A stretch of DNA of 64,000 nt from Microbacterium trichothecenolyticum. Lineage in GTDB: Bacteria > Actinomycetota > Actinomycetes > Actinomycetales > Microbacteriaceae. This document shows positions 1 through 64,000 of the stretch, one piece after another. The notes below the pieces were generated by a model. That model was given only the letters and a program-made list of their open reading frames with translations. It searched no databases and was not told where the DNA came from. Made by a program: the position numbers and the translations under genes. The stretch spans positions 124,001-188,000 of the forward strand of contig NZ_JYJA01000037.1 in the NCBI RefSeq assembly GCF_000956465.1, read 5' to 3'. How positions within the stretch are numbered: position 1 is the first letter of the stretch; each line of letters starts with the position of its first letter.

Positions 1-1506
1 CGATCGGTTGAGCTTCGTCGACACGTGCACGGTGAGCCCTACCCGGGCCATCCCCGCCTCGACGACGGCGGTGTCGGGCGTGGCCGAGACGAAGTTGCCG
101 CCCATGCTCATGAAGAACCGCACCTGCCCGTCGCGCATCGCGCGGATCGCCTGGACGGTGTCGAAGCCGTGCTCGCGCGGAGCGGCGAACCCGAACTCGG
201 CGTCGAGCGCATCGAGGAACGCCGCCGAAGGCTTCTCGTAGATCCCCACCGTCCGGTCGCCCTGCACGTTCGAGTGCCCGCGCACCGGGCAGACACCGGC
301 GCCGGGTCGCCCGATGTTGCCCTGCAGCAGCAGCACGTTGACGACCTCGCGCAGCGTCGGCACGGAGTGCTTGTGCTGGGTCAGCCCCATCGCCCAGCAG
401 ACGATGGTCGCCTTCGAGGTTCGCACCGCCTCGCCCACGCGGCGCAGCGCCTTCTCGGGCAGACCGGTGGCGGTGACGAGGTCTCGCCACGGGGCATCCG
501 TCATCGCCTGACGATAGGCGTCGAAACCACTGGTGTGCGCCGCGATGAAGTCGTGATCGAGCACTCCCCCGTCAGAGGCTTCGGCCTCGAGGAGGTGCTT
601 GCCGATGGCCTGGAACAGCGCCTGATCGCCGCCGAGCCGGATCTGCACGAACTCGTCGGCGAGCTTCGTGCCGCCGAACGCGACGCCGCGCACCGTCTGC
701 GGGTTCTCGAACCGCATCAGCCCGGCCTCGGGCAGCGGGTTGACGGCGATGATCGTCGCGCCGCGCCGCTTGGCCTTCTCGAGGGCCGACAGCATGCGGG
801 GATGGTTGGTGCCCGGGTTCTGGCCGGCGACGATCAGCAGGTCCGCCTCGTGGACGTCCTCGATCGAGACGGTGCCCTTGCCGATGCCGATCGTCTCGGT
901 GAGCGCCGAGCCCGACGACTCGTGGCACATGTTGGAGCAGTCGGGCAGGTTGTTGGTGCCGAGGCCGCGCACGAGCAGCTGGTAGAGGAACGCCGCCTCA
1001 TTCGACGTGCGTCCCGACGTGTAGAAGACGGCCTCATCGGGGTCATCGAGGGCCTTCAGCTCGTCGGCGACGAGTGAGAGCGCGTCGTCCCAGGAGATCG
1101 GGCGGTAGTGTGAAGCCCCCTCGTCGAGGACCATGGGGTGGGTCAGCCGGCCCTGCTGCCCGAGCCACCAGTCGTCATGGGCGCGCAGCTCGTCGAGCGA
1201 GTGCGCGGCGAAGAACTCCGGACCCACGCGGCGCAGCGTCGCCTCCTCGGCGACCGCTTTGGCGCCGTTCTCGCAGAACTCCGCGATGTGGCGCTTGTCC
1301 TCCTCGGGCCACGCACAGCCGGGACAGTCGAAGCCGTCCTTCTGGTTGACCCGCATGAGCGTCTGCACCGAGCGCATGACGCCCATCTGCTCGTTCGCGA
1401 TCTCGAGCGCGTGCAGCACCGCCGGCACGCCCACCGCGACCTTCTTGGGTCGCGACGCGCGCAGGCGGGTCTCATCGATGTCGGCTGTCGGGGGCTTCGT
1501 CGCCAT
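1..1506 (-). CDS. FdhF/YdeP-family molybdopterin oxidoreductase (C-terminus cut by window edge)
   Basis: The 502 codons present start at ATG 1504-1506 and run off the left edge in frame; the family is usually about 750-780 residues, so roughly one third is missing. Near the N-terminus is a DCPGCAWPE segment and further in SNMCHESSG, both typical of the FdhF/YdeP branch of the bis-MGD oxidoreductases. Later segments (GQNPGTNHPRM, QHKHSVPTLREVVNVLLLQG, GRPGAGVCPVRGHSNVQGDR) also match. Members resemble formate dehydrogenase H but their substrates are mostly unproven, so formate oxidation is not asserted. It lies downstream of signal peptidase on the same strand, 127 bp away. Family assignment is confident; reaction is inference. 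Confidence 0.9.
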   Translation of the reverse strand, partial: MATKPPTADIDETRLRASRPKKVAVGVPAVLHALEIANEQMGVMRSVQTLMRVNQKDGFDCPGCAWPEEDKRHIAEFCENGAKAVAEEATLRRVGPEFFAAHSLDELRAHDDWWLGQQGRLTHPMVLDEGASHYRPISWDDALSLVADELKALDDPDEAVFYTSGRTSNEAAFLYQLLVRGLGTNNLPDCSNMCHESSGSALTETIGIGKGTVSIEDVHEADLLIVAGQNPGTNHPRMLSALEKAKRRGATIIAVNPLPEAGLMRFENPQTVRGVAFGGTKLADEFVQIRLGGDQALFQAIGKHLLEAEASDGGVLDHDFIAAHTSGFDAYRQAMTDAPWRDLVTATGLPEKALRRVGEAVRTSKATIVCWAMGLTQHKHSVPTLREVVNVLLLQGNIGRPGAGVCPVRGHSNVQGDRTVGIYEKPSAAFLDALDAEFGFAAPREHGFDTVQAIRAMRDGQVRFFMSMGGNFVSATPDTAVVEAGMARVGLTVHVSTKLNRS

Positions 1507-1633
1507 ACCTCCAGGCTATGCCTCGCCCGACGCCCCGGGGCGGCCCCGCCCCTCGATGTTCGTTCGTCACAGATGTACGCGGGAGCAGGACGCACGGATG
1601 CTGCGGGCCGGCGGATCCGCACGAGGCGGGGTC

Positions 1634-2275
1634 TCAGCCGCCCCACCAGAGGCGCACCGTGCCGCGGAGGTCGCCGAGCGGCACGGCGCCGTGACCGGGC
1701 TCGGACACCGAGAGGCGCGAGTCCGCCGAGCCGGCGCGGTTGTCGCCCATGACCCAGACCGCACCGTCGGGCACCGCGACGCGGAAGGGGATGTCGCCGC
1801 CCGGGCGCACCTCGCCCGCGTAGGGCTCGTCGAGAGGGTGATCGTTGACGAGGAGCCGACCGCTGCCCGCTTCGCAGCAGATCACGACATCCCCACCGAC
1901 GCCGACGACCCGCTTCACGAGGAGCGTGTCGGGCGTGCCCGACCAGCCCTCGCGGTCGACGACGAGGACGACGTCGCCGCGCGCGGGCGTGCTCCAGCGA
2001 TCGAACACGACGGTGGCACCGCTGTGCAGGGTCGGGCTCATCGAGTCGTTGCGAACGGTCGCGACGCCGAAGGCCGTGGCGATCACGAGCCCGAACACGA
2101 CGGGAGCGACAACCGCTGCGATGGACACGAGCCTGCCCCGCCTGCCGTCGCCCCGCCTGCCGTCGCCCCGGCCGCCGTCGCCCCGCGTCGACGGGTCGGC
2201 CGCGGAATCCCCGGATCCGACCCGATGCGAATCGCCCGTCGAAGCCCGATCGGCCTGTTGAGCGACCGGGGTCAC
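1634..2275 (-). CDS. lepB: Signal peptidase I (S26)
   Basis: A 213-residue membrane peptidase that would cleave signal peptides from exported proteins. It begins with GTG at 2273-2275, which overlaps the TGA stop of the upstream DUF305 gene (GTGA), implying translational coupling. Residues 1-47 are a hydrophilic Gly/Arg/Asp-rich tail with short tandem repeats; about 49-72 is one membrane segment. The catalytic Ser is in RNDSMSPTL (about S78) and the general-base Lys in LLVKRVVG (about K121). The C-terminal box WVMGDNRAGSADSR is intact. The low-complexity tail comes from near-identical GC-rich DNA repeats around 2140-2185. Confidence 0.93.
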   Translation of the reverse strand: MTPVAQQADRASTGDSHRVGSGDSAADPSTRGDGGRGDGRRGDGRRGRLVSIAAVVAPVVFGLVIATAFGVATVRNDSMSPTLHSGATVVFDRWSTPARGDVVLVVDREGWSGTPDTLLVKRVVGVGGDVVICCEAGSGRLLVNDHPLDEPYAGEVRPGGDIPFRVAVPDGAVWVMGDNRAGSADSRLSVSEPGHGAVPLGDLRGTVRLWWGG

Positions 2276-2958
2276 GACGCCTCGGCGAGCAGCGCGGTCA
2301 TGGCGGCGACCTCGCGCTGCTGTTCGACGAGCACGTGCTTGCCGGAGTTGCGGACGAACGCGTTCGATCCCTCACGGACGGCGTTCTCCGCCATCTCGAG
2401 CGCACCCTCGTGGTGCGCGATCATCAGCGCGAGGAACATCCGGTCGGCGGCGACACCGTCGGCCGCGTCCAGTGCGGCCAGCTGCTCGGCGGTCGCCATG
2501 CCTTTCATCTGCATGTGCGCGTGATCTCCGCAGCCGGTCGGGATGGTACCGGCGGCGGCCTGGGCAGCATCGTGACCCTGGTGGCCGCCGGCCGACCCCT
2601 CGGCGGGAATGGCGCCGCGCCACGCGGTCTGCCAGGCACGCATCGTGTCGATCTCGGCGGTCTGGTCCGCGACGATGAAGTCGGCGAGCGCCCGTGTGCG
2701 CTCGCGCACACCGGGGGCGCCGAGCACCAGGCGGCTCAGCTCGAGCGCCTGCTCGTGGTGCGGGATCATGCCCTCGATGTAGCAGTGGTCCTCGAGGGTC
2801 GGGTAGGCGGCGGTGGCGGCATCCGTCATCGCTCCTGAGGCTGCCGCCTGCGGAGCCGAGTCCTCCGGCGTCGTCAGCGCGAGCGCGACGGCGGTGGCGC
2901 CGACGACCACGGTCGACAGGGCCAGCACGACGCCGAGCGCGGCGATGCGATTGCGCAT
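2272..2958 (-). CDS. DUF305 secreted/membrane-anchored protein
   Basis: 228 residues with an N-terminal signal or anchor (about 5-28) and a DUF305 domain (ferritin-like four-helix bundle). Both paired His motifs are present: MIPHHEQALE near residue 64 and LMIAHHEGALEM near residue 178, with a His/Met-rich stretch (GCGDHAHMQMKGM) between. Family members often sit near copper genes, and His/Met richness would suit extracytoplasmic metal binding, but this is inference. ATG 2956-2958 follows an AGGACACC ribosome site. First gene of a coupled pair with signal peptidase. It is one of three DUF305-like genes in the window. Confidence 0.85.
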   Translation of the reverse strand: MRNRIAALGVVLALSTVVVGATAVALALTTPEDSAPQAAASGAMTDAATAAYPTLEDHCYIEGMIPHHEQALELSRLVLGAPGVRERTRALADFIVADQTAEIDTMRAWQTAWRGAIPAEGSAGGHQGHDAAQAAAGTIPTGCGDHAHMQMKGMATAEQLAALDAADGVAADRMFLALMIAHHEGALEMAENAVREGSNAFVRNSGKHVLVEQQREVAAMTALLAEAS

Positions 2959-3012
2959 CAGGTGTCCTTTCGGGTCGGATGCCGCGTCCCCGGCGGGTGC
3001 GCCGAGGGAGGG

Positions 3013-3047
3013 TCCCGCGGGACGGCGCCGGGCGCCGCCCCGCGGGA
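3013..3047. terminator. GC-rich hairpin after the amine oxidase gene
   Basis: A 9-bp perfect stem (TCCCGCGGG at 3013-3021 with its complement at 3039-3047) encloses a second GGCGCC/GGCGCC pairing, six bases past the stop of the gene that ends at 3053. No T-tract follows, as is common for actinobacterial terminators. Confidence 0.5.
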
Positions 3048-3052
3048 GCGGG

Positions 3053-4960
3053 TCAGGCGTGAGCCTTCAGGCTCTGCTGACGCCGCAGGTACCACGAGGT
3101 GCCGGCGAGGCCCGCGCCGGCGACCAGGAGCACGAGCCCCGAGAGCGCCCAGCGATTCGCGTCGGTGCCCGTGGTGGCCAGGGCGCCGAACACCGCTGCG
3201 GGCGACGCGGACGCCACGGTGAACGTGCCCTGCGCCACCGCCGACGAGGTCTGCCCGGTCAGCACGAGGGTGTGCTCTCCGGCCGGCGTGGCCGACGGGA
3301 CGACGAACTGCGCGCTCACGACGCCCTCGCTGTCGGCGACGAACGTGCCGACAGCGACCGGGTCGGAGTGAAGAACGGCGCTCACCGTCTCGCCCGGGGT
3401 GAAGCCGGCGGCCGTGGCCGTCTGCGCGGCACCCGGAGCGACCTCGCCCGAGCCGAACGTCACGGAGGCCGGGGCCGGCGTGGCCCCATTCCCGTTGCCG
3501 TTGCCGTTGCCGTTGCCGTTCCCGTTCCCGTTCCCGTTCCCGTTGCCGTTCCCGTTCCCGTTGCCCGGCGTGGTCGGGGTCGCGGTCGGCGTCGGCTCAC
3601 CCGTCGGCTCGGTCGTCGGGGTGGGCGTCGGCGACGCGGTGGGCGTCGGGGTGATGTTGGGGTTCGGAACGCCCCGCATGTCGCCGTTGACCCACTTGCG
3701 GCCCTCGGGGATGTTGGGGTTCTGCGCGGCGAAGTCGCGCGGGTAGAGGGTGAATCCCTGCCAGTGGATCGGCATGGGGCTCTGGTCCTCGTCCCGGTTG
3801 ATGTGGTGGAAGCCCACGTTCACCCACGCCACCGGGTCCTCGAGCGTCTCGCCGTCGGCGATGTAGTCGGTGACCATCTGACCCGCCTTCGAGGGGATCA
3901 GGTTGTGGCTGGCGTGCACCTCATCGGACTTCGCCGAGGTGAAGGCGATGTCGAAGTCGGTCTCGGGGTTGAGGTTGTACGCCTGGTCGCGCGGCACGAT
4001 GATCTCGTACGAGCGGGCGTGGCCGTCCGCGTTGAGGCTCTCCGGGTTCACGACCCGGTATGCCTCGCGGTTCGCGCCCATCGTCTTGGTCTCGTTCGTG
4101 ATCTGGGTGAGCTGCGTCTCGAGGATCGCGGTGTGGCCGGTGTCGCCGGTCGTGCCGTACTCGCCCGTCGGCGTGGTCGCGAACTTCTCGACGACCTGGT
4201 TCGCGCCCGAGTCGATGCCGAAGTCCACGCGCCAGAACGCCGAGTGGTAGTGGTTGACCGCGAAGTCCTCCTGGCCTGGCGCGATCGGCCAGCCCTGGTT
4301 GACGACGTTCACGTAGTCATTGGGCGACAGGTCGCCGGTCGCGCCGAGGCGCACCGAGATCTCGCCGTCGTCGTGGAACCGGTACTCGGTCTGGTACTCG
4401 TACCAGCCGATCCGCGAGACCGTGTGCAGCACGAGGTCGGTGCCCTGCGCCGCGTACAGCGCGTCACGGGCGATGTTCGAGCGGTACGCGAGGCCCGAGT
4501 CCTCCTCGCCGATGCAGAGCGCGGGGATCGAGCCGCGGGTCGCGTCGACCCACGCGTTGAAGACCTCGCCCACCGGGCAGTCGACGGCCTCGATCGCCTG
4601 CAGCCGGCGACCGCCGACCTGGTAGGTGGTGACGTCGTTGTACTCGGTGGCGCCCGTGTCGTACGGCACGTTGAGCTGCGCGAGCGCGATCGAGTCGAGC
4701 ACGAGGATCGGCGCCGCGTCGTCGCGCGGCTGGTACGCGATCTTGTCGAGCACGAGGCCTCGGTAGGTGTCGAGGCGCCAGCACATCTGCCAGCTCGAGC
4801 CGGACTCCAGCGTCTCCGAGACGAGGGATTCGCCGGAGCAGGACGCCTCGGTGACGGTCTGCGCGGACGCCGCGACCGGCGCCGACAGCACGAGGCCGCC
4901 CGCGAGGAGGGCCATCGCGGTGCCCGCGCCGAGGAGCCGGCGGAGGGAGGTTCGTTTCAT
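3053..4960 (-). CDS. Copper amine oxidase catalytic domain, secreted, LAxTG wall-anchored (partner of a split enzyme)
   Basis: 635 residues from ATG 4958-4960, chosen because GGAG lies 9 bases upstream and a signal peptide follows directly (cleavage near ASA-QT, residue 33). An in-frame ATG at 4973-4975 is the alternative. Residues about 40-425 match the catalytic domain of copper amine oxidases (oxidative deamination of primary amines): SWQMCWRLDTYRGLVLD, LNVPYD, the Asp general base in NAWVDA (about D139), copper His pair NHYH (about H237/H239) and third His in FHHINRDED (about H386). The topaquinone Tyr is about Y187 in GWYEY, where the canonical Asn before Tyr is Trp. Then follow a Pro/Thr linker, an (Asn-Gly)n tract, an Ig-like domain and a sortase-E-type LATTG signal (about 594), membrane segment and RR tail. 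Confidence 0.85.
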   Translation of the reverse strand: MKRTSLRRLLGAGTAMALLAGGLVLSAPVAASAQTVTEASCSGESLVSETLESGSSWQMCWRLDTYRGLVLDKIAYQPRDDAAPILVLDSIALAQLNVPYDTGATEYNDVTTYQVGGRRLQAIEAVDCPVGEVFNAWVDATRGSIPALCIGEEDSGLAYRSNIARDALYAAQGTDLVLHTVSRIGWYEYQTEYRFHDDGEISVRLGATGDLSPNDYVNVVNQGWPIAPGQEDFAVNHYHSAFWRVDFGIDSGANQVVEKFATTPTGEYGTTGDTGHTAILETQLTQITNETKTMGANREAYRVVNPESLNADGHARSYEIIVPRDQAYNLNPETDFDIAFTSAKSDEVHASHNLIPSKAGQMVTDYIADGETLEDPVAWVNVGFHHINRDEDQSPMPIHWQGFTLYPRDFAAQNPNIPEGRKWVNGDMRGVPNPNITPTPTASPTPTPTTEPTGEPTPTATPTTPGNGNGNGNGNGNGNGNGNGNGNGNGNGATPAPASVTFGSGEVAPGAAQTATAAGFTPGETVSAVLHSDPVAVGTFVADSEGVVSAQFVVPSATPAGEHTLVLTGQTSSAVAQGTFTVASASPAAVFGALATTGTDANRWALSGLVLLVAGAGLAGTSWYLRRQQSLKAHA

Positions 4961-4977
4961 CGGGGGTGTCTCCATGG

Positions 4978-5820
4978 TCATGAGATGGACAGGACGGCAC
5001 GCGTCGACAGGTTGACGACGTACGTGCTGGTGGTGAGGAAGGCGCCGCCGTCGACCTGGGCGAGCACCTGCACGCACCGGTCGACGCCGCACGATTCGGC
5101 GCCGAAGGATCCGGCATCCGTCACGAACGAGTGCGCGGTGAGGAGCACCTCGGCGGATGCCGGGGTCAGGACCGAGCCGCCGGTGAGTGCGGCGAACTCG
5201 TCGACCACGGGCTGCGCCGTGTCAGCGTCGAGCAGCAGCTCCCACGCGAACGAGGTCTCGGCATCGGTCGGCGCGGGCTGCGTGCCCGACGCACGGTCGA
5301 CCGATTCGATCGCGCCGTTCGTGACGTTGACGATCATGCTGACCGTCTCGTTGGTGGCGTAGTCGTAGTACAGCGAGAGCAGCCGGCGGTGCCCGTCCGA
5401 GTACGCCTGCGGGTCGGCGACGTCGGTCGAGAGGAACTGCAGGCCAGGCTCGCCGAACAGGTCCTTGCCCGCGGCGAACGCGGGGTCCTGGGCGCCGAGG
5501 AAGCGCACGTACTCGACCTCGGCGCCGGTGAGCCCGTCATACGCGGCGGCGACGGTGGTCGGCTTCGAAACCTCCGTCGCCTTCTCGGGGGCGTCCTCGT
5601 CGGTGCTGTCGGCGGCGATGGGGGTGGACGCCGGCGATTCGGGAGACGAGGTCGCCTGCACGGCGGTCTGCGTCGCGAACACGAGGGCGACAGCCGCGGC
5701 GGTCGCGGCGAGCGCAGAGCCGATGCCCAGCGCACGGGGAGTGAGGAAACGGCCCCGCCTCGAGGGCCGCGGGTCCGAGGGCGGCGAGTCCCCCTCGGTG
5801 GAGAGCTGTTGTTCGGTCAC
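4978..5820 (-). CDS. Membrane/exported protein resembling the N2/N3 domains of copper amine oxidase
   Basis: 280 residues with a cytoplasmic Ser/Pro/Arg-rich start (RPSRRGRFLTPR), one hydrophobic segment at about 30-52 and an extracytoplasmic remainder. The pattern LTGAEVEYVR, then RRLLSLYYDYATNETVSMIV, SGTQPAPTDAE and a final YVVNLSTRAVLSI resembles the small N2/N3 domains that precede the catalytic domain in canonical copper amine oxidases (family knowledge; by-eye alignment). The next gene begins where those domains would end and its first possible ATG is two bases past this stop. I infer that the two products form one enzyme. Otherwise it would be an uncharacterised exported protein. Confidence 0.6.
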   Translation of the reverse strand: MTEQQLSTEGDSPPSDPRPSRRGRFLTPRALGIGSALAATAAAVALVFATQTAVQATSSPESPASTPIAADSTDEDAPEKATEVSKPTTVAAAYDGLTGAEVEYVRFLGAQDPAFAAGKDLFGEPGLQFLSTDVADPQAYSDGHRRLLSLYYDYATNETVSMIVNVTNGAIESVDRASGTQPAPTDAETSFAWELLLDADTAQPVVDEFAALTGGSVLTPASAEVLLTAHSFVTDAGSFGAESCGVDRCVQVLAQVDGGAFLTTSTYVVNLSTRAVLSIS

Positions 5821-6071
5821 AGGAGTCCTTTCGACGGCGAAGATGCGGCTCGCACCCGCATCGAGGCCGATTCTTGGACGCCGCCGTTTCCCGATGATTC
5901 AGGGCCGAGAACGTCGGGCGAAAACCTGGTGAGACGAGGGCGCGCGCCCGGCGCACTTCGTTCCCACGGCTCGTCACGCGGCCGAAACATGGCTCGTCGT
6001 TCCCGGCAACGCGCACCCGGTAGCGTCACGGCCAGCCGCATGGCGGCGAGCGCCGGAAGCGAGGAGGTCGC
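5821..6071. other. Divergent intergenic region
   Basis: 251 bp between the amine-oxidase pair (minus) and the APC permease (plus). It should hold both promoters. I see a strong GAGGAGG ribosome site just before 6072 and a GGGCGCGCGCCC palindrome near 5940-5950, but no clear operator. Confidence 0.4.
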
Positions 6072-7511
6072 GTGAGCAGTGCACTCGCGGGCGCGATCGA
6101 GCGGGCTCGTCCGCGCAACGATCTCGGAGCCAGCTCTCCGTTCGCCGGACTCCGCCGACGCCACGCGCACACGATCGACGTGGTCGCGCAGTCCGTGGCG
6201 GCCACCGCTCCTGCCGGCGTGCTCCTGATCCATCCCGCCGCCGCCTTCGCACGAAGCGGCTCCTTCGCCTTCCTCGACATCGCGATCACGATCACCCTGG
6301 TGGTGGGCGTGGGCCTCGTGATCGGCATGTTCGCGCGACGCATCGTGAGCACCGGCTCCCTGTACACGTTCGCGGTACGCGGGCTCGGCTCCCACGCGGG
6401 TCTCGTCACCGGGGCAGCGCTGGGGATCGGCTACCTCGCCGTGGCGATGAACACGCTCACCTCGGGGTCCACACGGCTCGCGAACATCCTCAGCGGAGGC
6501 GATGCGCCCCCGTGGCTCGTGATCGCCCTCATCGCCGGGTTCGGGGCGGTCATCGCCTTCGTCGTCGCCCGTGGATTGCGCATGTCGACGCGCGTGCTGC
6601 TGGTGCTCGAGTCGATCGCCGTCGTGACCGTGCTATGCCTCTCCATCGCCGCGCTCAGCCTCACCCGCTGGGACGTCGGTCTGCTCATCCCTCGCGCCCC
6701 GGATGTGTCGCTCGAGGCGATCATCACCGGCGTCGCCTTCGCCCTGATCGGCTTCGTCGGATTCGAGAGCGGCGCCGCGCTCGGCCCCGAGACCCGTCGC
6801 CCGTTCGCCGCCGTCCCCCGCGCGATCATGGTGAGCGTCGGCGCCACGGGGCTCGTGATGCTCGTCGGCACCGCGGCGCAGCTGTCGATCGTCGCAGAGC
6901 GCCCGGGTGCGGCTTCCCTCGCGTCCGTCACCGGACTCGCGACCCTCATCGACGTGATCGTCGCGATCTCGTTCCTCGCGTGCGCGCTCGCCATGACCAA
7001 CGCCGCGACGCGATTGGTCTTCGCGATGAGCCGCGAGGGGCTGATGCCCGCGGCGTTCGGGCGCGTGTCGCGGCGCGGGGTGCCGGCGATCGGCGGCGTA
7101 CTGCTTGCTTCTGCGGTCACGCTGGTGCCGGTCGCGATCCTCGCGTGGGGAGGCAGCCGACAGGACATGCGCATCGTCACCTCGCCGGCGTCGATCCTCG
7201 GCTTCGTGCTCGCCTACGCGCTGGTGTGCGCGGCGGCTCCGGTGTTCCTCGCTCGGATCGGCGAGCTCACCGTCCGGGCGGTCGTGCTCAGCGTCGGTCC
7301 GCTCGCGGGGCTGCTGTGCGTGCTGGGCTTCTACCTCGCCGCGACGCTGCGCGACAATCCGGCGGGTCTGCTGTGGTCCGTGGGCATCCTCGCCGCGGTC
7401 GTGGTGGCCGGTTCGGTCCGCCTGGCGCGCCATCCCCGTGTGGCCGCCCGCGTCGGCGTGCACGACTGGCCGACCGACGCCGACTGCATCGACGGGCCGG
7501 CGCGGACGTGA
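6072..7511 (+). CDS. APC-superfamily amino acid/amine permease
   Basis: 479 residues with about 12 hydrophobic segments from residue 33 to 455. It begins at GTG 6072 behind GAGGAGG. The N-terminal helix VVAQSVAATAPAGVLLI and the later segment AFALIGFVGFESGAALGPETRRP correspond to the conserved substrate-site helices of amino acid-polyamine-organocation carriers, which are usually proton-coupled importers. Its stop overlaps the GTG of an IclR regulator (GTGA). Divergence from the putative amine oxidase suggests amine or amino-acid uptake, which is inference only. Confidence 0.85.
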   Translation: MSSALAGAIERARPRNDLGASSPFAGLRRRHAHTIDVVAQSVAATAPAGVLLIHPAAAFARSGSFAFLDIAITITLVVGVGLVIGMFARRIVSTGSLYTFAVRGLGSHAGLVTGAALGIGYLAVAMNTLTSGSTRLANILSGGDAPPWLVIALIAGFGAVIAFVVARGLRMSTRVLLVLESIAVVTVLCLSIAALSLTRWDVGLLIPRAPDVSLEAIITGVAFALIGFVGFESGAALGPETRRPFAAVPRAIMVSVGATGLVMLVGTAAQLSIVAERPGAASLASVTGLATLIDVIVAISFLACALAMTNAATRLVFAMSREGLMPAAFGRVSRRGVPAIGGVLLASAVTLVPVAILAWGGSRQDMRIVTSPASILGFVLAYALVCAAAPVFLARIGELTVRAVVLSVGPLAGLLCVLGFYLAATLRDNPAGLLWSVGILAAVVVAGSVRLARHPRVAARVGVHDWPTDADCIDGPART

Positions 7512-8254
7512 ACGGCGCGGGCCTCGCGGGCGACACCCGCCTGCCGGAGAAGGGTCTGGGCCTGGCTCTCGAGATCCTCGAGCAGGTCGCCCGCGACGAC
7601 CGCGGCGCCTCGGCGGCCGAGATCGCCCGTGCCGTCGGCGCGCCCCGCGCGACGGTGTACCGCGTGGTCAACTCGCTCGTGCGCGACGAGTATCTCGTGC
7701 GTCGCGGCGACTTCTCGGGGTTCCTGCTCGGAACGCGCGTGCTGGAGCTCGCCGCGATCGTGGGCGCGCGCACCCGGCCCGAGCACGCGGCGGTGGTGGC
7801 CCGGCTGCGCGACGACACCGGCGAGGCCGTGCACCTGTTCGCCTTCCACCGCTCGGGCCTGATGGTCCTCGACGAGGACGAGTCCCAGCCGCTGTCGGAC
7901 CGCGACGCCCTCCTCGCCGATCCCACGCGCTCGGCGATCGGACATCTCTGGCTCGTCGCGCACCCGGACCGTCGGATGCCGCAGGCGCCGAACTGGCGCG
8001 TCGCCCCGCCCGCGGACGACGTGCGCGCGATCCACGAGGCGTACGCCGTCCGCGGCTACACCGAGCAGGCCGCCCTGCTCACCTCCGATCGCGGCTGCCT
8101 CGCGGTCCCGATCCACGACGACGCGGCCCGTCCGATCGGGGCGGTGACGCTGTCGACCTCGATCTCGCGCCTCTCGGTGGCGGCCCGTCACGTCGGCGCG
8201 CTGCGTGACGCCGCGCGCGCGCTCGCTCCACTCGGCTCGCTCAGCGGCTGGTGA
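7508..8254 (+). CDS. IclR-family transcriptional regulator
   Basis: 248 residues from GTG 7508-7510, overlapping the permease stop by four bases. The N-terminal winged helix-turn-helix (LALEILEQVARDDRGASAAEIARAVGAPRATVYRVVNSL, about residues 15-53, given here as a family fit) is followed by the IclR effector domain with YTEQAALLTSDRGCLAVPI and GAVTLSTSISRL. It probably controls the coupled permease and perhaps itself. Effector unknown. Confidence 0.88.
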   Translation: MNGAGLAGDTRLPEKGLGLALEILEQVARDDRGASAAEIARAVGAPRATVYRVVNSLVRDEYLVRRGDFSGFLLGTRVLELAAIVGARTRPEHAAVVARLRDDTGEAVHLFAFHRSGLMVLDEDESQPLSDRDALLADPTRSAIGHLWLVAHPDRRMPQAPNWRVAPPADDVRAIHEAYAVRGYTEQAALLTSDRGCLAVPIHDDAARPIGAVTLSTSISRLSVAARHVGALRDAARALAPLGSLSGW

Positions 8255-8274
8255 CGTCGCGCCTCACCGCTTCA

Positions 8275-8357
8275 ACAGGTCAACCGGGCTTGCCCCCGAC
8301 CGGAACGCGTTCCCCCGTCATGCAGAGACCCGGTTGACCTGTCGGAGGAGGGGGAAC
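8275..8357. other. Structured intergenic element with possible pseudoknot
   Basis: Between two convergent genes lie perfect 14-nt inverted arms (ACAGGTCAACCGGG at 8275-8288, complement at 8329-8342). Their 40-nt loop contains a 12-nt palindrome GGAACGCGTTCC (8302-8313). Eight bases of the loop (GTTCCCCC, 8309-8316) are complementary to GGGGGAAC at 8350-8357 outside the stem, so a pseudoknot is possible. It could be a two-way terminator, a small RNA or a protein site. The rest of the 150-bp gap shows nothing else. Confidence 0.45.
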
Positions 8358-8404
8358 ACGGATGCTGTGGACCGCTGCATCCGCGCGAACCCGAGCGGAG
8401 GTGA

Positions 8405-9043
8405 TCACGGCAGGGCGTCGAGGATGCCCTGCAGCGTCTCCTGGTCGGCCTCGGCCTGCTTCAGCACCTCTTCGGCCGATCCGGCTACAGCCGGATGCGG
8501 GTCGCCCTCGAGGATGAGCGTGACCAGCGCGATCATCCCGGCATTCTGCGCCTGGAGGATCTCTGCGAAGCGGCGCTCGGCATCGGGGTGCTGCGCGTCG
8601 ACGAACCCCTGCAGAATGCTCCACGACGGCATGCCGGGCATCTGCGCGTGGTCGGCGCCGTGGCCGCCGCACGGCCCGTCGGCCGGCGGCTCGGCAGGAC
8701 GCGCATCCGCCCATGAGAGGTACCACGCCCGCAGGTCTTCGAGCTCGTCTTCGCTGCGCGCCGCGATGCCGGTGGCGAACCCGCTCGCCCCGGCGTCGAT
8801 CCCCTGCTTGCGCAGCAGGGTGTCTGCGAGTTCCTGCTCCTTGACCCGGTAGTAGATCATCGCCTCGACGTAGCAGTAGTCGTCGGCCGTCACCGGTGCC
8901 GTGGGCGACGCCGAGGGCGACGAGGACGCCGAGGGCGCTGCATCCGTGTTCCCGGCCGTTGCGGCGATCGCAAGCCACACGCCGACCCCCGCCGTCGCCA
9001 GCGCGAGCGTCAGCGCGACGACGAGAACCACTGTGCGGCGCAC
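8405..9043 (-). CDS. Degenerate DUF305-like exported protein
   Basis: 212 residues, signal/anchor at about 5-28, then a Ser/Pro linker and a domain that follows DUF305 in outline: DDYCYVEAMIYYRVKEQELADTL, a GPCGGHGADHAQMPGM stretch, then EILQAQNAGMIALVTLIL. The paired His motifs of the family are replaced (MIYYRV and AQNAGMIAL), so classical metal binding is unlikely. Start ATG 9041-9043. It may have a structural or partner role with the intact DUF305 proteins elsewhere in the window. Confidence 0.7.
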   Translation of the reverse strand: MRRTVVLVVALTLALATAGVGVWLAIAATAGNTDAAPSASSSPSASPTAPVTADDYCYVEAMIYYRVKEQELADTLLRKQGIDAGASGFATGIAARSEDELEDLRAWYLSWADARPAEPPADGPCGGHGADHAQMPGMPSWSILQGFVDAQHPDAERRFAEILQAQNAGMIALVTLILEGDPHPAVAGSAEEVLKQAEADQETLQGILDALP

Positions 9044-9088
9044 GCGAGACCTTCCGGATCGGGAGCGATCCGCCGGGGTCGGGATGCG

Positions 9089-11143
9089 TCAGCGCTTGCC
9101 GGTGCCGAAGATCCCGCGGATCACCCCACCCAGTATCGTCTGGGTCGACTTCGAGTTGAGAATCTGCTCGATCGGCGATTTCTGGGCCGACCGCGACGTG
9201 CGCGTCGTGCCGGCCGTCTTCTTGAGCAGACGCTCGTACTCCTGCTGCGCCTTCTTCTCGGCCGCAGCGCTGGCCCTGTCGGCCGCGGCCTGCTGCTTGT
9301 CGATCGCGGCCTTCTGCTTCGCATACTCGGCGTCGGCCTTCGCCTTCGCCAGAGCAGCGTCCTCGGCGGCGGCCGCGTCGTCGGCGGCCTGCATCTTCTT
9401 CGCGAGGATCTCGCGCGCCGACTCCCGGTCGATCGCCGTGCCGTACTCGGCCAGGAGGGGCGACGCGTTCACGGCCGCGACGATCGCCGGCTCCGGCGTC
9501 GGCGACATGAGCCCCTGCGGCGCGCGCAGCCGCGTCCAGGCGACCGGCGTCGGTGCGCCCTTCTCGCTCATCACGGTGACGATCGCCTCCCCCGTGCCGA
9601 GCTCCTGCAGCACCCGCTCGAGGTCGTAGCCCGACTTCGGGTAAGTGCCGACGGTCGCGCGCAGCGCCTTGGCATCGTCGGGTGTGAAGGCGCGAAGGGC
9701 GTGCTGCACGCGCGAGCCGAGCTGGCCGAGCACGTCGGACGGCACGTCCTTCGGAGTCTGCGTCACGAAGAAGACGCCGACGCCCTTCGAGCGGATGAGT
9801 CGCACCGTCTGCACGATCGCCGCGAGGAAGTCCTTCGAGGCGTCCTTGAACAGCAGATGCGCCTCGTCGAAGAAGAACACCAGCTTCGGCTTGTCGGCGT
9901 CCCCCACTTCGGGGAGGATCTCGAACAGCTCGGCCAGCAGGTACATCAGGAACGTCGAGAACAGCGCCGGCTTGTCGATGACTCCGGGCACCTCGAGCAG
10001 GCTGATGACGCCGCGGCCGTCGGGCGCCGTGCGGATGAAATCGGCGACGTCGAACTCGGGCTCGCCGAAGAACACGTCGGCTCCGGCATCCGCGAAGGTG
10101 ATGAGCTCGCGCAGGATCACGCCGGCCGTCGCCGCCGACAGGCCACCGAGCTCCTTGAGTTCGGCCCTGCCCTCGTCGCTCGTGAGGTGCGTGAGCACGG
10201 CGCGCAGGTCCGACAGGTCGACGAGCGCCAGGCCGTTCGCATCGGCGTAATGGAACACGAGGCCGAGGCTCGACTCCTGCGTGTCGTTGAGGCCGAGCAC
10301 CTTGCTGAGCAGCAGCGGGCCGAAGCCCGACACCGTCGCCCGAACCGGCACGCCTTTTCCGACGCCGCCCAGCGCGAAGTACTCGGTGACGGATGCCTCG
10401 GGCTTCCAGTCCTGACCGATCGCCTGTGTGCGGGCGAGGAGCTTCTCGCTGGGTTCCCCGGGCGTCGCGACGCCCGACAGGTCGCCCTTGATGTCGGCGG
10501 CGAACACGGGCACGCCCTTCGCCGCGAGCTGCTCGGCGAGCCCCTGAAGCGTGCGCGTCTTGCCCGTGCCGGTCGCGCCCGCGACGAGCCCGTGGCGGTT
10601 CATCATCGGCAGCGGGATGCGGATCTGCGCCGCGGGGACGGGGTCTCCGTTGAGAAGGGCGCCGAGATCGAGGGTCGCGGTCGCCGGGTCGAAGGTGTAC
10701 CCGGTCCGCACCTTCTCGACCTCTTGTTCGGTGAGAGGGCCGTGTTGCGTCTGCTGCGGGGTTGATCCGCTCGGAGTCTGTTCCCGCGCGGTCGATTCCG
10801 AGGCGGGCGCTCGCGCAGGCCCCTGAGCCTGCGACCCCTCCCCCGTCGCCGTCCTTATTTGAGGATCTGAGCCGAATTGAGCAGCCGCGCCTCCGGAAGC
10901 TCCCGCCTTCCCGCTCTCGTCCTCAGATGAGGATGCGTCGGGCGCGGGTGCACCGGTCGCCCTGGCCTTCGCGGCCGACGCCTCCGCAGCGGCGAGCGCG
11001 GCCTTGGCCTGAGCGGCCTTCAACTGTGCCTCCGCGGCCTCGGCCTCGGCGCGAAGTCGCGCGAGTTCCGCCTCGGCGGCGGCGACGGCCGGATCGGACG
11101 CCGTGGAGTCGGACGCGGGCGGATCGGGCACGGCGGAGGTCAT
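9089..11143 (-). CDS. HerA-like ATPase (DUF853 family) with coiled-coil N-terminus
   Basis: 684 residues. Residues about 20-65 are an Ala/Glu-rich coiled coil, 66-135 a low-complexity linker, and from about 150 the HerA/FtsK-like ATPase of the DUF853 family. Walker A is GATGTGKTRT (about 189-198), Walker B LVFFFDEAHLLF, followed by VGVFFVTQTPKDVPSDVLGQLG and a C-terminal Ala/Lys coiled coil (about 570-640). Typical DUF853 proteins are near 500 residues, so the N-terminal extension is extra. Start ATG 11141-11143. Family members are presumed DNA-translocating ATPases; the role is not established. Confidence 0.85.
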   Translation of the reverse strand: MTSAVPDPPASDSTASDPAVAAAEAELARLRAEAEAAEAQLKAAQAKAALAAAEASAAKARATGAPAPDASSSEDESGKAGASGGAAAQFGSDPQIRTATGEGSQAQGPARAPASESTAREQTPSGSTPQQTQHGPLTEQEVEKVRTGYTFDPATATLDLGALLNGDPVPAAQIRIPLPMMNRHGLVAGATGTGKTRTLQGLAEQLAAKGVPVFAADIKGDLSGVATPGEPSEKLLARTQAIGQDWKPEASVTEYFALGGVGKGVPVRATVSGFGPLLLSKVLGLNDTQESSLGLVFHYADANGLALVDLSDLRAVLTHLTSDEGRAELKELGGLSAATAGVILRELITFADAGADVFFGEPEFDVADFIRTAPDGRGVISLLEVPGVIDKPALFSTFLMYLLAELFEILPEVGDADKPKLVFFFDEAHLLFKDASKDFLAAIVQTVRLIRSKGVGVFFVTQTPKDVPSDVLGQLGSRVQHALRAFTPDDAKALRATVGTYPKSGYDLERVLQELGTGEAIVTVMSEKGAPTPVAWTRLRAPQGLMSPTPEPAIVAAVNASPLLAEYGTAIDRESAREILAKKMQAADDAAAAEDAALAKAKADAEYAKQKAAIDKQQAAADRASAAAEKKAQQEYERLLKKTAGTTRTSRSAQKSPIEQILNSKSTQTILGGVIRGIFGTGKR

Positions 11144-11147
11144 GCGC

Positions 11148-11813
11148 TCAGCCTAGCCACGGGCGTTTCGCCGAGGCAGCCATCCCCTCCCGTGCCATCG
11201 GAACCGCGAACGCCGCCGCCACGATCAGCGCCGCCCCGGCGCCGAGCAGTGCGCCGCCGACCGTGTCGCTCAGCCAGTGTGCGTGAAGGTAGGTGCGGCT
11301 GAAGGCCATGAGCACGACCCACGCAGCACCCACGACAGCTACCCACACGCGCGGGAAGATGACCACCGCGGCGACCGCGATCGTGGCGGCGTTGGTCACA
11401 TGCCCCGACGGGTATGAACCGTAGTCCGAGACGACGAGGATGTCTTCGGGGCGCACGCGGCCGAACACGTGCTTCAGCACCTGCACACCCGCTGCCGACA
11501 CCGCCTCAGCGGCGAGGAAGTACGCGGCCGCCCACGGCCGCCGCAGTACGACGAGCGCGATCGCACCGCCGATGGGCACCGCGAGGACGCCGACCCACCC
11601 TCCACCCAGGAAGTTCATGACCTGGGAGAACCCGGTCAGTGCCGGATGCCACAGCTCGGCCACGAGCAGATTCCACGCCGTGTCGATGGCGAACGGCTCG
11701 TCGCCGCGCGCGAGGATCCACCAGCCCAGCAGGCACGACAGCAGGACCAGGGTCGATCCCACCGCCAGGTAGGCGATGACCGGAGCGGCCACCCGCCGCT
11801 GGACTGTCGTCAT
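11148..11813 (-). CDS. PAP2-family membrane phosphatase
   Basis: 221 residues from ATG 11811-11813 (an upstream ATG at 11871-11873 would add 20 residues; neither has a strong ribosome site). Six hydrophobic segments are visible. The three acid-phosphatase motifs are KHVFGRVRP, YPSGH and SRTYLHAHWLSD, giving all catalytic residues for lipid or isoprenyl pyrophosphate hydrolysis at the membrane. It ends five bases before the HerA-like gene on the same strand. Confidence 0.88.
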   Translation of the reverse strand: MTTVQRRVAAPVIAYLAVGSTLVLLSCLLGWWILARGDEPFAIDTAWNLLVAELWHPALTGFSQVMNFLGGGWVGVLAVPIGGAIALVVLRRPWAAAYFLAAEAVSAAGVQVLKHVFGRVRPEDILVVSDYGSYPSGHVTNAATIAVAAVVIFPRVWVAVVGAAWVVLMAFSRTYLHAHWLSDTVGGALLGAGAALIVAAAFAVPMAREGMAASAKRPWLG

Positions 11814-11993
11814 CGCCCCATTCTGCCCGGAGGGCTCGTCCGCACCACCCCCTTGCGGACCGGCGCGCCGCATGCCAGAACCCGGCGACCACAGACGTCG
11901 GCTCGGCGCAGACGCGCGGACACCGGGTGGGCAGAATCGGGCGGCCGTCCGGTGCTATCGTGCGGTTTCATCCGCGAGCACGAGGGGGTCCCG

Positions 11994-12491
11994 ATGGCAT
12001 CGGTGGTCGATGTGGTGCGCCGGCTCATCGCACCGCTCACCCGCACGAGGGTGTTCCGCCGCGTGATCGGCCCCGCGTTCTTGCCGCCGGTCGAGCGGTT
12101 CGTCGCCTGGGTGTCGCGAGGACGCGTGCAGGTGAGCGCCCTGCTGGTGCCGTCGCTCGTGCTCCACACCGTCGGCGCGAAGTCCGGCGAGCCGCGGGAC
12201 GTGCCGCTCATGTACACGCCCGACGGGCACGGTCGCGCCATCGTGGCCGGCACGAACTTCGCCGGAGCCCACCATCCGGCATGGACCGCGAACCTGCTCG
12301 CCCACCCCGACGCCGCGATCACCGTGCGCGGGCAGCGCATGCCCGTCCGCGCCACGCCGGTTCCCGCGTCCGAGCGCGACGCAGTGTGGGAGCTCATCGA
12401 GGCCCAGTGGCCCGGCTACCGCAACTACGAGCGCGAGTCCGGGCGCACCGTCCGGCTCTTCAGCCTGCAGCCCGTGCGGCCGCCTGCCTGA
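11994..12491 (+). CDS. Deazaflavin (F420)-dependent nitroreductase-family protein
   Basis: 165 residues from ATG 11994-11996 behind GAGGGGGTC. The segment VLHTVGAKSGEPRDVPLMYTPDG, then VAGTNFAGAHHPAWTANLLAHPDA, is the signature of the Ddn-like split-barrel family of actinobacteria, which uses F420H2 to reduce quinones or nitro compounds. A substrate cannot be named. It is convergent with the next gene with seven bases between stops. Confidence 0.85.
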   Translation: MASVVDVVRRLIAPLTRTRVFRRVIGPAFLPPVERFVAWVSRGRVQVSALLVPSLVLHTVGAKSGEPRDVPLMYTPDGHGRAIVAGTNFAGAHHPAWTANLLAHPDAAITVRGQRMPVRATPVPASERDAVWELIEAQWPGYRNYERESGRTVRLFSLQPVRPPA

Positions 12492-12498
12492 CGCCGGC

Positions 12499-13854
12499 TC
12501 AGGGCGCGAGGCGCTCCACCGTGCGCGGGCGCACGACGAACCACAGCGCCAGCACGCCGATGACGGCGCACCCGACCATGACCGCCGCCATCGTCGTGGC
12601 GGTGATGCCGGCGTCCTTCGCGATCCATCCCACGAGGGGCGAGATCAGGCCCGCGACGCCGAAGTTCGTCGCGCCGATGATCGACTGCGCGGTGCCCGCG
12701 GCCTTGCCGTGGCGGTCGAGCGCCAGCACCTGCACGCAGGGGAACGTGAAGCCGCACGCCGTCATGAAGACGAAGAGCGGCACGATCGTGCCCCACAGGC
12801 CCAGGCCCATCTGGTCGGTGACGATGATGGCGGATGCTGCGACCACGAGCACCGCGGTCGACCAGGCCATGACCCACTGCGGGCCGAAACGTGCCGCCAG
12901 ACGCGAAGCGGTCTGCACGCCGACGACGACGCCGAGGGAGTTGACGGCGAACATGAGCCCGTACTGCTGCGCGGAGAGGCCGTAGCTCAGCTGGAAGAGG
13001 AACGACGAGCTCGACAGGTACGAGAACAGGCCCGAGAAGGTCATGCCGCCGATGATGAGCACGCCGATGAAGACGCGGTCGCCGAAGACGCTCCGGTAGC
13101 GCTGCCAGACGGTCGTGGCGCCCTTGTCGTGGCGACGCGCGGGCGGCAGCGTCTCGGGGAGCAAGACGATCGACGCGACGAGCATGACCGCGCCATACAC
13201 CGCGAGGACGACGAAGATCCCCCGCCACGGCATGACAGCGAGGAGGGCCGAGCCGACGAGCGGCGCGAGCACCGGGGCGACGCCCGACACGAGCGCGAGC
13301 CGCGAGAGCATGACGACCAGGCGGCGGCCGCCGAACAGGTCGCGGACGATCGCGGCGGCGACGACGCCACCGGCCGCGGCGCCGGCACCCTGCAGCACGC
13401 GGGCCACCGACAGCAGTTCGAGCGTGGGCGCGAGCGCCGCGCCGACGCTGGCCACGACGTGCAGCGCGGTCACCGACAGCAGGGGGATGCGCCGACCGAC
13501 CTTGTCGCTCAGCGGGCCGACGATGAGCTGTCCCAGGGCGAAGCCGATCATCGTACCCGTGAGGGTCAGCTGGATCATCGCGGCTGTGGTCTGGAAGTCC
13601 GCCTCGAGCACCGGGAACGCCGGCAGGTAGAGGTCGATCGTGAACGGGCCGAGCGCGGTGAGCGCGCCGAGCAGCACGATGTAGAGGACCCGGCGGCGGT
13701 GCGGGATCGAATCGCCCGGGTGGAGCACGATCGGCGCGGTGGCCGGGTTGCTGCCGAGCGTGCGGATGGCGCCCGTGGCCGTGGGCTGCGGCTTGGGTGG
13801 GGCGGGGAGGTGGGCTTCGGGCTTCTGCGTGGGGATGGAGGCGGTGTCGAGCAA
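12499..13854 (-). CDS. Bcr/CflA-type MFS drug exporter
   Basis: About 451 residues with 12 membrane segments starting near residue 55. LGALTALGPFTIDLYLPAFP and GQLIVGPLSDKVGRR are the helix-1 and A-motif of the Bcr/CflA subfamily of drug:H+ antiporters. The frame is open far upstream and contains no ATG before the first helix. I chose TTG 13852-13854, with a weak GAAG seven bases upstream; a GTG about 40 codons later is possible. The 5' region contains a 14-nt palindrome likely to be an operator. Confidence 0.82.
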   Translation of the reverse strand: MLDTASIPTQKPEAHLPAPPKPQPTATGAIRTLGSNPATAPIVLHPGDSIPHRRRVLYIVLLGALTALGPFTIDLYLPAFPVLEADFQTTAAMIQLTLTGTMIGFALGQLIVGPLSDKVGRRIPLLSVTALHVVASVGAALAPTLELLSVARVLQGAGAAAGGVVAAAIVRDLFGGRRLVVMLSRLALVSGVAPVLAPLVGSALLAVMPWRGIFVVLAVYGAVMLVASIVLLPETLPPARRHDKGATTVWQRYRSVFGDRVFIGVLIIGGMTFSGLFSYLSSSSFLFQLSYGLSAQQYGLMFAVNSLGVVVGVQTASRLAARFGPQWVMAWSTAVLVVAASAIIVTDQMGLGLWGTIVPLFVFMTACGFTFPCVQVLALDRHGKAAGTAQSIIGATNFGVAGLISPLVGWIAKDAGITATTMAAVMVGCAVIGVLALWFVVRPRTVERLAP

Positions 13855-14242
13855 CAGTGGACTTCGTTTCGTGGCAAGGGGTTCGACGGGGCGGTGGACG
13901 AGGCGGAGCGGCGTCGACACCGGCTGAGCCGGTCTGGGCGCGCAGGGAGGAACGGACCGAGATGACGCGGGTCGTCCGGCGCTGCCGATCGGCACCGGGG
14001 CCCGCACGATAGACCGAGAAGGTCGAATCGATTCGAGTACCCATGATAACGGATGCCTCCGCCCTGCCCGCAAGCGGTATCCCGTGGCCGTGCCGGGGGC
14101 GGGCCACGGCGGCGCTGTCGGCTCCTTCCCAGGGGGCCGACTCATGCACTCGCATAGGATGAGGACAACCCGTCAGCCGCTCTCGAGCGGTTCGCGCCGG
14201 GCGCGGCATCCCCCTGTTCATCGATTGGCAGAGATCACGAGC
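13855..14242. other. Divergent intergenic region (388 bp)
   Basis: It separates the exporter from the DUF3105 gene. It holds the palindrome at 14023-14036 and one ACGGATGC octamer at about 14048. I see no convincing small ORF or RNA. The true exporter start may lie inside it. Confidence 0.4.
14023..14036. promoter_or_regulatory. 14-nt perfect palindrome, candidate operator of the MFS exporter
   Basis: TCGAATCGATTCGA is self-complementary over all 14 bases. On the minus strand it is followed by a TATCGT-like -10 sequence near 14007-14012, so a bound repressor would cover a promoter reading into the exporter. No regulator gene is adjacent. Confidence 0.45.
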
Positions 14243-14953
14243 ATGACCCCGACCCCCGACGACAAGCGTAAGAGCGGCAACCCCGCCACCCAGGCGAAGA
14301 TCGACCTCACGGTCAAGCAGCAGCGTGAGCAGAAGCGCCAGGAGAAGCTCGCGGAGTACCAGAAGCAGCTCGCCAAGCGCAAGCGCGGCAAGCTCGTGTG
14401 GTGGATCGTCGGCTCGACCGCCGCCGTGCTGGTCGTCGCGGCGATCGTCGCATCGATCGTCTTCGCGCCGGCTCCCGCCCCGTCGTACGCTCGCGGTGAC
14501 AGCGACGGCAGCGGCATCGAGGGCGTCGAGACGTTCACGAACACGGCGAACCACGTCGAGGGCGCAGTCGACTACCCGCAGTCTCCCCCGGCCGGCGGCG
14601 ACCACAACGCCATGTGGCTCAACTGCGGCGTGTACACGGAGCCGGTTCCGAACGAGAACGCCGTACACGCGCTCGAGCACGGCGCGGTATGGGTCACGTA
14701 CGACCCCGCGCAGGTGTCCGCCGACGACATCGCGAAGCTCGAGGGCGAGCTGCCCTCGACCTACACGGTGCTCTCGCCCTACAACGACATGGACACCCCC
14801 ATCGCCCTCAGCGCATGGAACGCGCAGCTCAAGATCGACTCCGCCGACGACGAGCGCATCGAGGAGTTCATCAAGGCGTACTGGAAGAGCACCAACGCCC
14901 CCGAGCCGAACGCCGCCTGCACCGGCGCGCACGACGCCCCCGGCAAGAAGTAG
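14243..14953 (+). CDS. DUF3105 membrane-anchored protein
   Basis: 236 residues. Residues 1-50 are highly charged (KQQREQKRQEKLAEYQKQL, probably a cytoplasmic helix), about 51-73 is one membrane segment, and the rest is an extracytoplasmic DUF3105 domain. Typical sequences are PPAGGDHNAMWLNCGVYTEP, ENAVHALEHGAVWVTY and a late Cys (AACTGAH). Start ATG 14243-14245. Followed after seven bases by a DUF305 gene on the same strand; such pairs recur in actinobacteria (family knowledge). Function unproven. Confidence 0.88.
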   Translation: MTPTPDDKRKSGNPATQAKIDLTVKQQREQKRQEKLAEYQKQLAKRKRGKLVWWIVGSTAAVLVVAAIVASIVFAPAPAPSYARGDSDGSGIEGVETFTNTANHVEGAVDYPQSPPAGGDHNAMWLNCGVYTEPVPNENAVHALEHGAVWVTYDPAQVSADDIAKLEGELPSTYTVLSPYNDMDTPIALSAWNAQLKIDSADDERIEEFIKAYWKSTNAPEPNAACTGAHDAPGKK

Positions 14954-14960
14954 GCCGCGC

Positions 14961-15635
14961 GTGTCGGACGAGCCCTCGGCGGGAAGCGCCCGGCGATGGT
15001 TCGTCATCGCCGTCGCGCTCATCCTCATCGCGGGCCTCGCGTTCGCGGTGGGACGCTTCTCGACGTTCGGCTCACAGGCGGCCGCGTCGAGCCCGGGCAC
15101 GAACTCGCCTGAGGCCGGGTTCTCGCGCGACATGCAGGTGCACCACGCTCAGGCGATCGAGATGGCGATGGAGATCTACCGCAAGACCGACGACGACGAG
15201 CTTCGCGTGCTCTCGTACGACATCGCGACGGGTCAGGCCGGCCAGCGCGGCGAGATGTTCGACTGGCTCGTGCGGTGGGGTCTCCCGCAGTCCGGCGGAC
15301 CGATGATGCAGTGGATGGACGCCTCCGACGCGGACCACACGCACGGCGGCACGTCCGCCGAGCCGATGAGCGACGAAGAGGCCCACGAAGCGATGGGAAT
15401 GGCGTCGGCCGACGAGATCGCCGCGCTCAAGGCGGCGACAGGCGTGGCGGCGGACTGCCAGTTCCTGACGCTGATGATCCGCCACCACGAGGGCGCCATC
15501 CCGATGGCGGAGGCCCTCCTCGAGCTCGGCACCGACGCTCGCGCCCTCGAGGTCGCGACCGCGATCAAGAACGGTCAGACGGCCGAGATCGACGCGATGC
15601 AGTCGATCCAGGCGCGGCTCGGCTGCACCGGCTGA
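14961..15635 (+). CDS. DUF305 protein, membrane-anchored
   Basis: 224 residues from GTG 14961-14963. One membrane segment at about 12-33, then an intact DUF305 domain: FSRDMQVHHAQAIEMAMEIY and FLTLMIRHHEGAIPMAEALL give both His pairs, with Met- and His-containing loops between. Co-transcribed with the DUF3105 gene. Metal handling outside the membrane is plausible but inferred. Confidence 0.88.
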   Translation: MSDEPSAGSARRWFVIAVALILIAGLAFAVGRFSTFGSQAAASSPGTNSPEAGFSRDMQVHHAQAIEMAMEIYRKTDDDELRVLSYDIATGQAGQRGEMFDWLVRWGLPQSGGPMMQWMDASDADHTHGGTSAEPMSDEEAHEAMGMASADEIAALKAATGVAADCQFLTLMIRHHEGAIPMAEALLELGTDARALEVATAIKNGQTAEIDAMQSIQARLGCTG

Positions 15636-15660
15636 CGCCGAAACGAGAGCGCCACCAGAA

Positions 15661-15705
15661 ACGGATGCCGCGGGCCTGCGTGAGACGCAAGCCCGCGGCA
15701 TCCGT
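15661..15705. terminator. Bidirectional terminator hairpin built from the ACGGATGC octamer
   Basis: A perfect 15-bp stem (ACGGATGCCGCGGGC at 15661-15675, complement at 15691-15705) is extended after one mismatch by TGCGT/ACGCA around a GAG loop. It lies between convergent operons ending at 15635 and 15719. Both ends of the stem carry the enriched octamer. Confidence 0.8.
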
Positions 15706-15718
15706 TGTCTCTTGTCGA

Positions 15719-16696
15719 TCAGCCCTTCGTCGCGCCGGCCATGAGCCCGCGCACGAAGAACCGCTGCAGCGCGAGGAACACGATGATCGGCACGAACAGC
15801 ACGAGGAACGCACCGGCCGACACGAGGAACCATTGGTTGCCCCAGGTGCCGGACAACGAGTTCAGCGTCTGCGTCATCGGCAGCGATGTCGTCGGGGCGA
15901 AGATCGTCGCGACGAGCAGGTCGTTCCACACCCAGATGAACTCGAGGATGGCGAACGACGCCAGCGCCGGCGTCGCGAGCGGCAGGATGATCCGGAAGAA
16001 GATCTGCCCGTGACCTGCGCCGTCGACGCGCGCCGCCTCGATGACGTCGGACGGGATCTCGGCGATGAAGTTGTGCAGCAGGAAGATCGCCAACGGCATC
16101 GCGAAGATGACGTGGGCGATCCACACCGTCGCGAAGCTGTGGTCGACCTCCCGCATCTCCAAGCCAGGGAAGATCTGCACGTCGCCGATCTCGAGCCCCC
16201 TCGAGAACAGGCTCAGCAGCGGAACGAGCGCCATCTGGATCGGGACGATCTGGAGCGCGAACACCGCGACGAACAAGAAGCCACGGCCCTTGAAATCCAT
16301 CCACGCGAACGCGTACGCAGCGAGCGACGCAACGGCGAGGGCGAAGATCGTGACCGGAATCGTGATCGCGAGCGAGTTGAGGAAGGACTCGCCGAGCGTC
16401 AAGGCGGTGCCACCCGACGTGAGCGCGGCCTGATAGTTGCCGAGAGTGAAGTCGGGGTTGGTGAAGACCGTCCACCAGCCCGTCGTCGCCGAGTCCGCGC
16501 CCGGCCGGAACGACGTGATGAGCAGGCCGAGCGTCGGGATCGTCCACAGGAAGGCGATCGCCACCGCAAGGATGGTGGCCAGGGGCGACGTCAGCCGCTT
16601 GTGCGCGAGCGCCTCGTTGCGGCGCGTCTCGCGCGCGACCCTGCGCGCCTCGGCCTTGGTGTTCTGCGGCGTGGTCTTGGAGTCGACGGCAGTCAT
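15719..16696 (-). CDS. Carbohydrate ABC transporter permease (MalG/AglG type)
   Basis: 325 residues, six membrane segments, ATG 16694-16696 sharing one base with the upstream stop. The EAA loop EAARVDGAGHGQIFFRIILPLATPAL contacts the ATPase. The periplasmic loop after helix 2 is long. Last gene of a three-gene importer operon (binding protein, MalF-type, MalG-type). No ATPase gene is present, so it probably shares a general MsiK-like ATPase, as is usual in actinobacteria. Confidence 0.9.
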   Translation of the reverse strand: MTAVDSKTTPQNTKAEARRVARETRRNEALAHKRLTSPLATILAVAIAFLWTIPTLGLLITSFRPGADSATTGWWTVFTNPDFTLGNYQAALTSGGTALTLGESFLNSLAITIPVTIFALAVASLAAYAFAWMDFKGRGFLFVAVFALQIVPIQMALVPLLSLFSRGLEIGDVQIFPGLEMREVDHSFATVWIAHVIFAMPLAIFLLHNFIAEIPSDVIEAARVDGAGHGQIFFRIILPLATPALASFAILEFIWVWNDLLVATIFAPTTSLPMTQTLNSLSGTWGNQWFLVSAGAFLVLFVPIIVFLALQRFFVRGLMAGATKG

Positions 16697-18039
16697 CACC
16701 GCACCTCCCTCTGCTTGCGCAACTGCAACACGTTGTAGACGATCAGCGGCGTCACGAAGACGAAGATCAGCACGGCGAGCGCCGCGGAGTGGCCGTAGCT
16801 CTGGAACCGCTGCTGCTGGTTGACCATCTCGAAGCCCAGCACGGTCGAGTTCGCCCGTCCGCCCGTCATCACCGCCACGATGTCGTACAGCTTCAGGGCT
16901 GCGATCGTGACGGTCGTCAGGACGACGATGATCGACGTTCGGATGCCCGGCACCGTCACGTTGATGAACCGCTGCCAGGCCGACGTGCCGTCCAGCTGTG
17001 CAGCCTCCAGCTGCTCCACCGGCACCGCCTTCATCGCCGCCGAGAGCACGACCATGGCGAAGCCGGTCTGTGCCCAGACGAACGCGAACAGCAGGCAGAA
17101 CGTGTTGACCAGCGGCCAGATGTCGAGCCATGGCACCGGCTGGCCGCCGAAGGCCACCACGATCGCGTTGAGGGTGCCGATCTGCTCGCCCTGCCGATAG
17201 TCGTAGACGAACTTCCAGATGAGGCTGATGCTCACCGGCGCGATCGCGAAGGGCATGAAGACGAGCAGCTTCAGCAGCCGCTCACCACGCGCCCGCTCCA
17301 TGAAGGCCGCGTACGCCAGGCCGACGACGGTCGCGAAGATCGGGGCGAAGATCGCCCAGATGAGCGTATTGATGATCGACCAGAACCCCTGAGGGTTCGT
17401 GAAGGCCCAGACGTAGTTCTCCAGCCCGACGAAGTTCTCGCCGGTCTTGTCGAAGAACGACTGCACGATGGTCGCGATGCTCGGATACACCAGACCCACG
17501 AGGATCGCGATCGCGGCCGGCGCCATGAACAGCGTCAGCTGGTACATGTAGCCGGCGCCCTGGCTCGCGCGGTAGTCGGCCCAGAAGAGCAGGCCGCCGG
17601 CGACGAGGGCGATGGCGATCACGTAGATCACGGCGCCCTGGTAGGGCCGCAGCAGCATGAATGCGAGGAACGGGATCGCGAAGCACGAGATGAGCCGCAG
17701 CCAGAAGTAGCCTCTGCCGGCGCGCGGAGCGAACTCGATGAGCACGAGCAGGATGCCGACCACGGCGGCGAAGACGATCAGGACGATGGGGATCTGGACG
17801 ATCGGACCCAGGTTGCCGATCCACTGGAAGAACGAGTTGTACGAGAAGCCCAGCGAGACCGGCCGCGCGTCCGGGTTGGGAGGGCTGAGGAGGAGGAAGA
17901 TCACCAGCGCTGCGATCAGGATCAACCCGATCGCGACGCCGAGTCGCGTGGTCCGCCGCGACGGAGGTTTCCTTCCTCCGCGTTCCGGTGGCGACGCGCC
18001 CTGCTCCTGGTCGGCCGCCGATGTTGTGGTCTGAGACAT
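16696..18039 (-). CDS. Carbohydrate ABC transporter permease (MalF/AglF type) with extra N-terminal helices
   Basis: 447 residues from ATG 18037-18039 behind GGAAGG. The permease core begins near residue 165 (LTLFMAPAAIAILVGLVYPS) and carries the EAA loop EAAQLDGTSAWQRFINVTVPGI. Before it lie four further predicted membrane segments (about 34-51, 79-101, 113-130, 136-153), so the protein is about 150 residues longer than a plain six-helix MalF-type permease. Middle gene of the operon that starts at 19476. Confidence 0.88.
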   Translation of the reverse strand: MSQTTTSAADQEQGASPPERGGRKPPSRRTTRLGVAIGLILIAALVIFLLLSPPNPDARPVSLGFSYNSFFQWIGNLGPIVQIPIVLIVFAAVVGILLVLIEFAPRAGRGYFWLRLISCFAIPFLAFMLLRPYQGAVIYVIAIALVAGGLLFWADYRASQGAGYMYQLTLFMAPAAIAILVGLVYPSIATIVQSFFDKTGENFVGLENYVWAFTNPQGFWSIINTLIWAIFAPIFATVVGLAYAAFMERARGERLLKLLVFMPFAIAPVSISLIWKFVYDYRQGEQIGTLNAIVVAFGGQPVPWLDIWPLVNTFCLLFAFVWAQTGFAMVVLSAAMKAVPVEQLEAAQLDGTSAWQRFINVTVPGIRTSIIVVLTTVTIAALKLYDIVAVMTGGRANSTVLGFEMVNQQQRFQSYGHSAALAVLIFVFVTPLIVYNVLQLRKQREVR

Positions 18040-18132
18040 GTTCTGCCTTCCCCCGTCGACCTCGACGGATGAATCACCCCGGCGCCGGGGCCGCACGTCG
18101 CCCGCGCGGACCCGGCACCAGGATGCGGTGGA

Positions 18133-19476
18133 TCAGTCTTGATATCCCGCCTGGATATCGCTCAGGACCTGCGGCGTCGGCTTGCCGTCGATCCAGTCGA
18201 CCATGCCGCGCCAGAACGAGCCCGAACCGACGGTCGCCGGCATCAGGTCGGAGGCGTCGAAACGGAACACGGTGTTCGGGTCCTGGACGATCTGCATCGC
18301 CTCAGTGAGGAACTCGCTCGACGCCAGTGTCGGATCGGCACCGGTGTTGGCCGAGATCGCGCCGCCGAGCTTCACCCGCGCGTCGGCGAATTCCGGCGTC
18401 GACATGTACTCGAGCACCTGCTGTGTAGCGGCATCGTCCGAGAACGGTGTGACGAACTCGCCACCGCCCTCGACCGCGAGCTCGCCTTCCTTCACGCCGG
18501 GGAGGATGAACGCGTAGATGTCACCGTCCGGCGCGATCGTCGGCGTCTGTCCGTCCGCGGTCTGCGCGGTGAGGAAGTTCGCCGTGAGGAACGAGCCCTG
18601 GTGCGTGAGCGCGCAGGTTCCGTTGGCCACCGCAGCTGCGATCGGGTCGCCGAACGCCGTCGGGTTGATGCTCTTGACATCGCCGAAGCCGGCGTTGACG
18701 TAGTCGGGGTTCAGCAGGATCTCGCCGACCGAGTCGAACGCGGCCTCGATGTCGGGGTCGGTGAACGGGGTGTCACCGGCGGCCCAGCTGTCGTAGACGT
18801 CGGCGCCGGCCTGACGCAGGACGAGGTCCTCCACCCAGTCCGTTCCCGGCCATCCCGATGCCGCCTCGGAGAAGAACCCGGCGCACCACGGGGGCTCGCC
18901 GGTCTTCTCCCGGATCGTGTCGGTGAGGGTGAGGAGTTCGTCCCAGGTCGTCGGCACCTCGACGCCCCACTCCGCGAAGCTCTTCGGCGAGTAGTACACG
19001 TAGCCCTTGAGGTTCGCGAGCATCGGCGCGGCGTAGAACGTGCCGTCGAGCGATCCGTAGTCCTTCCACGCGGGCGCCCAGTACTTGTCCACGTTCGCCT
19101 CGACCTCGGAGGTGCCTTCCTTGACCTCTCCGGTCTCGATCAGCGATCGCAGCAGGCCGGGCTGGGGGACGATCGCGATGTCAGGAGCGGAGCCACCCGC
19201 CACCTTCGTGACGATGTTGCCCTCGAATCCCTTGTCTCCGGTGTAGTTGACGGTGATACCGGTGTCCTTTTCGAACTGCTCGAACGACTTCTGGAGGTTG
19301 TCGGCCTCCGAGCCGGTGATGCCGCCGGCGATCTCGACGGTCTCTCCTTCGACCGAGCCGCTGTCGCCGCCGTCGTCGCCGCCGCCCTCGGCGCATCCGG
19401 CGAGTGCGAGTGCCGCGACGGCCGTCAGTCCCAGCGCGATGTAGCCGTGCCGACGACGTGATCGCAGTGCAGTCAT
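18133..19476 (-). CDS. Alpha-glucoside-like ABC substrate-binding lipoprotein
   Basis: 447 residues from ATG 19474-19476 behind GAGGAGG. It has a lipoprotein signal peptide with lipobox ALAGC, then a Gly/Asp/Ser linker and a type-1 sugar-binding fold (GSAPDIAIVPQPGLL, GYVYYSPKSFAEWGVEVPTTWDELL, DWVEDLVL). The general pattern is closest to AglE-like alpha-glucoside binding proteins, but the ligand is not proven. The promoter carries a LacI-type operator, and the divergent LacI gene at 19720 is the likely regulator. Confidence 0.88.
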   Translation of the reverse strand: MTALRSRRRHGYIALGLTAVAALALAGCAEGGGDDGGDSGSVEGETVEIAGGITGSEADNLQKSFEQFEKDTGITVNYTGDKGFEGNIVTKVAGGSAPDIAIVPQPGLLRSLIETGEVKEGTSEVEANVDKYWAPAWKDYGSLDGTFYAAPMLANLKGYVYYSPKSFAEWGVEVPTTWDELLTLTDTIREKTGEPPWCAGFFSEAASGWPGTDWVEDLVLRQAGADVYDSWAAGDTPFTDPDIEAAFDSVGEILLNPDYVNAGFGDVKSINPTAFGDPIAAAVANGTCALTHQGSFLTANFLTAQTADGQTPTIAPDGDIYAFILPGVKEGELAVEGGGEFVTPFSDDAATQQVLEYMSTPEFADARVKLGGAISANTGADPTLASSEFLTEAMQIVQDPNTVFRFDASDLMPATVGSGSFWRGMVDWIDGKPTPQVLSDIQAGYQD

Positions 19477-19538
19477 GTGTCTGCCTCCTCTTTGAGTTCG
19501 CGGAGCCACGCCTCTCGGGCTCCGCAGATGTGAGATCG

Positions 19539-19585
19539 GGAACCGATTCCATGCTCAAACTAGGGGATGGCGCAAGAGCGCACAA
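19539..19585 (-). promoter_or_regulatory. Promoter and LacI-type operator of the sugar importer operon
   Basis: Reading the minus strand, TTGTGC (19580-19585) and TAGTTT (19557-19562) are separated by 17 bp. Just downstream is GGAATCGGTTCC (19539-19550), a near-palindrome like the site before the LacI gene. A repressor there would block initiation. Confidence 0.6.
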
Positions 19586-19658
19586 TGACCGCGGATCACA
19601 ACTCGGTAAACCACGCACCCAGGGTGGCGCACGGAAAGCGATCACGGCACAATGACCC

Positions 19659-19674
19659 CTGGAACCGGTTCCAG
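19659..19674. promoter_or_regulatory. 16-bp palindromic LacI-family operator
   Basis: CTGGAACCGGTTCCAG is a perfect 16-bp palindrome with the central CG usual for LacI-family sites. It lies 45 bp before the lacI start, consistent with autoregulation together with control of the divergent importer. Confidence 0.7.
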
Positions 19675-19719
19675 AATCCCGGGTGACGAGGGCGTTCCCG
19701 GGACCGCGAGGAGGACCCG

Positions 19720-20769
19720 ATGGCGGGCATCGCCGATGTTGCGCGAGCGGCAGGCGTCTCGAAGTCGACGGCTTCGCGTGCGCTCACCGGTTCCGGGTAC
19801 GTCTCGGCCACCACCCGGCAGCGCGTGAGGGATGCCGCCGCCGCCCTGGGGTACGTTCCCACGACGAGCGCCGTGAGCCTGGTGACCGGACGTACGCAGA
19901 CCGTGGGCGTCGTCATGCCGTCGCTCGACCGCTGGTTCTTCGCCCAGGTGCTGGAAGGCATCCAGGATGCGCTGCTCGAACGTCGATACGACCTCGCCCT
20001 CTACGGAGCACCGCCCGAGTCCTCCGCGCGCCGCGAGATGTTCGAGCACTTCCTCGCGCGCAAGAGGTTCGACGGGCTCATCGCGGTCGGCATCGAACCC
20101 AGTGCGCACGAGCTCGAGCGGCTCGTGGAATTCGGCAAGCCGGTCGTGGCGGTGGGCGGCTACGGCATCGGCACGAACGCGGTCTCCATCGACGACCACG
20201 CGGCCGCCCGCATCGCCACCGACCACCTCGTCGGCCTGGGCCACCGCGAGATCGTCTTCCTCGGCGGCGACCCCGACGGGCGCCGCACGAGCTTCGGCGA
20301 CGGCAGGCGCCTGGACGGCTACCTCTCGGCGATGGGCGAGGCCGGGCTCGAGGCATCCGTCCGCCATGTCCAATCCGAGGTGACGATGCCCGGCGGGTAC
20401 GGCGCGGCCGTCGAGCTGCTCGGCGACCGCCGCACCCGGCCGACGGCGATCGTCGGGGTGTGCGACGAGGTCGCCGTCGGGGCGATCATCGCCGCGCGAC
20501 GGCTCGGGATCCGTGTTCCGGAGCGGCTCAGCGTGGTCGGCATCGACGACCACGCCTACGCCGAGATGTTCTCTCTCACCACCCTGCAGCAGCGACCGCA
20601 CCAGCAGGGGCGCGCCGCCGTGCAGCTGCTCATGTGGCAGCTCGACGACCCCGACGCCCCCACGCACCGCCTGTACGAGTCGTCACCGCTCGTGGTGCGC
20701 AACTCCACCGCCCCCGTCGACGACGACGCCTCCGCGATCATCGGCGTCGGCCCGCTCGGCACCGGCTGA
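19720..20769 (+). CDS. LacI-family repressor of the sugar importer
   Basis: 349 residues, ATG 19720 behind GAGGAGG. The N-terminal helix-turn-helix MAGIADVARAAGVSKSTASR and hinge are followed by a periplasmic-binding-protein-like sensor (TVGVVMPSLDRWFFAQVLEG, LSVVGIDDHAYAEMFSLTT). It is divergent from the importer operon, and two similar palindromes lie between them. The inducer is probably the imported sugar or a derivative. Confidence 0.9.
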   Translation: MAGIADVARAAGVSKSTASRALTGSGYVSATTRQRVRDAAAALGYVPTTSAVSLVTGRTQTVGVVMPSLDRWFFAQVLEGIQDALLERRYDLALYGAPPESSARREMFEHFLARKRFDGLIAVGIEPSAHELERLVEFGKPVVAVGGYGIGTNAVSIDDHAAARIATDHLVGLGHREIVFLGGDPDGRRTSFGDGRRLDGYLSAMGEAGLEASVRHVQSEVTMPGGYGAAVELLGDRRTRPTAIVGVCDEVAVGAIIAARRLGIRVPERLSVVGIDDHAYAEMFSLTTLQQRPHQQGRAAVQLLMWQLDDPDAPTHRLYESSPLVVRNSTAPVDDDASAIIGVGPLGTG

Positions 20770-20783
20770 AGGCCGCGGGCGGT

Positions 20784-21890
20784 TCAGAGCACGCCGAGGT
20801 CGCGGAAGGTGCGCGCCTCCCACGCGACGCGCTCGACCGCCTCTTCCACGCCGATCACGGTGCGGAAAGTCTCGCCGTCGGATGCCTCGATCCGTATGAG
20901 CTGCGAAGCGATCGGTGCGGGCGGCGGCCCTGTGACGATCTCCTCGAGAACGCGGGTGAAGGCACCGGTGCGTGCGAGCGGGGCGAGCAGGTCGTCCCCG
21001 TCGCGGACGTGCCGGGCGAGGTTGTCGAGCAGGCTCGTGCGCTCGAAGGCGTACGTGCGAGGCAGCGCCGCTGCGTCACGATGGACGTGCAGCGTGTCGA
21101 GCGTGTAGACGTACACGAGGAAGCCGCGCGTGCCCCGCACGAGCACGAACGGCTCATGGCGGGTCGGGGCGGTCACCGCGAGGCCGGCCGCCACCTTGGC
21201 TCCCCCGCGCAGCTCGACGACGAGGGACGACGTGTCGTCGGTGGCGATGTCGTTCGCGCGACGGAGGTCGGCGTCGATCCCTACGACGTCGTCGGGGGCC
21301 GCGGCGCCGGCGATCGCGAACGCTGTCGCGAGGGCGTGGGCCAGCGGGTTGGTCGCGACGCCGTCGGCGACCGGTCGCCCGTCGATCACGCGGTGCCCCG
21401 CCCAGGGCGCCCGTCGCCAGTACTCCTCGGACCGCGTCCAGAGCCCGACTGCGCCGTAGTGGAGCACGTCTCCGATCGCACCGGATGCCGCGGCGTCCGC
21501 CGTCGCCGCCACTCCGGCACTGCCGAGCGACTGGAAGCCCACCTGCACGGCGCGGGACGCGGCATCCGTCGCACTCACGAGAGCGTGATGATCGGCGACC
21601 GAGGCGACGGGCGGCTTCTCCAGCAGGACGTGCGCACCGCGCGCGAGCGCCAGGCGGGCAAGGCCGGCATGGGTGGGGATCGGGGTGCTGAGCACGACCA
21701 CGTCGAGATCGACGGCGTCGATCATGGCGACGGCGTCGGCGAACTCCCGTGTCGAGGAGGGCACGTCGCCGCCGCCCCGGGGGTCGGCGACGGCGACGAG
21801 TTCGAGATCGGGCGCCGCGAGCACGGTGTCGACGTGGCCGCGCCCGTGACCGTGGACGCCGGCGACGCCCACGCGAAGGCGGTTCGTCAC
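20784..21890 (-). CDS. Gfo/Idh/MocA-family dehydrogenase
   Basis: 368 residues from GTG 21888-21890, overlapping the stop of the LacI-DUF6807 gene (GTGA). It has an N-terminal Rossmann fold (LRVGVAGVHGHGRGHVDTV), the family's EKP motif (HVLLEKPPVAS) and a C-terminal alpha/beta substrate domain. Expected to oxidise or epimerise a sugar or sugar acid with NAD(P). Last gene of a minus-strand sugar operon; DUF6807 proteins often occur with such dehydrogenases. Confidence 0.85.
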   Translation of the reverse strand: MTNRLRVGVAGVHGHGRGHVDTVLAAPDLELVAVADPRGGGDVPSSTREFADAVAMIDAVDLDVVVLSTPIPTHAGLARLALARGAHVLLEKPPVASVADHHALVSATDAASRAVQVGFQSLGSAGVAATADAAASGAIGDVLHYGAVGLWTRSEEYWRRAPWAGHRVIDGRPVADGVATNPLAHALATAFAIAGAAAPDDVVGIDADLRRANDIATDDTSSLVVELRGGAKVAAGLAVTAPTRHEPFVLVRGTRGFLVYVYTLDTLHVHRDAAALPRTYAFERTSLLDNLARHVRDGDDLLAPLARTGAFTRVLEEIVTGPPPAPIASQLIRIEASDGETFRTVIGVEEAVERVAWEARTFRDLGVL

Positions 21891-23743
21891 AGCCCCGCCT
21901 CGGCCCGCAGTGCGGGAAGCACGGCGTCGACGGCCGCAGCGTCGGCGAGCTCTTCATCGAGCACGAACGCCGTCAGCTCGAGGTTCAGCTCGCCGCCCTC
22001 GGGGATCGTGCGTGCCTCGTCCCATGCCACCGAGGGGCCGGCGCCGAGATACTCGGCGAATCGGACGAACCAGGGCAGCTGCTCTTCTCCCTGCGTCAGC
22101 ACGACGGTCGTGCCCCGCTCGGGGAAGGTGAAGGCGATCCAGGGTGTCGCAGCCCCGTGCACATCGCGCTCGGTGTCGCCGGCGGGGCTGAAGACCCGGG
22201 CGATCTCAGGGGCGAACCGCCAGAAGATGCCGCCGTACCCGGCGCCGTCGCGCCCGTTCGTCGCCGGGGACCCGAAGGTGATCGCGTCGAGCGTCGCCTT
22301 GAGGTGGCTGCGCCACCTGAGCGCCCAGCCGTTCGCCAGCTCGGCGGAGCGGAGCTCGCGCACCTCGACGAGCTGCGTCGTGCCGTGTTCGTCGACCCAG
22401 CTCAGCCGCTCGTCGAGCGCGTGCCCCTCGATGTGAAGGCGGTCACGGCGCTGCCGGCCGTGGTTGGGAACCATGACCGATCCCTCGCCGCGCACGTACG
22501 TGCGGCCACCCCAGTACGAGGTGCCGTTGACGTCGGCGATCGCGAGGCTCACGCCGAGGTGGTGAGGGTGGTCGGTCGGCTCCGTCACGGTGAGCGGCGT
22601 TCCGGTGCGGGAGATCACCGCGTCGAGGTACGGGCGCGGCGAGAGCACCGAGTCGACGTTCACGCCCTCCTCGTACTGGGCGACGACGGTGGACCCGAGC
22701 CGCAGGACCGGGCGGGCCGGGCCCACCCAGCCGCTGGCGTGGGACGCCGGACCGGAGCTGCGGCGCGCCACGAGGACCGGCCGATAGAACAGGGGGTGGT
22801 CGGCGCTCTCGCCGTCCAGCGCTTGACGCATGCGATTCCAAGCCTGCCGCCCGATCTCGATCCGCGGGACCGACATGGTCGTCAGCGGAGGGGCGGCGAA
22901 ACGAGACTGCGGGATGTCGTCGATCCCGACGATGGAGAGTTGTTCGGGCACCTCCACGCCGACCTCGCGCAGGCGCGACATGAGCCCGAGGGCGACGAGG
23001 TCGTTGAAGGCGATGGCGGCGGTGGCTCCGGTCTCGAGCACGGCGTCGGCGGCGTCGTAGCCCGCCTCCATGCTCGAGCCCGCCGGAATGGTGAGGAACT
23101 CGAGGTCGGCGTGTTCCCGCGCCAGCTCCCCCAGTCCGAGGGCCCGCTGCTCGTTCGCGTAGCTGAGGGCCGGACCCGCGACGTACGCGATGCGTCGGTG
23201 GCCGAAGCCGCGCAGGTGCATCCCCAGCTCCTTGACGGCCGTGGTGTAGTCGACCGACAGCTGGGCCGCCGCGGTGTCGTCGACGCGGCGGTTCACCACC
23301 ACGACCGGCGTGGTGCGGTGGATGAGGTCGCGGAGCTCGGCGTCCGGCATCCGTGGCGACACCAGCACCAAGGCGTCGCACTTGCTGCGCGCCTCGCTCG
23401 CGATGTCGGCCTCGACGCCGACCGCCTCTGCGCTGTCGGCGACCAGCACACGGTAGCCGTCGCGGGCGGCGGCGACGGTGAGCCCCTTCAGGACGCCCTG
23501 GAACATCGGATTCTCGAGGTCGGGAACCAGCAGCGCGATGGTGTGGCTGCTCCCGCGCACGAGGCTGCGCGCCGCCTCGCTCGGCGAATAGTTCAGCGCA
23601 GCGACCGCGCGGTTGACCTTCGCGACGATGGCGGGATCGACGGTGGCGACGCCGTTGAGCACGCGTGACACGGATGCCTGCGACACACCGGCGTACTGTG
23701 CGACCTGCGCCATCGTGATCGGGCGCGACGTGACCTCGCTCAA
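21887..23743 (-). CDS. LacI-family regulator fused to a DUF6807 (PmoA-like) domain
   Basis: 618 residues from TTG 23741-23743, chosen because GAGGAGGGGG lies just upstream and the helix-turn-helix (ITMAQVAQYAGVSQASVSRV) begins within ten residues. Residues to about 325 form a normal LacI sensor ending near LVARRSSGP. The remaining roughly 290 residues match DUF6807/PmoA-like proteins: SPRPYLDAV, then TDHPHHLGVSLAI, NGTSYWGG, HGAATPWIAFTF and a late GEEQLPWFVRF. The frame is continuous with no ribosome site between the parts, so it is a real fusion. The second domain may sense or process a sugar-derived ligand, which is inference. Confidence 0.8.
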   Translation of the reverse strand: MSEVTSRPITMAQVAQYAGVSQASVSRVLNGVATVDPAIVAKVNRAVAALNYSPSEAARSLVRGSSHTIALLVPDLENPMFQGVLKGLTVAAARDGYRVLVADSAEAVGVEADIASEARSKCDALVLVSPRMPDAELRDLIHRTTPVVVVNRRVDDTAAAQLSVDYTTAVKELGMHLRGFGHRRIAYVAGPALSYANEQRALGLGELAREHADLEFLTIPAGSSMEAGYDAADAVLETGATAAIAFNDLVALGLMSRLREVGVEVPEQLSIVGIDDIPQSRFAAPPLTTMSVPRIEIGRQAWNRMRQALDGESADHPLFYRPVLVARRSSGPASHASGWVGPARPVLRLGSTVVAQYEEGVNVDSVLSPRPYLDAVISRTGTPLTVTEPTDHPHHLGVSLAIADVNGTSYWGGRTYVRGEGSVMVPNHGRQRRDRLHIEGHALDERLSWVDEHGTTQLVEVRELRSAELANGWALRWRSHLKATLDAITFGSPATNGRDGAGYGGIFWRFAPEIARVFSPAGDTERDVHGAATPWIAFTFPERGTTVVLTQGEEQLPWFVRFAEYLGAGPSVAWDEARTIPEGGELNLELTAFVLDEELADAAAVDAVLPALRAEAGL

Positions 23744-23921
23744 GGAATCCCCCTCCTCTCTCAATCTTGGGCGCCGACGGGCGCGGTGGGGCGCATTCGA
23801 CCGGACGACTTCCGCGTCGGGGCGCCCGCCCGGGACCGGACCCCTCATCACTTCGGTCCGGCCCCGGACAGTCCTGGGCACGGCGGGGTCGCGCGCTCTG
23901 TGTCGCGACCCCGCTCGTGGG

Positions 23922-25259
23922 CTAGATGGCCGCGTCGTCGAGCGCCTGCTGCAGCTCCGCGATGAAGCTCGCAGCGGCGTCCTCGGGCGTCACCTCGCCG
24001 AACAGCACGCGCTGCGTGTGCTGATCGATGATCGTCTCGATCGCACCGCCGCCCGGCGGCGTCGCCGGCGGCGCGTCGCCGACGCGTGGCGCGATCTTGT
24101 CGAGGAAGTCGACGACCTCCTGGTTGACCTCGTCGAGCTTCGGGGTGATGTACGCACGGATCTTGTCGTTGGCGGGCACGCCGCGCTCGGCGAGCAGCAG
24201 GTCGGCCGCCTCCTCGCTGTTGGCGAGGAAGTCGAGGAACAGCGCGACCTCCCCCGGGTGCTCGGTCTTGGCCGATGCCGACCAGAACATCGAGGGCTTG
24301 TAGTACGCGGCGGCGTCTTCGCCCTCGTCGGGGGTCGGCACCATGAGCGGCACCAGGTTCTGGCCGCTCGCATCGCGGAGGGCGGCCACCTGGTTCGACC
24401 ACCACGGTCCGAAGGCAGACTGGTTGGTCGCCGTGAACGACTCCGCGAGTCCGGCGGACTCGCGCTCGATCGTCGCGGAGGGCACGGGCGTTCCACCGGC
24501 CTCGGTGACGTCGAGCAGGTTCTGCCACCAGGCGGCGAGCGTCTTCTCGCTCGCGGTCACCTCGGGCGAGCCGTCCTCGGCGTACAGCGACTCGCCGTGC
24601 TGGCGCAGCCAGTTGTTGAGGCCGCCGTCCTCGAAGCCCCACGACTGCGAGCCGACGACCGCGCCGCCGCTGGCGGCGGTCACCTCCTCGGCGATCTCGT
24701 TGAGGTCGTCCCACGACCACGTCTCATCGTCGGGCAGCTCGATGCCGAGACTGTCGAGCACATCCACGTTCGCCATGTAGGTGTAGGTGTTGATGCCCAC
24801 CGGAATGCCGTACTGCGTGCCGTCGAGCGCGCCGGTGCCGAGGACCGACTCCGGGAAGTCACCGGTCGGCAGCTGGTCGCCCAGGGTTCCGAGGTCGAGC
24901 AGGACGCCGTTCGCCGCGTACGTCGAGAGCTGCTTCTCGTCCATCTGGATGATGTCGGGGGCGTCTCCGGCGGCCACTGTGGTGGCGAGCTTGTCCCAGT
25001 AGCCCGCCCAGTCGGTGTACTGCGGCTCGATGGTGATGTTCTCGTGCTCGGCCTCGAAGGCGGCGATGAGCTCCTCCGTGATGCCGTGGCGGACGTCGTT
25101 GCCCCACCAGGTGAAGCTGAGCGTCACGGGTTCGTCGGACAGGGTCGGTCCGGTGGCGGGGGTCTCCGCCTGACCCCCGCACGCGGTCAGCGTCAGCATC
25201 GTCGCTGCGCCGACGGAGGTCAGCAGCAACCAGCGCGGTGCGGTTGTGGTGCGTCGCAT
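23922..25259 (-). CDS. Sugar ABC transporter substrate-binding lipoprotein
   Basis: 445 residues from ATG 25257-25259, with GGAAAGG at suitable distance (ATG 25266-25268 is too close to it). Lipobox LTACG, then a family-1 extracellular sugar-binding fold: VTLSFTWWGNDVRHGITEELIAAFE, APDIIQMDEKQLSTYA, YGIPVGINTYTYMANVDVL. Follows two permease genes on the minus strand and precedes the LacI-DUF6807 regulator. Ligand unknown. Confidence 0.88.
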   Translation of the reverse strand: MRRTTTAPRWLLLTSVGAATMLTLTACGGQAETPATGPTLSDEPVTLSFTWWGNDVRHGITEELIAAFEAEHENITIEPQYTDWAGYWDKLATTVAAGDAPDIIQMDEKQLSTYAANGVLLDLGTLGDQLPTGDFPESVLGTGALDGTQYGIPVGINTYTYMANVDVLDSLGIELPDDETWSWDDLNEIAEEVTAASGGAVVGSQSWGFEDGGLNNWLRQHGESLYAEDGSPEVTASEKTLAAWWQNLLDVTEAGGTPVPSATIERESAGLAESFTATNQSAFGPWWSNQVAALRDASGQNLVPLMVPTPDEGEDAAAYYKPSMFWSASAKTEHPGEVALFLDFLANSEEAADLLLAERGVPANDKIRAYITPKLDEVNQEVVDFLDKIAPRVGDAPPATPPGGGAIETIIDQHTQRVLFGEVTPEDAAASFIAELQQALDDAAI

Positions 25260-25354
25260 GTCTTGCATCCTTTCCACCGAAGTCGGTGAGTGGTGTTGGT
25301 GCGGTGTGATGAGGGTGGGCCTGGCGGCCCGCGAAGAGGTGCGTGACGCGAGCG

Positions 25355-26278
25355 TCACTTGATCCCGGTCGTCGCGATCCCCTTGATGAGGAACTTCTGG
25401 CCGAACAGGAAGATCAGGAAGATCGGGATGAGCGACACGACGCTCATCGCGAACATCTGGGCGTAGTTGGTTGAGCTCTGCGCATCCTCGAAGGACCGCA
25501 GCGCCAGCGGCACGGTGTACAGCTCGGGCTTGGTCAGGAAGATCAGCTGCGAGAAGAAGTCGTTCCAGGTCCAGATGAAGGTGAAGATCGCGGTCGTCGC
25601 GAGTGCGGGCACCATCAGCGGAAGGATGATCTGCAGGAAGATCCGCGGGTGGCCCGCCCCGTCGATCCGCGCGGCCTCATCGAGCTCCTTCGGTATGCCC
25701 CGGATGAACTGGACCATGAGGAAGATGAAGAACGCGTCCGTCGCCAGCAGCTTCGGGACGATGAGCGGCAGGAACGTGTTGACCCAGCCGAGCTGGGAGA
25801 ACAGCACGTACTGCGGAACGATGATGACGTGGATCGGGAGCATGATGCTCAGGAGCATCACCGCGAACCAGAACCGCTTTCCACTGAACGACAGGCGGGC
25901 GAACGCGTAGGCCGCCATCGAGCACGACACGAGGTTGCCGACGATGCAGCCGATCACGATCAGCGCCGAGTTCCACATGTAGACGTTGAACGGGTATGCG
26001 AGCGCGTTCCACCCGTCGGTGTAGTTCGAGATCTCGAAGCTGTCGGGGATGATGCTCGGATCGCGGAAGATCTCGTCGTTCGGCCGCAGCGAGCTGACGA
26101 CCATCCAGATCACGGGGTAGAGCATCGCGAGCGCGAGCGCGATGAGCAGGGTGTGGCGCACGATGCTCGTCATCGGCCTGCGGAAGGCGCTCCGCCGGCG
26201 GGAGCGCGGCTGGCGTCCTGTGACGATCGTCTCGGTCGCGAGCGGGGCCGGCATGGCGGCGTCGTCAATCTTGGTCAT
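25355..26278 (-). CDS. Sugar ABC transporter permease (MalG type)
   Basis: 307 residues, six membrane segments, EAA loop DEAARIDGAGHPRIFLQIILPLMVPALA. Start ATG 26276-26278 lies inside the end of the upstream permease gene (14-bp overlap); ATG 26252-26254 is an alternative, and neither has a clear ribosome site. Second gene of the importer operon starting at 27191; no ATPase gene is present. Confidence 0.88.
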   Translation of the reverse strand: MTKIDDAAMPAPLATETIVTGRQPRSRRRSAFRRPMTSIVRHTLLIALALAMLYPVIWMVVSSLRPNDEIFRDPSIIPDSFEISNYTDGWNALAYPFNVYMWNSALIVIGCIVGNLVSCSMAAYAFARLSFSGKRFWFAVMLLSIMLPIHVIIVPQYVLFSQLGWVNTFLPLIVPKLLATDAFFIFLMVQFIRGIPKELDEAARIDGAGHPRIFLQIILPLMVPALATTAIFTFIWTWNDFFSQLIFLTKPELYTVPLALRSFEDAQSSTNYAQMFAMSVVSLIPIFLIFLFGQKFLIKGIATTGIK

Positions 26279-27191
26279 CGTAGAAAACCCAGAATCTCGA
26301 GGTCCAGAACATCAGGACGGTCAGAATGCCGATGATGACCAGCAGCAGCCACGCCATGGCCGATGCGTAGCCCATGTTGTAGTTCGTGAACCCCTGCTGG
26401 TACAGGTACAGCGTGTAGAAGAGCGTGGAGTCGACGGGGCCGCCGGTGCCGCCCGAGACGATGTACGCCTGGGTGAACGACTGGAACGTGCCGATCAGCT
26501 GCAGCACGGCGTTGAAGAAGATGATCGGGGTCAGCAGCGGGATCGTGATGCGGAACAGCTGCTGCCGCCTGCTGGCGCCGTCGACGTCCGCGGCCTCGTA
26601 GTACATCGTCGGGATCTGCCTGAGGCCCGCGAGGAAGATCACCATCGGCGAGCCGAAGGTCCACACGTTCAGGATCATGAGCGTGCCGAGGGCGGTATCG
26701 GGGTTCGAGATCCATCCCTGTCCCTGGATGCCGAACACCGCGAGCACCTGGTTGACGAGGCCGTCGACGCCGAAGATCTGGCGCCACAGGATCGCGATCG
26801 CGACGCTCGCTCCGAGCAGCGACGGAAGGTAGAACGCGGAGCGGTAGAACGCCAGCCCGCGAAGGCCCCGGTCGAGCACGATCGCCAGGAACAGCGCGAC
26901 GGCGAGCTGCAGGGGCAGTGACACGAACACGTACGTGAAGGTGACCTGGAGCGCCGAGTGGAGGCGCTCGTCCTCCCACATGCGGGCGTAGTTCTGAAGT
27001 CCGATCCACTTCGGCGCGCTGAGCAGGTTGTAGCGGGTGAACGACAGCCCGAACGAGGCGACCATCGGGCCCATCGTGATGAGGACCAGCCCGACGAACC
27101 ACGGGGCGAGGAAGAGGTAGGCGGCCTTGTTCTGCTTCTTGCCGTCGCTCTTCGCGGTCTTGAGCTTGCCGAGCTCGCCGATCGCGCTCAT
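26265..27191 (-). CDS. Sugar ABC transporter permease (MalF type)
   Basis: 308 residues from ATG 27189-27191 with GGAGG six bases upstream. Cytoplasmic Lys-rich start, then six membrane segments (AAYLFLAPWFVGLVLITMGP first) and the EAA-like loop YEAADVDGASRRQQLFRITIPLLTP. First gene of the operon that continues to the Gfo/Idh/MocA gene at 20784. The promoter region carries tandem operator-like repeats. Confidence 0.88.
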   Translation of the reverse strand: MSAIGELGKLKTAKSDGKKQNKAAYLFLAPWFVGLVLITMGPMVASFGLSFTRYNLLSAPKWIGLQNYARMWEDERLHSALQVTFTYVFVSLPLQLAVALFLAIVLDRGLRGLAFYRSAFYLPSLLGASVAIAILWRQIFGVDGLVNQVLAVFGIQGQGWISNPDTALGTLMILNVWTFGSPMVIFLAGLRQIPTMYYEAADVDGASRRQQLFRITIPLLTPIIFFNAVLQLIGTFQSFTQAYIVSGGTGGPVDSTLFYTLYLYQQGFTNYNMGYASAMAWLLLVIIGILTVLMFWTSRFWVFYDDQD

Positions 27192-27279
27192 GCGGTGCCT
27201 CCGCATGCGCGGCCCGGCGGCAGCGTTCTAGGGCGGTGCGTCGTCGTCACCGTATCCTCCGGTCTCGTCTTCGAGGGTG

Positions 27280-27308
27280 AGAATGCGCTTTCTGGAATGC
27301 GCTTTCTC
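27280..27308. promoter_or_regulatory. Tandem 13-bp operator-like direct repeat
   Basis: GAATGCGCTTTCT occurs at 27281-27293 and again at 27295-27307. Each copy with its flanking A or G is nearly palindromic around GCGC (AGAATGCGCTTTCT), as expected of LacI-family sites. A third, weaker relative (AGAATGCGCAGTCT) is at 27395-27408. The LacI-DUF6807 protein encoded in this operon is the likely ligand. Confidence 0.6.
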
Positions 27309-27437
27309 ATTCTTGCCAGAACGGATGCTGCAGCGCAAGCCCTGCAGTGAAATCAACGGTGGAGCGTGACCGATTCGTGAGAAAGGGGTTTCACAGAATG
27401 CGCAGTCTCAGATCCAACTACCGGTTCTCGAAAACGA

Positions 27438-27472
27438 CGAAGGCCCCGGATGCCGAGCATCCGGGGCCTTCG
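27438..27472 (-). terminator. Terminator of rplJ-rplL
   Basis: Perfect 16-bp stem (CGAAGGCCCCGGATGC at 27438-27453, complement 27457-27472) with a three-base loop, followed on the minus strand by TCGTTTTC. It lies 28 bases after the rplL stop. The stem contains GGATGC/GCATCC. Confidence 0.85.
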
Positions 27473-27499
27473 TGGATCGCTGCAAGAAGCAGCGCGGGA

Positions 27500-27886
27500 T
27501 TACTTGAGGGTAACCGTCGCGCCGGCCTCTTCGAGAGCGGCCTTCGCCTTGTCGGCGGTCTCCTTGTTGGCGCCCTCGAGGACGGCCTTCGGAGCACCGT
27601 CGACGACGGCCTTCGCCTCACCGAGGCCGAGCGAGGTGAGCTCGCGGACGACCTTGATGACCTGGATCTTCTTGTCGCCGGCGGCCTCGAGGACGACGTC
27701 GAACGAGTCCTTCTCCTCGACCTCTTCCGGAGCGGCACCGGCGGGCGCGCCCGCAGCGGCAACCGCGACCGGGGCGGCGGCGGTGACGTCGAAGGTCTCC
27801 TCGAACGCCTTGACGAACTCGCTGAGCTCGATGAGCGTGAGCTCCTTGAACGCGTCGAGCAGCTCCTCAGTGCTGAGCTTTGCCAT
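27500..27886 (-). CDS. rplL: Ribosomal protein L7/L12
   Basis: 128 residues. The N-terminal dimerisation helices ([28 protein letters not shown]), an Ala/Pro hinge and the C-terminal factor-binding domain ([41 protein letters not shown]) are complete and of normal length. It forms the L12 stalk that recruits elongation factors. Start ATG 27884-27886, 44 bases after rplJ. Confidence 0.98.
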
Positions 27887-27930
27887 GATGTTTCTCCTTG
27901 ATTGTGGTTTTGCTACGCCGAGGCCCGATG

Positions 27931-28446
27931 TCAGGCCGCGGACTCCTGCTTCTCGCGCAGCGCGTCGACCGTGCGGACGGCCTTCGACGGAAGCGCATTG
28001 AAGACGTATGCCGCCTTGGTCATCGAGGCCTTCATCGCACCGGCGAGCTTCGCCAGCAGGACTTCACGGCTCTCGAGGTCGGCGAGCTTGTTGACCTCGT
28101 CAGCGCTCAGGGGGTTTCCGTCGAAGAAACCGCCCTTGATCACGAGAAGAGGGTGTGCCTTGGCGAAGGCACGGAGACCCTTCGCGACGGAGACCGGGTC
28201 ACCGTGCACGAATGCGATGGCCGACGGACCCTTGAGGTCGTCGTCCAGCGACGTGATCCCCGCGTTGTTCGCGGCGATCTTGGTCAGCGTGTTCTTCACC
28301 ACGGCGTATTCCGCGTCCTGACGGATGCTGTTGCGCAGCTCCTTGAGCTGGGCAACCGTCAGACCGCGGTACTCGGTCAGCAGAACGGCGGTCGAGTCCT
28401 CGAAGTGCTTCGTGAGCTCGGCGACCGATGCTTCCTTCTGCGCCAT
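27931..28446 (-). CDS. rplJ: Ribosomal protein L10
   Basis: 171 residues from ATG 28444-28446. Sequence such as [20 protein letters not shown] and [15 protein letters not shown] is characteristic. It anchors L12 dimers to the ribosome and, in many bacteria, represses its own mRNA by binding the leader. Here the leader upstream has a promoter and an intrinsic-terminator-like attenuator. It is separated by 31 kb from rplK-rplA. Confidence 0.97.
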
Positions 28447-28701
28447 GGCCACTCCTTGTGTGAATGAGACGCTCCGCGGTGGCGGGGCGCCGGCCGAAGG
28501 CTCCCGGTCATCCTCGTCGCGGCAACAAAAAAGCTCCGGCGCAAGCGCACGGAGCGGGATTCCTGAATCCAGGAGAATCGTTCGTGACACCTGCGCGGGC
28601 CCCTGCGTTGCAGAGCTTCGATCTCCATGCGTTCGCACGCACGTCGATGACCAGCGGTCTTCGGCTTCCACAAGGGTACGTGATGCCGCGCGGTCCGCCA
28701 A
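28447..28701 (-). promoter_or_regulatory. rplJ promoter and L10-type leader
   Basis: On the minus strand, TTGGCG (28696-28701) and TACCCT (28673-28678) are 17 bp apart, giving a leader of roughly 220 nt before rplJ. The 5' part contains GAAGCCGAAGACCGC, which resembles the L10-leader motif bound by L10-L12; that match is from memory and needs a covariance search. The remaining bases up to 28804 belong to the divergent formaldehyde dehydrogenase upstream region. Confidence 0.6.
28527..28555 (-). terminator. Attenuator terminator in the rplJ leader
   Basis: On the minus strand, GCTCCG pairs with CGGAGC around a further GCGC/GCGC pairing, followed immediately by six T (28532-28527). A T-tract is rare in this GC-rich window. 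Its place about 80 nt before rplJ fits premature termination control of rplJ-rplL. Confidence 0.75.
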
Positions 28702-28804
28702 ATCGAGCCCCCATTGCGCGAGGCCTCCGGAAGGAGAAGGCTCTCAGCGGACCCAGCACGACGAAGTCGCCGGCCGAATCTGTCGAGCGACGGAGAGGAC
28801 GACG

Positions 28805-30025
28805 ATGTCTGCGAACAGGGCGGTGGCGTACAAGGGGCCGGGCGAGGTCGAGGTCATCGACACCGACTACCCCGAGTTCGAGCTCAAGGACGGCCCCGGG
28901 GTCAACCCGGCGAACGTCGGCAGGAAGGTGCCGCACGGCGCGATCCTCAAGACCGTGTCGACGAACATCTGCGGCTCGGATCAGCACATGGTGCGTGGCC
29001 GCACGACCGCACCGGCGGGGCTCGTGCTCGGCCATGAGATCACCGGCGAGGTCGTCGAGGTCGGCCCCGACGTGGAGTTCATCAAGGTCGGCGACATCGT
29101 CTCGGTGCCGTTCAACATCGCCTGCGGCCGCTGCCGCAACTGCAAGGAAGGCAAGACCGGCATCTGCCTCAACGTCAACCCCGACCGCCCCGGCTCCGCA
29201 TACGGCTACGTCGACATGGGCGGCTGGGTCGGCGGCCAGGCCGAGTACGTGCTCGTCCCCTACGCCGACTGGAACCTTCTGAAGTTCCCCGACCGCGACC
29301 AGGCGCTCGAGAAGATCCTCGACCTGACGATGCTCTCCGACATCTTCCCCACCGGCTTCCACGGCGCCTACACCGCCGGCGTCCGGCCGGGATCGACCGT
29401 CTACATCGCCGGGGCCGGCCCCGTCGGGCTCGCCGCCGCCGTCGGGGCGCAGCTGCTCGGGGCAGCGGTCGTCATCGTGGGCGACCTCAACGCCGACCGC
29501 CTGGCCCGCGCCCGCTCGTTCGGCTGCGAGACCGTCGACGTCTCCCAGGGCGACCCGAAGGATCAGATCGAGCAGATCCTCGGCGTCCCCGAGGTCGACT
29601 CTGGCGTGGACGCCGTCGGCTTCGAAGCGAGAGGACACGGATCGGATGCCTCCCACGAGGCGCCCGCGACGGTGCTCAACGCGCTGATGGACCTCACTGC
29701 GGCAGGGGGCGCCCTCGGCATCCCCGGCCTCTACGTCACCGGAGACCCCGGCGGCATCGACGAGGCCGCCAAGGTGGGCTCGCTGTCGCTGCGCCTCGGC
29801 CTCGGCTGGGCGAAGTCGCTGTCGTTCACCACCGGGCAGTGCCCGGTCATGAAGTACAACCGTCAGCTCATGATGGCGATCCTGCACGACAAGGTGCACA
29901 TCGCCGACGCGGTCGGCGCGACCCCGATCGGCCTCGAAGACGCCCCGCAGGGCTATGCCGACTTCGACCAGGGTGCCGCCAAGAAGTACGTGCTCAACCC
30001 CAACGGCTACATCCAGACCGCTTGA
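28805..30025 (+). CDS. fdhA: Glutathione-independent formaldehyde dehydrogenase (zinc alcohol dehydrogenase family)
   Basis: 406 residues from ATG 28805-28807 behind GAGAGGA. Catalytic zinc ligand Cys in STNICGSDQH, the GHE motif VLGHEITGEV, and structural-zinc Cys cluster CGRCRNCKEGKTGIC. The Rossmann fold has GAGPVGLAAAVGAQLLGA. Length and the segments DMGGWVGGQAEYVLVPYAD and FPTGFHGAYTAGV match the Pseudomonas FdhA type that oxidises formaldehyde with tightly bound NAD. The gene symbol rests on this family match. Confidence 0.88.
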   Translation: MSANRAVAYKGPGEVEVIDTDYPEFELKDGPGVNPANVGRKVPHGAILKTVSTNICGSDQHMVRGRTTAPAGLVLGHEITGEVVEVGPDVEFIKVGDIVSVPFNIACGRCRNCKEGKTGICLNVNPDRPGSAYGYVDMGGWVGGQAEYVLVPYADWNLLKFPDRDQALEKILDLTMLSDIFPTGFHGAYTAGVRPGSTVYIAGAGPVGLAAAVGAQLLGAAVVIVGDLNADRLARARSFGCETVDVSQGDPKDQIEQILGVPEVDSGVDAVGFEARGHGSDASHEAPATVLNALMDLTAAGGALGIPGLYVTGDPGGIDEAAKVGSLSLRLGLGWAKSLSFTTGQCPVMKYNRQLMMAILHDKVHIADAVGATPIGLEDAPQGYADFDQGAAKKYVLNPNGYIQTA

Positions 30026-30030
30026 CCGAC

Positions 30031-30057
30031 ACGGATGCCTCGGCCCGAGGCATCCGT
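30031..30057. terminator. Octamer-bearing hairpin after fdhA
   Basis: ACGGATGCCTCG (30031-30042) and its complement (30046-30057) form a perfect 12-bp stem with a three-base loop, six bases after the fdhA stop. The next gene follows on the same strand 21 bases later, so it may only attenuate. Confidence 0.65.
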
Positions 30058-30078
30058 CCCGCTATGAAAGGAACCCCA

Positions 30079-30483
30079 ATGTCTGTGACCCTCGCAGATG
30101 CCCGCCGTGTGATCGAAGCCGCCGAGAAGCGCGCCGACGAGATCGGCCAGCCCATGAACATCGCTGTCGTCGACGCGGGCGGCAACCTCGTCGCGCACGT
30201 GCGCCAGGACGGCGCCTGGATCGGCAGCATCGAGATCTCGATCAGCAAGGCATGGACGTCGAAGGCGTTCGACATCTCGACCAAGGACCTCGGCGACAAT
30301 TCGCAGCCGACGCAGCAGTTCTTCGGCATCCACACCACCAACGCGCACGGCCGCGGCGTCGCCATCTTCGCGGGCGGAGTGCCGCTTACCCGCGACGGCG
30401 AAGTCGTCGGCGCGGTCGGCGTCAGCGGCGGCTCGGGCGAGCAGGACCAGACCGTCGCGGAGGCCGGCGCCGCAGCGTTCTGA
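30079..30483 (+). CDS. GlcG/HbpS-family heme-binding-like protein
   Basis: 134 residues from ATG 30079-30081 behind GAAAGGAACC. The whole length matches the GlcG/HbpS fold: ADARRVIEAAEKRADEIGQPMNIAVVDAGGNLVAHVRQDGA given here as a family fit, then GGVPLTRDGEVVGAVGVSGGSGEQDQ. Members bind heme or act as small accessory proteins in operons for aldehyde, glycolate or propanediol oxidation. Its position after formaldehyde dehydrogenase suggests an accessory role, which is inference. Confidence 0.88.
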   Translation: MSVTLADARRVIEAAEKRADEIGQPMNIAVVDAGGNLVAHVRQDGAWIGSIEISISKAWTSKAFDISTKDLGDNSQPTQQFFGIHTTNAHGRGVAIFAGGVPLTRDGEVVGAVGVSGGSGEQDQTVAEAGAAAF

Positions 30484-30519
30484 CCTCGAGGAGAGATGGC
30501 GGGCCGCGCGCCGGCGGGG

Positions 30520-31155
30520 TCAGGCCCGCCAGGGACAGAGGTCGACCTTGTGGCCGTCGGCGTCGGCGAGCGTCCACCATTCGGGCGCATGCGAGTCGTC
30601 GACGATGACGCCGCCTGCGGCGAGCGCGGCCTCCAGCCGCTTCTCGATGACGTCGCGGGGGCCGTTGACGTCGAGGTGCGACCGACCTCGCAGCGGCTTG
30701 TCGACCGGCTGGAACCAGATCAGCGGGCCGCGCCCGTCCTTGTCGAACAGGACGCCGTCGCGCACCTCCGAGAATCCGGTTGCCGCCTTCCAGAACGGCA
30801 CCACGGCCCCCGGATCCGGTGTGGCGACCGCGAGCATCACGTCGAGCATGCGCCCGGTGTCGGCCGGGATGTCGAGCTCGCGCGCGGCCTGCGAGATCTG
30901 CGCGGCGAGCGCAGCATCCTTCTCCGTCAGCCCGCCGGCCGAGTGCGTCGTGAGCCGCACGCGCACGGAGGTGTACCGGACGTCGACGTCGGGATGATGG
31001 TCGGCCGCCTCCGCCAGCTCGGCGATCGCGCCGAACAGCTGCGCCCCGGCCGCGAACGTGCCGGTGCGGAACAGGGCGAACGCCCCGGTCACGCGCGGAT
31101 GCCAGTGCTCGACACCGGGGAAAGCGCGGAACTCGGCTGAAGTGATGGTGTCCAT
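30520..31155 (-). CDS. Pterin-4a-carbinolamine dehydratase-like domain fused to a glyoxalase/VOC domain
   Basis: 211 residues from ATG 31153-31155. Residues about 1-98 look like PhhB/PCD: ADHHPDVDVRYTSVRVRLTTHSAGGLTEKDAALA keeps the HHP and later His of the active site. Residues about 101-211 are a VOC-fold domain ending in WWTLADADGHKVDLCPW. PCD recycles tetrahydropterin cofactor, but no aromatic hydroxylase is nearby, so the in vivo reaction is open. Such fusions are seen in actinobacteria. Confidence 0.8.
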   Translation of the reverse strand: MDTITSAEFRAFPGVEHWHPRVTGAFALFRTGTFAAGAQLFGAIAELAEAADHHPDVDVRYTSVRVRLTTHSAGGLTEKDAALAAQISQAARELDIPADTGRMLDVMLAVATPDPGAVVPFWKAATGFSEVRDGVLFDKDGRGPLIWFQPVDKPLRGRSHLDVNGPRDVIEKRLEAALAAGGVIVDDSHAPEWWTLADADGHKVDLCPWRA

Positions 31156-31269
31156 GCCCCCGAGGATGCCACCGTCACAGCCCGCCGCAACCCCCCTTGC
31201 GCACCCTCGTCTGTCGACCGCGGTGCGTCGCAGGCGGCGGATGTCGGGTCGGCGGCGTAGCCTCGAAGG

Positions 31270-31977
31270 GTGATTCCCGAGCACTCCGCCGCGCGCCCGT
31301 CCGGGCTCGCGGCGCAGGCACCGGAGGTCGCCGCCCGCATCGTCGCGGACTCGCGCGACCGGGTGGCCTGGGTGCGCGCCCGGTCCCGGGGTATCACCGC
31401 GACGGACGTCGCGACCCTCACCTCCGACAGGGCGATCGCCCGCGCGGCCGATGCGAAACTCCTCGGCTCGGGCTTCTCGGGCAACGCGTACACCGCGCAC
31501 GGACGCGCGCGGGAGCCCGAGATCGCCGCGTGGGTCGCGGCGACCCACGGCATCCAGCCGTCGTCGGCGCTCTTCCACGCCGTCGTCGAGAAGAGGCACC
31601 TCGCGACGCCCGACGGCATCGCGGTGGACGGGGTCGGTCGCATCACCCTCGCCGAGATCAAGACGACGAACAAGGCGTGGCGCAGCATCCCGCGCTCGTA
31701 TCTCCGCCAGGTGTGGTGGCAGCAGCACGTGCTGGGCGCCGAGCGCACGCTGGTCGCGTGGGAGCAGCACGACGGTTTCGTACCCGTCGACGACGAGCCC
31801 CGCTGCGCGTGGGTCGATCGCGACGACGCCGAGATCGCGAAGCTCGTGCGTCTTGCGACCGCCCTCATCGACGAGCTCTACCTGCGCACCACGCGGGCAC
31901 GGCAGCAGCCGGAACGGACCCCGCAGCCGCCCGCCGCGCCGCGCGAGCCGTTCCGCGCGCTCGCCCTCGCCGACTGA
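31270..31977 (+). CDS. Orphan YqaJ-like (lambda-exonuclease-fold) nuclease
   Basis: 235 residues from GTG 31270-31272. The pattern RSRGITATDVATL, then GRAREPEIAAWVA, TPDGIAVDGVGRITLAEIKTT and YLRQVWWQQHVLGAERT follows the YqaJ viral-recombinase/alkaline-exonuclease fold, with Glu, Asp, Glu-x-Lys and Gln in the expected order for a two-metal nuclease site. In phages such proteins act with a single-strand annealing partner, but no phage or recombination gene lies nearby. Probably a domesticated or stand-alone nuclease; role unknown. Confidence 0.72.
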   Translation: MIPEHSAARPSGLAAQAPEVAARIVADSRDRVAWVRARSRGITATDVATLTSDRAIARAADAKLLGSGFSGNAYTAHGRAREPEIAAWVAATHGIQPSSALFHAVVEKRHLATPDGIAVDGVGRITLAEIKTTNKAWRSIPRSYLRQVWWQQHVLGAERTLVAWEQHDGFVPVDDEPRCAWVDRDDAEIAKLVRLATALIDELYLRTTRARQQPERTPQPPAAPREPFRALALAD

Positions 31978-32001
31978 GCGCTCGCGGAGCGCGCGCCGCG
32001 C

Positions 32002-32505
32002 TCACCTGATCGTGGTGACGCGGCGGTTCTCGGCATCCCACACCCGCACTCCCACGGCCTCCCCGCTGATGTGCGGGGCCCTGATCGTGCGCATCGCCGT
32101 CGCCAGCCGCACCGCGGTCAGCCCTCGCGCGAGGGTGATGTGCGGCGTCCAGTGGTCGATGCCCGTCGTCGAATAGCGCGGCTCGGGCCTGCCGGCGAGC
32201 TCGGCCACGACACGGTGAATCGCCAGCAGGGCGGCGCTCACGACGACCTGGCGCGTGAGCACGTACCGGTCCCGGTGGCCGAGGAGCAGCACTCCTCCGA
32301 GCTCCAGGGGGACGGGAAGGATCTCGGCGATGCCGGCGAATGCCGACGGCTCGAGATGATCCCGCACCGCGAGCGTGACGTGCGGGCGGTTGCTCGGCGC
32401 GGGATTGCGTCCCGAGCTCGGCAGGTCGGCGCCGAGGAGCCGGTCCCAGTCCTCCCGCACGACGCGGTCGACCTCGGCATCCGGAATCAGTTCGACGCTG
32501 AACAC
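32002..32505 (-). CDS. 2'-5' RNA ligase / 2H phosphoesterase-family protein
   Basis: 167 residues from GTG 32503-32505, where GGAGG precedes. The two HxT motifs of the 2H superfamily are RPHVTLAV and WTPHITLARG, so the active site is intact. Members hydrolyse or ligate 2'-5' or cyclic phosphodiester bonds; the substrate is unknown. It starts 43 bases after the oligopeptide ATPase stop on the same strand. Confidence 0.82.
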   Translation of the reverse strand: MFSVELIPDAEVDRVVREDWDRLLGADLPSSGRNPAPSNRPHVTLAVRDHLEPSAFAGIAEILPVPLELGGVLLLGHRDRYVLTRQVVVSAALLAIHRVVAELAGRPEPRYSTTGIDHWTPHITLARGLTAVRLATAMRTIRAPHISGEAVGVRVWDAENRRVTTIR

Positions 32506-32548
32506 CCCTCCATCCTCCCGCGCGCCGGCGTCCTCCGCCGGACACGGG

Positions 32549-34432
32549 TCACCGCGCCTGCCCGCCCGCCTCGATGTTCGCCGTCTCCACCGCCCGCGCC
32601 TGCGCATCGCCGTCGTCGGCGTGCGTGTCCGACCCACCGCCGTCGATCGCCGCAGCCTCGACTTCGGCACCTGCCGCCTCCGCGTCCCACCCGGGTTTGG
32701 GCACCGAGTCGATGAGCAGCCGCGTGTACTCGTGCTGCGGGGCGGCGAGCAGCTCCGCCGTCAGGCCGCGCTCGACGATCTCGCCACGGCGCATCACGAC
32801 GGTCTCGTCGCACACCCGCCTGACGACGGCGAGGTCGTGGCTGATGAAGAGCACGGTGAGTCCGCGCTCCCGCCGGATGCGGTCGACCAGGTCGAGCACC
32901 TGCGCCTGCACCGAGACATCGAGCGCACTCGTCGCCTCGTCCATCACGAGCACGTCCGGCTCGATCGCGAGGGCGCGCGCGATCGCGACACGCTGCCGCT
33001 GACCGCCGGAGAGGGTCCGCGGCCGCGCGCCGGCGTGCTTCTCCCCCAGTCCGACCTGGGCGAGCAGGTCGAGCACCCGCGACCGCGCCTCGGTCACCCC
33101 CAGGCGCGTGTGCAGGCGCAGGGCGTCTTCGATGGCCCGGCCCGCCGTGATGCGCGGGTCGAGCGACAGGTACGGATCCTGGAACACCATCTGCACGCTC
33201 CGCGCGTGGGCGAGCCGGTCGCGCCGGTTGCGAGGAACAGCGCTGCGCTGCCGACCGTCGATGCGGATGTCGCCCGCGTCGGCGGCCTCGAGCCCCACGA
33301 TCATGCGCGCGAGCGTCGACTTGCCCGACCCCGACTCGCCCACCACGCCCAGCGCACCGCCGCGAGGCACCGCCACCGACGCGTCGATCACCGCGCGCAC
33401 CGGCTCCTTGCCGCGGCGCACGTAGGTCTTCGACACCCCGTCCGCCTCGAGCATCGGCGGCGCTGCGGCGGCCGGGTCGACAGCATCCGCCACCATCTCG
33501 CCGTGCACAGAATCGGAGATCGCCGACGACGCGGCGGCGAACGGATGCTGCGGCCCGGCGTGTCGCGCAGAACCTCCGATGCTGTGCTGGGCCGCGGCGC
33601 CGACGAGCGTCGGGGTCGCCGCGACGAGGCGCCGTGTGTACTCGGCCCGGGGGTCGCGCAGCACCTCGTGTGCGCGCCCGTGCTCGACGACCTGGCCCCC
33701 GCTCATCACATAGACGCGATCGCAGAGCGAGGCGGCGAGGTTGAGGTCGTGCGTGATGAAGAGCATGCCCATGCCGCGGCTCGCGCGCTGCTCGGCGAGC
33801 ACGCCGATGATCTCGGCCTGCGTCGTGACGTCGAGCGCCGTCGTGGGCTCGTCGCACACGAGGAGCTTCGGCGACGTGGTCAGGGCTCCTGCGATCATGA
33901 CCCGCTGCAGCATCCCGCCCGAGAACTCGTGCGGGTACTGGCGCAGGTGATCTTCGGGGCGCGGAAGACGCACCGCCTCGAGCAGTTCGACGGCGCGTGC
34001 GCGCGCAGCATCCGTCGACCATCCCTCCGCGAGGCGCAGCGCCTCGGTGAGGTGGTCGCCGATCGTGCGCATCGGGTTGATGCCCGCGCGCGGATCCTGG
34101 AAGATCATGGCCGCGCCATGGCGGCGCAGCTGCCGGAGCCCGGCTGCGGGTGCGGTGAGCACTCCGGCCCCGTCGAGCACGACCTCGCCCGTGATCGTGG
34201 AGCGGTCGGGAACGAGCCCCAGCACCGTGCGGGCGGTGAGGGACTTGCCCGACCCGGACTCGCCGACGAGGCCGACGGTCTCGCCCGCGGCGACCGACAG
34301 CGAGATGCCGTGCAGCAGCCGCGTTCCGTCCCGCAGGTCGAGCGCGAGGTCACGGATGTCGAGCAGGGCGTTCGCGGGGGCCGCGGTCGCAGCGGTGGCG
34401 ACCGGATCGACGACGGTCTCGGGTACGCTCAT
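32549..34432 (-). CDS. Oligopeptide/dipeptide ABC transporter, fused double ATPase
   Basis: 627 residues, ATG 34430-34432. Two complete ATP-binding halves (DppD- then DppF-like): each has GESGSGKS, the signatures are FSGGMLQR and LSGGQRQR, and Walker B strings are LLVCDEPTTALD and VLVMDEATSALD. The Ala-rich linker lies around residues 300-345. It would energise uptake by the two permeases encoded upstream, whose last gene overlaps it by four bases (ATGA). The tail after about 585 is acidic and low complexity. Confidence 0.92.
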   Translation of the reverse strand: MSVPETVVDPVATAATAAPANALLDIRDLALDLRDGTRLLHGISLSVAAGETVGLVGESGSGKSLTARTVLGLVPDRSTITGEVVLDGAGVLTAPAAGLRQLRRHGAAMIFQDPRAGINPMRTIGDHLTEALRLAEGWSTDAARARAVELLEAVRLPRPEDHLRQYPHEFSGGMLQRVMIAGALTTSPKLLVCDEPTTALDVTTQAEIIGVLAEQRASRGMGMLFITHDLNLAASLCDRVYVMSGGQVVEHGRAHEVLRDPRAEYTRRLVAATPTLVGAAAQHSIGGSARHAGPQHPFAAASSAISDSVHGEMVADAVDPAAAAPPMLEADGVSKTYVRRGKEPVRAVIDASVAVPRGGALGVVGESGSGKSTLARMIVGLEAADAGDIRIDGRQRSAVPRNRRDRLAHARSVQMVFQDPYLSLDPRITAGRAIEDALRLHTRLGVTEARSRVLDLLAQVGLGEKHAGARPRTLSGGQRQRVAIARALAIEPDVLVMDEATSALDVSVQAQVLDLVDRIRRERGLTVLFISHDLAVVRRVCDETVVMRRGEIVERGLTAELLAAPQHEYTRLLIDSVPKPGWDAEAAGAEVEAAAIDGGGSDTHADDGDAQARAVETANIEAGGQAR

Positions 34433-35292
34433 GCCGGGATCTCCCCACCGATGCGGTCGGAGAGCTCTTCCCCGATGACGTTGACGGCCACGACGACCAC
34501 GACGACGGCGACGGCCGGCACGATCGCGGGCAGGAAGTGCCCGCCGATGAGCCCGGCCTGCGCCTCGTTGATCATCGCGCCCCAGTCGGCGGCGGGCGGC
34601 TGCACGCCCAGGCCGAGGAACGACAGGGCCGCGAGCTCGGCCAGCACGTAGCCGAAGTTGAGCGTCGACTGCGCCCCGACGACCGGGGTGACGTTGGGCA
34701 GCACGCGCCGCAGCGCGATCCACGCACCGCCGAAGCCCTGAACGCGATACGCCGCGACGTAGGGCCTCGTGCGTTCGGCCGCGATCAGCGAGCGGGTGAG
34801 GCGCGCGACGAACGGCGCGTACGCGATGCTCATCGCGATGACGGGAGCGACCAGCCCCTTGCCGAACAGCGCGACCGCCATGATCGCGATGAGCAGCGAC
34901 GGGAAGGCGAACAGCACGTCGAAGAGGCGACCGAGGACGGAGTCGATCCAGCCGCCGCGCCAGCCGGCGACGAGACCGAGGAGGATGCCGAGCACCGTCG
35001 ACGCGATCACCACCAGAAGCGGGCCGAGCAGGGCCGTGCGCGCGCCGTAGATGAGACGGCTCAGCGTGTCGCGGCCGAGGCCGTCGGTGCCCAGCCAGTG
35101 CGCGGGGCTCGGCGGCGCGTTCACGGCGGCGAAGTCGACGGCGTCGGGGTTGTACGGGGCGAGGAACGGCGCGAAGATCGCGGCCAGCGTCATCGCCGCG
35201 AGGACGCCGACGGCGATCGCGAGCGTCAGGCTGGTGCGAGGCCGCCGCGGCGCGCGCAGCACCTTGACGGCGAGTGTGGGCGTGGTCGTCAT
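34429..35292 (-). CDS. Oligopeptide ABC transporter permease (DppC/OppC type)
   Basis: 287 residues, ATG 35290-35292, overlapping the DppB stop. N-terminal OppC segment APPSPAHWLGTDGLGRDTLSRLIYGARTAL, five to six membrane helices, and the inner-loop motif AAYRVQGFGGAWIALRRVLPNV. Part of the five-gene operon starting at 39767. Confidence 0.92.
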   Translation of the reverse strand: MTTTPTLAVKVLRAPRRPRTSLTLAIAVGVLAAMTLAAIFAPFLAPYNPDAVDFAAVNAPPSPAHWLGTDGLGRDTLSRLIYGARTALLGPLLVVIASTVLGILLGLVAGWRGGWIDSVLGRLFDVLFAFPSLLIAIMAVALFGKGLVAPVIAMSIAYAPFVARLTRSLIAAERTRPYVAAYRVQGFGGAWIALRRVLPNVTPVVGAQSTLNFGYVLAELAALSFLGLGVQPPAADWGAMINEAQAGLIGGHFLPAIVPAVAVVVVVVAVNVIGEELSDRIGGEIPA

Positions 35293-36317
35293 CGGGCACC
35301 GGCTCCGGCAGCGGATCGGGGATCGATCCAGGGTTCGAGGACGTCGATCACGGCGTTCACGAGGACGAAAGCGGTCACGACGAGGAGGACGATCGCCTGC
35401 ACGACCGGGAAGTCGAGACGGTCGACCGACTGCACGAGGAGCGACCCCATGCCGGCGAGACCGAAGGCCGCCTCGACGATGGAGCTCGCGACGAGAAGCC
35501 CGGCCACCAGCATCCCGCTCACCGTCAGGATCGGCCCGACGGCGTTGCGGAACACGTGACGGCGGATCACCGTACCGCGCTTGATGCCACGGCTGATCGC
35601 GACCTCGACGTGCTCGCGGTCGAGCTGGTCGATCATCGACGAACGCGTCACCTTGCCCACCAGCACGACGAACACGACCGCGAGGGCGATCGACGGAAGC
35701 ACGAGGTGGTAGACCGTGTCCCAGAAGCCCTCGCCCGACCCGAACGACGGGAACCAGCCGAGCTGCACCGCGAACACCGCGATCAGCACGATCGATCCGA
35801 CGAACGACGGGATCGCCCCAAGCACGGTGAGCCCGATGAGGATCGAGCGGTCCGCGAGGCGGCCCCGGTGGAGGGCGGCGACCGCGCCGGCGATGAGGCC
35901 GACGACCGCGATCACCGTGCCCGCGATCACGACCAGGCCGAGCGTGACGGGCAGCCGCTCGCCGAGCACCACAGTGACGTCCTGCCGGTACTGCAGCGAG
36001 CGCCCGAGGTCGCCCTGCAAGAGCCCCGCCACCCAGTTCAGGTACTGCTGCCACGGCGGGAGATCGAGGCCGTACTGCGCGGTGATCTGCGCCACCGCTT
36101 CGGCACTGGGCTTGCGGCCCCGCAGCAGGAACGCCACAGGGTCGCCGGGCACCAGGAAGCGCGAGAAGAACACGAGCACGGATGCCAGGAAGAGCGTGAG
36201 CAGCAGCCCGCCGAGTCTGCCGGCGATCCGACGGACGGCGATCGTCGCTCCCCCGCTCCCTCCGGCCCGCCGCCGATCCGGGCCGGGCCCGGCGGCGACC
36301 GCCGGGTCCGCGCTCAC
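35289..36317 (-). CDS. Oligopeptide ABC transporter permease (DppB/OppB type)
   Basis: About 342 residues from GTG 36315-36317, one base after the stop of the binding-protein gene; TTG 36330-36332 would add five residues. OppB features are FLVPGDPVAFLLRG, QYGLDLPPWQQYLNW and the loop EVAISRGIKRGTVIRRHVFRNA. Six membrane segments. Confidence 0.9.
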   Translation of the reverse strand: MSADPAVAAGPGPDRRRAGGSGGATIAVRRIAGRLGGLLLTLFLASVLVFFSRFLVPGDPVAFLLRGRKPSAEAVAQITAQYGLDLPPWQQYLNWVAGLLQGDLGRSLQYRQDVTVVLGERLPVTLGLVVIAGTVIAVVGLIAGAVAALHRGRLADRSILIGLTVLGAIPSFVGSIVLIAVFAVQLGWFPSFGSGEGFWDTVYHLVLPSIALAVVFVVLVGKVTRSSMIDQLDREHVEVAISRGIKRGTVIRRHVFRNAVGPILTVSGMLVAGLLVASSIVEAAFGLAGMGSLLVQSVDRLDFPVVQAIVLLVVTAFVLVNAVIDVLEPWIDPRSAAGAGAR

Positions 36318-36318
36318 G

Positions 36319-37968
36319 TCAACGGGAGCCAATGGTCGCCGCCCACGGGTAGTACATGAACGCCACCGACGGGGCGACGCCGGTCACCCGGTCGCCGAGG
36401 AACAGCGTCATCGGGCCCTGTAACAGTGGCAGCCAGGGCAGCTGCGCGTTCGCGATGCGCTGAGCCTGAGCGGTGACCTCGCTGCGCGCCGCCGGGTCGT
36501 CGATCGCGACCGCCTCGTTCACGAGGGCGTCGAACTCGGGGTCGCTCCAGTTGCCGTAGTTGCTGAACTCGCCGGTGCGCAGCACGCTGTACATCTCGAG
36601 CGGATCCGGGCTCGACAGGTACCACGACGTGTAGAAGAGGTCGATGCCCTCGCGCGCGCTCGGGTCGGAGAACAGCGCCGTGTACGCGCTCGGGCTCACC
36701 GTCTCGATGGTCGCCGTGAGGCCGATCGACTGCGCGGCGGCGGCCGCGCCCTGCGAGATGACGGTGAAGTCGTTGCTGATCGGCGCGGTCGCGATCACGA
36801 TCTCCTCGCCTGTGACTCCTGCCTCGTCGATGAGCTTCTTCGCCGCCTCGACGTCGTACGGATACTCCTCGAGCCCGTCGAACGCCTCCTTCAGCGCCGC
36901 GTCGCCGGCGCCGACCCAGACCGACTCGGTGGTGAGCACGTCGGTGACCTCGCCGTAGCCCTTGGCCGCTGCATCCAGGATCCCTTGCCGGTCCATCGCC
37001 ATCAGCAGCGCTCTGCGCACGCGCTCGTCACCGAGCGGACCCTCCAGGTTGCTCACGACGAGGCTGCCGACAGCGGTGTTGAGGCCGAAGTGGATATCAC
37101 CCTTGCCGGAGGACTGCAGCTGGGAGATCGCGTCGGTCGGGATCATCCAGCCGCCGTCGACCTCGCCCGACTTCAGCGCGTTGACCCGCGCGTTCGCGTC
37201 GGTCATGAACAGGATCTCGACCTCGCCCGCCTTGGCGCGCAGCGAGGCGTCCCAGTAGTCGTCGTAGCGGGTCAGCGTCACGGATTCGCCCGACTTCCAC
37301 TCGCTGAGCTCGAACGGGCCCGTGCAGTTCACCAGCCCGGACGAGTTGCCGTAGTCCGCGCCCTTGTCGGCCAGCGTCGCCGCCGACTCGACGACGCCCG
37401 CCGCGCCGCCCATCGCGAGGTTGAACTGCGAGTCCGCCTGGTTCATGGTGACGGTGACCTGGCGGTCGCCGGTCTGCTGGATCGAGGCGACGTTCTGGTA
37501 CACGGAGTACCAGGACGACCCCACCTCGGGATCGAGGTGGCGGCTCATCGATGCGACCACGTCGGCCGCCGTGAGCGGGGTGCCGTCGTGGAACGTGACG
37601 CCGTCGCGGATCGTGTAGACCCACGTCTCGGGCGTCGGGTGCTCGAACGCCTCCGCCAACCCCGGCGTCAGCGTGTAGTCGGGGTTCAGGCGCAGGAGCG
37701 ATTCGCACACGTTCGAGAGCACCTGGTTGTCGGCGTAGTCGAACGCGTACGCGTAGTCGAGTGAGTAGGGCTCGGAGTAGCTCACCCACGAGAACGAGTC
37801 GATGTCGCCCGACGGCGCGGCCGTCTGGACGGTGTAATCCCACTCGGGGGCGGCGGTGGCGTCGGGGCTCGACGTGTCGGCGCTGCACGCGGACAGGACG
37901 AGCGCGCCCGCCACGCCGAGGCTCGCGGCGGCGAGCAGGCGACGGGCGGCGCGTCGGGTGCGGATCAT
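36319..37968 (-). CDS. Oligopeptide ABC transporter substrate-binding lipoprotein
   Basis: 549 residues from ATG 37966-37968 behind GAGGAG. Lipobox LSACS; family-5 extracellular binding fold with YTLTPGLAEAFEHPTPETWVYTIRDGVTFHDGTPLTAADVVASMSRH as the usual signature region and NCTGPFELSEWKSGESVTLTRYDDYW further on. Binds peptides, amides or similar solutes. Follows the amidohydrolase gene by 47 bases, suggesting a shared substrate. Confidence 0.92.
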   Translation of the reverse strand: MIRTRRAARRLLAAASLGVAGALVLSACSADTSSPDATAAPEWDYTVQTAAPSGDIDSFSWVSYSEPYSLDYAYAFDYADNQVLSNVCESLLRLNPDYTLTPGLAEAFEHPTPETWVYTIRDGVTFHDGTPLTAADVVASMSRHLDPEVGSSWYSVYQNVASIQQTGDRQVTVTMNQADSQFNLAMGGAAGVVESAATLADKGADYGNSSGLVNCTGPFELSEWKSGESVTLTRYDDYWDASLRAKAGEVEILFMTDANARVNALKSGEVDGGWMIPTDAISQLQSSGKGDIHFGLNTAVGSLVVSNLEGPLGDERVRRALLMAMDRQGILDAAAKGYGEVTDVLTTESVWVGAGDAALKEAFDGLEEYPYDVEAAKKLIDEAGVTGEEIVIATAPISNDFTVISQGAAAAAQSIGLTATIETVSPSAYTALFSDPSAREGIDLFYTSWYLSSPDPLEMYSVLRTGEFSNYGNWSDPEFDALVNEAVAIDDPAARSEVTAQAQRIANAQLPWLPLLQGPMTLFLGDRVTGVAPSVAFMYYPWAATIGSR

Positions 37969-38015
37969 GGTGCTCCTCGGGTTCTGACGACGGTGTCGGG
38001 TGGTGGAGAAGGAAC

Positions 38016-39767
38016 TCAGGACATAGCGGATGCTGCGGCCTCGGCGCGCGCTGCGGCCTCGGCGTCGGCGCGCGAGTAGACGTGCTCCCCGTCGATCCAG
38101 GTCGAGGCGACGCGGCACAGGTGGAGGTCCTCGACGGGGACGGTGAACGGGTTCGGCTCCACGACGACGAGGTTCGCGAGGTAGCCCGCGCGGACGTAGC
38201 CAGTGTCGTGGTCGCGGTGATTCACGTACGCGGTGCCCGATGTGTAGGCGGCGAGCGCGGTCGCGAGGTCGAGTCGCTGGTGGCCGCCGCCGAGCGGCTC
38301 GTCGTCGGAGAGCGGCGCGACGCGGTTCACCGCGATGTGCACGCCCGCGAGCGGGTCGGCGCTCGAGACCGGCCAGTCGCTGCCGCCGGCGAGGCGCACC
38401 CCTGCCCGCTGCAGATCGCCGAACGGGTACTGGCGCGATGCGGCGGACTCGGCGAGGAACGGGAGGGTGAGCTCGTCCATCTGATCCTCGTGGCACGCCC
38501 ACAGGGGCTGCATGTTCGCCACCGCGCCCGCCGCTGCGAAGCGCGGCACGTCGGCCTCGTCGACCACCTGGATGTGGGCGAGGTGATGACGGCCGTCGGT
38601 GGCGCCGTTGACCTCCGCCGCCGCCTCGACCGCGTCGAGCGCCTCGCGCACGGCCCGGTCGCCGAGGGCGTGGAAGTGCAGCTGGAAGCCCGCGGCGTCG
38701 GCCGCGATCGCGTACTCGCGGAGCCGCTCGGCCGGGATGAACGACAGGCCCCGGTTGTCGGTCGGGTGACCGTGCCCGTCGCGGTACGGCTCGAGCATGG
38801 CGGCCGTGTGGTTCTCTGCGACGCCGTCGACCATGAACTTGATCGAGCCGAGCGAGAAGCGGTCCTCGCGTCCGAGCGCGGCGACCTCGTCGCGGGCGCG
38901 GATCATGCCTTCGAGCTGCTCGATCCCCTCACCGCGTTCCCACCACTGCGCCCCGACGACGTGCGCCTTGAGGGTTCCCTCGGCGAGCGCGCGACGGTAG
39001 GCGGCGAGGCCGCCGGCGATCCCGGGGAAGTTCCCGACGAGAGCGTCCTGCCAGCCCGTGATGCCCTGGGCGATGAGGTCGTCCTGCGCGCGCAGCAGGC
39101 CCGCGTAGGCGAGGTCTTCCGAGACCTTCGGGCGCGCCTCGGCGAACAGGTCGGCCGCGCCCTCGTGGAAGGTGCCGGCGGGGAACCCGTCGGCCTCGCG
39201 CTCGATGCGGCCGTCGGCCGGGTCGGCCGTGGCCGCGTCGACGCCGGCCGCGCGCATCGCCGCGGTGTTGGCCCACGCGGAGTGGTGGTCGCGGCTTGCG
39301 AGCAGCGCCGGCCGGTCGGGCACGATCGCGTCGAGCGCGCCGCGCAGCGGGGCTCCGCCCGGGAAGTGGTCCATCGACCATCCGCCGCCCACGATCCACT
39401 CGGCGTCGGGGTTCTCGGCGGCGTAGCGCGCGATGGTCGCGAGCGTGTCGGCGGCGTCCTCCGAGCCGGTGAGGTTGCATTGCAGCAGCTCGACGCCGCC
39501 CGACATCGGGTGCACGTGCGCGTCCTGGAATCCCGGCGCGAGCAGCGCCCCCGCGAGGTCGACGACCTCCGTGTCAGGGCCGATGAACACGGATGCCTCG
39601 TCCTCGGCGCACACCGCCGCGATGCGCCCGTCGCGCACGGCCACGGCGACGCCGCCCAGGGCCTCGGCGCTTCCCGCCCGAACGAGGTCGGAGCTGAACA
39701 GCGCACCTCGGATGAACACGGTGTCTGCGTACGGGTTGTCTGCACCGGCAGGAACAGCAGCGGCCAC
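38016..39767 (-). CDS. YtcJ-like metal-dependent amidohydrolase
   Basis: 583 residues from GTG 39765-39767 behind GGAGAGG. Amidohydrolase fold with PGFQDAHVHPMSGG (metal His pair), HFHALGDRAVREALDAVE, HIQVVDEADVPRFA and LAGGSDWPVSSADPLAG. Closest general type is YtcJ/N-substituted formamide deformylase. It would hydrolyse an amide or cyclic amide. First gene of the operon with the oligopeptide-type importer, and controlled from a palindrome shared with the TetR gene. Confidence 0.88.
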   Translation of the reverse strand: MAAAVPAGADNPYADTVFIRGALFSSDLVRAGSAEALGGVAVAVRDGRIAAVCAEDEASVFIGPDTEVVDLAGALLAPGFQDAHVHPMSGGVELLQCNLTGSEDAADTLATIARYAAENPDAEWIVGGGWSMDHFPGGAPLRGALDAIVPDRPALLASRDHHSAWANTAAMRAAGVDAATADPADGRIEREADGFPAGTFHEGAADLFAEARPKVSEDLAYAGLLRAQDDLIAQGITGWQDALVGNFPGIAGGLAAYRRALAEGTLKAHVVGAQWWERGEGIEQLEGMIRARDEVAALGREDRFSLGSIKFMVDGVAENHTAAMLEPYRDGHGHPTDNRGLSFIPAERLREYAIAADAAGFQLHFHALGDRAVREALDAVEAAAEVNGATDGRHHLAHIQVVDEADVPRFAAAGAVANMQPLWACHEDQMDELTLPFLAESAASRQYPFGDLQRAGVRLAGGSDWPVSSADPLAGVHIAVNRVAPLSDDEPLGGGHQRLDLATALAAYTSGTAYVNHRDHDTGYVRAGYLANLVVVEPNPFTVPVEDLHLCRVASTWIDGEHVYSRADAEAAARAEAAASAMS

Positions 39768-39813
39768 GGGACCTCTCCTTCGTCGTCGAACGGGTTGCTT
39801 GACGATAGACGGC

Positions 39814-39854
39814 TGTCATCGCCTCTGTCAACACTGTTGACAGAAGCGATGACA
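39814..39854. promoter_or_regulatory. 41-bp near-perfect palindrome: shared TetR operator and divergent promoters
   Basis: Arms TGTCATCGC/GCGATGACA (39814-39822, 39846-39854) and TCTGTCAACA/TGTTGACAGA (39824-39833, 39835-39844) are perfect, with one mismatched pair between them and one central base. A TTGACA lies in each arm. Leftward it has TATCGT at 39802-39807; rightward a weaker TAGGCT at 39862-39867. A bound TetR would stop both transcripts. Confidence 0.8.
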
Positions 39855-39903
39855 TCCCGAGTAGGCTCGGATCGTCCGGGTCGAGACGGGCCCGCGTGGC
39901 ACG

Positions 39904-40629
39904 ATGGACGCGACGGCGAAAGCGGGGATCATGGCGGCACGCACCGGGGCGACGCCCGAGAAGCCGGGCGCGAAGCGCCTGGATCGGGCCACGATCATCG
40001 CGGCGGGCCTCGAGCTCGCCGAGACGACCGGATCCGCCTCCCTCTCGATCCGCGACCTGGGCGCGAAGCTCGGCACCGACCCGACCGCCGTCTACCGCCA
40101 CTTCCGCGGCAAGGAGGAGCTGATGAGCGCACTGCTCGACGAGCTCACCCTGCGGAGCCTCGCCGCGGTCACCGCCGAGCCCGAGCAGTGGCAGGAGCGC
40201 CTTCGCCAGCTCGCATCGGCGACCCTGACCGAGTTCGCCCGCTACCCCGCCGTAGGGCAGGAGGCGATCGTCCTCACCACCCACGGCCCCGGAGAGCTCG
40301 ACGCCATCGAGCTGATGCTCGACGCGTTCTCGCGAGCCGGCCTCACCGGAGACGCCCTGGTGCAGCACTACGCACTCATGGCCACCCACGTGCTCTCGAT
40401 CGCCGCCGGCGTCGCCCGCGCGCGGGCCGAACGCACAACCACCGCCACCGCCACCGCCACCGCCGAGTCCAGCCCGTGGTTCGAGGGCCCGCTGCTCGTC
40501 GACCCGATCAAGCACCCCCACATCGCACAGATGTCCGCACAGCTGCTGGCCCTCGAAGACCGCGAGCTCTTCATGCTCGGCGTCGAGTCGGTCATCCGAT
40601 CCGCCGAGCGCGCCGCCCGCCCTTCCTGA
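39904..40629 (+). CDS. TetR-family regulator
   Basis: 241 residues from ATG 39904-39906 (ATG 39931 is possible). Helix-turn-helix LSIRDLGAKLGTDPTAVYRHFRGKEELM at about 47-74, then a TetR_C-like ligand domain. An internal Thr-Ala repeat at about 178-185 comes from an ACCGCC tandem tract. Divergent from the amidohydrolase/oligopeptide operon across the 41-bp palindrome, so it is the likely local repressor. Confidence 0.88.
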   Translation: MDATAKAGIMAARTGATPEKPGAKRLDRATIIAAGLELAETTGSASLSIRDLGAKLGTDPTAVYRHFRGKEELMSALLDELTLRSLAAVTAEPEQWQERLRQLASATLTEFARYPAVGQEAIVLTTHGPGELDAIELMLDAFSRAGLTGDALVQHYALMATHVLSIAAGVARARAERTTTATATATAESSPWFEGPLLVDPIKHPHIAQMSAQLLALEDRELFMLGVESVIRSAERAARPS

Positions 40630-40632
40630 GAA

Positions 40633-40751
40633 GGATGCCGCCGGCCGCAGCATCCGCCCCACATCGCTCGTTCACATCACGTGCTCTCACCGAGCGCACG
40701 CGTTGTGAACGCACACGACGGGTGATCTCGGTGGGAGCACCCGATGTGAAC
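40633..40751. repeat. 119-bp palindromic repeat, copy 1
   Basis: It starts with a GGATGC/GCATCC hairpin (40633-40655) and contains an 82-bp imperfect inverted repeat (40670-40751) whose 25-nt arms begin GTTCACATC and end GATGTGAAC with three mismatches. A nearly identical copy lies 1.2 kb away at 41839-41957. It resembles REP or MITE-type elements. The GGATGC hairpin may also terminate the TetR gene. Confidence 0.8.
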
Positions 40752-40758
40752 GGCAGGG

Positions 40759-41748
40759 TCACCGGCGCGGCGGGGTGATCCCGAAGGCAGCGAGGCGGCG
40801 ACCCAGCGCCTCGGGCGTCAGGATGTGCGGGGCTTCCGCACGCGCGAACCGACGCTGGGTCGTGCCGCGGATCCAGTCCTCGCGGCGCTTCTCGTCGAGA
40901 ACCACCTCCTTGACCGTCTTCCCCGACGCGAGCGCGAGTTCGTCGTATTTGCCCATGCCATCGAACTCGTAGAAGCTCCGCACATCTTCGATGCCGATGT
41001 CGACGCGATAGGTCCGCCCGTCCGGTCCGCTGACCGGCACCTGGAGCCGCAGCTCCTGGAATCCGAGACGACTCAGCTGCAGCCGGCTGACCGCCTCGCC
41101 GGGCGACTCCGAACGACCGTCGGCGAAGCGGATCGCCGCCTCAGCCTGGCGAACGCCTCGGCCACCGCGTGCAGCTTCGCACCGCTGCAGCATTCGCTCA
41201 CGCCATGCTTCCGCGGCGCGTTCCTCGTACGCGGATCCGCGCATGGCCTCGCGGCGCAACGCGGCATCCGCCACAGCGATGGCAGCCTCCATGCTGAGGG
41301 TGCGCACCAAGTCGAACACCGTGCGATCCAGCGTCGTGCACCGGATGCCGTTGACCACCGTGATGTCGCCAGCGGGAAGCAGATCGCCATGGTGTTGCAG
41401 CCCGACGCGGCTGGACCCGCGTCGCGCTTCGGGCTTGAGGAGGTGGACCGCCGACGGCGTGTGCCGATACAGAGGCAACTCCGCCAGAACCCCGGCCGAC
41501 TCATGGGAGGCGACACCATCGCCGTCGCGCATCTCGGCGACCGCGGCGCACACCTCGATGAGGTGACGCGACTCCGGCCAGAGATCGTTCCAGAGCTTCA
41601 CCCCGACATACCGGTTGCGCTGCAGCGGCCGCAGCTCGCCGCGCACCACCGCGTCACCGATCGCCCGCGCGGTCATGCCGCCGGCCCGCAACTGCTCGCG
41701 GCTGCGGACCACAGCCATCGCCTCGTCGAGACTCAGGTGGCGCGGCAC
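40759..41748 (-). CDS. AbiEi-like / DUF559-type protein flanked by repeats
   Basis: About 329 residues from GTG 41746-41748 (ATG 41716-41718 is also possible; the open frame extends into the repeat). Residues 1-60 are a winged-helix AbiEi-like region (MTARAIGDAVVRGELRPLQRNRYVGV), the middle has ITVVNGIRCTTLDRTVFDLVR, and about 205-305 a Vsr/DUF559-like nuclease fold (SPGEAVSRLQLSRLGF, YRVDIGIEDVRSFYEFDG, KEVVLDEKRREDWIRG). Such proteins are common orphans in actinobacteria. No AbiEii toxin gene is adjacent. Direct repeats flank it exactly, suggesting movement or duplication of the unit. Confidence 0.7.
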   Translation of the reverse strand: MPRHLSLDEAMAVVRSREQLRAGGMTARAIGDAVVRGELRPLQRNRYVGVKLWNDLWPESRHLIEVCAAVAEMRDGDGVASHESAGVLAELPLYRHTPSAVHLLKPEARRGSSRVGLQHHGDLLPAGDITVVNGIRCTTLDRTVFDLVRTLSMEAAIAVADAALRREAMRGSAYEERAAEAWRERMLQRCEAARGGRGVRQAEAAIRFADGRSESPGEAVSRLQLSRLGFQELRLQVPVSGPDGRTYRVDIGIEDVRSFYEFDGMGKYDELALASGKTVKEVVLDEKRREDWIRGTTQRRFARAEAPHILTPEALGRRLAAFGITPPRR

Positions 41749-41838
41749 GCGACCCAGACTGCCCGCGACGGCATCCGGACGCTCGACCGATCCCGCAGCC
41801 TGTGCGCTGCTCGTCCCCGCAACGACCTGTGGAGGAAC

Positions 41839-41957
41839 GGATGCCGCGGGCCGCAGCATCCGCCCCACATCGCTCGTTCACATCACGTGCTCTCACCGAG
41901 CGCACGCGTTATGAACGCACACGACAGGTGATCTCGGCGAGAGCACCCGATGTGAAC
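41839..41957. repeat. 119-bp palindromic repeat, copy 2
   Basis: Same length and order as copy 1, with the GGATGC hairpin at 41839-41861 and the 82-bp inverted repeat at 41876-41957. By eye only a handful of differences exist between copies, including GTTGTGAAC versus GTTATGAAC in the centre. Same orientation as copy 1. Confidence 0.8.
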
Positions 41958-41984
41958 ATCCCGCGCTTGCGCCCTCAACCCACG

Positions 41985-42050
41985 TGATGGTTGACGTACG
42001 TCAACCATCAGCGTATAGTTGACGCGAATCAACTGTTGACTTGCGTCAAC
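41985..42050 (+). promoter_or_regulatory. Strong promoter with three tandem MarR-type operators
   Basis: TTGACG (41991-41996), 17-bp spacer, TATAGT (42014-42019). Three copies of GTTGAC-N4-(G/A)TCAAC lie at 41990-42005, 42018-42033 and 42035-42050. The first is the core of a perfect 26-bp palindrome (41985-42010). They cover the -35, the -10 and the start region of the exporter-marR transcript. Confidence 0.88.
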
Positions 42051-42106
42051 CTTCTTGCGCGCCGACGTCGCCGCGACACCACCACTCCTCGTTCCTAAGG
42101 ACTCCT

Positions 42107-43867
42107 ATGGCCACGTCCACCCCCGCGACCGGGTCGGTCGCAACCTCGACAGCTGGCATCAGCAGCGCCGACGAGAAGCGCCGGCACCGCAAGATCCTGC
42201 AGGCGCTCACCGGCCTGCTGCTCGGCATGTTCGTGTCGATGCTCGCGTCGACGGTCGTCTCGACGTCGCTCCCGGTCATCGTCCACGACCTGGGCGGCGA
42301 CCAGGCGGCGTTCACGTGGGTCGTCACCGCGACCCTGCTCACTACCGCGATCTCCACCCCCATCTGGGGCAAGCTCGCCGACCTCTTCAACCGCAAGCTG
42401 CTGATCCAGATCGCGATCGTGATCTTCGTGCTCGCCACCGCAGCCGCCGGCTTCTCGCAGGACCCCGGCACGCTCATCGCCTTCCGCGCGGTGCAGGGCA
42501 TCGGCGCCGGCGGTCTCGCGGCGCTCAGCCAGGTCATCATGGCCGACATCATCAGCCCGCGCGAGCGCGGCCGGTACATGGGCCTGTTCGGCGCCGTCAT
42601 GGCCGTCGCGACCGTCGGCGGCCCGCTCCTGGGCGGTTTCATCACCGACACGATCGACTGGCGCTGGAACTTCTTCATCGCCCTGCCGTTCGCCGTCGCC
42701 GCGCTCATCATCATGCAGCGGACGCTCCACCTGCCGGCGCGCCCGAAGAAGAAGGCGCGCATCGACTACTTCGGCATCGTGCTGCTGTCGACGGCCGTCT
42801 CGCTGCTGCTCATCTGGGTCACCAACGCGGGCAAGGACTACGACTGGTGGAGCACCGAGACCATCCTGATGGTCGGCGGCGCGCTGCTGGCAGCCGTGCT
42901 CTTCGTGATCGTCGAGCTGCGCTCCAAGGAGCCCCTGATCCCGCTGACGATGTTCCGCAACCGCACCTTCACCCTCGCGGTCATCGCGTCGATCTCCATC
43001 GGCATCGCGATGTTCGGCACGTCGGTGTTCCTCAGCCAGTACATGCAGCTGGCGCGCGGCGCGACCCCGACCGAGGCGGGTCTCATGACGATCCCGATGA
43101 TCGGCGGACTCCTCCTCGCATCCATCGTCATCGGCGGTCTCGTGACCCGCACCGGCCACTGGAAGCCGTACCTGATCGTGGGCGGCGTGCTGCTGATCGC
43201 CGGCTCCTACCTGCTGTCCACCATCCACTACGACACGAACTTCGTGCTGGTCTCGCTGTACATGTTCCTGCTCGGCGCGGGTGTCGGCATGACCATGCAG
43301 AACCTGGTGCTGATCGTGCAGAACACGTCCAAGCCGTCGGAGATCGGCGTGGCGAGCTCGGGAGTCACCTTCTTCCGCAGCCTCGGCGGCACGATCGGCG
43401 TCTCGGTGATGGGCGCGGCGCTCGCGACCTCGGCGACGAACCTGTTCACCGACCGCAAGGACGACATCGGCGCAGCGCTCATGGCACTCGGCGAGAAGGG
43501 CGCGGCCATCGGCCAGCAGCTCGCGTCGGGCACCATCCCGCAGGTCTCGTCGCTGCCCGAGTCGATCCGCGTGATCGTCGAGGACATCTACGCGCAGGCC
43601 ATCGCCCACTCGTTCCTGATCGCCGTGCCCCTGGCCGTGGTCAGCCTCATCGCGATCATCTTCCTGCCCAACAAGCCGCTCACCCGCATGACCACGAGCG
43701 AGCGGGTGCAGGCGAGCGAGGCCGACCTCGCGACCGTCTCGGTCGCCGAGGGCATGGAGACGCTGACGGCTACCGCGACGGTGGACACGGATGCCGCGAC
43801 CCGCGGCCCCGGCACCCCCGCGGCCACCGCAGACACGGCGGACGAGGCATCCGCCCCTCGACGCTAA
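42107..43867 (+). CDS. DHA2-family MFS multidrug exporter (EmrB/QacA type)
   Basis: 586 residues from ATG 42107-42109. Fourteen membrane segments; motif A GKLADLFNRKLLIQIAIV, motif C-like GPLLGGFITDTIDWRWNFFIALP. Proton-driven efflux of lipophilic compounds is the family role. The Asp/Thr/Ala-rich tail after about 545 is cytoplasmic. The stop overlaps the MarR start (TAATG), and the promoter is fully covered by MarR-type operators, so it is probably induced by its own substrates. Confidence 0.92.
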   Translation: MATSTPATGSVATSTAGISSADEKRRHRKILQALTGLLLGMFVSMLASTVVSTSLPVIVHDLGGDQAAFTWVVTATLLTTAISTPIWGKLADLFNRKLLIQIAIVIFVLATAAAGFSQDPGTLIAFRAVQGIGAGGLAALSQVIMADIISPRERGRYMGLFGAVMAVATVGGPLLGGFITDTIDWRWNFFIALPFAVAALIIMQRTLHLPARPKKKARIDYFGIVLLSTAVSLLLIWVTNAGKDYDWWSTETILMVGGALLAAVLFVIVELRSKEPLIPLTMFRNRTFTLAVIASISIGIAMFGTSVFLSQYMQLARGATPTEAGLMTIPMIGGLLLASIVIGGLVTRTGHWKPYLIVGGVLLIAGSYLLSTIHYDTNFVLVSLYMFLLGAGVGMTMQNLVLIVQNTSKPSEIGVASSGVTFFRSLGGTIGVSVMGAALATSATNLFTDRKDDIGAALMALGEKGAAIGQQLASGTIPQVSSLPESIRVIVEDIYAQAIAHSFLIAVPLAVVSLIAIIFLPNKPLTRMTTSERVQASEADLATVSVAEGMETLTATATVDTDAATRGPGTPAATADTADEASAPRR

Positions 43868-44343
43868 TGTCGAACCTGATGACCTCCGACGACACTCGAG
43901 CGGCGCGCACCGAGGCGGTGCGCGCCCTCGAGGCGGAGTTCTCTGAGCTGATCAACCGCATCCGGCGGATCCTCATCGACAACGCCAACCGCGTGAGCCC
44001 CGGCATGCTGCCGGGCGCCTACAAGGTGTTCACCACCATCGTGCGCCGCGAGGGCATCACGCTCTCTGCGCTCGCAGAGTCGCTCACGTCGGACAAGGGC
44101 CAGATCAGCCGCACGGTCCGCGAGCTCGAGCAGCTGGGCCTCGTGCAGCGCACGCCCGATCCGGACGACGGCCGGTCGAGCCTGCTCTCCCCCACGCCGT
44201 TCGGACTGGAGCGCCTGGCCGAGGCGCGCGCCCCGCAGGAGAACCTGCTCGTGGACGCGCTCGAGGAGTGGCCGGTCGACGACATCCTCAACCTCACGCG
44301 CCTGCTGCACGCGCTCACCATCGGCGAGCGCCCGGCGTCCTGA
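43867..44343 (+). CDS. MarR-family repressor
   Basis: 158 residues from ATG 43867-43869, overlapping the exporter's TAA. Winged helix: ITLSALAESLTSDKGQISRTVRELEQLGLVQRTPDPDDGRSSLLSPT (about 60-106). It should bind the GTTGAC-N4-GTCAAC sites upstream of the exporter and so regulate itself too. Convergent with the next gene with seven bases between. Confidence 0.9.
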   Translation: MSNLMTSDDTRAARTEAVRALEAEFSELINRIRRILIDNANRVSPGMLPGAYKVFTTIVRREGITLSALAESLTSDKGQISRTVRELEQLGLVQRTPDPDDGRSSLLSPTPFGLERLAEARAPQENLLVDALEEWPVDDILNLTRLLHALTIGERPAS

Positions 44344-44350
44344 CGCGGGC

Positions 44351-44647
44351 TCAGGCCTCGACGAAGTCGTACTCCTGGAACTCCGCCACCTCGGGGACCC
44401 AGCGCTCGGCGACGAACGCGACGTGGGTGGGGTGGTCGTTGTAGGCCTGGTACGCGGCGGCGTCCTGGAACACCATCGAGAACTGGTGCTCGAGGTCGCT
44501 CTTCGCGCTCACCTGCCGGTTGATGCGGAAATCCTCGACGCCCGGGATCGACGTGAGCGCGGCGCGCGCGTCGGCGAGGAACGCCGTCTCATCCGGCGAG
44601 CCGGCGGGGTGGGCGAGGCGGAAGACGACGGTGTGCTGAATCGGCAT
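44351..44647 (-). CDS. Stress-responsive A/B-barrel (Dabb) domain protein
   Basis: 98 residues from ATG 44645-44647. MPIQHTVVFRLAHPAGSP, then VEDFRINRQVSAKSDLEHQFSMVFQDAAAYQAYNDHPTHVAFV, is a clear Dabb domain, a dimeric ferredoxin-like barrel. It lies at the end of the inositol/ribose-type cluster, where such small proteins sometimes occur. Catalytic role unknown. Confidence 0.87.
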   Translation of the reverse strand: MPIQHTVVFRLAHPAGSPDETAFLADARAALTSIPGVEDFRINRQVSAKSDLEHQFSMVFQDAAAYQAYNDHPTHVAFVAERWVPEVAEFQEYDFVEA

Positions 44648-44713
44648 GCTCCGAGTCTTCCGCATCACCGGCAGCCCGGGGCAACGGCAGACTCCGTGGC
44701 CGGCCGTGATCGC

Positions 44714-45571
44714 TCAGCGCGACCCCTGCAGTGCCGTGAGATAGCGCAGCGAACGCTCGGCCAGATCGTCCTGGCTCGACGCGAGCGGCCGCCACACCGA
44801 CGCGGCGACCGCGATCGTGGCGTTCTCGCCCGTGAAGCTCTCCAGCCCCAGGATGCCGTAGTACCCGGCGTCGTCGAGGGCCGCCAGAGTCTCGGGCCAG
44901 TCGGTGTGATCGTCGCCGACCGGCCCCCGATCACTGCCGCAGACCTGCACGTGCGCGATGTTCCCGGCGGCGGCGCGGATCGCAGCGTCCGGTCGCTTCT
45001 CCTCGATGTTGAGGTGGTAGGTGTCGAGCGCGAGGCCGAGCCCCGGCCCGAACAGCGGCCCAAGCGCCTCGAGGCCCTGCTCGACGGTGTTGATGACGCT
45101 CGTCTCATACCGGTTGAGGGGTTCGACGGCGAGCGCGAGTCCGGCCGCTGCGGCCTCGTCGACGAGGGGTCCGAGGTTGCGGCGCAGCTGCGCCACGACC
45201 TCGGCGCGCTCGCCCGCCGTCATGCGCCAGGTGACCCCTGTGGGCGCATAGAAGGGCCCCGCGACGACGGATGCCCCGACCCCGCGGGCTGCGGCGAGGC
45301 ACGTGCGCAGATACGCCTGGGTCGCCGGCACGTTGCCCGCCCGATCGACGAGCGAACGGCCCGGACCCATCGCGCCGATCACCACGGGAACGAGACCCAG
45401 CGAGCCGAGCAGATCGCCCGCGCGCGCAGCATCCCAGTCCCCCGCGTTCTCGAGCGGCAGCTCGATCGCGCCGAAGCCCATGCGCGCGATCTTCGGCGCG
45501 AGCTCGGCCAGCGACTCGTCGGTCAGCGGCGAGGTCCACACCCAGGTGTTGACGCCGATCGTGCGCTGCAT
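44714..45571 (-). CDS. Sugar isomerase/epimerase (xylose-isomerase-like TIM barrel)
   Basis: 285 residues from ATG 45569-45571 with AAGGA upstream. IGVNTWVWTSPLTDESLAELAPKIARMGFGAIELPLE at the start, then LALAVEPLNRYETSVINT (metal-binding Glu), LALDTYHLNIEEK and HVQVCGSDRGPVGDDHTDW. The pattern fits D-psicose/D-tagatose 3-epimerases, with the Glu/Asp/His/Glu metal set. Downstream of the binding-protein gene across a large hairpin. Confidence 0.88.
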   Translation of the reverse strand: MQRTIGVNTWVWTSPLTDESLAELAPKIARMGFGAIELPLENAGDWDAARAGDLLGSLGLVPVVIGAMGPGRSLVDRAGNVPATQAYLRTCLAAARGVGASVVAGPFYAPTGVTWRMTAGERAEVVAQLRRNLGPLVDEAAAAGLALAVEPLNRYETSVINTVEQGLEALGPLFGPGLGLALDTYHLNIEEKRPDAAIRAAAGNIAHVQVCGSDRGPVGDDHTDWPETLAALDDAGYYGILGLESFTGENATIAVAASVWRPLASSQDDLAERSLRYLTALQGSR

Positions 45572-45600
45572 GCAGATCCTTTCGTCCGTCATGGGCTCGA

Positions 45601-45681
45601 GGCGTTTCGTCCGGCTCGTTCCTCGCTCGCTCGACGACCGGGGGCACCGGTCGTCGAGCGAGCGGAGCGAGACGAAACGCC
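45601..45681. repeat. Long hairpin with GGCGTTTCG ends inside the sugar operon
   Basis: Outer arms GGCGTTTCGT/ACGAAACGCC (45601-45610, 45672-45681) and inner perfect 18-bp arms CGCTCGCTCGACGACCGG (45624-45641) with complement at 45647-45664. It sits between the binding-protein stop and the epimerase start, where it could attenuate or stabilise the upstream mRNA. A shorter element with the same ends is at 63580-63620. Confidence 0.75.
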
Positions 45682-45692
45682 CTGGACCTCCC

Positions 45693-46904
45693 TTACGGGA
45701 TCTGGCGCTGCTGCCAGACCTCGGGGTAACCCGGCAGGTTCTCGCCGCCGAACTTGGCGTAGTGCCCGTCGGGCATGCCGTCGTTGGCCTCGAGGTACTG
45801 GTCGACCTCCTCGGCCGTGATCGGGCTCTGCGGCAGCACCCACTCCTTCGGGATCTCTTCGCCGGCGAAGATCTTCTGCGCCGCCAGCAGCGGGGTGCGC
45901 CACTGGAAGTTGGAGTAGACCGGAGCGAGACCGGTCAGGCCCGTCTCCTTCCACTTGCGCAGGAAGCTCATCTCGTCCTCGCCCGTCATGACGGGGTAGT
46001 CGACGCCGGCGTCCTCGAAGGCCTCGATGGCGGCGACGGCGCCGTCACCGGCATCCATCCAGATCCCCGCCACGTCGCCCTTCGCGAGCTCGTCCGAGAT
46101 GATGCTCTTGATCTCGGCCGGGTCGGCGCCGGTGAAGTAGTCGACGGCCTCGATGCCCGCGTCGGCGAACATCTTCTCGGCCGCTGCCCACCGCTGCTCG
46201 AGCACGTCGACGCCCGGGAGGATGCGCAGGCCCACGACCTTGTCGCCCTCTTCGAGGTTGTCGATGAGGAACTGCGCGGTATCGATGCCCCACGCGAAAC
46301 CGCCGATGGGATGGATGAACGTCACCGGGCAGTCGGTCTCGACGCCGCGGTCGAACACGATCACCGGCTTGCCGGTGTCGCACGCGCGCTCGACGGCCGG
46401 CGTCATCGCCGCGGTGCTGTTCGGGGAGATGATGAAGACGTCGCAGTTGCCGTCCGAGATGAAGTAGTCGATGTCGGCGATCTGCGTGTCATCGGAGTCC
46501 TGCGCGTCACGCGTCTCCATCTCGCTGATCGCGCCCTGCTCCTGGAGCACCTTCAGCTGCTCGTTCATCGTGATCCACCCGGTCTGGCGCCAGGGGTTCG
46601 AGATCGACGCGTTCGCGAAGCACGCCTTCTTGGCGCCGCTGCTCGCGTACTGCGACGTGTCGACCATCTCCGCGTCGATGTACTGCAGGTACGGCTCGTC
46701 TTCGGGCCCCTCCGGCACGACCTCGCGCTGGGCCATCTGGGTGTCGAACAGCGCCTGGTCGAACCACTCGTTGGCGCCGCCCTCTTCGGTGGGCTCGGCC
46801 GACGAGTCCGGCGGGGCCACATTCGGATCGGTCGTACACCCTGCCAGGGCGAAGAGACCCACGAGCGCCACCGCGGTGGTGGCGATCTTCACTGATCGTC
46901 GCAT
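45693..46904 (-). CDS. Ribose/inositol-type ABC substrate-binding lipoprotein
   Basis: 403 residues from ATG 46902-46904 behind AGGAG. Lipobox LAGCT, then a Pro/Glu linker and a type-I periplasmic sugar-binding fold (CDVFIISPNSTAAMTPAVERACDTGKPVIVFDRGVE; later DVAGIWMDAGDGAVAAIEAFEDAG). The N-terminal region is longer than in RbsB. Solute for the two permeases and the double ATPase upstream. Confidence 0.88.
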   Translation of the reverse strand: MRRSVKIATTAVALVGLFALAGCTTDPNVAPPDSSAEPTEEGGANEWFDQALFDTQMAQREVVPEGPEDEPYLQYIDAEMVDTSQYASSGAKKACFANASISNPWRQTGWITMNEQLKVLQEQGAISEMETRDAQDSDDTQIADIDYFISDGNCDVFIISPNSTAAMTPAVERACDTGKPVIVFDRGVETDCPVTFIHPIGGFAWGIDTAQFLIDNLEEGDKVVGLRILPGVDVLEQRWAAAEKMFADAGIEAVDYFTGADPAEIKSIISDELAKGDVAGIWMDAGDGAVAAIEAFEDAGVDYPVMTGEDEMSFLRKWKETGLTGLAPVYSNFQWRTPLLAAQKIFAGEEIPKEWVLPQSPITAEEVDQYLEANDGMPDGHYAKFGGENLPGYPEVWQQRQIP

Positions 46905-46906
46905 TG

Positions 46907-47983
46907 CTAGCTCCTGTTGTTGTGTGCTGCGCCCTCGCCTGCGAGGGCCGGTGTTGCGGACGACTCCTCGGCGCCGTCGGGCGCGTCGGGTTCCTTCCCT
47001 GGTGAGGGAGGGGTCGGTGGGCCGCTGCGCCGCCGGGACCGGAACACCAATCCCGAGTAGGCGACGGCGGCGATGATGATGACGCCCTGGACCGCGTCGC
47101 GCAGCGACGACGGCACTCCGGCGATGTTGAGCAGGAGGAAGAGCGCTTCGAGCACGAAGGCGCCGGCCACGGCGGCGACGATCCAGCCGCGGCCGCCGCC
47201 GAGCACGACCCCGCCGAGCACGACGGCGGTGATCGCGACGAACTCGTACCCGCGCCCGACCGACGGGTGCACGCCGGCGTAGCCGACGAGCAGCACGGCC
47301 GAGACGGTCGCCGACAGCGACGAGATCATGAAGGCGCGCGTCGTGACCCACCAGTCGCGGGCGCCCGAGTAGCGCGTCGCGCGCGCGTTGTCGCCGATCG
47401 CGATCAGCAGCTTGCCCAGCGGGCGCTTGGTGATCCAGATGCCGAGCGCGAGCCACACCGCGAGGATCAGCACCGACCACGGCAGGAAGTCGATCACCGC
47501 AAGTTCGCGGATGCCGCCGCGGCCGATCTGGCGGAAGCTGTCGGCGGGGTTCCCCGTCGCCGCTCCGCCCGTCCACCACAGCACCAGGCCGAGGAGCGCG
47601 AGCATCATGCCGAGCGTCACGATGAACGACGGCACCTTGAGGAGGGTCGTGAGCAGCCCGTTCACGAGCCCCACGAACAGGCCGAGCACGATCATGAGGG
47701 CGAGGACCGGCACGGTGCGTGCGTCGTCCTGGCCGACGAGGTTGCCCGCGACGATCACCTGCGCCGTGATGAGCGAGCCCTGGGAGAGGTCGAACTCTCC
47801 CGCGATGATGACGAAGTACTGGCCGATCGCGACGATCGCGACGGGCGCGACCCGCTGGATGTACCGCATGATCTGGCCGGGCTCGGCGAAGTTCGGGTTC
47901 AGCAGCATGATGGCGACGAGCAGGATCACCAGCAGCAGGAACACCGCGCCGCGCGGGCTCACGAGCGCTTTCAGGAACCTCAT
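46907..47983 (-). CDS. Ribose-type ABC transporter permease 1
   Basis: 358 residues, ATG 47981-47983 behind GGGAGG. RbsC-like with AIGQYFVIIAGEFDLSQGSLI, VNGLLTTLLKVPSFIVTLGMM and VLGGVVLGGGRGWIVAAVAGAFVLEALF. The C-terminal tail after about 320 is hydrophilic and Pro/Ser-rich. Overlaps the stop of permease 2 by four bases. Confidence 0.9.
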   Translation of the reverse strand: MRFLKALVSPRGAVFLLLVILLVAIMLLNPNFAEPGQIMRYIQRVAPVAIVAIGQYFVIIAGEFDLSQGSLITAQVIVAGNLVGQDDARTVPVLALMIVLGLFVGLVNGLLTTLLKVPSFIVTLGMMLALLGLVLWWTGGAATGNPADSFRQIGRGGIRELAVIDFLPWSVLILAVWLALGIWITKRPLGKLLIAIGDNARATRYSGARDWWVTTRAFMISSLSATVSAVLLVGYAGVHPSVGRGYEFVAITAVVLGGVVLGGGRGWIVAAVAGAFVLEALFLLLNIAGVPSSLRDAVQGVIIIAAVAYSGLVFRSRRRSGPPTPPSPGKEPDAPDGAEESSATPALAGEGAAHNNRS

Positions 47984-49080
47984 CGCGCACCTCCCTGGGT
48001 CGCAGCGCCGCCATCGGCGGCGTCGGCGTCCGCCTCTAGGGCGTGGGATGCCGCGACCATCGCCGGTGCGGCAGCCTCAGCCTGGGCGTCGCCCCCGGTC
48101 CTCGTGCCGCCCGGGCCGAACCGCGTGCGCCGGCGGACGATCGCCCGGCGGCTGTACACGGCGACCGCGGCGACGATGACGACGCCGCGCACGACGTCCT
48201 TGAGGAAGGGGTTCACCTGCATGACGCTCATGACGTTGTCGACGACCGCGAAGATCGCGACGCCGCCGATCGTGCCCCAGACCGACCCCCGGCCACCGAG
48301 GAGCAGTGTCCCGCCGAGCACGACGGCCGCGATCGACAGCAGCGCGTACCCGCCCTGCTGGCCCACGGTCGGGCTGCCGACGCCGAGCCTGCTCGCGAGC
48401 AGCAGCCCGGCGAGCCCGGCGAAGACCGAGCAGATCACGTGTGCGGCGATGAGCGGGGGACGCGTGCGCACACCCGACAGGAGGGCCACCTCGGGGTCGC
48501 CGCCGACCGCGAACAGGTGCGCGCCGGTGCGGGTGCGGTCGAGCAGGAACCAGACGGCCGCGGCGAGCGCGATCATGATGATCGTCGACACCGGCACCGG
48601 CCCGACGCCCGTCGCGCCGATGAGCTGGAACGCCCACGGCACCGATCCGGCGCTCCCCTGGAAGTTCGTGTTCAGGACGCCCTGCAGGATGAGCCCGACG
48701 CCGAGCGTGGCGATGAACCCGTTGACCTTCAGCACGGTGACGATCAGGCCGTTCGCGAGCCCGATGAGGGCGCACACCAGCAGCGTGAACGTCACCGCCC
48801 AGGGGATGTTCGCCGCGTTCCCGTTCATCGTGGTGGCCGCGATGAGACTCGCGAGACTGATGACGTAGGTGACCGAGAGGTCGAGTGACGCGCCGAGGAT
48901 GACGAGCGTCTGCCCGATCGCGACGAGGCCCAGCACGCTCATGCCGGTGAGGATGTCGCGGATGTTGCCGGGGCTGAAGAAGCTGCGACCGACTGTCGCC
49001 ACGAGGATCGCGCCGATCGCGATGACGAGGATCAGGATCCCGAGCACGATCACGGTGGAGTCGACGCGCACGCGCTTCAC
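47980..49080 (-). CDS. Ribose-type ABC transporter permease 2
   Basis: 366 residues from GTG 49078-49080, overlapping the ATPase stop (GTGA). Same RbsC-like features: AIGQTLVILGASLDLSVTYV, ANGLIVTVLKVNGFIATLGVG, VLGGTLLLGGRGSVWGTIGG. The Ala/Gly-rich tail after about 325 is low complexity. Two different permeases imply a heterodimeric channel. Confidence 0.9.
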   Translation of the reverse strand: MKRVRVDSTVIVLGILILVIAIGAILVATVGRSFFSPGNIRDILTGMSVLGLVAIGQTLVILGASLDLSVTYVISLASLIAATTMNGNAANIPWAVTFTLLVCALIGLANGLIVTVLKVNGFIATLGVGLILQGVLNTNFQGSAGSVPWAFQLIGATGVGPVPVSTIIMIALAAAVWFLLDRTRTGAHLFAVGGDPEVALLSGVRTRPPLIAAHVICSVFAGLAGLLLASRLGVGSPTVGQQGGYALLSIAAVVLGGTLLLGGRGSVWGTIGGVAIFAVVDNVMSVMQVNPFLKDVVRGVVIVAAVAVYSRRAIVRRRTRFGPGGTRTGGDAQAEAAAPAMVAASHALEADADAADGGAATQGGAR

Positions 49081-50648
49081 GGACGGCTCCCCTCGTCGTC
49101 GGAGCCCGGATCGTCGGGCGTGTCCGCGTCCGCGGAGCCGGTGGCGGCCGCGAGCACCTCGTGCTCGGCGGAACCCGCCGCTAGCTCGGCGGCGAGTTCG
49201 CCGTCTCGCATCACCAGGATGCGGTCGCTCATGCCGATGATCTCGGGCAGCTCGCTGGACACCATGAGCACGGCTTTCCCCTCGGCGGCCAGCTGGCGCA
49301 TGAGCTGGTAGACCGCGACCTTCGCGCCGACGTCGATGCCGCGTGTCGGCTCGTCGAACAGCACGATCTGCGGGTCGGTGACGAGCCACTTCGCGAGCAC
49401 GACCTTCTGCTGGTTGCCACCGGAGAGGAACCGCGCCTCCTGGTCGACGCCGCGCGACGACACCTCCAGCGAGCTCAGGATGCCGGGCACCCGCTTGCGC
49501 GAGGCGCCGGTGCGTCCGGCGAAGACGCTGCGCACCACGAGCAGCGAGTTGTCGAGCACGGACTGGCCGAGCGCGAGGCCCTGCGCCTTGCGATCCTCGG
49601 TCACGAGCGCGAGTCCCGCCCGGACCGCGGCTCGCGGACTGGTGAACCGCGCCGTGCGACCGTCGAGCGTCATGCCGCCGCGGGTGAAGCCGTGCACGCC
49701 GAAGATGCCCTCGACGAGCTCGGTGCGCCCCGACCCCTGCAGCCCGGCCAGTCCCACGATCTCGCCGGCGCGCAGCGTGAGAGAGACGCCGTCCACGTAC
49801 TCGTTGCCGCACTCGCTGAGCTCCAGGCGCGGGCCGCCGAGCGTCGTGCCCTCGACCGGGCCGGGGAAGTAGGACTGCAGCGGGCGACCCACCATCCGAC
49901 GGACCAGCTCCGCATCAGTGAGGTCGGTCGCGGCATCCGTCGACACCAGCGCGCCGTCCTTCAGGATCGTGATGCGATCGCACAGGTCGAAGATCTCCTT
50001 CAGCCGGTGCGAGACGTAGATGACGGCGACGCCGCGTGCGGTGAGCCTCCGGATGATGGCGTAGAGGAGCTCGACCTCGTGGTCGCTCAGTGCCGCCGTC
50101 GGCTCGTCCATCGAGATCACGCGCGCGTCGAACGAGAGGGCTTTGACGATCTCGACGATCTGCTGCTCCGCGACGGTCAGCGACGAGATGCGGGCACCCG
50201 GGTCGATGAACGAGACTCCGAGACCGTCGAGCAGCTCGCGCGTGCGGCGCTGCATCCCCTTCTTGTCGATGAAGCCGCCGCGCCGCGGCTCGCGACCGAG
50301 GAACACGTTCTGTGCGACGGTGCGCTCGGGCAGCAGGTTGAACTCCTGGAAGACCGTCACGAGACCGGCGTCCATCGCTTGATGCGGGTGGCCCCACATC
50401 ACCGGCTGCCCTTCGAACTCCACCGACCCGGCGTCGGCATGATGGACGCCGGCGAGCACCTTCATGAGCGTGGACTTGCCCGCGCCGTTCTCGCCGACGA
50501 GCCCGTGGACCTCGCCGCGGCGGACGTCGAGGGCCACGTCCGAGAGCACGCGCACGCCGAAGAACGACTTCGAGACCCCACGGGCGCGGAGCACCACGTC
50601 GGAGCCGCCCGGCGGCACCGGCGTGTCGGCGAGCATCGTGCCGGTCAT
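49077..50648 (-). CDS. Ribose-type ABC transporter double ATPase
   Basis: 523 residues from ATG 50646-50648, overlapping the Gfo/Idh/MocA stop (ATGA); ATG 50634-50636 is an alternative. First half has GENGAGKST, SSLTVAEQQIVEIVKAL and VISMDEPTAAL. Second half has the usual degenerate P-loop GLQGSGRTE but a good signature LSGGNQQK and IVLFDEPTRGIDVGAK. This is the RbsA/MglA arrangement. Confidence 0.93.
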   Translation of the reverse strand: MTGTMLADTPVPPGGSDVVLRARGVSKSFFGVRVLSDVALDVRRGEVHGLVGENGAGKSTLMKVLAGVHHADAGSVEFEGQPVMWGHPHQAMDAGLVTVFQEFNLLPERTVAQNVFLGREPRRGGFIDKKGMQRRTRELLDGLGVSFIDPGARISSLTVAEQQIVEIVKALSFDARVISMDEPTAALSDHEVELLYAIIRRLTARGVAVIYVSHRLKEIFDLCDRITILKDGALVSTDAATDLTDAELVRRMVGRPLQSYFPGPVEGTTLGGPRLELSECGNEYVDGVSLTLRAGEIVGLAGLQGSGRTELVEGIFGVHGFTRGGMTLDGRTARFTSPRAAVRAGLALVTEDRKAQGLALGQSVLDNSLLVVRSVFAGRTGASRKRVPGILSSLEVSSRGVDQEARFLSGGNQQKVVLAKWLVTDPQIVLFDEPTRGIDVGAKVAVYQLMRQLAAEGKAVLMVSSELPEIIGMSDRILVMRDGELAAELAAGSAEHEVLAAATGSADADTPDDPGSDDEGSRP

Positions 50649-51751
50649 GCCGGCACCTCGATCCAGGTTCGGGTCTGAGCGGATTCCAGCACGGCCGCGG
50701 TCAGGACGGCCGCGCGCAGGCCGTCGGCGAACGTCGGCAGCCCGTCCGGCTGCGCCCCGCCGATGGCCGCGTAGACGTCGGCGACGAATCCGTCGAAGGC
50801 GTCCTGGTACCCCATGGGATGCCCCGCGGGCACGGTCTGCAGCCGCGCCGAGTCGGGGTGGTCGGCGGCCGGGTCCCGCAGCACGAGCCGGGAGCCCTTG
50901 CGTGCCCCGACCCACAGCTCCTCGGGGCGCTCCTGGTCGAAGCGCAGGCTCCGGCGCGTGCCGTGCAGCTCGAGGACGAGCGCGTTCTTGCGGCCGGGGG
51001 CCATCTGCGACACGAGCAGCGTGCCGAGCGCGCCGGACTCCGTCTCGACCAGCAGCGCGGCGACGTCCTCGTTCGCGACCGACCGGCCCGCCCGCTCGTC
51101 GAACACCCGGCGGGTGCGGGCGGCCACGCGTGCGATGCGCTCCCCGGTCACGAACTCGACCAGGTCGCACAGGTGGGAGCCGATGTCGGCGAAGGCGCGC
51201 GACGGGCCTCCGGCCGCAGCATCCGCTCGCCAGTCGTCGTCCTCCTGCCGCAGCATCCAGTCCTGCAGGTACGAGCCGTCGAGCGAGAGCAGCGTCCCGA
51301 TCCGGCCGGATGCGACGCGCGCGCGGGCCTCGCGGACCATCGGGTGGTAGCGATAGACGAAGGGAACCGCGGCGACGACCCCGGTCGCGGACGCCTGACG
51401 AGCCAGTGCCCGCGCGTCTGAGACGGACGTCGCGAGCGGCTTCTCGCACACGACGTGCTTGCCGGCGGCAAGCGCCGCCTCGGCCAGCGCCGCATGGGTC
51501 GCGTTGGGGGTGCAGATGTGCACCACATCGACATCGGATGCTGCGATCACACCGCCTGCGTCGTCGGCGACGCGGGAGACGCCGAGCTCTCGAGCCACCT
51601 TCTCGGCGCGGTCCCGGCTCGCGGAGGCGACTGACGCCAGCCGCGCCCCCGCCCGCCGCGCGGCAGCCGCATGGACCCGCCCCATGAACCCGCCGCCGAC
51701 GAGTCCGGTGCGAACCGTGCCGACGACAGTGTCGATGACTTCCGTAGTCAT
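50645..51751 (-). CDS. Gfo/Idh/MocA-family dehydrogenase
   Basis: 368 residues from ATG 51749-51751. VRTGLVGGGFMGRVHAAAARR is the Rossmann start, HVVCEKPLATS the EKP motif, and ADIGSHLCDLVEFVTGERI the substrate-domain His region. First gene of the seven-gene sugar cluster. Together with the epimerase-like protein it suggests inositol or a related polyol or rare sugar, which is inference. Confidence 0.9.
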   Translation of the reverse strand: MTTEVIDTVVGTVRTGLVGGGFMGRVHAAAARRAGARLASVASASRDRAEKVARELGVSRVADDAGGVIAASDVDVVHICTPNATHAALAEAALAAGKHVVCEKPLATSVSDARALARQASATGVVAAVPFVYRYHPMVREARARVASGRIGTLLSLDGSYLQDWMLRQEDDDWRADAAAGGPSRAFADIGSHLCDLVEFVTGERIARVAARTRRVFDERAGRSVANEDVAALLVETESGALGTLLVSQMAPGRKNALVLELHGTRRSLRFDQERPEELWVGARKGSRLVLRDPAADHPDSARLQTVPAGHPMGYQDAFDGFVADVYAAIGGAQPDGLPTFADGLRAAVLTAAVLESAQTRTWIEVPA

Positions 51752-51777
51752 GCGGCGATCATGGCACGCAGCATCCG

Positions 51778-51827
51778 ACTTTTGCTAGGACTTCGTCAAA
51801 AGTAACCTTGCCGTGACCTTAAGTCCT
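51778..51827. promoter_or_regulatory. Inverted repeats between the sugar operon and the ROK gene
   Basis: ACTTTTG (51778-51784) faces CAAAAGT (51797-51803), and AGGACTT (51787-51793) faces AAGTCCT (51821-51827). AT-rich inverted sites like these are typical of ROK/NagC-type operators. They sit in the 113-bp divergent promoter region. Confidence 0.6.
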
Positions 51828-51864
51828 GCTGACTTCGGTCAGAAGCCCGTGCTTTACTGTCGCC

Positions 51865-53058
51865 ATGGTCGATGCAGTGCGCGGCAGCGGAGCCGTCGGA
51901 AGCAACGGCGCGGGCGAGATCTTCCAGATCCTCCGCGACGGCCATGCGCGCACGAAAGCCGAGCTGGCGACGCTGACAGGCCTGGCCCGATCGACGGTCT
52001 CCGGCCGCGTCGACACCCTGCTCGCCGCGGGACTGCTGCGGTCCGCGGGCGAGGCGGTCTCCACCGGCGGACGCCCGCCGGCGCGCGTCGCGTTCAATCC
52101 GTCGGCAGGGGTCGTGCTCGCTGTCGACCTCGGAGCGACCCACGCGACGATCGCGGTCGCCGATCTCGCCGCGAGCATCCTCACGTCGAACACGCATCCC
52201 CTCGACATCGCCGACGGCCCGGAGGCGGTGCTCGACGCGGTGATCTCGGAGGGCGCGGCCCTGCTGGAACAGGAGGGCATCGCCGCGTCGCACGTCGTCG
52301 GCGTGGGCATCGGCGTGCCAGGACCCGTCGAGCACTCGACCGGCCGTCCGACGAACCCGCCGATCATGCCGGGCTGGGACCGCTTCGACGTGCCGCACTA
52401 CGTGCAGCGCACCTTCGACGTTCCGGTGCTGGTCGACAACGACGTCAACATCCTCGCGCTCGGCGAGCAGGCGCTCAGCTGGCCTGGCGTCGCCGACCTG
52501 ATCTTCGTCAAGGTGTCGACGGGCATCGGCGCCGGCATCATCTCCGGCGGGACGCTGCAGCGCGGCGCCCAGGGTTCAGCCGGCGACATGGGGCACGTGC
52601 AGGTGCCCTACAGCCACGACTCGCCGCGACCACCCGGCGACCAACGAGACCTCGAGGCCGTCGCGAGCGGCACCGCGATCGCCGCCGACCTACGCGCACA
52701 GGGCATCGACGCCGCCGGGAGCGCGGATGTCGTCGCTCTCGTCCGCGCAGGGCATCAGGCCGCCATCACCGCGACGCGGCAGGCCGGCCGCGAGGTCGGC
52801 GAGGTGCTCGCGACCGTCGTCAACATGCTCAATCCGTCGGTCATCGTGATCGGCGGCAGCGTGGCCCGCGCCGGGGAGCACCTGCTCGCCGGTGTGCGCG
52901 AGGTCGTCTACCGCCGCTCGATCCCGCTCGCCACGCAGCATCTGGGCATCGTGCAATCGCAGGCCGACGAGACGGCAGGCGTGCTGGGGGCGGCGATCAT
53001 GGTCACGCAGCAGGTGCTCTCGCCCGCGGCCGTCGAGCTCCGCGCCGCGCGAGCCTGA
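51865..53058 (+). CDS. ROK-family transcriptional regulator lacking the zinc motif
   Basis: 397 residues. N-terminal winged helix (TKAELATLTGLARSTVSGRVDTLLAAGLL) and a ROK sugar-kinase fold: VLAVDLGATHATIAV, GIGVPGPVEHSTG, VLVDNDVNILALGE, FVKVSTGIGAGIISGG. After GDMGHVQV the usual Cys-x-Cys-Gly-x2-Gly-Cys zinc loop is missing and replaced by PYSHDSPRPPGDQRD. It is divergent from the sugar cluster and probably represses it; kinase activity is unlikely. Confidence 0.85.
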   Translation: MVDAVRGSGAVGSNGAGEIFQILRDGHARTKAELATLTGLARSTVSGRVDTLLAAGLLRSAGEAVSTGGRPPARVAFNPSAGVVLAVDLGATHATIAVADLAASILTSNTHPLDIADGPEAVLDAVISEGAALLEQEGIAASHVVGVGIGVPGPVEHSTGRPTNPPIMPGWDRFDVPHYVQRTFDVPVLVDNDVNILALGEQALSWPGVADLIFVKVSTGIGAGIISGGTLQRGAQGSAGDMGHVQVPYSHDSPRPPGDQRDLEAVASGTAIAADLRAQGIDAAGSADVVALVRAGHQAAITATRQAGREVGEVLATVVNMLNPSVIVIGGSVARAGEHLLAGVREVVYRRSIPLATQHLGIVQSQADETAGVLGAAIMVTQQVLSPAAVELRAARA

Positions 53059-53188
53059 CCGCAGGGCCTGACGTTTTGCGACACCGGTAGCACCCGCGTA
53101 ACACGGGCGAGACGAAGGCAGGGTTGACTGTAGCCACGGGGTTTCAGTTCTGGTGCCGAAGGCGGCACACCCGCGGAAGGAGCGCACG

Positions 53189-54214
53189 ATGAGGATCCGA
53201 CCGCTGCGATCGGCACCCGAGACCCCGCTCACCCCCGTCGAGGAGCCGCCCGCCGAGATGCAGGCGATGGTCGTGGACGCCCCCGGTGACGCGGACGCGC
53301 TGCGCGCAGCATCCGTTCCCGTCCCCTCTCCCGTGCTGAGCGAAGTGCTGGTGCGGGTCGTCGCTGCGGGAGTGAACCCGATCGACGCCAAGACGCGCAG
53401 CGGCCGAGGCGTCTCGGGTGCCGTCGCGGGGTACCCCGCGACGCTCGGCTACGACTTCAGCGGCATCGTCGTGAAGAGCCCGTACGAGGCCCACCCGCTC
53501 GCCCCCGGCACGGAGGTCTTCGGCATGGCGTCCTTCCCGCGCACCGGCGGCTCGTACGCCGAGTACGTCGTGGCGCCGTCGCTCTCGGTCGCCCGCAAGC
53601 CCGCATCGCTGTCGCACGTGGAGGCCGCCGGCGTACCGCTCGCCGCGCTCACGGCCTGGGGACTCGTGGTCGAGACCGCGCACGCCCACGAGGGGCAACG
53701 CGTGCTGATCCACGCCGGCAGCGGCGGGGTCGGTCATTTCGCCGTCCAGTTCGCCGCGTACTTCGGCGCTCACGTCACCGTCACCGCCTCCGGCCGCAAC
53801 GCCGCGTGGCTGCGCGAGCTCGGCGCCGCGGTCGTGATCGACTACACGACCACGCGGTTCGAAGAGGTCGTCGGCGAGGTGGACGTCGTCATCGACCTCG
53901 TCGGCAACGTCCACGCCGAGACCGGCGCGCGTTCGCTCGAGGTGCTGCGACCCGGCGGGCTCTACGTGCTCGTGCCGACCGGCTCGTGGCCGGGCTATGC
54001 CGAAGCGGCGGCCGAGGCCGGCGTGCGCACCACCTCGTACAAGGTGGTCCCCGACGGCGGTGCCCTGGCGACCATCGGGCGTCTCCTCGACTCGGGCTCG
54101 GTGCAGGTCTACATCGAGCAGGTGTTCGACCTCGCCGAGGCGTCCGCCGCGCATCGCGCGATCGAGACCGGGCACACGCGAGGCAAGGTCGTGCTCCGCG
54201 TGAGCGACGGCTGA
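53189..54214 (+). CDS. Quinone oxidoreductase-like medium-chain dehydrogenase
   Basis: 341 residues from ATG 53189-53191 behind GAAGGAG. GroES-like N-terminal domain (VAAGVNPIDAKTRSGRG, GYDFSGIVV) and a Rossmann domain with VLIHAGSGGVGHFAVQFAAYFGAHVTVT. No zinc-ligand Cys are present, fitting NADPH:quinone reductases. Substrate unknown. Confidence 0.88.
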   Translation: MRIRPLRSAPETPLTPVEEPPAEMQAMVVDAPGDADALRAASVPVPSPVLSEVLVRVVAAGVNPIDAKTRSGRGVSGAVAGYPATLGYDFSGIVVKSPYEAHPLAPGTEVFGMASFPRTGGSYAEYVVAPSLSVARKPASLSHVEAAGVPLAALTAWGLVVETAHAHEGQRVLIHAGSGGVGHFAVQFAAYFGAHVTVTASGRNAAWLRELGAAVVIDYTTTRFEEVVGEVDVVIDLVGNVHAETGARSLEVLRPGGLYVLVPTGSWPGYAEAAAEAGVRTTSYKVVPDGGALATIGRLLDSGSVQVYIEQVFDLAEASAAHRAIETGHTRGKVVLRVSDG

Positions 54215-54248
54215 ACCCCGTCAGCCCTTGCAGGATGCGCCTGATCGC

Positions 54249-54313
54249 GAGACGACAGTCGGCGGACGAGACCGCGGGTCGACCCCAAGGTCTCGTCCGC
54301 CGGCTGTGGTCTC
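54249..54313. terminator. Bidirectional terminator between quinone reductase and lysG
   Basis: A 17-bp stem with one G-U type pair (54257-54273 with 54289-54305), inner GGGTCGACCC palindrome and outer GAGAC/GTCTC arms, located between two convergent stops. Confidence 0.75.
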
Positions 54314-55211
54314 ACGGAGCTGGAGGGATGACCAGCACGCGGCGCCCTTCCGCCACGACGGCGTCGGCGATGGCGTCGAGCAGCGGTGAGCGCAGGTTCC
54401 ACTGCTGCCAGTGCAGCGCGACGTCGACCGGTGGGCCGCCCAGCAGCACGAGTTCGCCGCGCGCGAGCGCGTCGTGGGACTGGAAGCGCGGCAGCATCGC
54501 CCAGCCGAGGCCGAGCCGCACCGCGGATGCGAAGTCGCTCGACGCGGGCACGTAGTGCCGCGGCGGCCGGGCCGGGTCGACGCCCTGCTGACCGAGCCAC
54601 TCGTTCTGCAGATCGTCGCGGCGGTCGAAGTCCACGAGCGGCGCGTTCGCGAGCGCGGTCGCACGGTCTCCGCCGAGCCACCGCGCCGCATACGCGGGCG
54701 TCGCGACCGCCTCGTACCGCATCGCCCCGAGCACTGAACTGCGGCATCCGGCGACCGGCGCGGCGCGCGAGGTGACGGCGCCCATCACGGTTCCGGACTC
54801 GAGCAGCCCCGCTGTGAAGTCCTGGTCGTCGCGGTGCAGGTCGAAGACGACGGGATGGCGCTCCGCCAGTCGCGCGAGCGGCTCGAGGAACCATGTTGCC
54901 AGCGAGTCGGCGTTGACCGCGAGCGAGACCACGGTGAGCGCGGCCTCGTCGTCGCCGGCACCGAGCTCCGCGAGCGCATCGTGCTCGAGCAGCGCCGTCT
55001 GCCGCGCGAGCCGGATCACCGACATGCCGGCCGCCGTCGGCTGCACGGGCTTGGAGCGCACCAGCACCAGCCGCCCGAGCTGCTCCTCAAGCGCCTTGAT
55101 GCGCTGACTCACCGCCGACGGCGTGACGTGCAGACGCCGTGCGGCGGCGTCGAGCGTGCCCTCGTCGACGACGACGGCCAGGGTCTCGGCCAGCTCGAAG
55201 GGAATGCGCAT
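54312..55211 (-). CDS. lysG: LysR-family regulator of lysine/arginine export (LysG/ArgP type)
   Basis: 299 residues. Helix-turn-helix GTLDAAARRLHVTPSAVSQRIKALEEQLGR at about 18-47, then the LysR sensor (LAVNADSLATWFLEPLARLAE is typical of ArgP/LysG). In Corynebacterium LysG activates lysE when lysine or arginine is high. The gene is divergent from the exporter with only 71 bp between, the standard arrangement. Confidence 0.9.
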   Translation of the reverse strand: MRIPFELAETLAVVVDEGTLDAAARRLHVTPSAVSQRIKALEEQLGRLVLVRSKPVQPTAAGMSVIRLARQTALLEHDALAELGAGDDEAALTVVSLAVNADSLATWFLEPLARLAERHPVVFDLHRDDQDFTAGLLESGTVMGAVTSRAAPVAGCRSSVLGAMRYEAVATPAYAARWLGGDRATALANAPLVDFDRRDDLQNEWLGQQGVDPARPPRHYVPASSDFASAVRLGLGWAMLPRFQSHDALARGELVLLGGPPVDVALHWQQWNLRSPLLDAIADAVVAEGRRVLVIPPAP

Positions 55212-55282
55212 CGTAAGTAGAGCTAATGGTACTGAAGATCCATGAGCTGGACTACGGATGCCGCGACTCGTAGCGTCGAGAC

Positions 55283-56026
55283 GTGCTCTCCCCCGTCCTC
55301 GCCGGCCTCGGCCTCGGCTTCTCGCTCATCATCGCGATCGGCGCCCAGAACCTGTTCGTGCTGCGCCAAGGTCTGCGCCGCGAGCACGTCCTCGCCGTCG
55401 CGGCGATCTGCGCGATCTCGGATGCCGTGCTCATCGCGCTCGGCGTATCGGGCATCGGGTTCGTGCTGCAAGCGGTGCCGTGGCTCGTCGACGTGGTGCG
55501 CTGGGCAGGTGCGCTGTTCCTGGTGGCATACGGCGTGCTGGCGGCACGGCGCGCCTGGCGCCCGTCGGGCGAGACGCTCGGCGCCGACGCGGCGGACTCG
55601 GCTCCGTCGGCATCGCCCGGCGCGCACGCGCCCGCACCGCCCGCGCACACCCACACCGGTGAGGCGCTCGAAGCCGACGCCTCGGCCTCCGCGGTGCGCA
55701 GCGACATCCGCACTGCCGCGACGCCCGCCGCGCACGCCCGCCTGATCCCGGTCCTGCTCACCTGTCTGGCGCTGACGTGGCTCAACCCGCACGTCTACCT
55801 CGACACCGTGTTCCTCCTCGGCACCGTCGCGAACACCCACGGCGACTCCCGCTGGCTCTTCGCCGCGGGCGCCATGGCCGCGAGCGTCATCTGGTTCTTC
55901 GGTCTCGCATTCGGCGCGCGCCTGCTCGGCCGCTGGCTGTCGACACCGCGCGCGTGGCGCATCCTCGACGCGGTGATCGCGCTCGTGATGATCGCACTGG
56001 GCGTCTCACTCGTGCTCCCGCACTGA
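55283..56026 (+). CDS. lysE: LysE/ArgO-type basic amino acid exporter
   Basis: 247 residues from GTG 55283-55285. LGLGFSLIIAIGAQNLFVLRQGLRREH is the LysE signature start, ending SWLNPH-like LTWLNPHVYLDTVFLLG. Six membrane segments expected. The cytoplasmic loop at about 88-150 is longer than usual and Ala/Pro/His-rich. Exports L-lysine and L-arginine in relatives. Confidence 0.9.
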   Translation: MLSPVLAGLGLGFSLIIAIGAQNLFVLRQGLRREHVLAVAAICAISDAVLIALGVSGIGFVLQAVPWLVDVVRWAGALFLVAYGVLAARRAWRPSGETLGADAADSAPSASPGAHAPAPPAHTHTGEALEADASASAVRSDIRTAATPAAHARLIPVLLTCLALTWLNPHVYLDTVFLLGTVANTHGDSRWLFAAGAMAASVIWFFGLAFGARLLGRWLSTPRAWRILDAVIALVMIALGVSLVLPH

Positions 56027-56035
56027 CCTCCGGCG

Positions 56036-56086
56036 GTCACCGTGCCCGGGCGCCCCCGCCCAGGCGGCGCGCCCGGGCACGGTGAC
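56036..56086. terminator. Strong bidirectional terminator
   Basis: Perfect 18-bp stem (GTCACCGTGCCCGGGCGC at 56036-56053, complement at 56069-56086) with a 15-nt loop, filling the gap between the convergent lysE and epimerase genes. Confidence 0.88.
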
Positions 56087-56947
56087 TCAGGAGACGGATG
56101 CCGCCACAGCGACCTCGTCGAGGACGCTGGTGTGCACCGGGGTCCAGCCCAGGGAGCGCGCGCGCTCCCCACCGGCGCGCTGGTCCAGAAGCAGAGCGTC
56201 GGCGAACGCCGCGCCCAGGCGCTCGCGCGAGGCACCGGCACCCTCCGCCGCGACACCGGCGTCGCCGGCGGCGCGCTCGGCGATCTCGCGCACGCGGGCG
56301 GGCGCTCCGTCCGAGGCGATCAGCCGCCCGCTCGCCGCAGGGTGGGTGAGCGCGAGCTCGTAGAGCACGGCGAGGTCCTCGACGTGCACCCAGCTCCAGT
56401 GCTGCTCGCCGTCGCCGATCAGCCGCAGCGCGCCCTCGGGCGTGCGGGCGCCGTCTGTGATCAGGCCCAGCAGCCCGGTGCCGCGCCCGTAGACGACCGC
56501 TGGCGCGAGCACCGTCGCATCGACGTCGGAGGCGAGCAGGCGCTCCTCGACCGGCACGCGCCAGGCGACGAGCTCCGGTGCGCGCGGCGGCGTCTCTTCG
56601 GTGATGTCCGAGGCCGATCCCCACAGCCAGATGCCGCTGGTCAGCACGAACCTCCTGCCCGTGCTCGCGTAGGCGTCGATGGCGGCGTCGACCACCGCCT
56701 CGTTGAGCGCGGCCGCTCCCTCGGCAGGGGCGGCCAGGTGCGCGGCGGCATCGGCATCTGCCAGGAGTCCGGCGAACCACGCGGTGTCCGCGAGGTCTCC
56801 CTCGGCTGCGCGCGCCCCGGCGGCGACGACCCGCGCCGCCGCCTCGGGCGTGCGGACGACCGCGGTGACCTCGTGGCCCGACGCGACGAGACGCTCGAGC
56901 AGAACGGAGCCGATGTAGCCGGTGGAACCGGTCAGTAGAATCCTCAT
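56087..56947 (-). CDS. NAD(P)-dependent epimerase/dehydratase-family protein
   Basis: 286 residues. Short-chain extended fold: MRILLTGSTGYIGSVLLERLVASGHEV, then RFVLTSGIWLWGSA and WRVPVEERLLAS, with APAVVYGRGTGLLGLI. The usual YxxxK is not obvious (WRVPVE where Tyr-x3-Lys would be), so classical SDR catalysis is doubtful. Divergent from an HxlR regulator, which probably controls it. Confidence 0.82.
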   Translation of the reverse strand: MRILLTGSTGYIGSVLLERLVASGHEVTAVVRTPEAAARVVAAGARAAEGDLADTAWFAGLLADADAAAHLAAPAEGAAALNEAVVDAAIDAYASTGRRFVLTSGIWLWGSASDITEETPPRAPELVAWRVPVEERLLASDVDATVLAPAVVYGRGTGLLGLITDGARTPEGALRLIGDGEQHWSWVHVEDLAVLYELALTHPAASGRLIASDGAPARVREIAERAAGDAGVAAEGAGASRERLGAAFADALLLDQRAGGERARSLGWTPVHTSVLDEVAVAASVS

Positions 56948-56971
56948 GCCGCAACAGTATGGATTCGAAAC

Positions 56972-57006
56972 CGGTTACTTCAACGGAACTTCCTTTGACG
57001 TAACCG
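56972..57006. promoter_or_regulatory. Inverted repeat between epimerase and hxlR
   Basis: CGGTTAC (56972-56978) and GTAACCG (57000-57006) are perfect arms 21 bp apart in the divergent promoter. Sites of this shape suit the dimeric HxlR regulator encoded next. Confidence 0.55.
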
Positions 57007-57033
57007 AGCCGCGAACGCGCACGGGAGGAAGCG

Positions 57034-57429
57034 ATGAACGACGGCTCGACGCCCAGCGATACCATCCCGATGGACGTGATGGATCCCGATTGCCCCAGCC
57101 GCGTCGTCTTCAGCAGGATCGGCGAACGCTGGACCATGTTCGTGATCCTCGCTCTCTCCGACGGGCGACCGATGCGCTTCACCGACCTCAAGGCGCGCGT
57201 CGGCGTGGTCACCGCGAAGGTGCTCACCGAGACGCTGCGCGCGCTCGAGGCCGACGGTCTCCTGTCGCGCCGGGCGTACCGCGAGTCGCCGCCTCGTGTC
57301 GAGTACGCCCTCACGGATCTCGGCCTCTCCCTGCTGGAGCCGATCCAGGGGATGCGCGACTGGGCCGAGCAGCATGTGCCCGACCTCCTCGCTTCCCGCG
57401 AACGGGCGGCTCTGGCCGAGGGCGGTTGA
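57034..57429 (+). CDS. HxlR-family transcriptional regulator
   Basis: 131 residues from ATG 57034-57036 behind GGGAGGAAGCG. Cys near residue 20 (DPDCPSRVVFSRIGERWTMFVILAL) and winged helix MRFTDLKARVGVVTAKVLTETLRALEADGLLSR are typical. HxlR members often respond to aldehydes or redox stress through that Cys. Confidence 0.9.
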   Translation: MNDGSTPSDTIPMDVMDPDCPSRVVFSRIGERWTMFVILALSDGRPMRFTDLKARVGVVTAKVLTETLRALEADGLLSRRAYRESPPRVEYALTDLGLSLLEPIQGMRDWAEQHVPDLLASRERAALAEGG

Positions 57430-57439
57430 CGCCCGCGGA

Positions 57440-57817
57440 TCAGCCCTTGCGCAGAGCGGGATCTTCGATCTCCGCCACACGCGCTGCGACGATCGCGCGT
57501 ATCGTGTCGTCCGGCAGCGGGTGGTCGGGCTGGAACCGGATCGTGCCCTTGTCGTACGCGAGCGCTTCGCGCTCGGCCGCAGGCAGTCCCTCCGCGACCA
57601 CCTCGGGCACGCGGCCGCTGAACGGGTAGACGCCGATGTGCTTCCTGGTGCGCATCACCGCGATGAGGGCTTTGCCGCGGTACTTCAGAGCCGGCATCCC
57701 GTAGCTCATGCCCTGCTCCACATCGGGCACCGCCTCGCGCACGACGTCGAAGACGTGGGACACCACGGCGCGGTCATCCGGATCGAGGCTCTCGAGATAG
57801 TCGTCGACGGTTCCCAT
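57440..57817 (-). CDS. DUF1801 / YdhG-like protein
   Basis: 125 residues from ATG 57815-57817. TVDDYLESLDPDDRAVVSHVFDVVREAVPDVEQGMSYGMPALKYRGKALIAVMRTRKHIGVYPFSG is the whole DUF1801 signature region, and LAYDKGTIRFQPDHPLP follows. The fold resembles frataxin-type iron chaperones, but the function is unproven. Confidence 0.88.
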   Translation of the reverse strand: MGTVDDYLESLDPDDRAVVSHVFDVVREAVPDVEQGMSYGMPALKYRGKALIAVMRTRKHIGVYPFSGRVPEVVAEGLPAAEREALAYDKGTIRFQPDHPLPDDTIRAIVAARVAEIEDPALRKG

Positions 57818-57863
57818 GGCGGCATCCTGGCCCACGCCCGCGCGTCACGGCAAGATGGGCCGC

Positions 57864-58139
57864 ATGAGACGCGTGCACGTGACGGTCCGCGGCGACGTGC
57901 AGGGCGTCGGCTACCGCTACACCATGCTCATGGTCGCACGGGAGGCGGGCGCCGCGGGGTGGGTGCGCAACCGACGTGACGGCTCCGTGGAGGCGGAGGT
58001 CGAAGGCACGCCCGGTCAGGTCGACGAGGTGCTGGCGTGGATGGCCGCGGGGCCGCCCGGCGCTCTCGTCGACGCGGCGACGGTGATCGATGCCGAACCC
58101 ATCGGCGAACGCGGCTTCGACGTGCGCCCGACCGCCTGA
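57864..58139 (+). CDS. acyP: Acylphosphatase
   Basis: 91 residues. The signature VHVTVRGDVQGVGYRYTM gives the phosphate-binding loop and catalytic Arg; AAGWVRNRRDGSVEAEVEG supplies the catalytic Asn. It hydrolyses acyl phosphates. Normal length. Confidence 0.95.
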   Translation: MRRVHVTVRGDVQGVGYRYTMLMVAREAGAAGWVRNRRDGSVEAEVEGTPGQVDEVLAWMAAGPPGALVDAATVIDAEPIGERGFDVRPTA

Positions 58140-58170
58140 AGCAGCAGCTTCCTGGCCTCCTTGCTCCACT

Positions 58171-58214
58171 GTCGCAGTCCGTCGCGGGGGGACGACCGGG
58201 CTGCGGATTGCGAC
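58171..58214. terminator. Hairpin between convergent acylphosphatase and nitronate monooxygenase
   Basis: GTCGCAGTCCG (58171-58181) pairs with CGGATTGCGAC (58204-58214) with one G-U type pair over 11 bp. Confidence 0.5.
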
Positions 58215-58231
58215 GGGCGAGACCGCGCTCG

Positions 58232-59278
58232 TCAGTCGGGCACGCCGGCCGCGAGCTCGGCGAACACCTCGGCCGCGTCGTCGCTGGGCGCGAGCCCGGC
58301 CGCCTGTCCGGCCCACAGCGACACGAGGTCGCCGTCGCCGCGACGCCCGGCCTCGGCCCGGAACTGGCCGGTGAGCCAGTTCTGCGCCGGGAACGGCGCG
58401 ATGATCCCGGTCGTCTCGATCTCGCGCATCGCCCGATTCGGGATGCCGCGCGCCAGTCGCCCGCTCATCGCGCGGGTGAGCACGGTGGCGGTGTCGGCGG
58501 CATCGGCGATCGCCTGACGGTGCGCCTCGGTGGCGGCCGACTGGCGGGTGCGCAGGAACGCCGAACCCACCTGCACCCCCGACGCGCCGAGGGCGAATGC
58601 CGCCGCGACGCCGCGTCGGTCTCCGATGCCGCCGGCCGCGATGACCGGCACCTCCACCGCGTCGACCACCTGCGGCACGAGGGCGAACGTGCCGACGAGC
58701 GACTGCTCCGCGGGCCGCAGGAACGACACCCGGTGACCGCCCGCCTCGGCGCCGGTCGCGACGATGGCGTCCACCCCGGCCGCTTCCAGCGCGACGGCCT
58801 CCGCGACGGTGGTGGCCGTGCCGATGACGCGGATGCCTCGGCTCCGCGCCGCCGCGACCACGTGCTCCGACGGCACGCCGAAGACCACGCTCAACGCCGC
58901 GGGCGCAGCATCCATTACGGCCGTCAGCTGAGAGTCGAGGTCGGGCAGGAACTCGATCGGAGGCGTCGGGTGCGCGAGACCCAGTTCGTCGTACAGGGGC
59001 GCGACCGCCTCGATCGCAGGCCTGAGGTCGACGTCGCCCGGTGCGACCTCGTCGCCCGTCGGCAGCCACAGGTTGACCGCGAACGGACGCCGCGTCGCGG
59101 AGTGCAGCGCGGCGATGGTGTCGCTGATGCGATCGGCGGGGTAGCCGTACAGACCGTACGAGCCTAGTCCGCCGAGCTCGCTCACCGCCGCCGTCAGTTC
59201 GATCGACGACAGTCCGCCGAAGGGGCCGAGCACGATCGGCGCGTCGATTCCGAACAGGTCCTGGAGCGTCTTCGACAT
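58232..59278 (-). CDS. Nitronate monooxygenase / NPD-family FMN enzyme
   Basis: 348 residues from ATG 59276-59278. TIM-barrel FMN fold: APIVLGPFGGLSSIELTAAVSELGGLGSYG, then GTATTVAEAVALEAAGVDAIVATGAEAGGHR (catalytic His), PVIAAGGIGDRRGVAAAFALGASGVQVGSAFLRT (phosphate site). Oxidises nitronates such as propionate-3-nitronate in relatives. Confidence 0.9.
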   Translation of the reverse strand: MSKTLQDLFGIDAPIVLGPFGGLSSIELTAAVSELGGLGSYGLYGYPADRISDTIAALHSATRRPFAVNLWLPTGDEVAPGDVDLRPAIEAVAPLYDELGLAHPTPPIEFLPDLDSQLTAVMDAAPAALSVVFGVPSEHVVAAARSRGIRVIGTATTVAEAVALEAAGVDAIVATGAEAGGHRVSFLRPAEQSLVGTFALVPQVVDAVEVPVIAAGGIGDRRGVAAAFALGASGVQVGSAFLRTRQSAATEAHRQAIADAADTATVLTRAMSGRLARGIPNRAMREIETTGIIAPFPAQNWLTGQFRAEAGRRGDGDLVSLWAGQAAGLAPSDDAAEVFAELAAGVPD

Positions 59279-59333
59279 GTCTCAGACGCTACTCCCGCCC
59301 CGCGCTCCCTGGCCCGGAGTCACGCGGGAACGA

Positions 59334-59365
59334 CGAAGGCCCCACCCGGATGGGTGGGGCCTTCG
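59334..59365 (-). terminator. Terminator of rplK-rplA
   Basis: Perfect 14-bp stem CGAAGGCCCCACCC (59334-59347) with complement 59352-59365 and a GGAT loop, 12 bases past rplA. It resembles the rplL terminator in its outer CGAAGGCCCC. Confidence 0.85.
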
Positions 59366-59377
59366 TACGAAGACGAC

Positions 59378-60070
59378 TCAGACGAGCGCGTTGACGTCCA
59401 GCGGGATGCCGGGGCCGAACGTGGTCGACACCGCGCCCTTCTGGATGTAACGCCCCTTCGAGCTCGACGGCTTCAGACGCACGATCTCCTCGAGCGCTGC
59501 GGCGAGGTTCTCGTCGAGCTGCTCGGCGGTGAACGACGCCTTGCCGACGACGAAGTGCACGTTGGCGTGCTTGTCGACGCGGAACTCGATCTTTCCGCCC
59601 TTGATCTCCTCGACGGCCTTGGCCGGGTTGGGGGTCACGGTGCCGGTCTTCGGGTTGGGCATGAGGCCGCGGGGGCCGAGCACCTTGCCGAGACGACCGA
59701 CCTGGCCCATGAGCTCGGGCGTCGAGACGGCCGCGTCGAACGCGGTCCAGCCGCCGGCGACCTTCTCGATGAGCTCGGCGCCGCCGACCTCGTCCGCACC
59801 CGCGGCGATCGCGGCCTCAGCGGCCGGACCCGTCGCGAACACGATGACGCGGGCGGTCTTGCCGGTGCCGTGCGGGAGGATGACGGTGCCGCGCACCATC
59901 TGGTCGGCCTTGCGGGGGTCGACGGAGAGCTTGAGCGCGACCTCGACGGTCGAGTCGAACTTCGCCGAGCCGGTCTGCTTCGCGAGCGCGACGGCCTCGG
60001 TGGGGCTGTAGAACTTGTCCGCCTCGATCTTGGCGGCGGCGGCCCGGAAGGCCTTGGACTTGGTAGCCAT
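59378..60070 (-). CDS. rplA: Ribosomal protein L1
   Basis: 230 residues, normal length. [63 protein letters not shown] and the C-terminal [17 protein letters not shown]-type end are characteristic. Forms the L1 stalk and can repress its own operon. 14 bases after rplK. Confidence 0.98.
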
Positions 60071-60084
60071 GTTTCCTATCCCCC

Positions 60085-60516
60085 TCAGTCCTCGACCGTG
60101 ATGCCCATGGAACGGGCGGTGCCGGCGATGATCTTCGAGGCGGCCTCGATGTCGTTCGCGTTCAGGTCGGGCTGCTTCGTCTCAGCGATCTGGCGCACCT
60201 GCTCCTTGGTGAGCTTGGCGACCTTGACCGTGTGAGGAGTCTTGGAGCCCTTCTGGACGCCTGCGGCCTTCTTGATGAGCTCAGCGGCCGGCGGGGTCTT
60301 CAGGATGAACGTGAAGCTGCGGTCCTCGTAGACGGTGATCTCCACGGGGATGACGTTGCCGCGCTGCGACTCGGTCGCGGCGTTGTACGCCTTGCAGAAC
60401 TCCATGATGTTGACGCCATGCTGACCGAGCGCGGGGCCGATCGGCGGCGCCGGGTTGGCTGCACCGGCGTTGATCTGAAGCTTGATCAGGCCGGTCACCT
60501 TCTTCTTCGGTGCCAT
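60085..60516 (-). CDS. rplK: Ribosomal protein L11
   Basis: 143 residues. [42 protein letters not shown] at the start and [10 protein letters not shown] at the end. Part of the GTPase-associated centre. A GGCTGC/GCAGCC hairpin (60540-60555) lies just upstream of its ATG and could belong to an L1-controlled leader. Confidence 0.98.
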
Positions 60517-60647
60517 TCTTCTTCCTTTCGTCGAACGACGGCTGCTGGGGCAGCCGGTTCTCCCGCGAATCCGGCGGTTCCGGAACGCGGTGTCAGACGC
60601 ACGCGCTCAAGGCGCGCGCAAACCTGCAGAGTCTACCAGCAGATGGA
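60517..60647 (-). promoter_or_regulatory. rplK leader region
   Basis: 131 bp after nusG. On the minus strand it contains a CGCGC/GCGCG hairpin near 60600 and the hairpin at 60540-60555 (six-bp stem, four-base loop) shortly before the GAAAGGAAG ribosome site. Leader control by L1 is known in other bacteria; here it is inferred. Confidence 0.45.
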
Positions 60648-61769
60648 TCAGAGTTTCGTGACCTGGTCGAAGCTGAGCTCGACCGGGGTCTCGCGCTCGA
60701 AGAGCGAGACGAGGACCGTGAGCTTGCCGCTCTCGGGCTTGATCTCGCTGATCGTGCCGGGCAGGCCCGCGAACGAGCCTTCCTTGATCGTGATGGTCTC
60801 GCCGACTTCGAAGTCGACCTCGGCGGGGATGACGCGGGCCGCGGCGGCGCCGCCCTTCTTGGCCGCACCACCCTTCGCGCCGGCGACCTCCTTGACCTCG
60901 ACGAGGCTCTTCAGCATGTTGAAGGCCTCTTCGAAGCGCAGCGGCGTCGGGTTGTGGGCGTTGCCGACGAAGCCGGTGACACCGGGCGTGTGGCGAACGA
61001 CCGACCAGGTGTCCTCGTTGAGCTCCATGCGCACGAGCACGTAGCCCGGGATCCGGACGCGCGTGACCATCTTGCGCTGACCGTTCTTGATCTCGACGAC
61101 GTCCTCCATCGGGACCTCGATCTGGTAGATCTCCTCCTCGACCTCGAGCGTCGACTTGCGCTGCTCGATGTTGGCCTTCACCTTGCGCTCGAAGCCGGCG
61201 TAGGAGTGGATGACGTACCACTTGCCCGGGAGGGTGCGCAGGTCCGCGCGGAACGCCTCGAAGGGGTCCTCGTCGTCGTCCTCGTCGTCGGTCTTGGGGG
61301 CCTCGGCGGCGTCGGCCGGGGAGACCGATGCCTCGACGTCGTCGACGACCGCGGCGGCGGCGTCCACCTCTGCGACGAAGTCCTCGTCGAGCTCGGGCTC
61401 GTCCTCATCGCCGTTCACGTCGGGACCGTCGTACGGGGTCACCTCGGAGGCCTCCTCGGCCTCGCGCTCGGCGACCTCCTCGGCGATGGAGTCGTTGATG
61501 ACCTCGGCCGCGGCCTCGGTCTCGGCCGTCTCGTCCAGGTTGAGAGCGTCGTTCACGATGGCGTCCGCCTCCGGGTCGTCGATGTCGATGTCGTCCAGGT
61601 CGGCGTCGTCCTCGTCGGAGTCGTCGACGATGTGGATCGCGACGTGCTCGGCGGCCTCGACCGACCGCTCCTCCTCCGCGAGGACGTTGCCCTCCTGGGC
61701 TTCGTCGTCCTCGGAGGACTGCTCCGCGGCGGTCGCCCAATCGGCGTCGTCGACATATCTTTCAGTCAC
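60648..61769 (-). CDS. nusG: Transcription antitermination factor NusG with long acidic extension
   Basis: 373 residues from GTG 61767-61769. Residues 1-182 are a very acidic, low-complexity extension (runs of Asp/Glu such as [20 protein letters not shown]). The NGN domain begins at about 183 ([22 protein letters not shown]) and includes [30 protein letters not shown]. The KOW domain is at about 325-373 ([24 protein letters not shown]). NusG couples RNA polymerase to ribosomes and Rho. Other actinobacterial NusG proteins also have acidic tails, but this is long. Confidence 0.95.
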
Positions 61770-61852
61770 GTGAATTCTCTTCCGTTCCGTCCGCTGCCGG
61801 ACCTGCGGTCCGCCCGTGTCATGCCCCTGGTGCGAGCCGGGACGCTCGGGGA

Positions 61853-62134
61853 TCAGGCGCCGGGCACTCCGAAGACGTACGACGTGATCCACACGAACAG
61901 CACGTCCAGGCCGTAGACGAGCGCCATCATCACGACGACGAAGCCGAGCACCACCGCCGTGTACTTCAGCAGCTCCTGGCGCGTCGGGGTGACGACCTTG
62001 CGGAGCTCGGCGAAGACCTGGCGGACGAACAGGGCGATACGAGCGAAGACGTTGGGCTTCTTCTCGCGAGGCGCGGCCGTTCCCTCTGCGGGGACGACTT
62101 CGCCCTTCGGCTCGTCCTGAACCATCGATGCCAC
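61853..62134 (-). CDS. secE: Preprotein translocase subunit SecE
   Basis: 93 residues from GTG 62132-62134, chosen because GGAAGG lies seven bases upstream; ATG 62123-62125 would shorten it by three residues. [47 protein letters not shown] is the conserved amphipathic helix and single membrane segment. Precedes nusG in the standard order. Confidence 0.95.
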
Positions 62135-62215
62135 CTGATTACCTTCCGTGAGCCGACACGGATCGGCACACTGTGTTGTCAACCACCAGCATGTCACCGG
62201 CGTTGCGCTGACGCG

Positions 62216-62288
<73 letters not shown>

Positions 62289-62463
62289 AGAGACCCGGAG
62301 GTCTCGCGAAACCCGCACTCTTCCCCTCTCACCGCGGCTTGAGGATCCGCACCCGAGGACCGGGCACGGCGAAAGAATGCAGACTTCGACTGCACGATCC
62401 AGTGTACGGCATGCCCGCAGGCCCCGCGAACCGAGGCGCCTCCGCACGCGTGCGCACACCGGA

Positions 62464-62901
62464 TCAGTACTGCTGCACGCCGTAGCGATCGGGCTCGGGC
62501 GCGCGCTCGAAGGCGCGCCCCGACAGCGACGTGGCCTCGACGCGCACATAGGTGTACTTGAGCGTCGGGATCCAGGGCCGAAGACCCAGGCCGTCGGCGC
62601 GCTCCACGTCGGCGGAGCGGTCGAGCGGATGGGCGCGACCGCGCAGGATCACACTCCACGCGTCGGTATCGGTGTGGTCGTCCACCTCGAAGAGCACCTC
62701 GTCGTTGACCGTGAGCTCGAACAGCTTGCTCCCCTGCGCGGTGCGGAAGAGCACGCTCTCGCCGTCGACGACGTAGTTCACGGGGAAGATGTCGAGCACG
62801 TCGCCGACATGCGTGACGAGGCGGCCGAGTTCCTGTCCGCGCAGGCGCTCCCAGCACTCTTCATCGGAGAGGGAGACGACGGGGTCCGGTGTGTCTGCCA
62901 T
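62464..62901 (-). CDS. PPOX-fold (pyridoxamine 5'-phosphate oxidase-like) flavin-binding protein
   Basis: 145 residues from ATG 62899-62901. ECWERLRGQELGRLVTHVGDVLDIFPVNYVVDGESVLFRTAQGSKL followed by VLFEVDDHTDTDAWSVILRGRAHPL is the pattern of the small split-barrel PPOX family. Binds FMN or F420 in relatives. Substrate unknown. Divergent from the TPR-like gene. Confidence 0.87.
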   Translation of the reverse strand: MADTPDPVVSLSDEECWERLRGQELGRLVTHVGDVLDIFPVNYVVDGESVLFRTAQGSKLFELTVNDEVLFEVDDHTDTDAWSVILRGRAHPLDRSADVERADGLGLRPWIPTLKYTYVRVEATSLSGRAFERAPEPDRYGVQQY

Positions 62902-62965
62902 GACTCCATCCTCGCGCTCGCGCTCCGTCGGCGACACCCCCGGATGACGGCATTAGCATTCCGGC

Positions 62966-63580
62966 ATGACTGTTGCGCAGACCCTGCTCGACGAGCTGTG
63001 GGACTTCTCCGACGCTGCCGGCTCCGAGGCGCGCCTGCGCGCGGCGGCGGCAGACGAGACGGATGCCGCCGCCCGCGCCGAACTCGAGACGCAGGTCGCG
63101 CGGGCCCTGGGCCTGCAGGAGAGGTTCGACGAGGCCGACGCGGTGCTCGACGCCGTCGCGATCGAGGACGCCGCCGTCGCGGCCCGTGCGGCGCTGGAGC
63201 GGGGCCGGGTGCGGAACTCGGCGGGTGATCCCGAGGCCGCGGTGCCGTACTTCCTCGCGGCGGTGGATGCCGCATCCGGGGCCGGCCTGAGCTTCCTGCA
63301 GGTCGACGCGCTGCACATGCTCGCCATCGCCGAGCCCGATCAGGCCGAGCAATGGACGTCTGCGGCTTTCGGGGCACTCGAGGGCGTCGCGGAGCCGCGC
63401 ACCCTCCGCTGGAACGTGTCGCTGCACAACAACGCCGGCTGGCGCCTGTTCGACGCCGGGCGCCTCGACGACGCGATCACGGAGTTCGAGTCGGCACGGG
63501 ATGCCGCGACCCGCTGGGGCACGCCGCAGCAGGTGCAGTGGGCCGACGAAGCCCTCGCCGAGGCCCGCGCCGCGCTCTAG
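62966..63580 (+). CDS. Small TPR-like protein
   Basis: 204 residues. Helical throughout, with repeated pairs such as ALGLQERFDEADAVLDAVAI, GDPEAAVPYFLAAVDAA, SLHNNAGWRLFDAGRLDDAITEFESARDAA. These look like three or more tetratricopeptide repeats, so it probably scaffolds a protein partner. The family is found as a conserved hypothetical in actinobacteria. Its stop lies at the start of a terminator hairpin. Confidence 0.75.
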   Translation: MTVAQTLLDELWDFSDAAGSEARLRAAAADETDAAARAELETQVARALGLQERFDEADAVLDAVAIEDAAVAARAALERGRVRNSAGDPEAAVPYFLAAVDAASGAGLSFLQVDALHMLAIAEPDQAEQWTSAAFGALEGVAEPRTLRWNVSLHNNAGWRLFDAGRLDDAITEFESARDAATRWGTPQQVQWADEALAEARAAL

Positions 63581-63620
63581 GCGTTTCGACTCGCTTCACT
63601 CGCTCGCGAGTCGAAACGCC
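63580..63620. terminator. Bidirectional terminator with GGCGTTTCG ends
   Basis: Perfect 15-bp stem (GGCGTTTCGACTCGC at 63580-63594, complement at 63606-63620) with an 11-nt loop between convergent genes. The ends match the long hairpin at 45601-45681. Confidence 0.8.
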
Positions 63621-63635
63621 CCCTCGGCGCAGGCG

Positions 63636-64000
63636 TCAGGCGCCGACGCGGATGAGCTTCTTGTTGACGAACTCGTCCGCGGCCAGCAGGCCCATCTCGC
63701 GGGACGTGCCGGAGCGCTTCACGCCGCCGAAGGGCAGACCGGGCTCGTCGGCGAGGACCACGTTGACGTAGACCATGCCGGCATCGATCCTGTCGGCGAC
63801 GCGCTGGGCCTGCTCCTCGTCGGTCGTGAACACGTACGAACCGAGGCCGTAGCTGGTGTCGTTCGCGAGCGCGACCGCGGCGTCCTCGTCGGCGACCTTG
63901 TACACGACTCCCACGGGGCCGAAGAACTCCTCGCGGTACGCGTCCATGTCGCTGGTGACGTCGGTGAGCACGGTGCCCGGGTAGAAGGCGCCGTCGCGCT
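63636..64000 (-). CDS. NAD(P)-dependent aldehyde dehydrogenase (only C-terminal part in window)
   Basis: The last 121 codons are present; the frame runs off the right edge. FFGPVGVVYKVADEDAAVALANDTSYGLGSYVFTTDEEQAQRVADRIDAGMVYVN and PFGGVKRSGTSREMG are the typical C-terminal signatures of the aldehyde dehydrogenase superfamily. The general style suggests a succinate-semialdehyde dehydrogenase-like member. The catalytic Cys lies outside the window. Confidence 0.9.
   Translation of the reverse strand, partial: RDGAFYPGTVLTDVTSDMDAYREEFFGPVGVVYKVADEDAAVALANDTSYGLGSYVFTTDEEQAQRVADRIDAGMVYVNVVLADEPGLPFGGVKRSGTSREMGLLAADEFVNKKLIRVGA

What the first reader, a model, noticed from the sequence alone, without database searches (positions are those of the whole stretch)
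3053..5820. Copper amine oxidase split into two adjacent genes, with wall anchoring and a non-canonical cofactor motif
The upstream gene looks like N2/N3 domains and the next gene starts exactly where the catalytic domain would begin. The break has its own GGAG site and a complete signal peptide, so it is not a simple frameshift. Copper His and Asp residues are kept, but the Asn before the topaquinone Tyr (normally Asn-Tyr-Asp/Glu) is Trp. The catalytic protein ends in LATTG plus membrane anchor, so the enzyme would be displayed on the wall while its partner is membrane-anchored.
Basis: partly seen in the sequence, partly recalled or inferred. Interest (0 to 1): 0.7.

Follow-up and report, generated by a model that had tools for sequence, protein, structure and literature searches.

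The report
Two-piece copper amine oxidase
Some actinobacteria encode a copper enzyme, normally a single chain, as two separately exported proteins, with tryptophan replacing an amino acid beside the self-made cofactor that is described as strictly conserved, which gives a natural test of how that cofactor is controlled.

Summary
On the minus strand, 4978-5820 encodes a 280-aa exported protein and 3053-4960 a 635-aa exported protein with only the catalytic domain of a copper amine oxidase (CAO). The upstream protein is the missing N2+N3 part: profile-profile match over both domains, AlphaFold2 pLDDT 94.9, and solved CAOs as best structural matches. It is no frame error: in 46 named loci (Microbacterium to Streptomyces, Nonomuraea and Solirubrobacter) the pair is adjacent and never fused, the catalytic domains form one clade, and both genes are under purifying selection. 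Copper His residues, catalytic Asp and cofactor-precursor Tyr are kept, but the preceding Asn is Trp in 46 of 49 distinct readable clade sequences, against Asn in 55 of 55 single-chain CAOs inspected. The tree suggests the split came first, then Asn to Trp. A DUF305/CopM-like gene follows in 24 of 46 loci. Best reading: a secreted two-subunit CAO; complex, cofactor and activity are inferred. LxxTG wall-sorting endings occur in 15 of 16 named Microbacteriaceae loci and none of the other 30; membrane anchoring of the partner is unproven. New variant of a known kind; no description found in ten literature searches.

The parts
4978..5820 (-). N2-N3 protein (P0002, 280 aa): N-terminal hydrophobic segment at about residues 33-50, linker, then N2 (about 97-174) and N3 (about 175-280)
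   Evidence: domain limits read from the alignments and the model
3053..4960 (-). catalytic protein (P0001, 635 aa): signal peptide 1-33 (by eye), CAO enzyme domain 56-416, Pro/Thr and Asn-Gly stalk, C-terminal beta-type domain, LATTG sorting signal; alternative start at 4982
4397..4405 (-). W186-Y187-E188, in place of Asn-Tyr-Asp/Glu around the cofactor precursor Tyr
4634..4636 (-). D109, equivalent of the catalytic base
4244..4252 (-). H237-Y-H239, two copper ligands
3803..3805 (-). H386, third copper ligand
3167..3181 (-). LATTG sortase-type motif
   Evidence: (LAXTG model 18.6 bits, below its cut-off of 65)
4978..4985 (-). end of the upstream gene with possible ATGA overlap with an alternative start of the catalytic gene
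2272..2958 (-). DUF305 protein, CopM-like, likely extracytoplasmic copper binder
   Evidence: PF03713 130.4 bits, cut-off 27; CopM model 83.7 bits, below cut-off 90; downstream in 24 of 46 loci
1634..2275 (-). signal peptidase I
   Evidence: downstream in 20 of 46 loci; link to the oxidase is inference
6072..7511 (+). divergent amino-acid permease
   Evidence: PF00324; within 2.5 kb in 20 of 46 loci; link is inference
7508..8254 (+). IclR-type regulator
   Evidence: PF09339; link is inference

Best explanation
A secreted two-subunit copper amine oxidase. The catalytic chain supplies the copper site and makes a topaquinone-type cofactor from Y187; the separately exported N2-N3 chain docks where those domains sit in ordinary CAOs and completes the outer part of the substrate channel. 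Shown: homology of both halves, the conserved split and gene order, the retained copper/base/Tyr set, the Trp, and purifying selection. Inferred: that the chains associate; that Trp186 lies over the cofactor ring in place of the Asn carboxamide and restrains it by bulk or stacking; that the neighbouring DUF305 protein handles copper for it; that it oxidises a primary amine outside the cell; and that in Microbacteriaceae a sortase fixes the catalytic chain to the wall.
For: Catalytic fold and family. N2-N3 identity. N gene just upstream on the same strand in 45 of 46 named loci by tblastn, in the 46th (L070) by an ORF of the N cluster; the six strong N matches among 396 phylum genomes all have the divergent catalytic gene in the same locus. 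One clade, 53 split rows against 33 single-chain rows. Cu ligands, base, precursor Tyr 49 of 49 distinct readable sequences. dN/dS about 0.04-0.10 (catalytic, 7 pairs) and 0.11-0.21 (N, 5 pairs). DUF305 next door in 24 of 46.
Against: No complex was modelled and no activity is known. [quoted passage not shown] An Ala at the Asn slows cofactor formation 180-fold and kcat 160-fold in the Arthrobacter enzyme (PMC9491219), so loss of Asn is not harmless. DUF305, permease and signal peptidase are missing in many loci, including the Streptomyces ones examined. Different anchors of the two chains might keep them apart.
Confidence: 0.65

Rival explanations
1. The catalytic chain works alone; the N2-N3 protein is an assembly chaperone, inhibitor or tether and not a permanent subunit.
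For: N evolves faster than the catalytic domain (dN/dS 0.11-0.21 against 0.04-0.10); both chains have their own export signals.
Against: N keeps both domains co-linear with ordinary CAOs and is kept next to the catalytic gene in all lineages seen.
Confidence: 0.2
2. The protein is no longer an amine oxidase: a copper protein with another chemistry or a binding role, without topaquinone.
For: Asn replaced by Trp in 46 of 49 and the Thr three before replaced throughout (Thr in 31 of 31 family single-chain CAOs); only 22-26% identity to those.
Against: Every copper, base and Tyr residue tested is invariant in the clade, which is unlikely without that chemistry.
Confidence: 0.14
3. Local frameshift or sequencing error, or a decaying gene.
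For: Some records in the clade are broken: L066 in the catalytic gene, L055 in N.
Against: Same split in all 54 loci, each part with its own export signal where looked at, purifying selection.
Confidence: 0.01

Closest known systems
Arthrobacter globiformis phenylethylamine oxidase (AGAO) and other bacterial CAOs (PF01179)
   Same: Catalytic fold (Z 36.7 to 1avk, 363 aligned, 3.1 A); three Cu His, Asp base, two neighbouring Tyr, Met; N2 and N3 folds
   Different: Two genes and two exported chains instead of one; the segment linking N3 to the catalytic domain is replaced by the gene break; Trp for Asn and Arg/Gln/Lys/Ala for Thr in the cofactor motif; about 22-26% identity to 31 single-chain CAOs of the family
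AGAO N381A and HPAO N404 mutants (PMC9491219, PMC3382800; passages seen)
   Same: Same position altered
   Different: Laboratory changes to Ala or Asp; here a natural, fixed Trp
CopM / DUF305 copper proteins (PMC4335983; title and passages seen)
   Same: Neighbour gene is DUF305 over its cut-off, exported, His/Met-rich
   Different: Below the CopM model's cut-off (83.7 against 90 bits); sits by an oxidase instead of the copRS genes

Membership tests
Copper amine oxidase, catalytic domain family PF01179 | profile score over the curated cut-off | tested here: met
   144.2 bits, cut-off 27
Copper amine oxidase (TPQ-dependent) | three copper His, catalytic Asp, precursor Tyr | tested here: met
   49 of 49 distinct readable clade sequences at each place
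[quoted passage not shown]
   Arg-X-X-Trp-Tyr-Glu here; Trp 46 of 49, Asn 3 of 49 in the clade. So filed as a variant, not as a canonical TPQ CAO
Copper amine oxidase (TPQ-dependent) | N2 and N3 domains in the same chain as the catalytic domain | tested here: not met
   they are in a separate gene
Copper amine oxidase (TPQ-dependent) | dimer; topaquinone formed; amine oxidised to aldehyde with H2O2 | not testable with these tools
   needs protein
CopM metallochaperone (NF049983) | score over the curated cut-off | tested here: not met
   83.7 against 90 bits; the wider DUF305 family is met
LAxTG sortase substrate | LAxTG-type motif, hydrophobic stretch, basic tail, and a sortase in the genome | tested here: met
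   the only NCBIfam LAXTG model hit is below cut-off; anchoring itself not testable here

The most novel reading that the evidence does not exclude
Trp186 is not only a substitute clamp but takes part in the cofactor: the Cu-Tyr187-Trp186 site makes a quinone with altered redox behaviour or a Trp-linked cofactor, in an enzyme whose substrate channel is completed by a removable second subunit at the cell surface.
Probability: 0.12. Interest if true: 0.85.

Novelty: new variant of a known kind. Interest (0 to 1): 0.6.

Why it matters
Work on CAOs rests on an Asn called strictly conserved and on single-chain subunits (PMC3382800, passages). This clade departs from both in nature while keeping the rest of the active site tested here, and its apparently early-branching members keep Asn, so the effect of Trp on cofactor formation and ring movement could be tested with natural pairs. 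A detachable N2-N3 chain would let the role of those domains be measured by adding them back. It also offers a possible client enzyme for a DUF305 copper protein.

Tried and rejected
Frame error or decay: rejected. P0002 by sequence alone was not enough: single-sequence Pfam gave a sub-threshold N2 hit (E 0.034); PDB sequence searches gave weak methionine synthase hits (E 0.05 or worse) and, with the profile, none; of 31 aligned members 4 matched AGAO-like_N2 (best E 0.0064) and 5 matched PT-TG (best E 0.058), all weak. Profile-profile and fold comparison settled it. The TrAA12 match of P0001 (24.3 bits, cut-off 30.9, residues 465-520) lies on the low-complexity stalk and was rejected.

In the phylum search with the N profile, 10 of 396 genomes matched: 6 strongly; 4 weakly (best E 2.2e-8 to 4.1e-4). 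Of the weak ones, L116 and L117 carry single-chain CAO frames with Asn; L115, L118 and L119 gave no motif hit and were not resolved.

Two single-chain matches with short open frames were checked as possible second splits: L135 begins at the end of its stretch; L149 keeps the linker before the catalytic domain and Asn, and what lies upstream of it was not resolved. A plasmid search found 80 records, all under 60% identity; the 15 listed are at 25.5-28.9%.

Mended on the way: my motif search failed and partly; redone. The permease count (1 of 46) used a wrong distance rule; corrected (20 of 46). One search counted the frameshifted row L066 (Trp 47 of 50); recounted without it (46 of 49); the other frame of L066 reads GWYEY.

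Not done: complex prediction, coevolution, a signal-peptide program, copper or cofactor modelling. The tree is a quick search with SH-aLRT only, and the split clade sits on a branch of about 4 changes per column, so the place of its root, and with it the order split-then-Trp, is unsure.

Literature: ten searches of an open-licence library listed no split CAO and no natural Trp at this place; only listings were seen, apart from passages of PMC9491219, PMC3382800 and PMC4335983.

Full report
What is there. The minus strand carries, in order, P0002 (4978-5820, 280 aa), P0001 (3053-4960, 635 aa), a DUF305 protein (2272-2958) and signal peptidase I (1634-2275); on the plus strand lie a permease (6072-7511) and an IclR-type regulator (7508-8254). 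P0001 has the CAO enzyme domain alone (144.2 bits, residues 56-416). The genome also holds two ordinary single-chain CAOs (511 and 492 bits). Between the stop of P0002 and the ATG of P0001 lie 17 bases with GGAG, and an earlier in-frame ATG overlaps the stop as ATGA.

The upstream protein is N2-N3. Alone it gives only a weak Pfam hit and no CAO in the PDB by sequence. An alignment of 31 members compared with 24 ordinary N2-N3 regions gives 94.8% probability over 171 co-linear columns. Its HMM over 396 phylum genomes gives six strong matches (E 7.3e-78 or lower), four weak ones, and a weak second match (E 7.3e-6) in the window's genome at the N2 region of its ordinary CAO. The six strong ones all have the divergent catalytic gene in the same locus. 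AlphaFold2 gives pLDDT 94.9; the 50 Foldseek matches listed, all those with E <= 0.001, are CAOs; VIA-align pairs model residues 2-196 with 17-207 of 1ekm (Z 10.5, 173 aligned, 3.6 A) and 7-196 with 9-190 of AGAO entries (Z about 8.4-9.0).

The split is old and stable. A pattern-based scan of 84,980 species genomes returned 46 loci, a lower bound. N lies just upstream on the same strand in 45 of 46; in L070 an ORF of the N cluster does. The family search gave 8 close loci in 398 genomes, one being the window itself, also with N upstream. No fusion was seen; where both lie in one frame a stop separates them. Of 396 phylum genomes, 6 reach 583 bits or more with the catalytic profile and the next match has 128.5. 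On a tree of 86 rows the 53 split rows are one side of one branch, SH-aLRT 100. In 19 representative loci of the 46 the flanks differ between lineages while N and catalytic gene stay together.

The active site. Among 49 distinct readable clade sequences C60, Y100, D109, C128, C149, Y187, Y189, H237, H239, H386 and M396 are 49 of 49. Position 186 is Trp in 46 and Asn in 3 (Solirubrobacter and L070); 188 is Glu in 46 and Thr in 3 (Nonomuraea). The place three before 186 is Arg, Gln, Lys or Ala; it is Thr in 31 of 31 family single-chain CAOs. Asn is found in those 31 of 31 and in 24 of 24 single-chain CAOs from the phylum search (22, 2). The Asn rows fall outside a 49-row Trp group, SH-aLRT 98, so Trp probably arose once and after the split; the long branch makes the root unsure. 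The catalytic model (pLDDT 86.3) matches CAOs at Z up to 37.0.

Selection. By Nei-Gojobori, dN/dS against chosen Microbacterium relatives is about 0.04-0.10 for the catalytic domain (7 pairs) and 0.11-0.21 for N (5 pairs; in 2 more the match did not reach the end).

How it probably works. CAO subunits have small D2 and D3 domains before the catalytic D4, and residues 155-156 of the yeast enzyme help line the substrate channel (PMC3382800, passages; that these lie in D3 is recalled). I infer that the second chain docks there. Asn381 of AGAO sits on the cofactor ring and limits its rotation; Ala there slows cofactor formation 180-fold and kcat 160-fold, but the cofactor still forms (PMC9491219, abstract and passages). 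Trp would be a larger lid and may stack on the ring. DUF305 follows in 24 of 46 loci, which suggests copper supply outside the cell; CopM of Synechocystis is a DUF305 copper-binding protein of periplasm and extracellular space (PMC4335983, title and passages). A permease lies within 2.5 kb in 20 of 46 and signal peptidase I downstream in 20 of 46; tblastn found neither nor DUF305 in the Streptomyces loci, so they are not essential parts.

Anchoring. An LxxTG-type ending is present in 15 of the 16 named Microbacteriaceae loci, in 0 of the other 30 named loci, and in 8 of 8 loci of the family search. The genome has two sortase-family genes. The hydrophobic segment of P0002 after about 30 residues may be an anchor; some Streptomyces partners look cleavable by eye. 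So wall display is a feature of one family and the membrane anchor is open.

Verdict. A real, conserved two-gene variant of the copper amine oxidase with a natural replacement of the Asn described as strictly conserved. Ten searches of an open-licence library listed no description of it. Complex, cofactor and activity remain to be shown.

Noticed in passing
window 8405-9043 (-) and about 15111-15608 (+): Two further DUF305 proteins lie in this window, of four matches in the genome. The one at 8405-9043 scores low (40.8 bits) and has lost the His-His pair seen in P0003.
   Followed up: partly
L062, L067, L074, L060, L076, L078 flanks: Streptomyces and Nonomuraea members lie next to one family of large enzymes that look like GH13 alpha-glucan enzymes by eye (cluster fam3; not scanned).
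   Followed up: no
L075, L076, L078 catalytic genes: Nonomuraea members change a second cofactor-motif residue: Trp-Tyr-Thr instead of Trp-Tyr-Glu.
   Followed up: no
window about 3488-3566 (-): The stalk of P0001 is a run of Asn-Gly repeats coded by a near-regular six-base repeat, which may vary in length between strains.
   Followed up: no
L070 (Microbacterium sp. 5K110): A very divergent second Microbacterium form: Asn kept, no sorting signal, DUF305 upstream and permease downstream on the same strand.
   Followed up: partly
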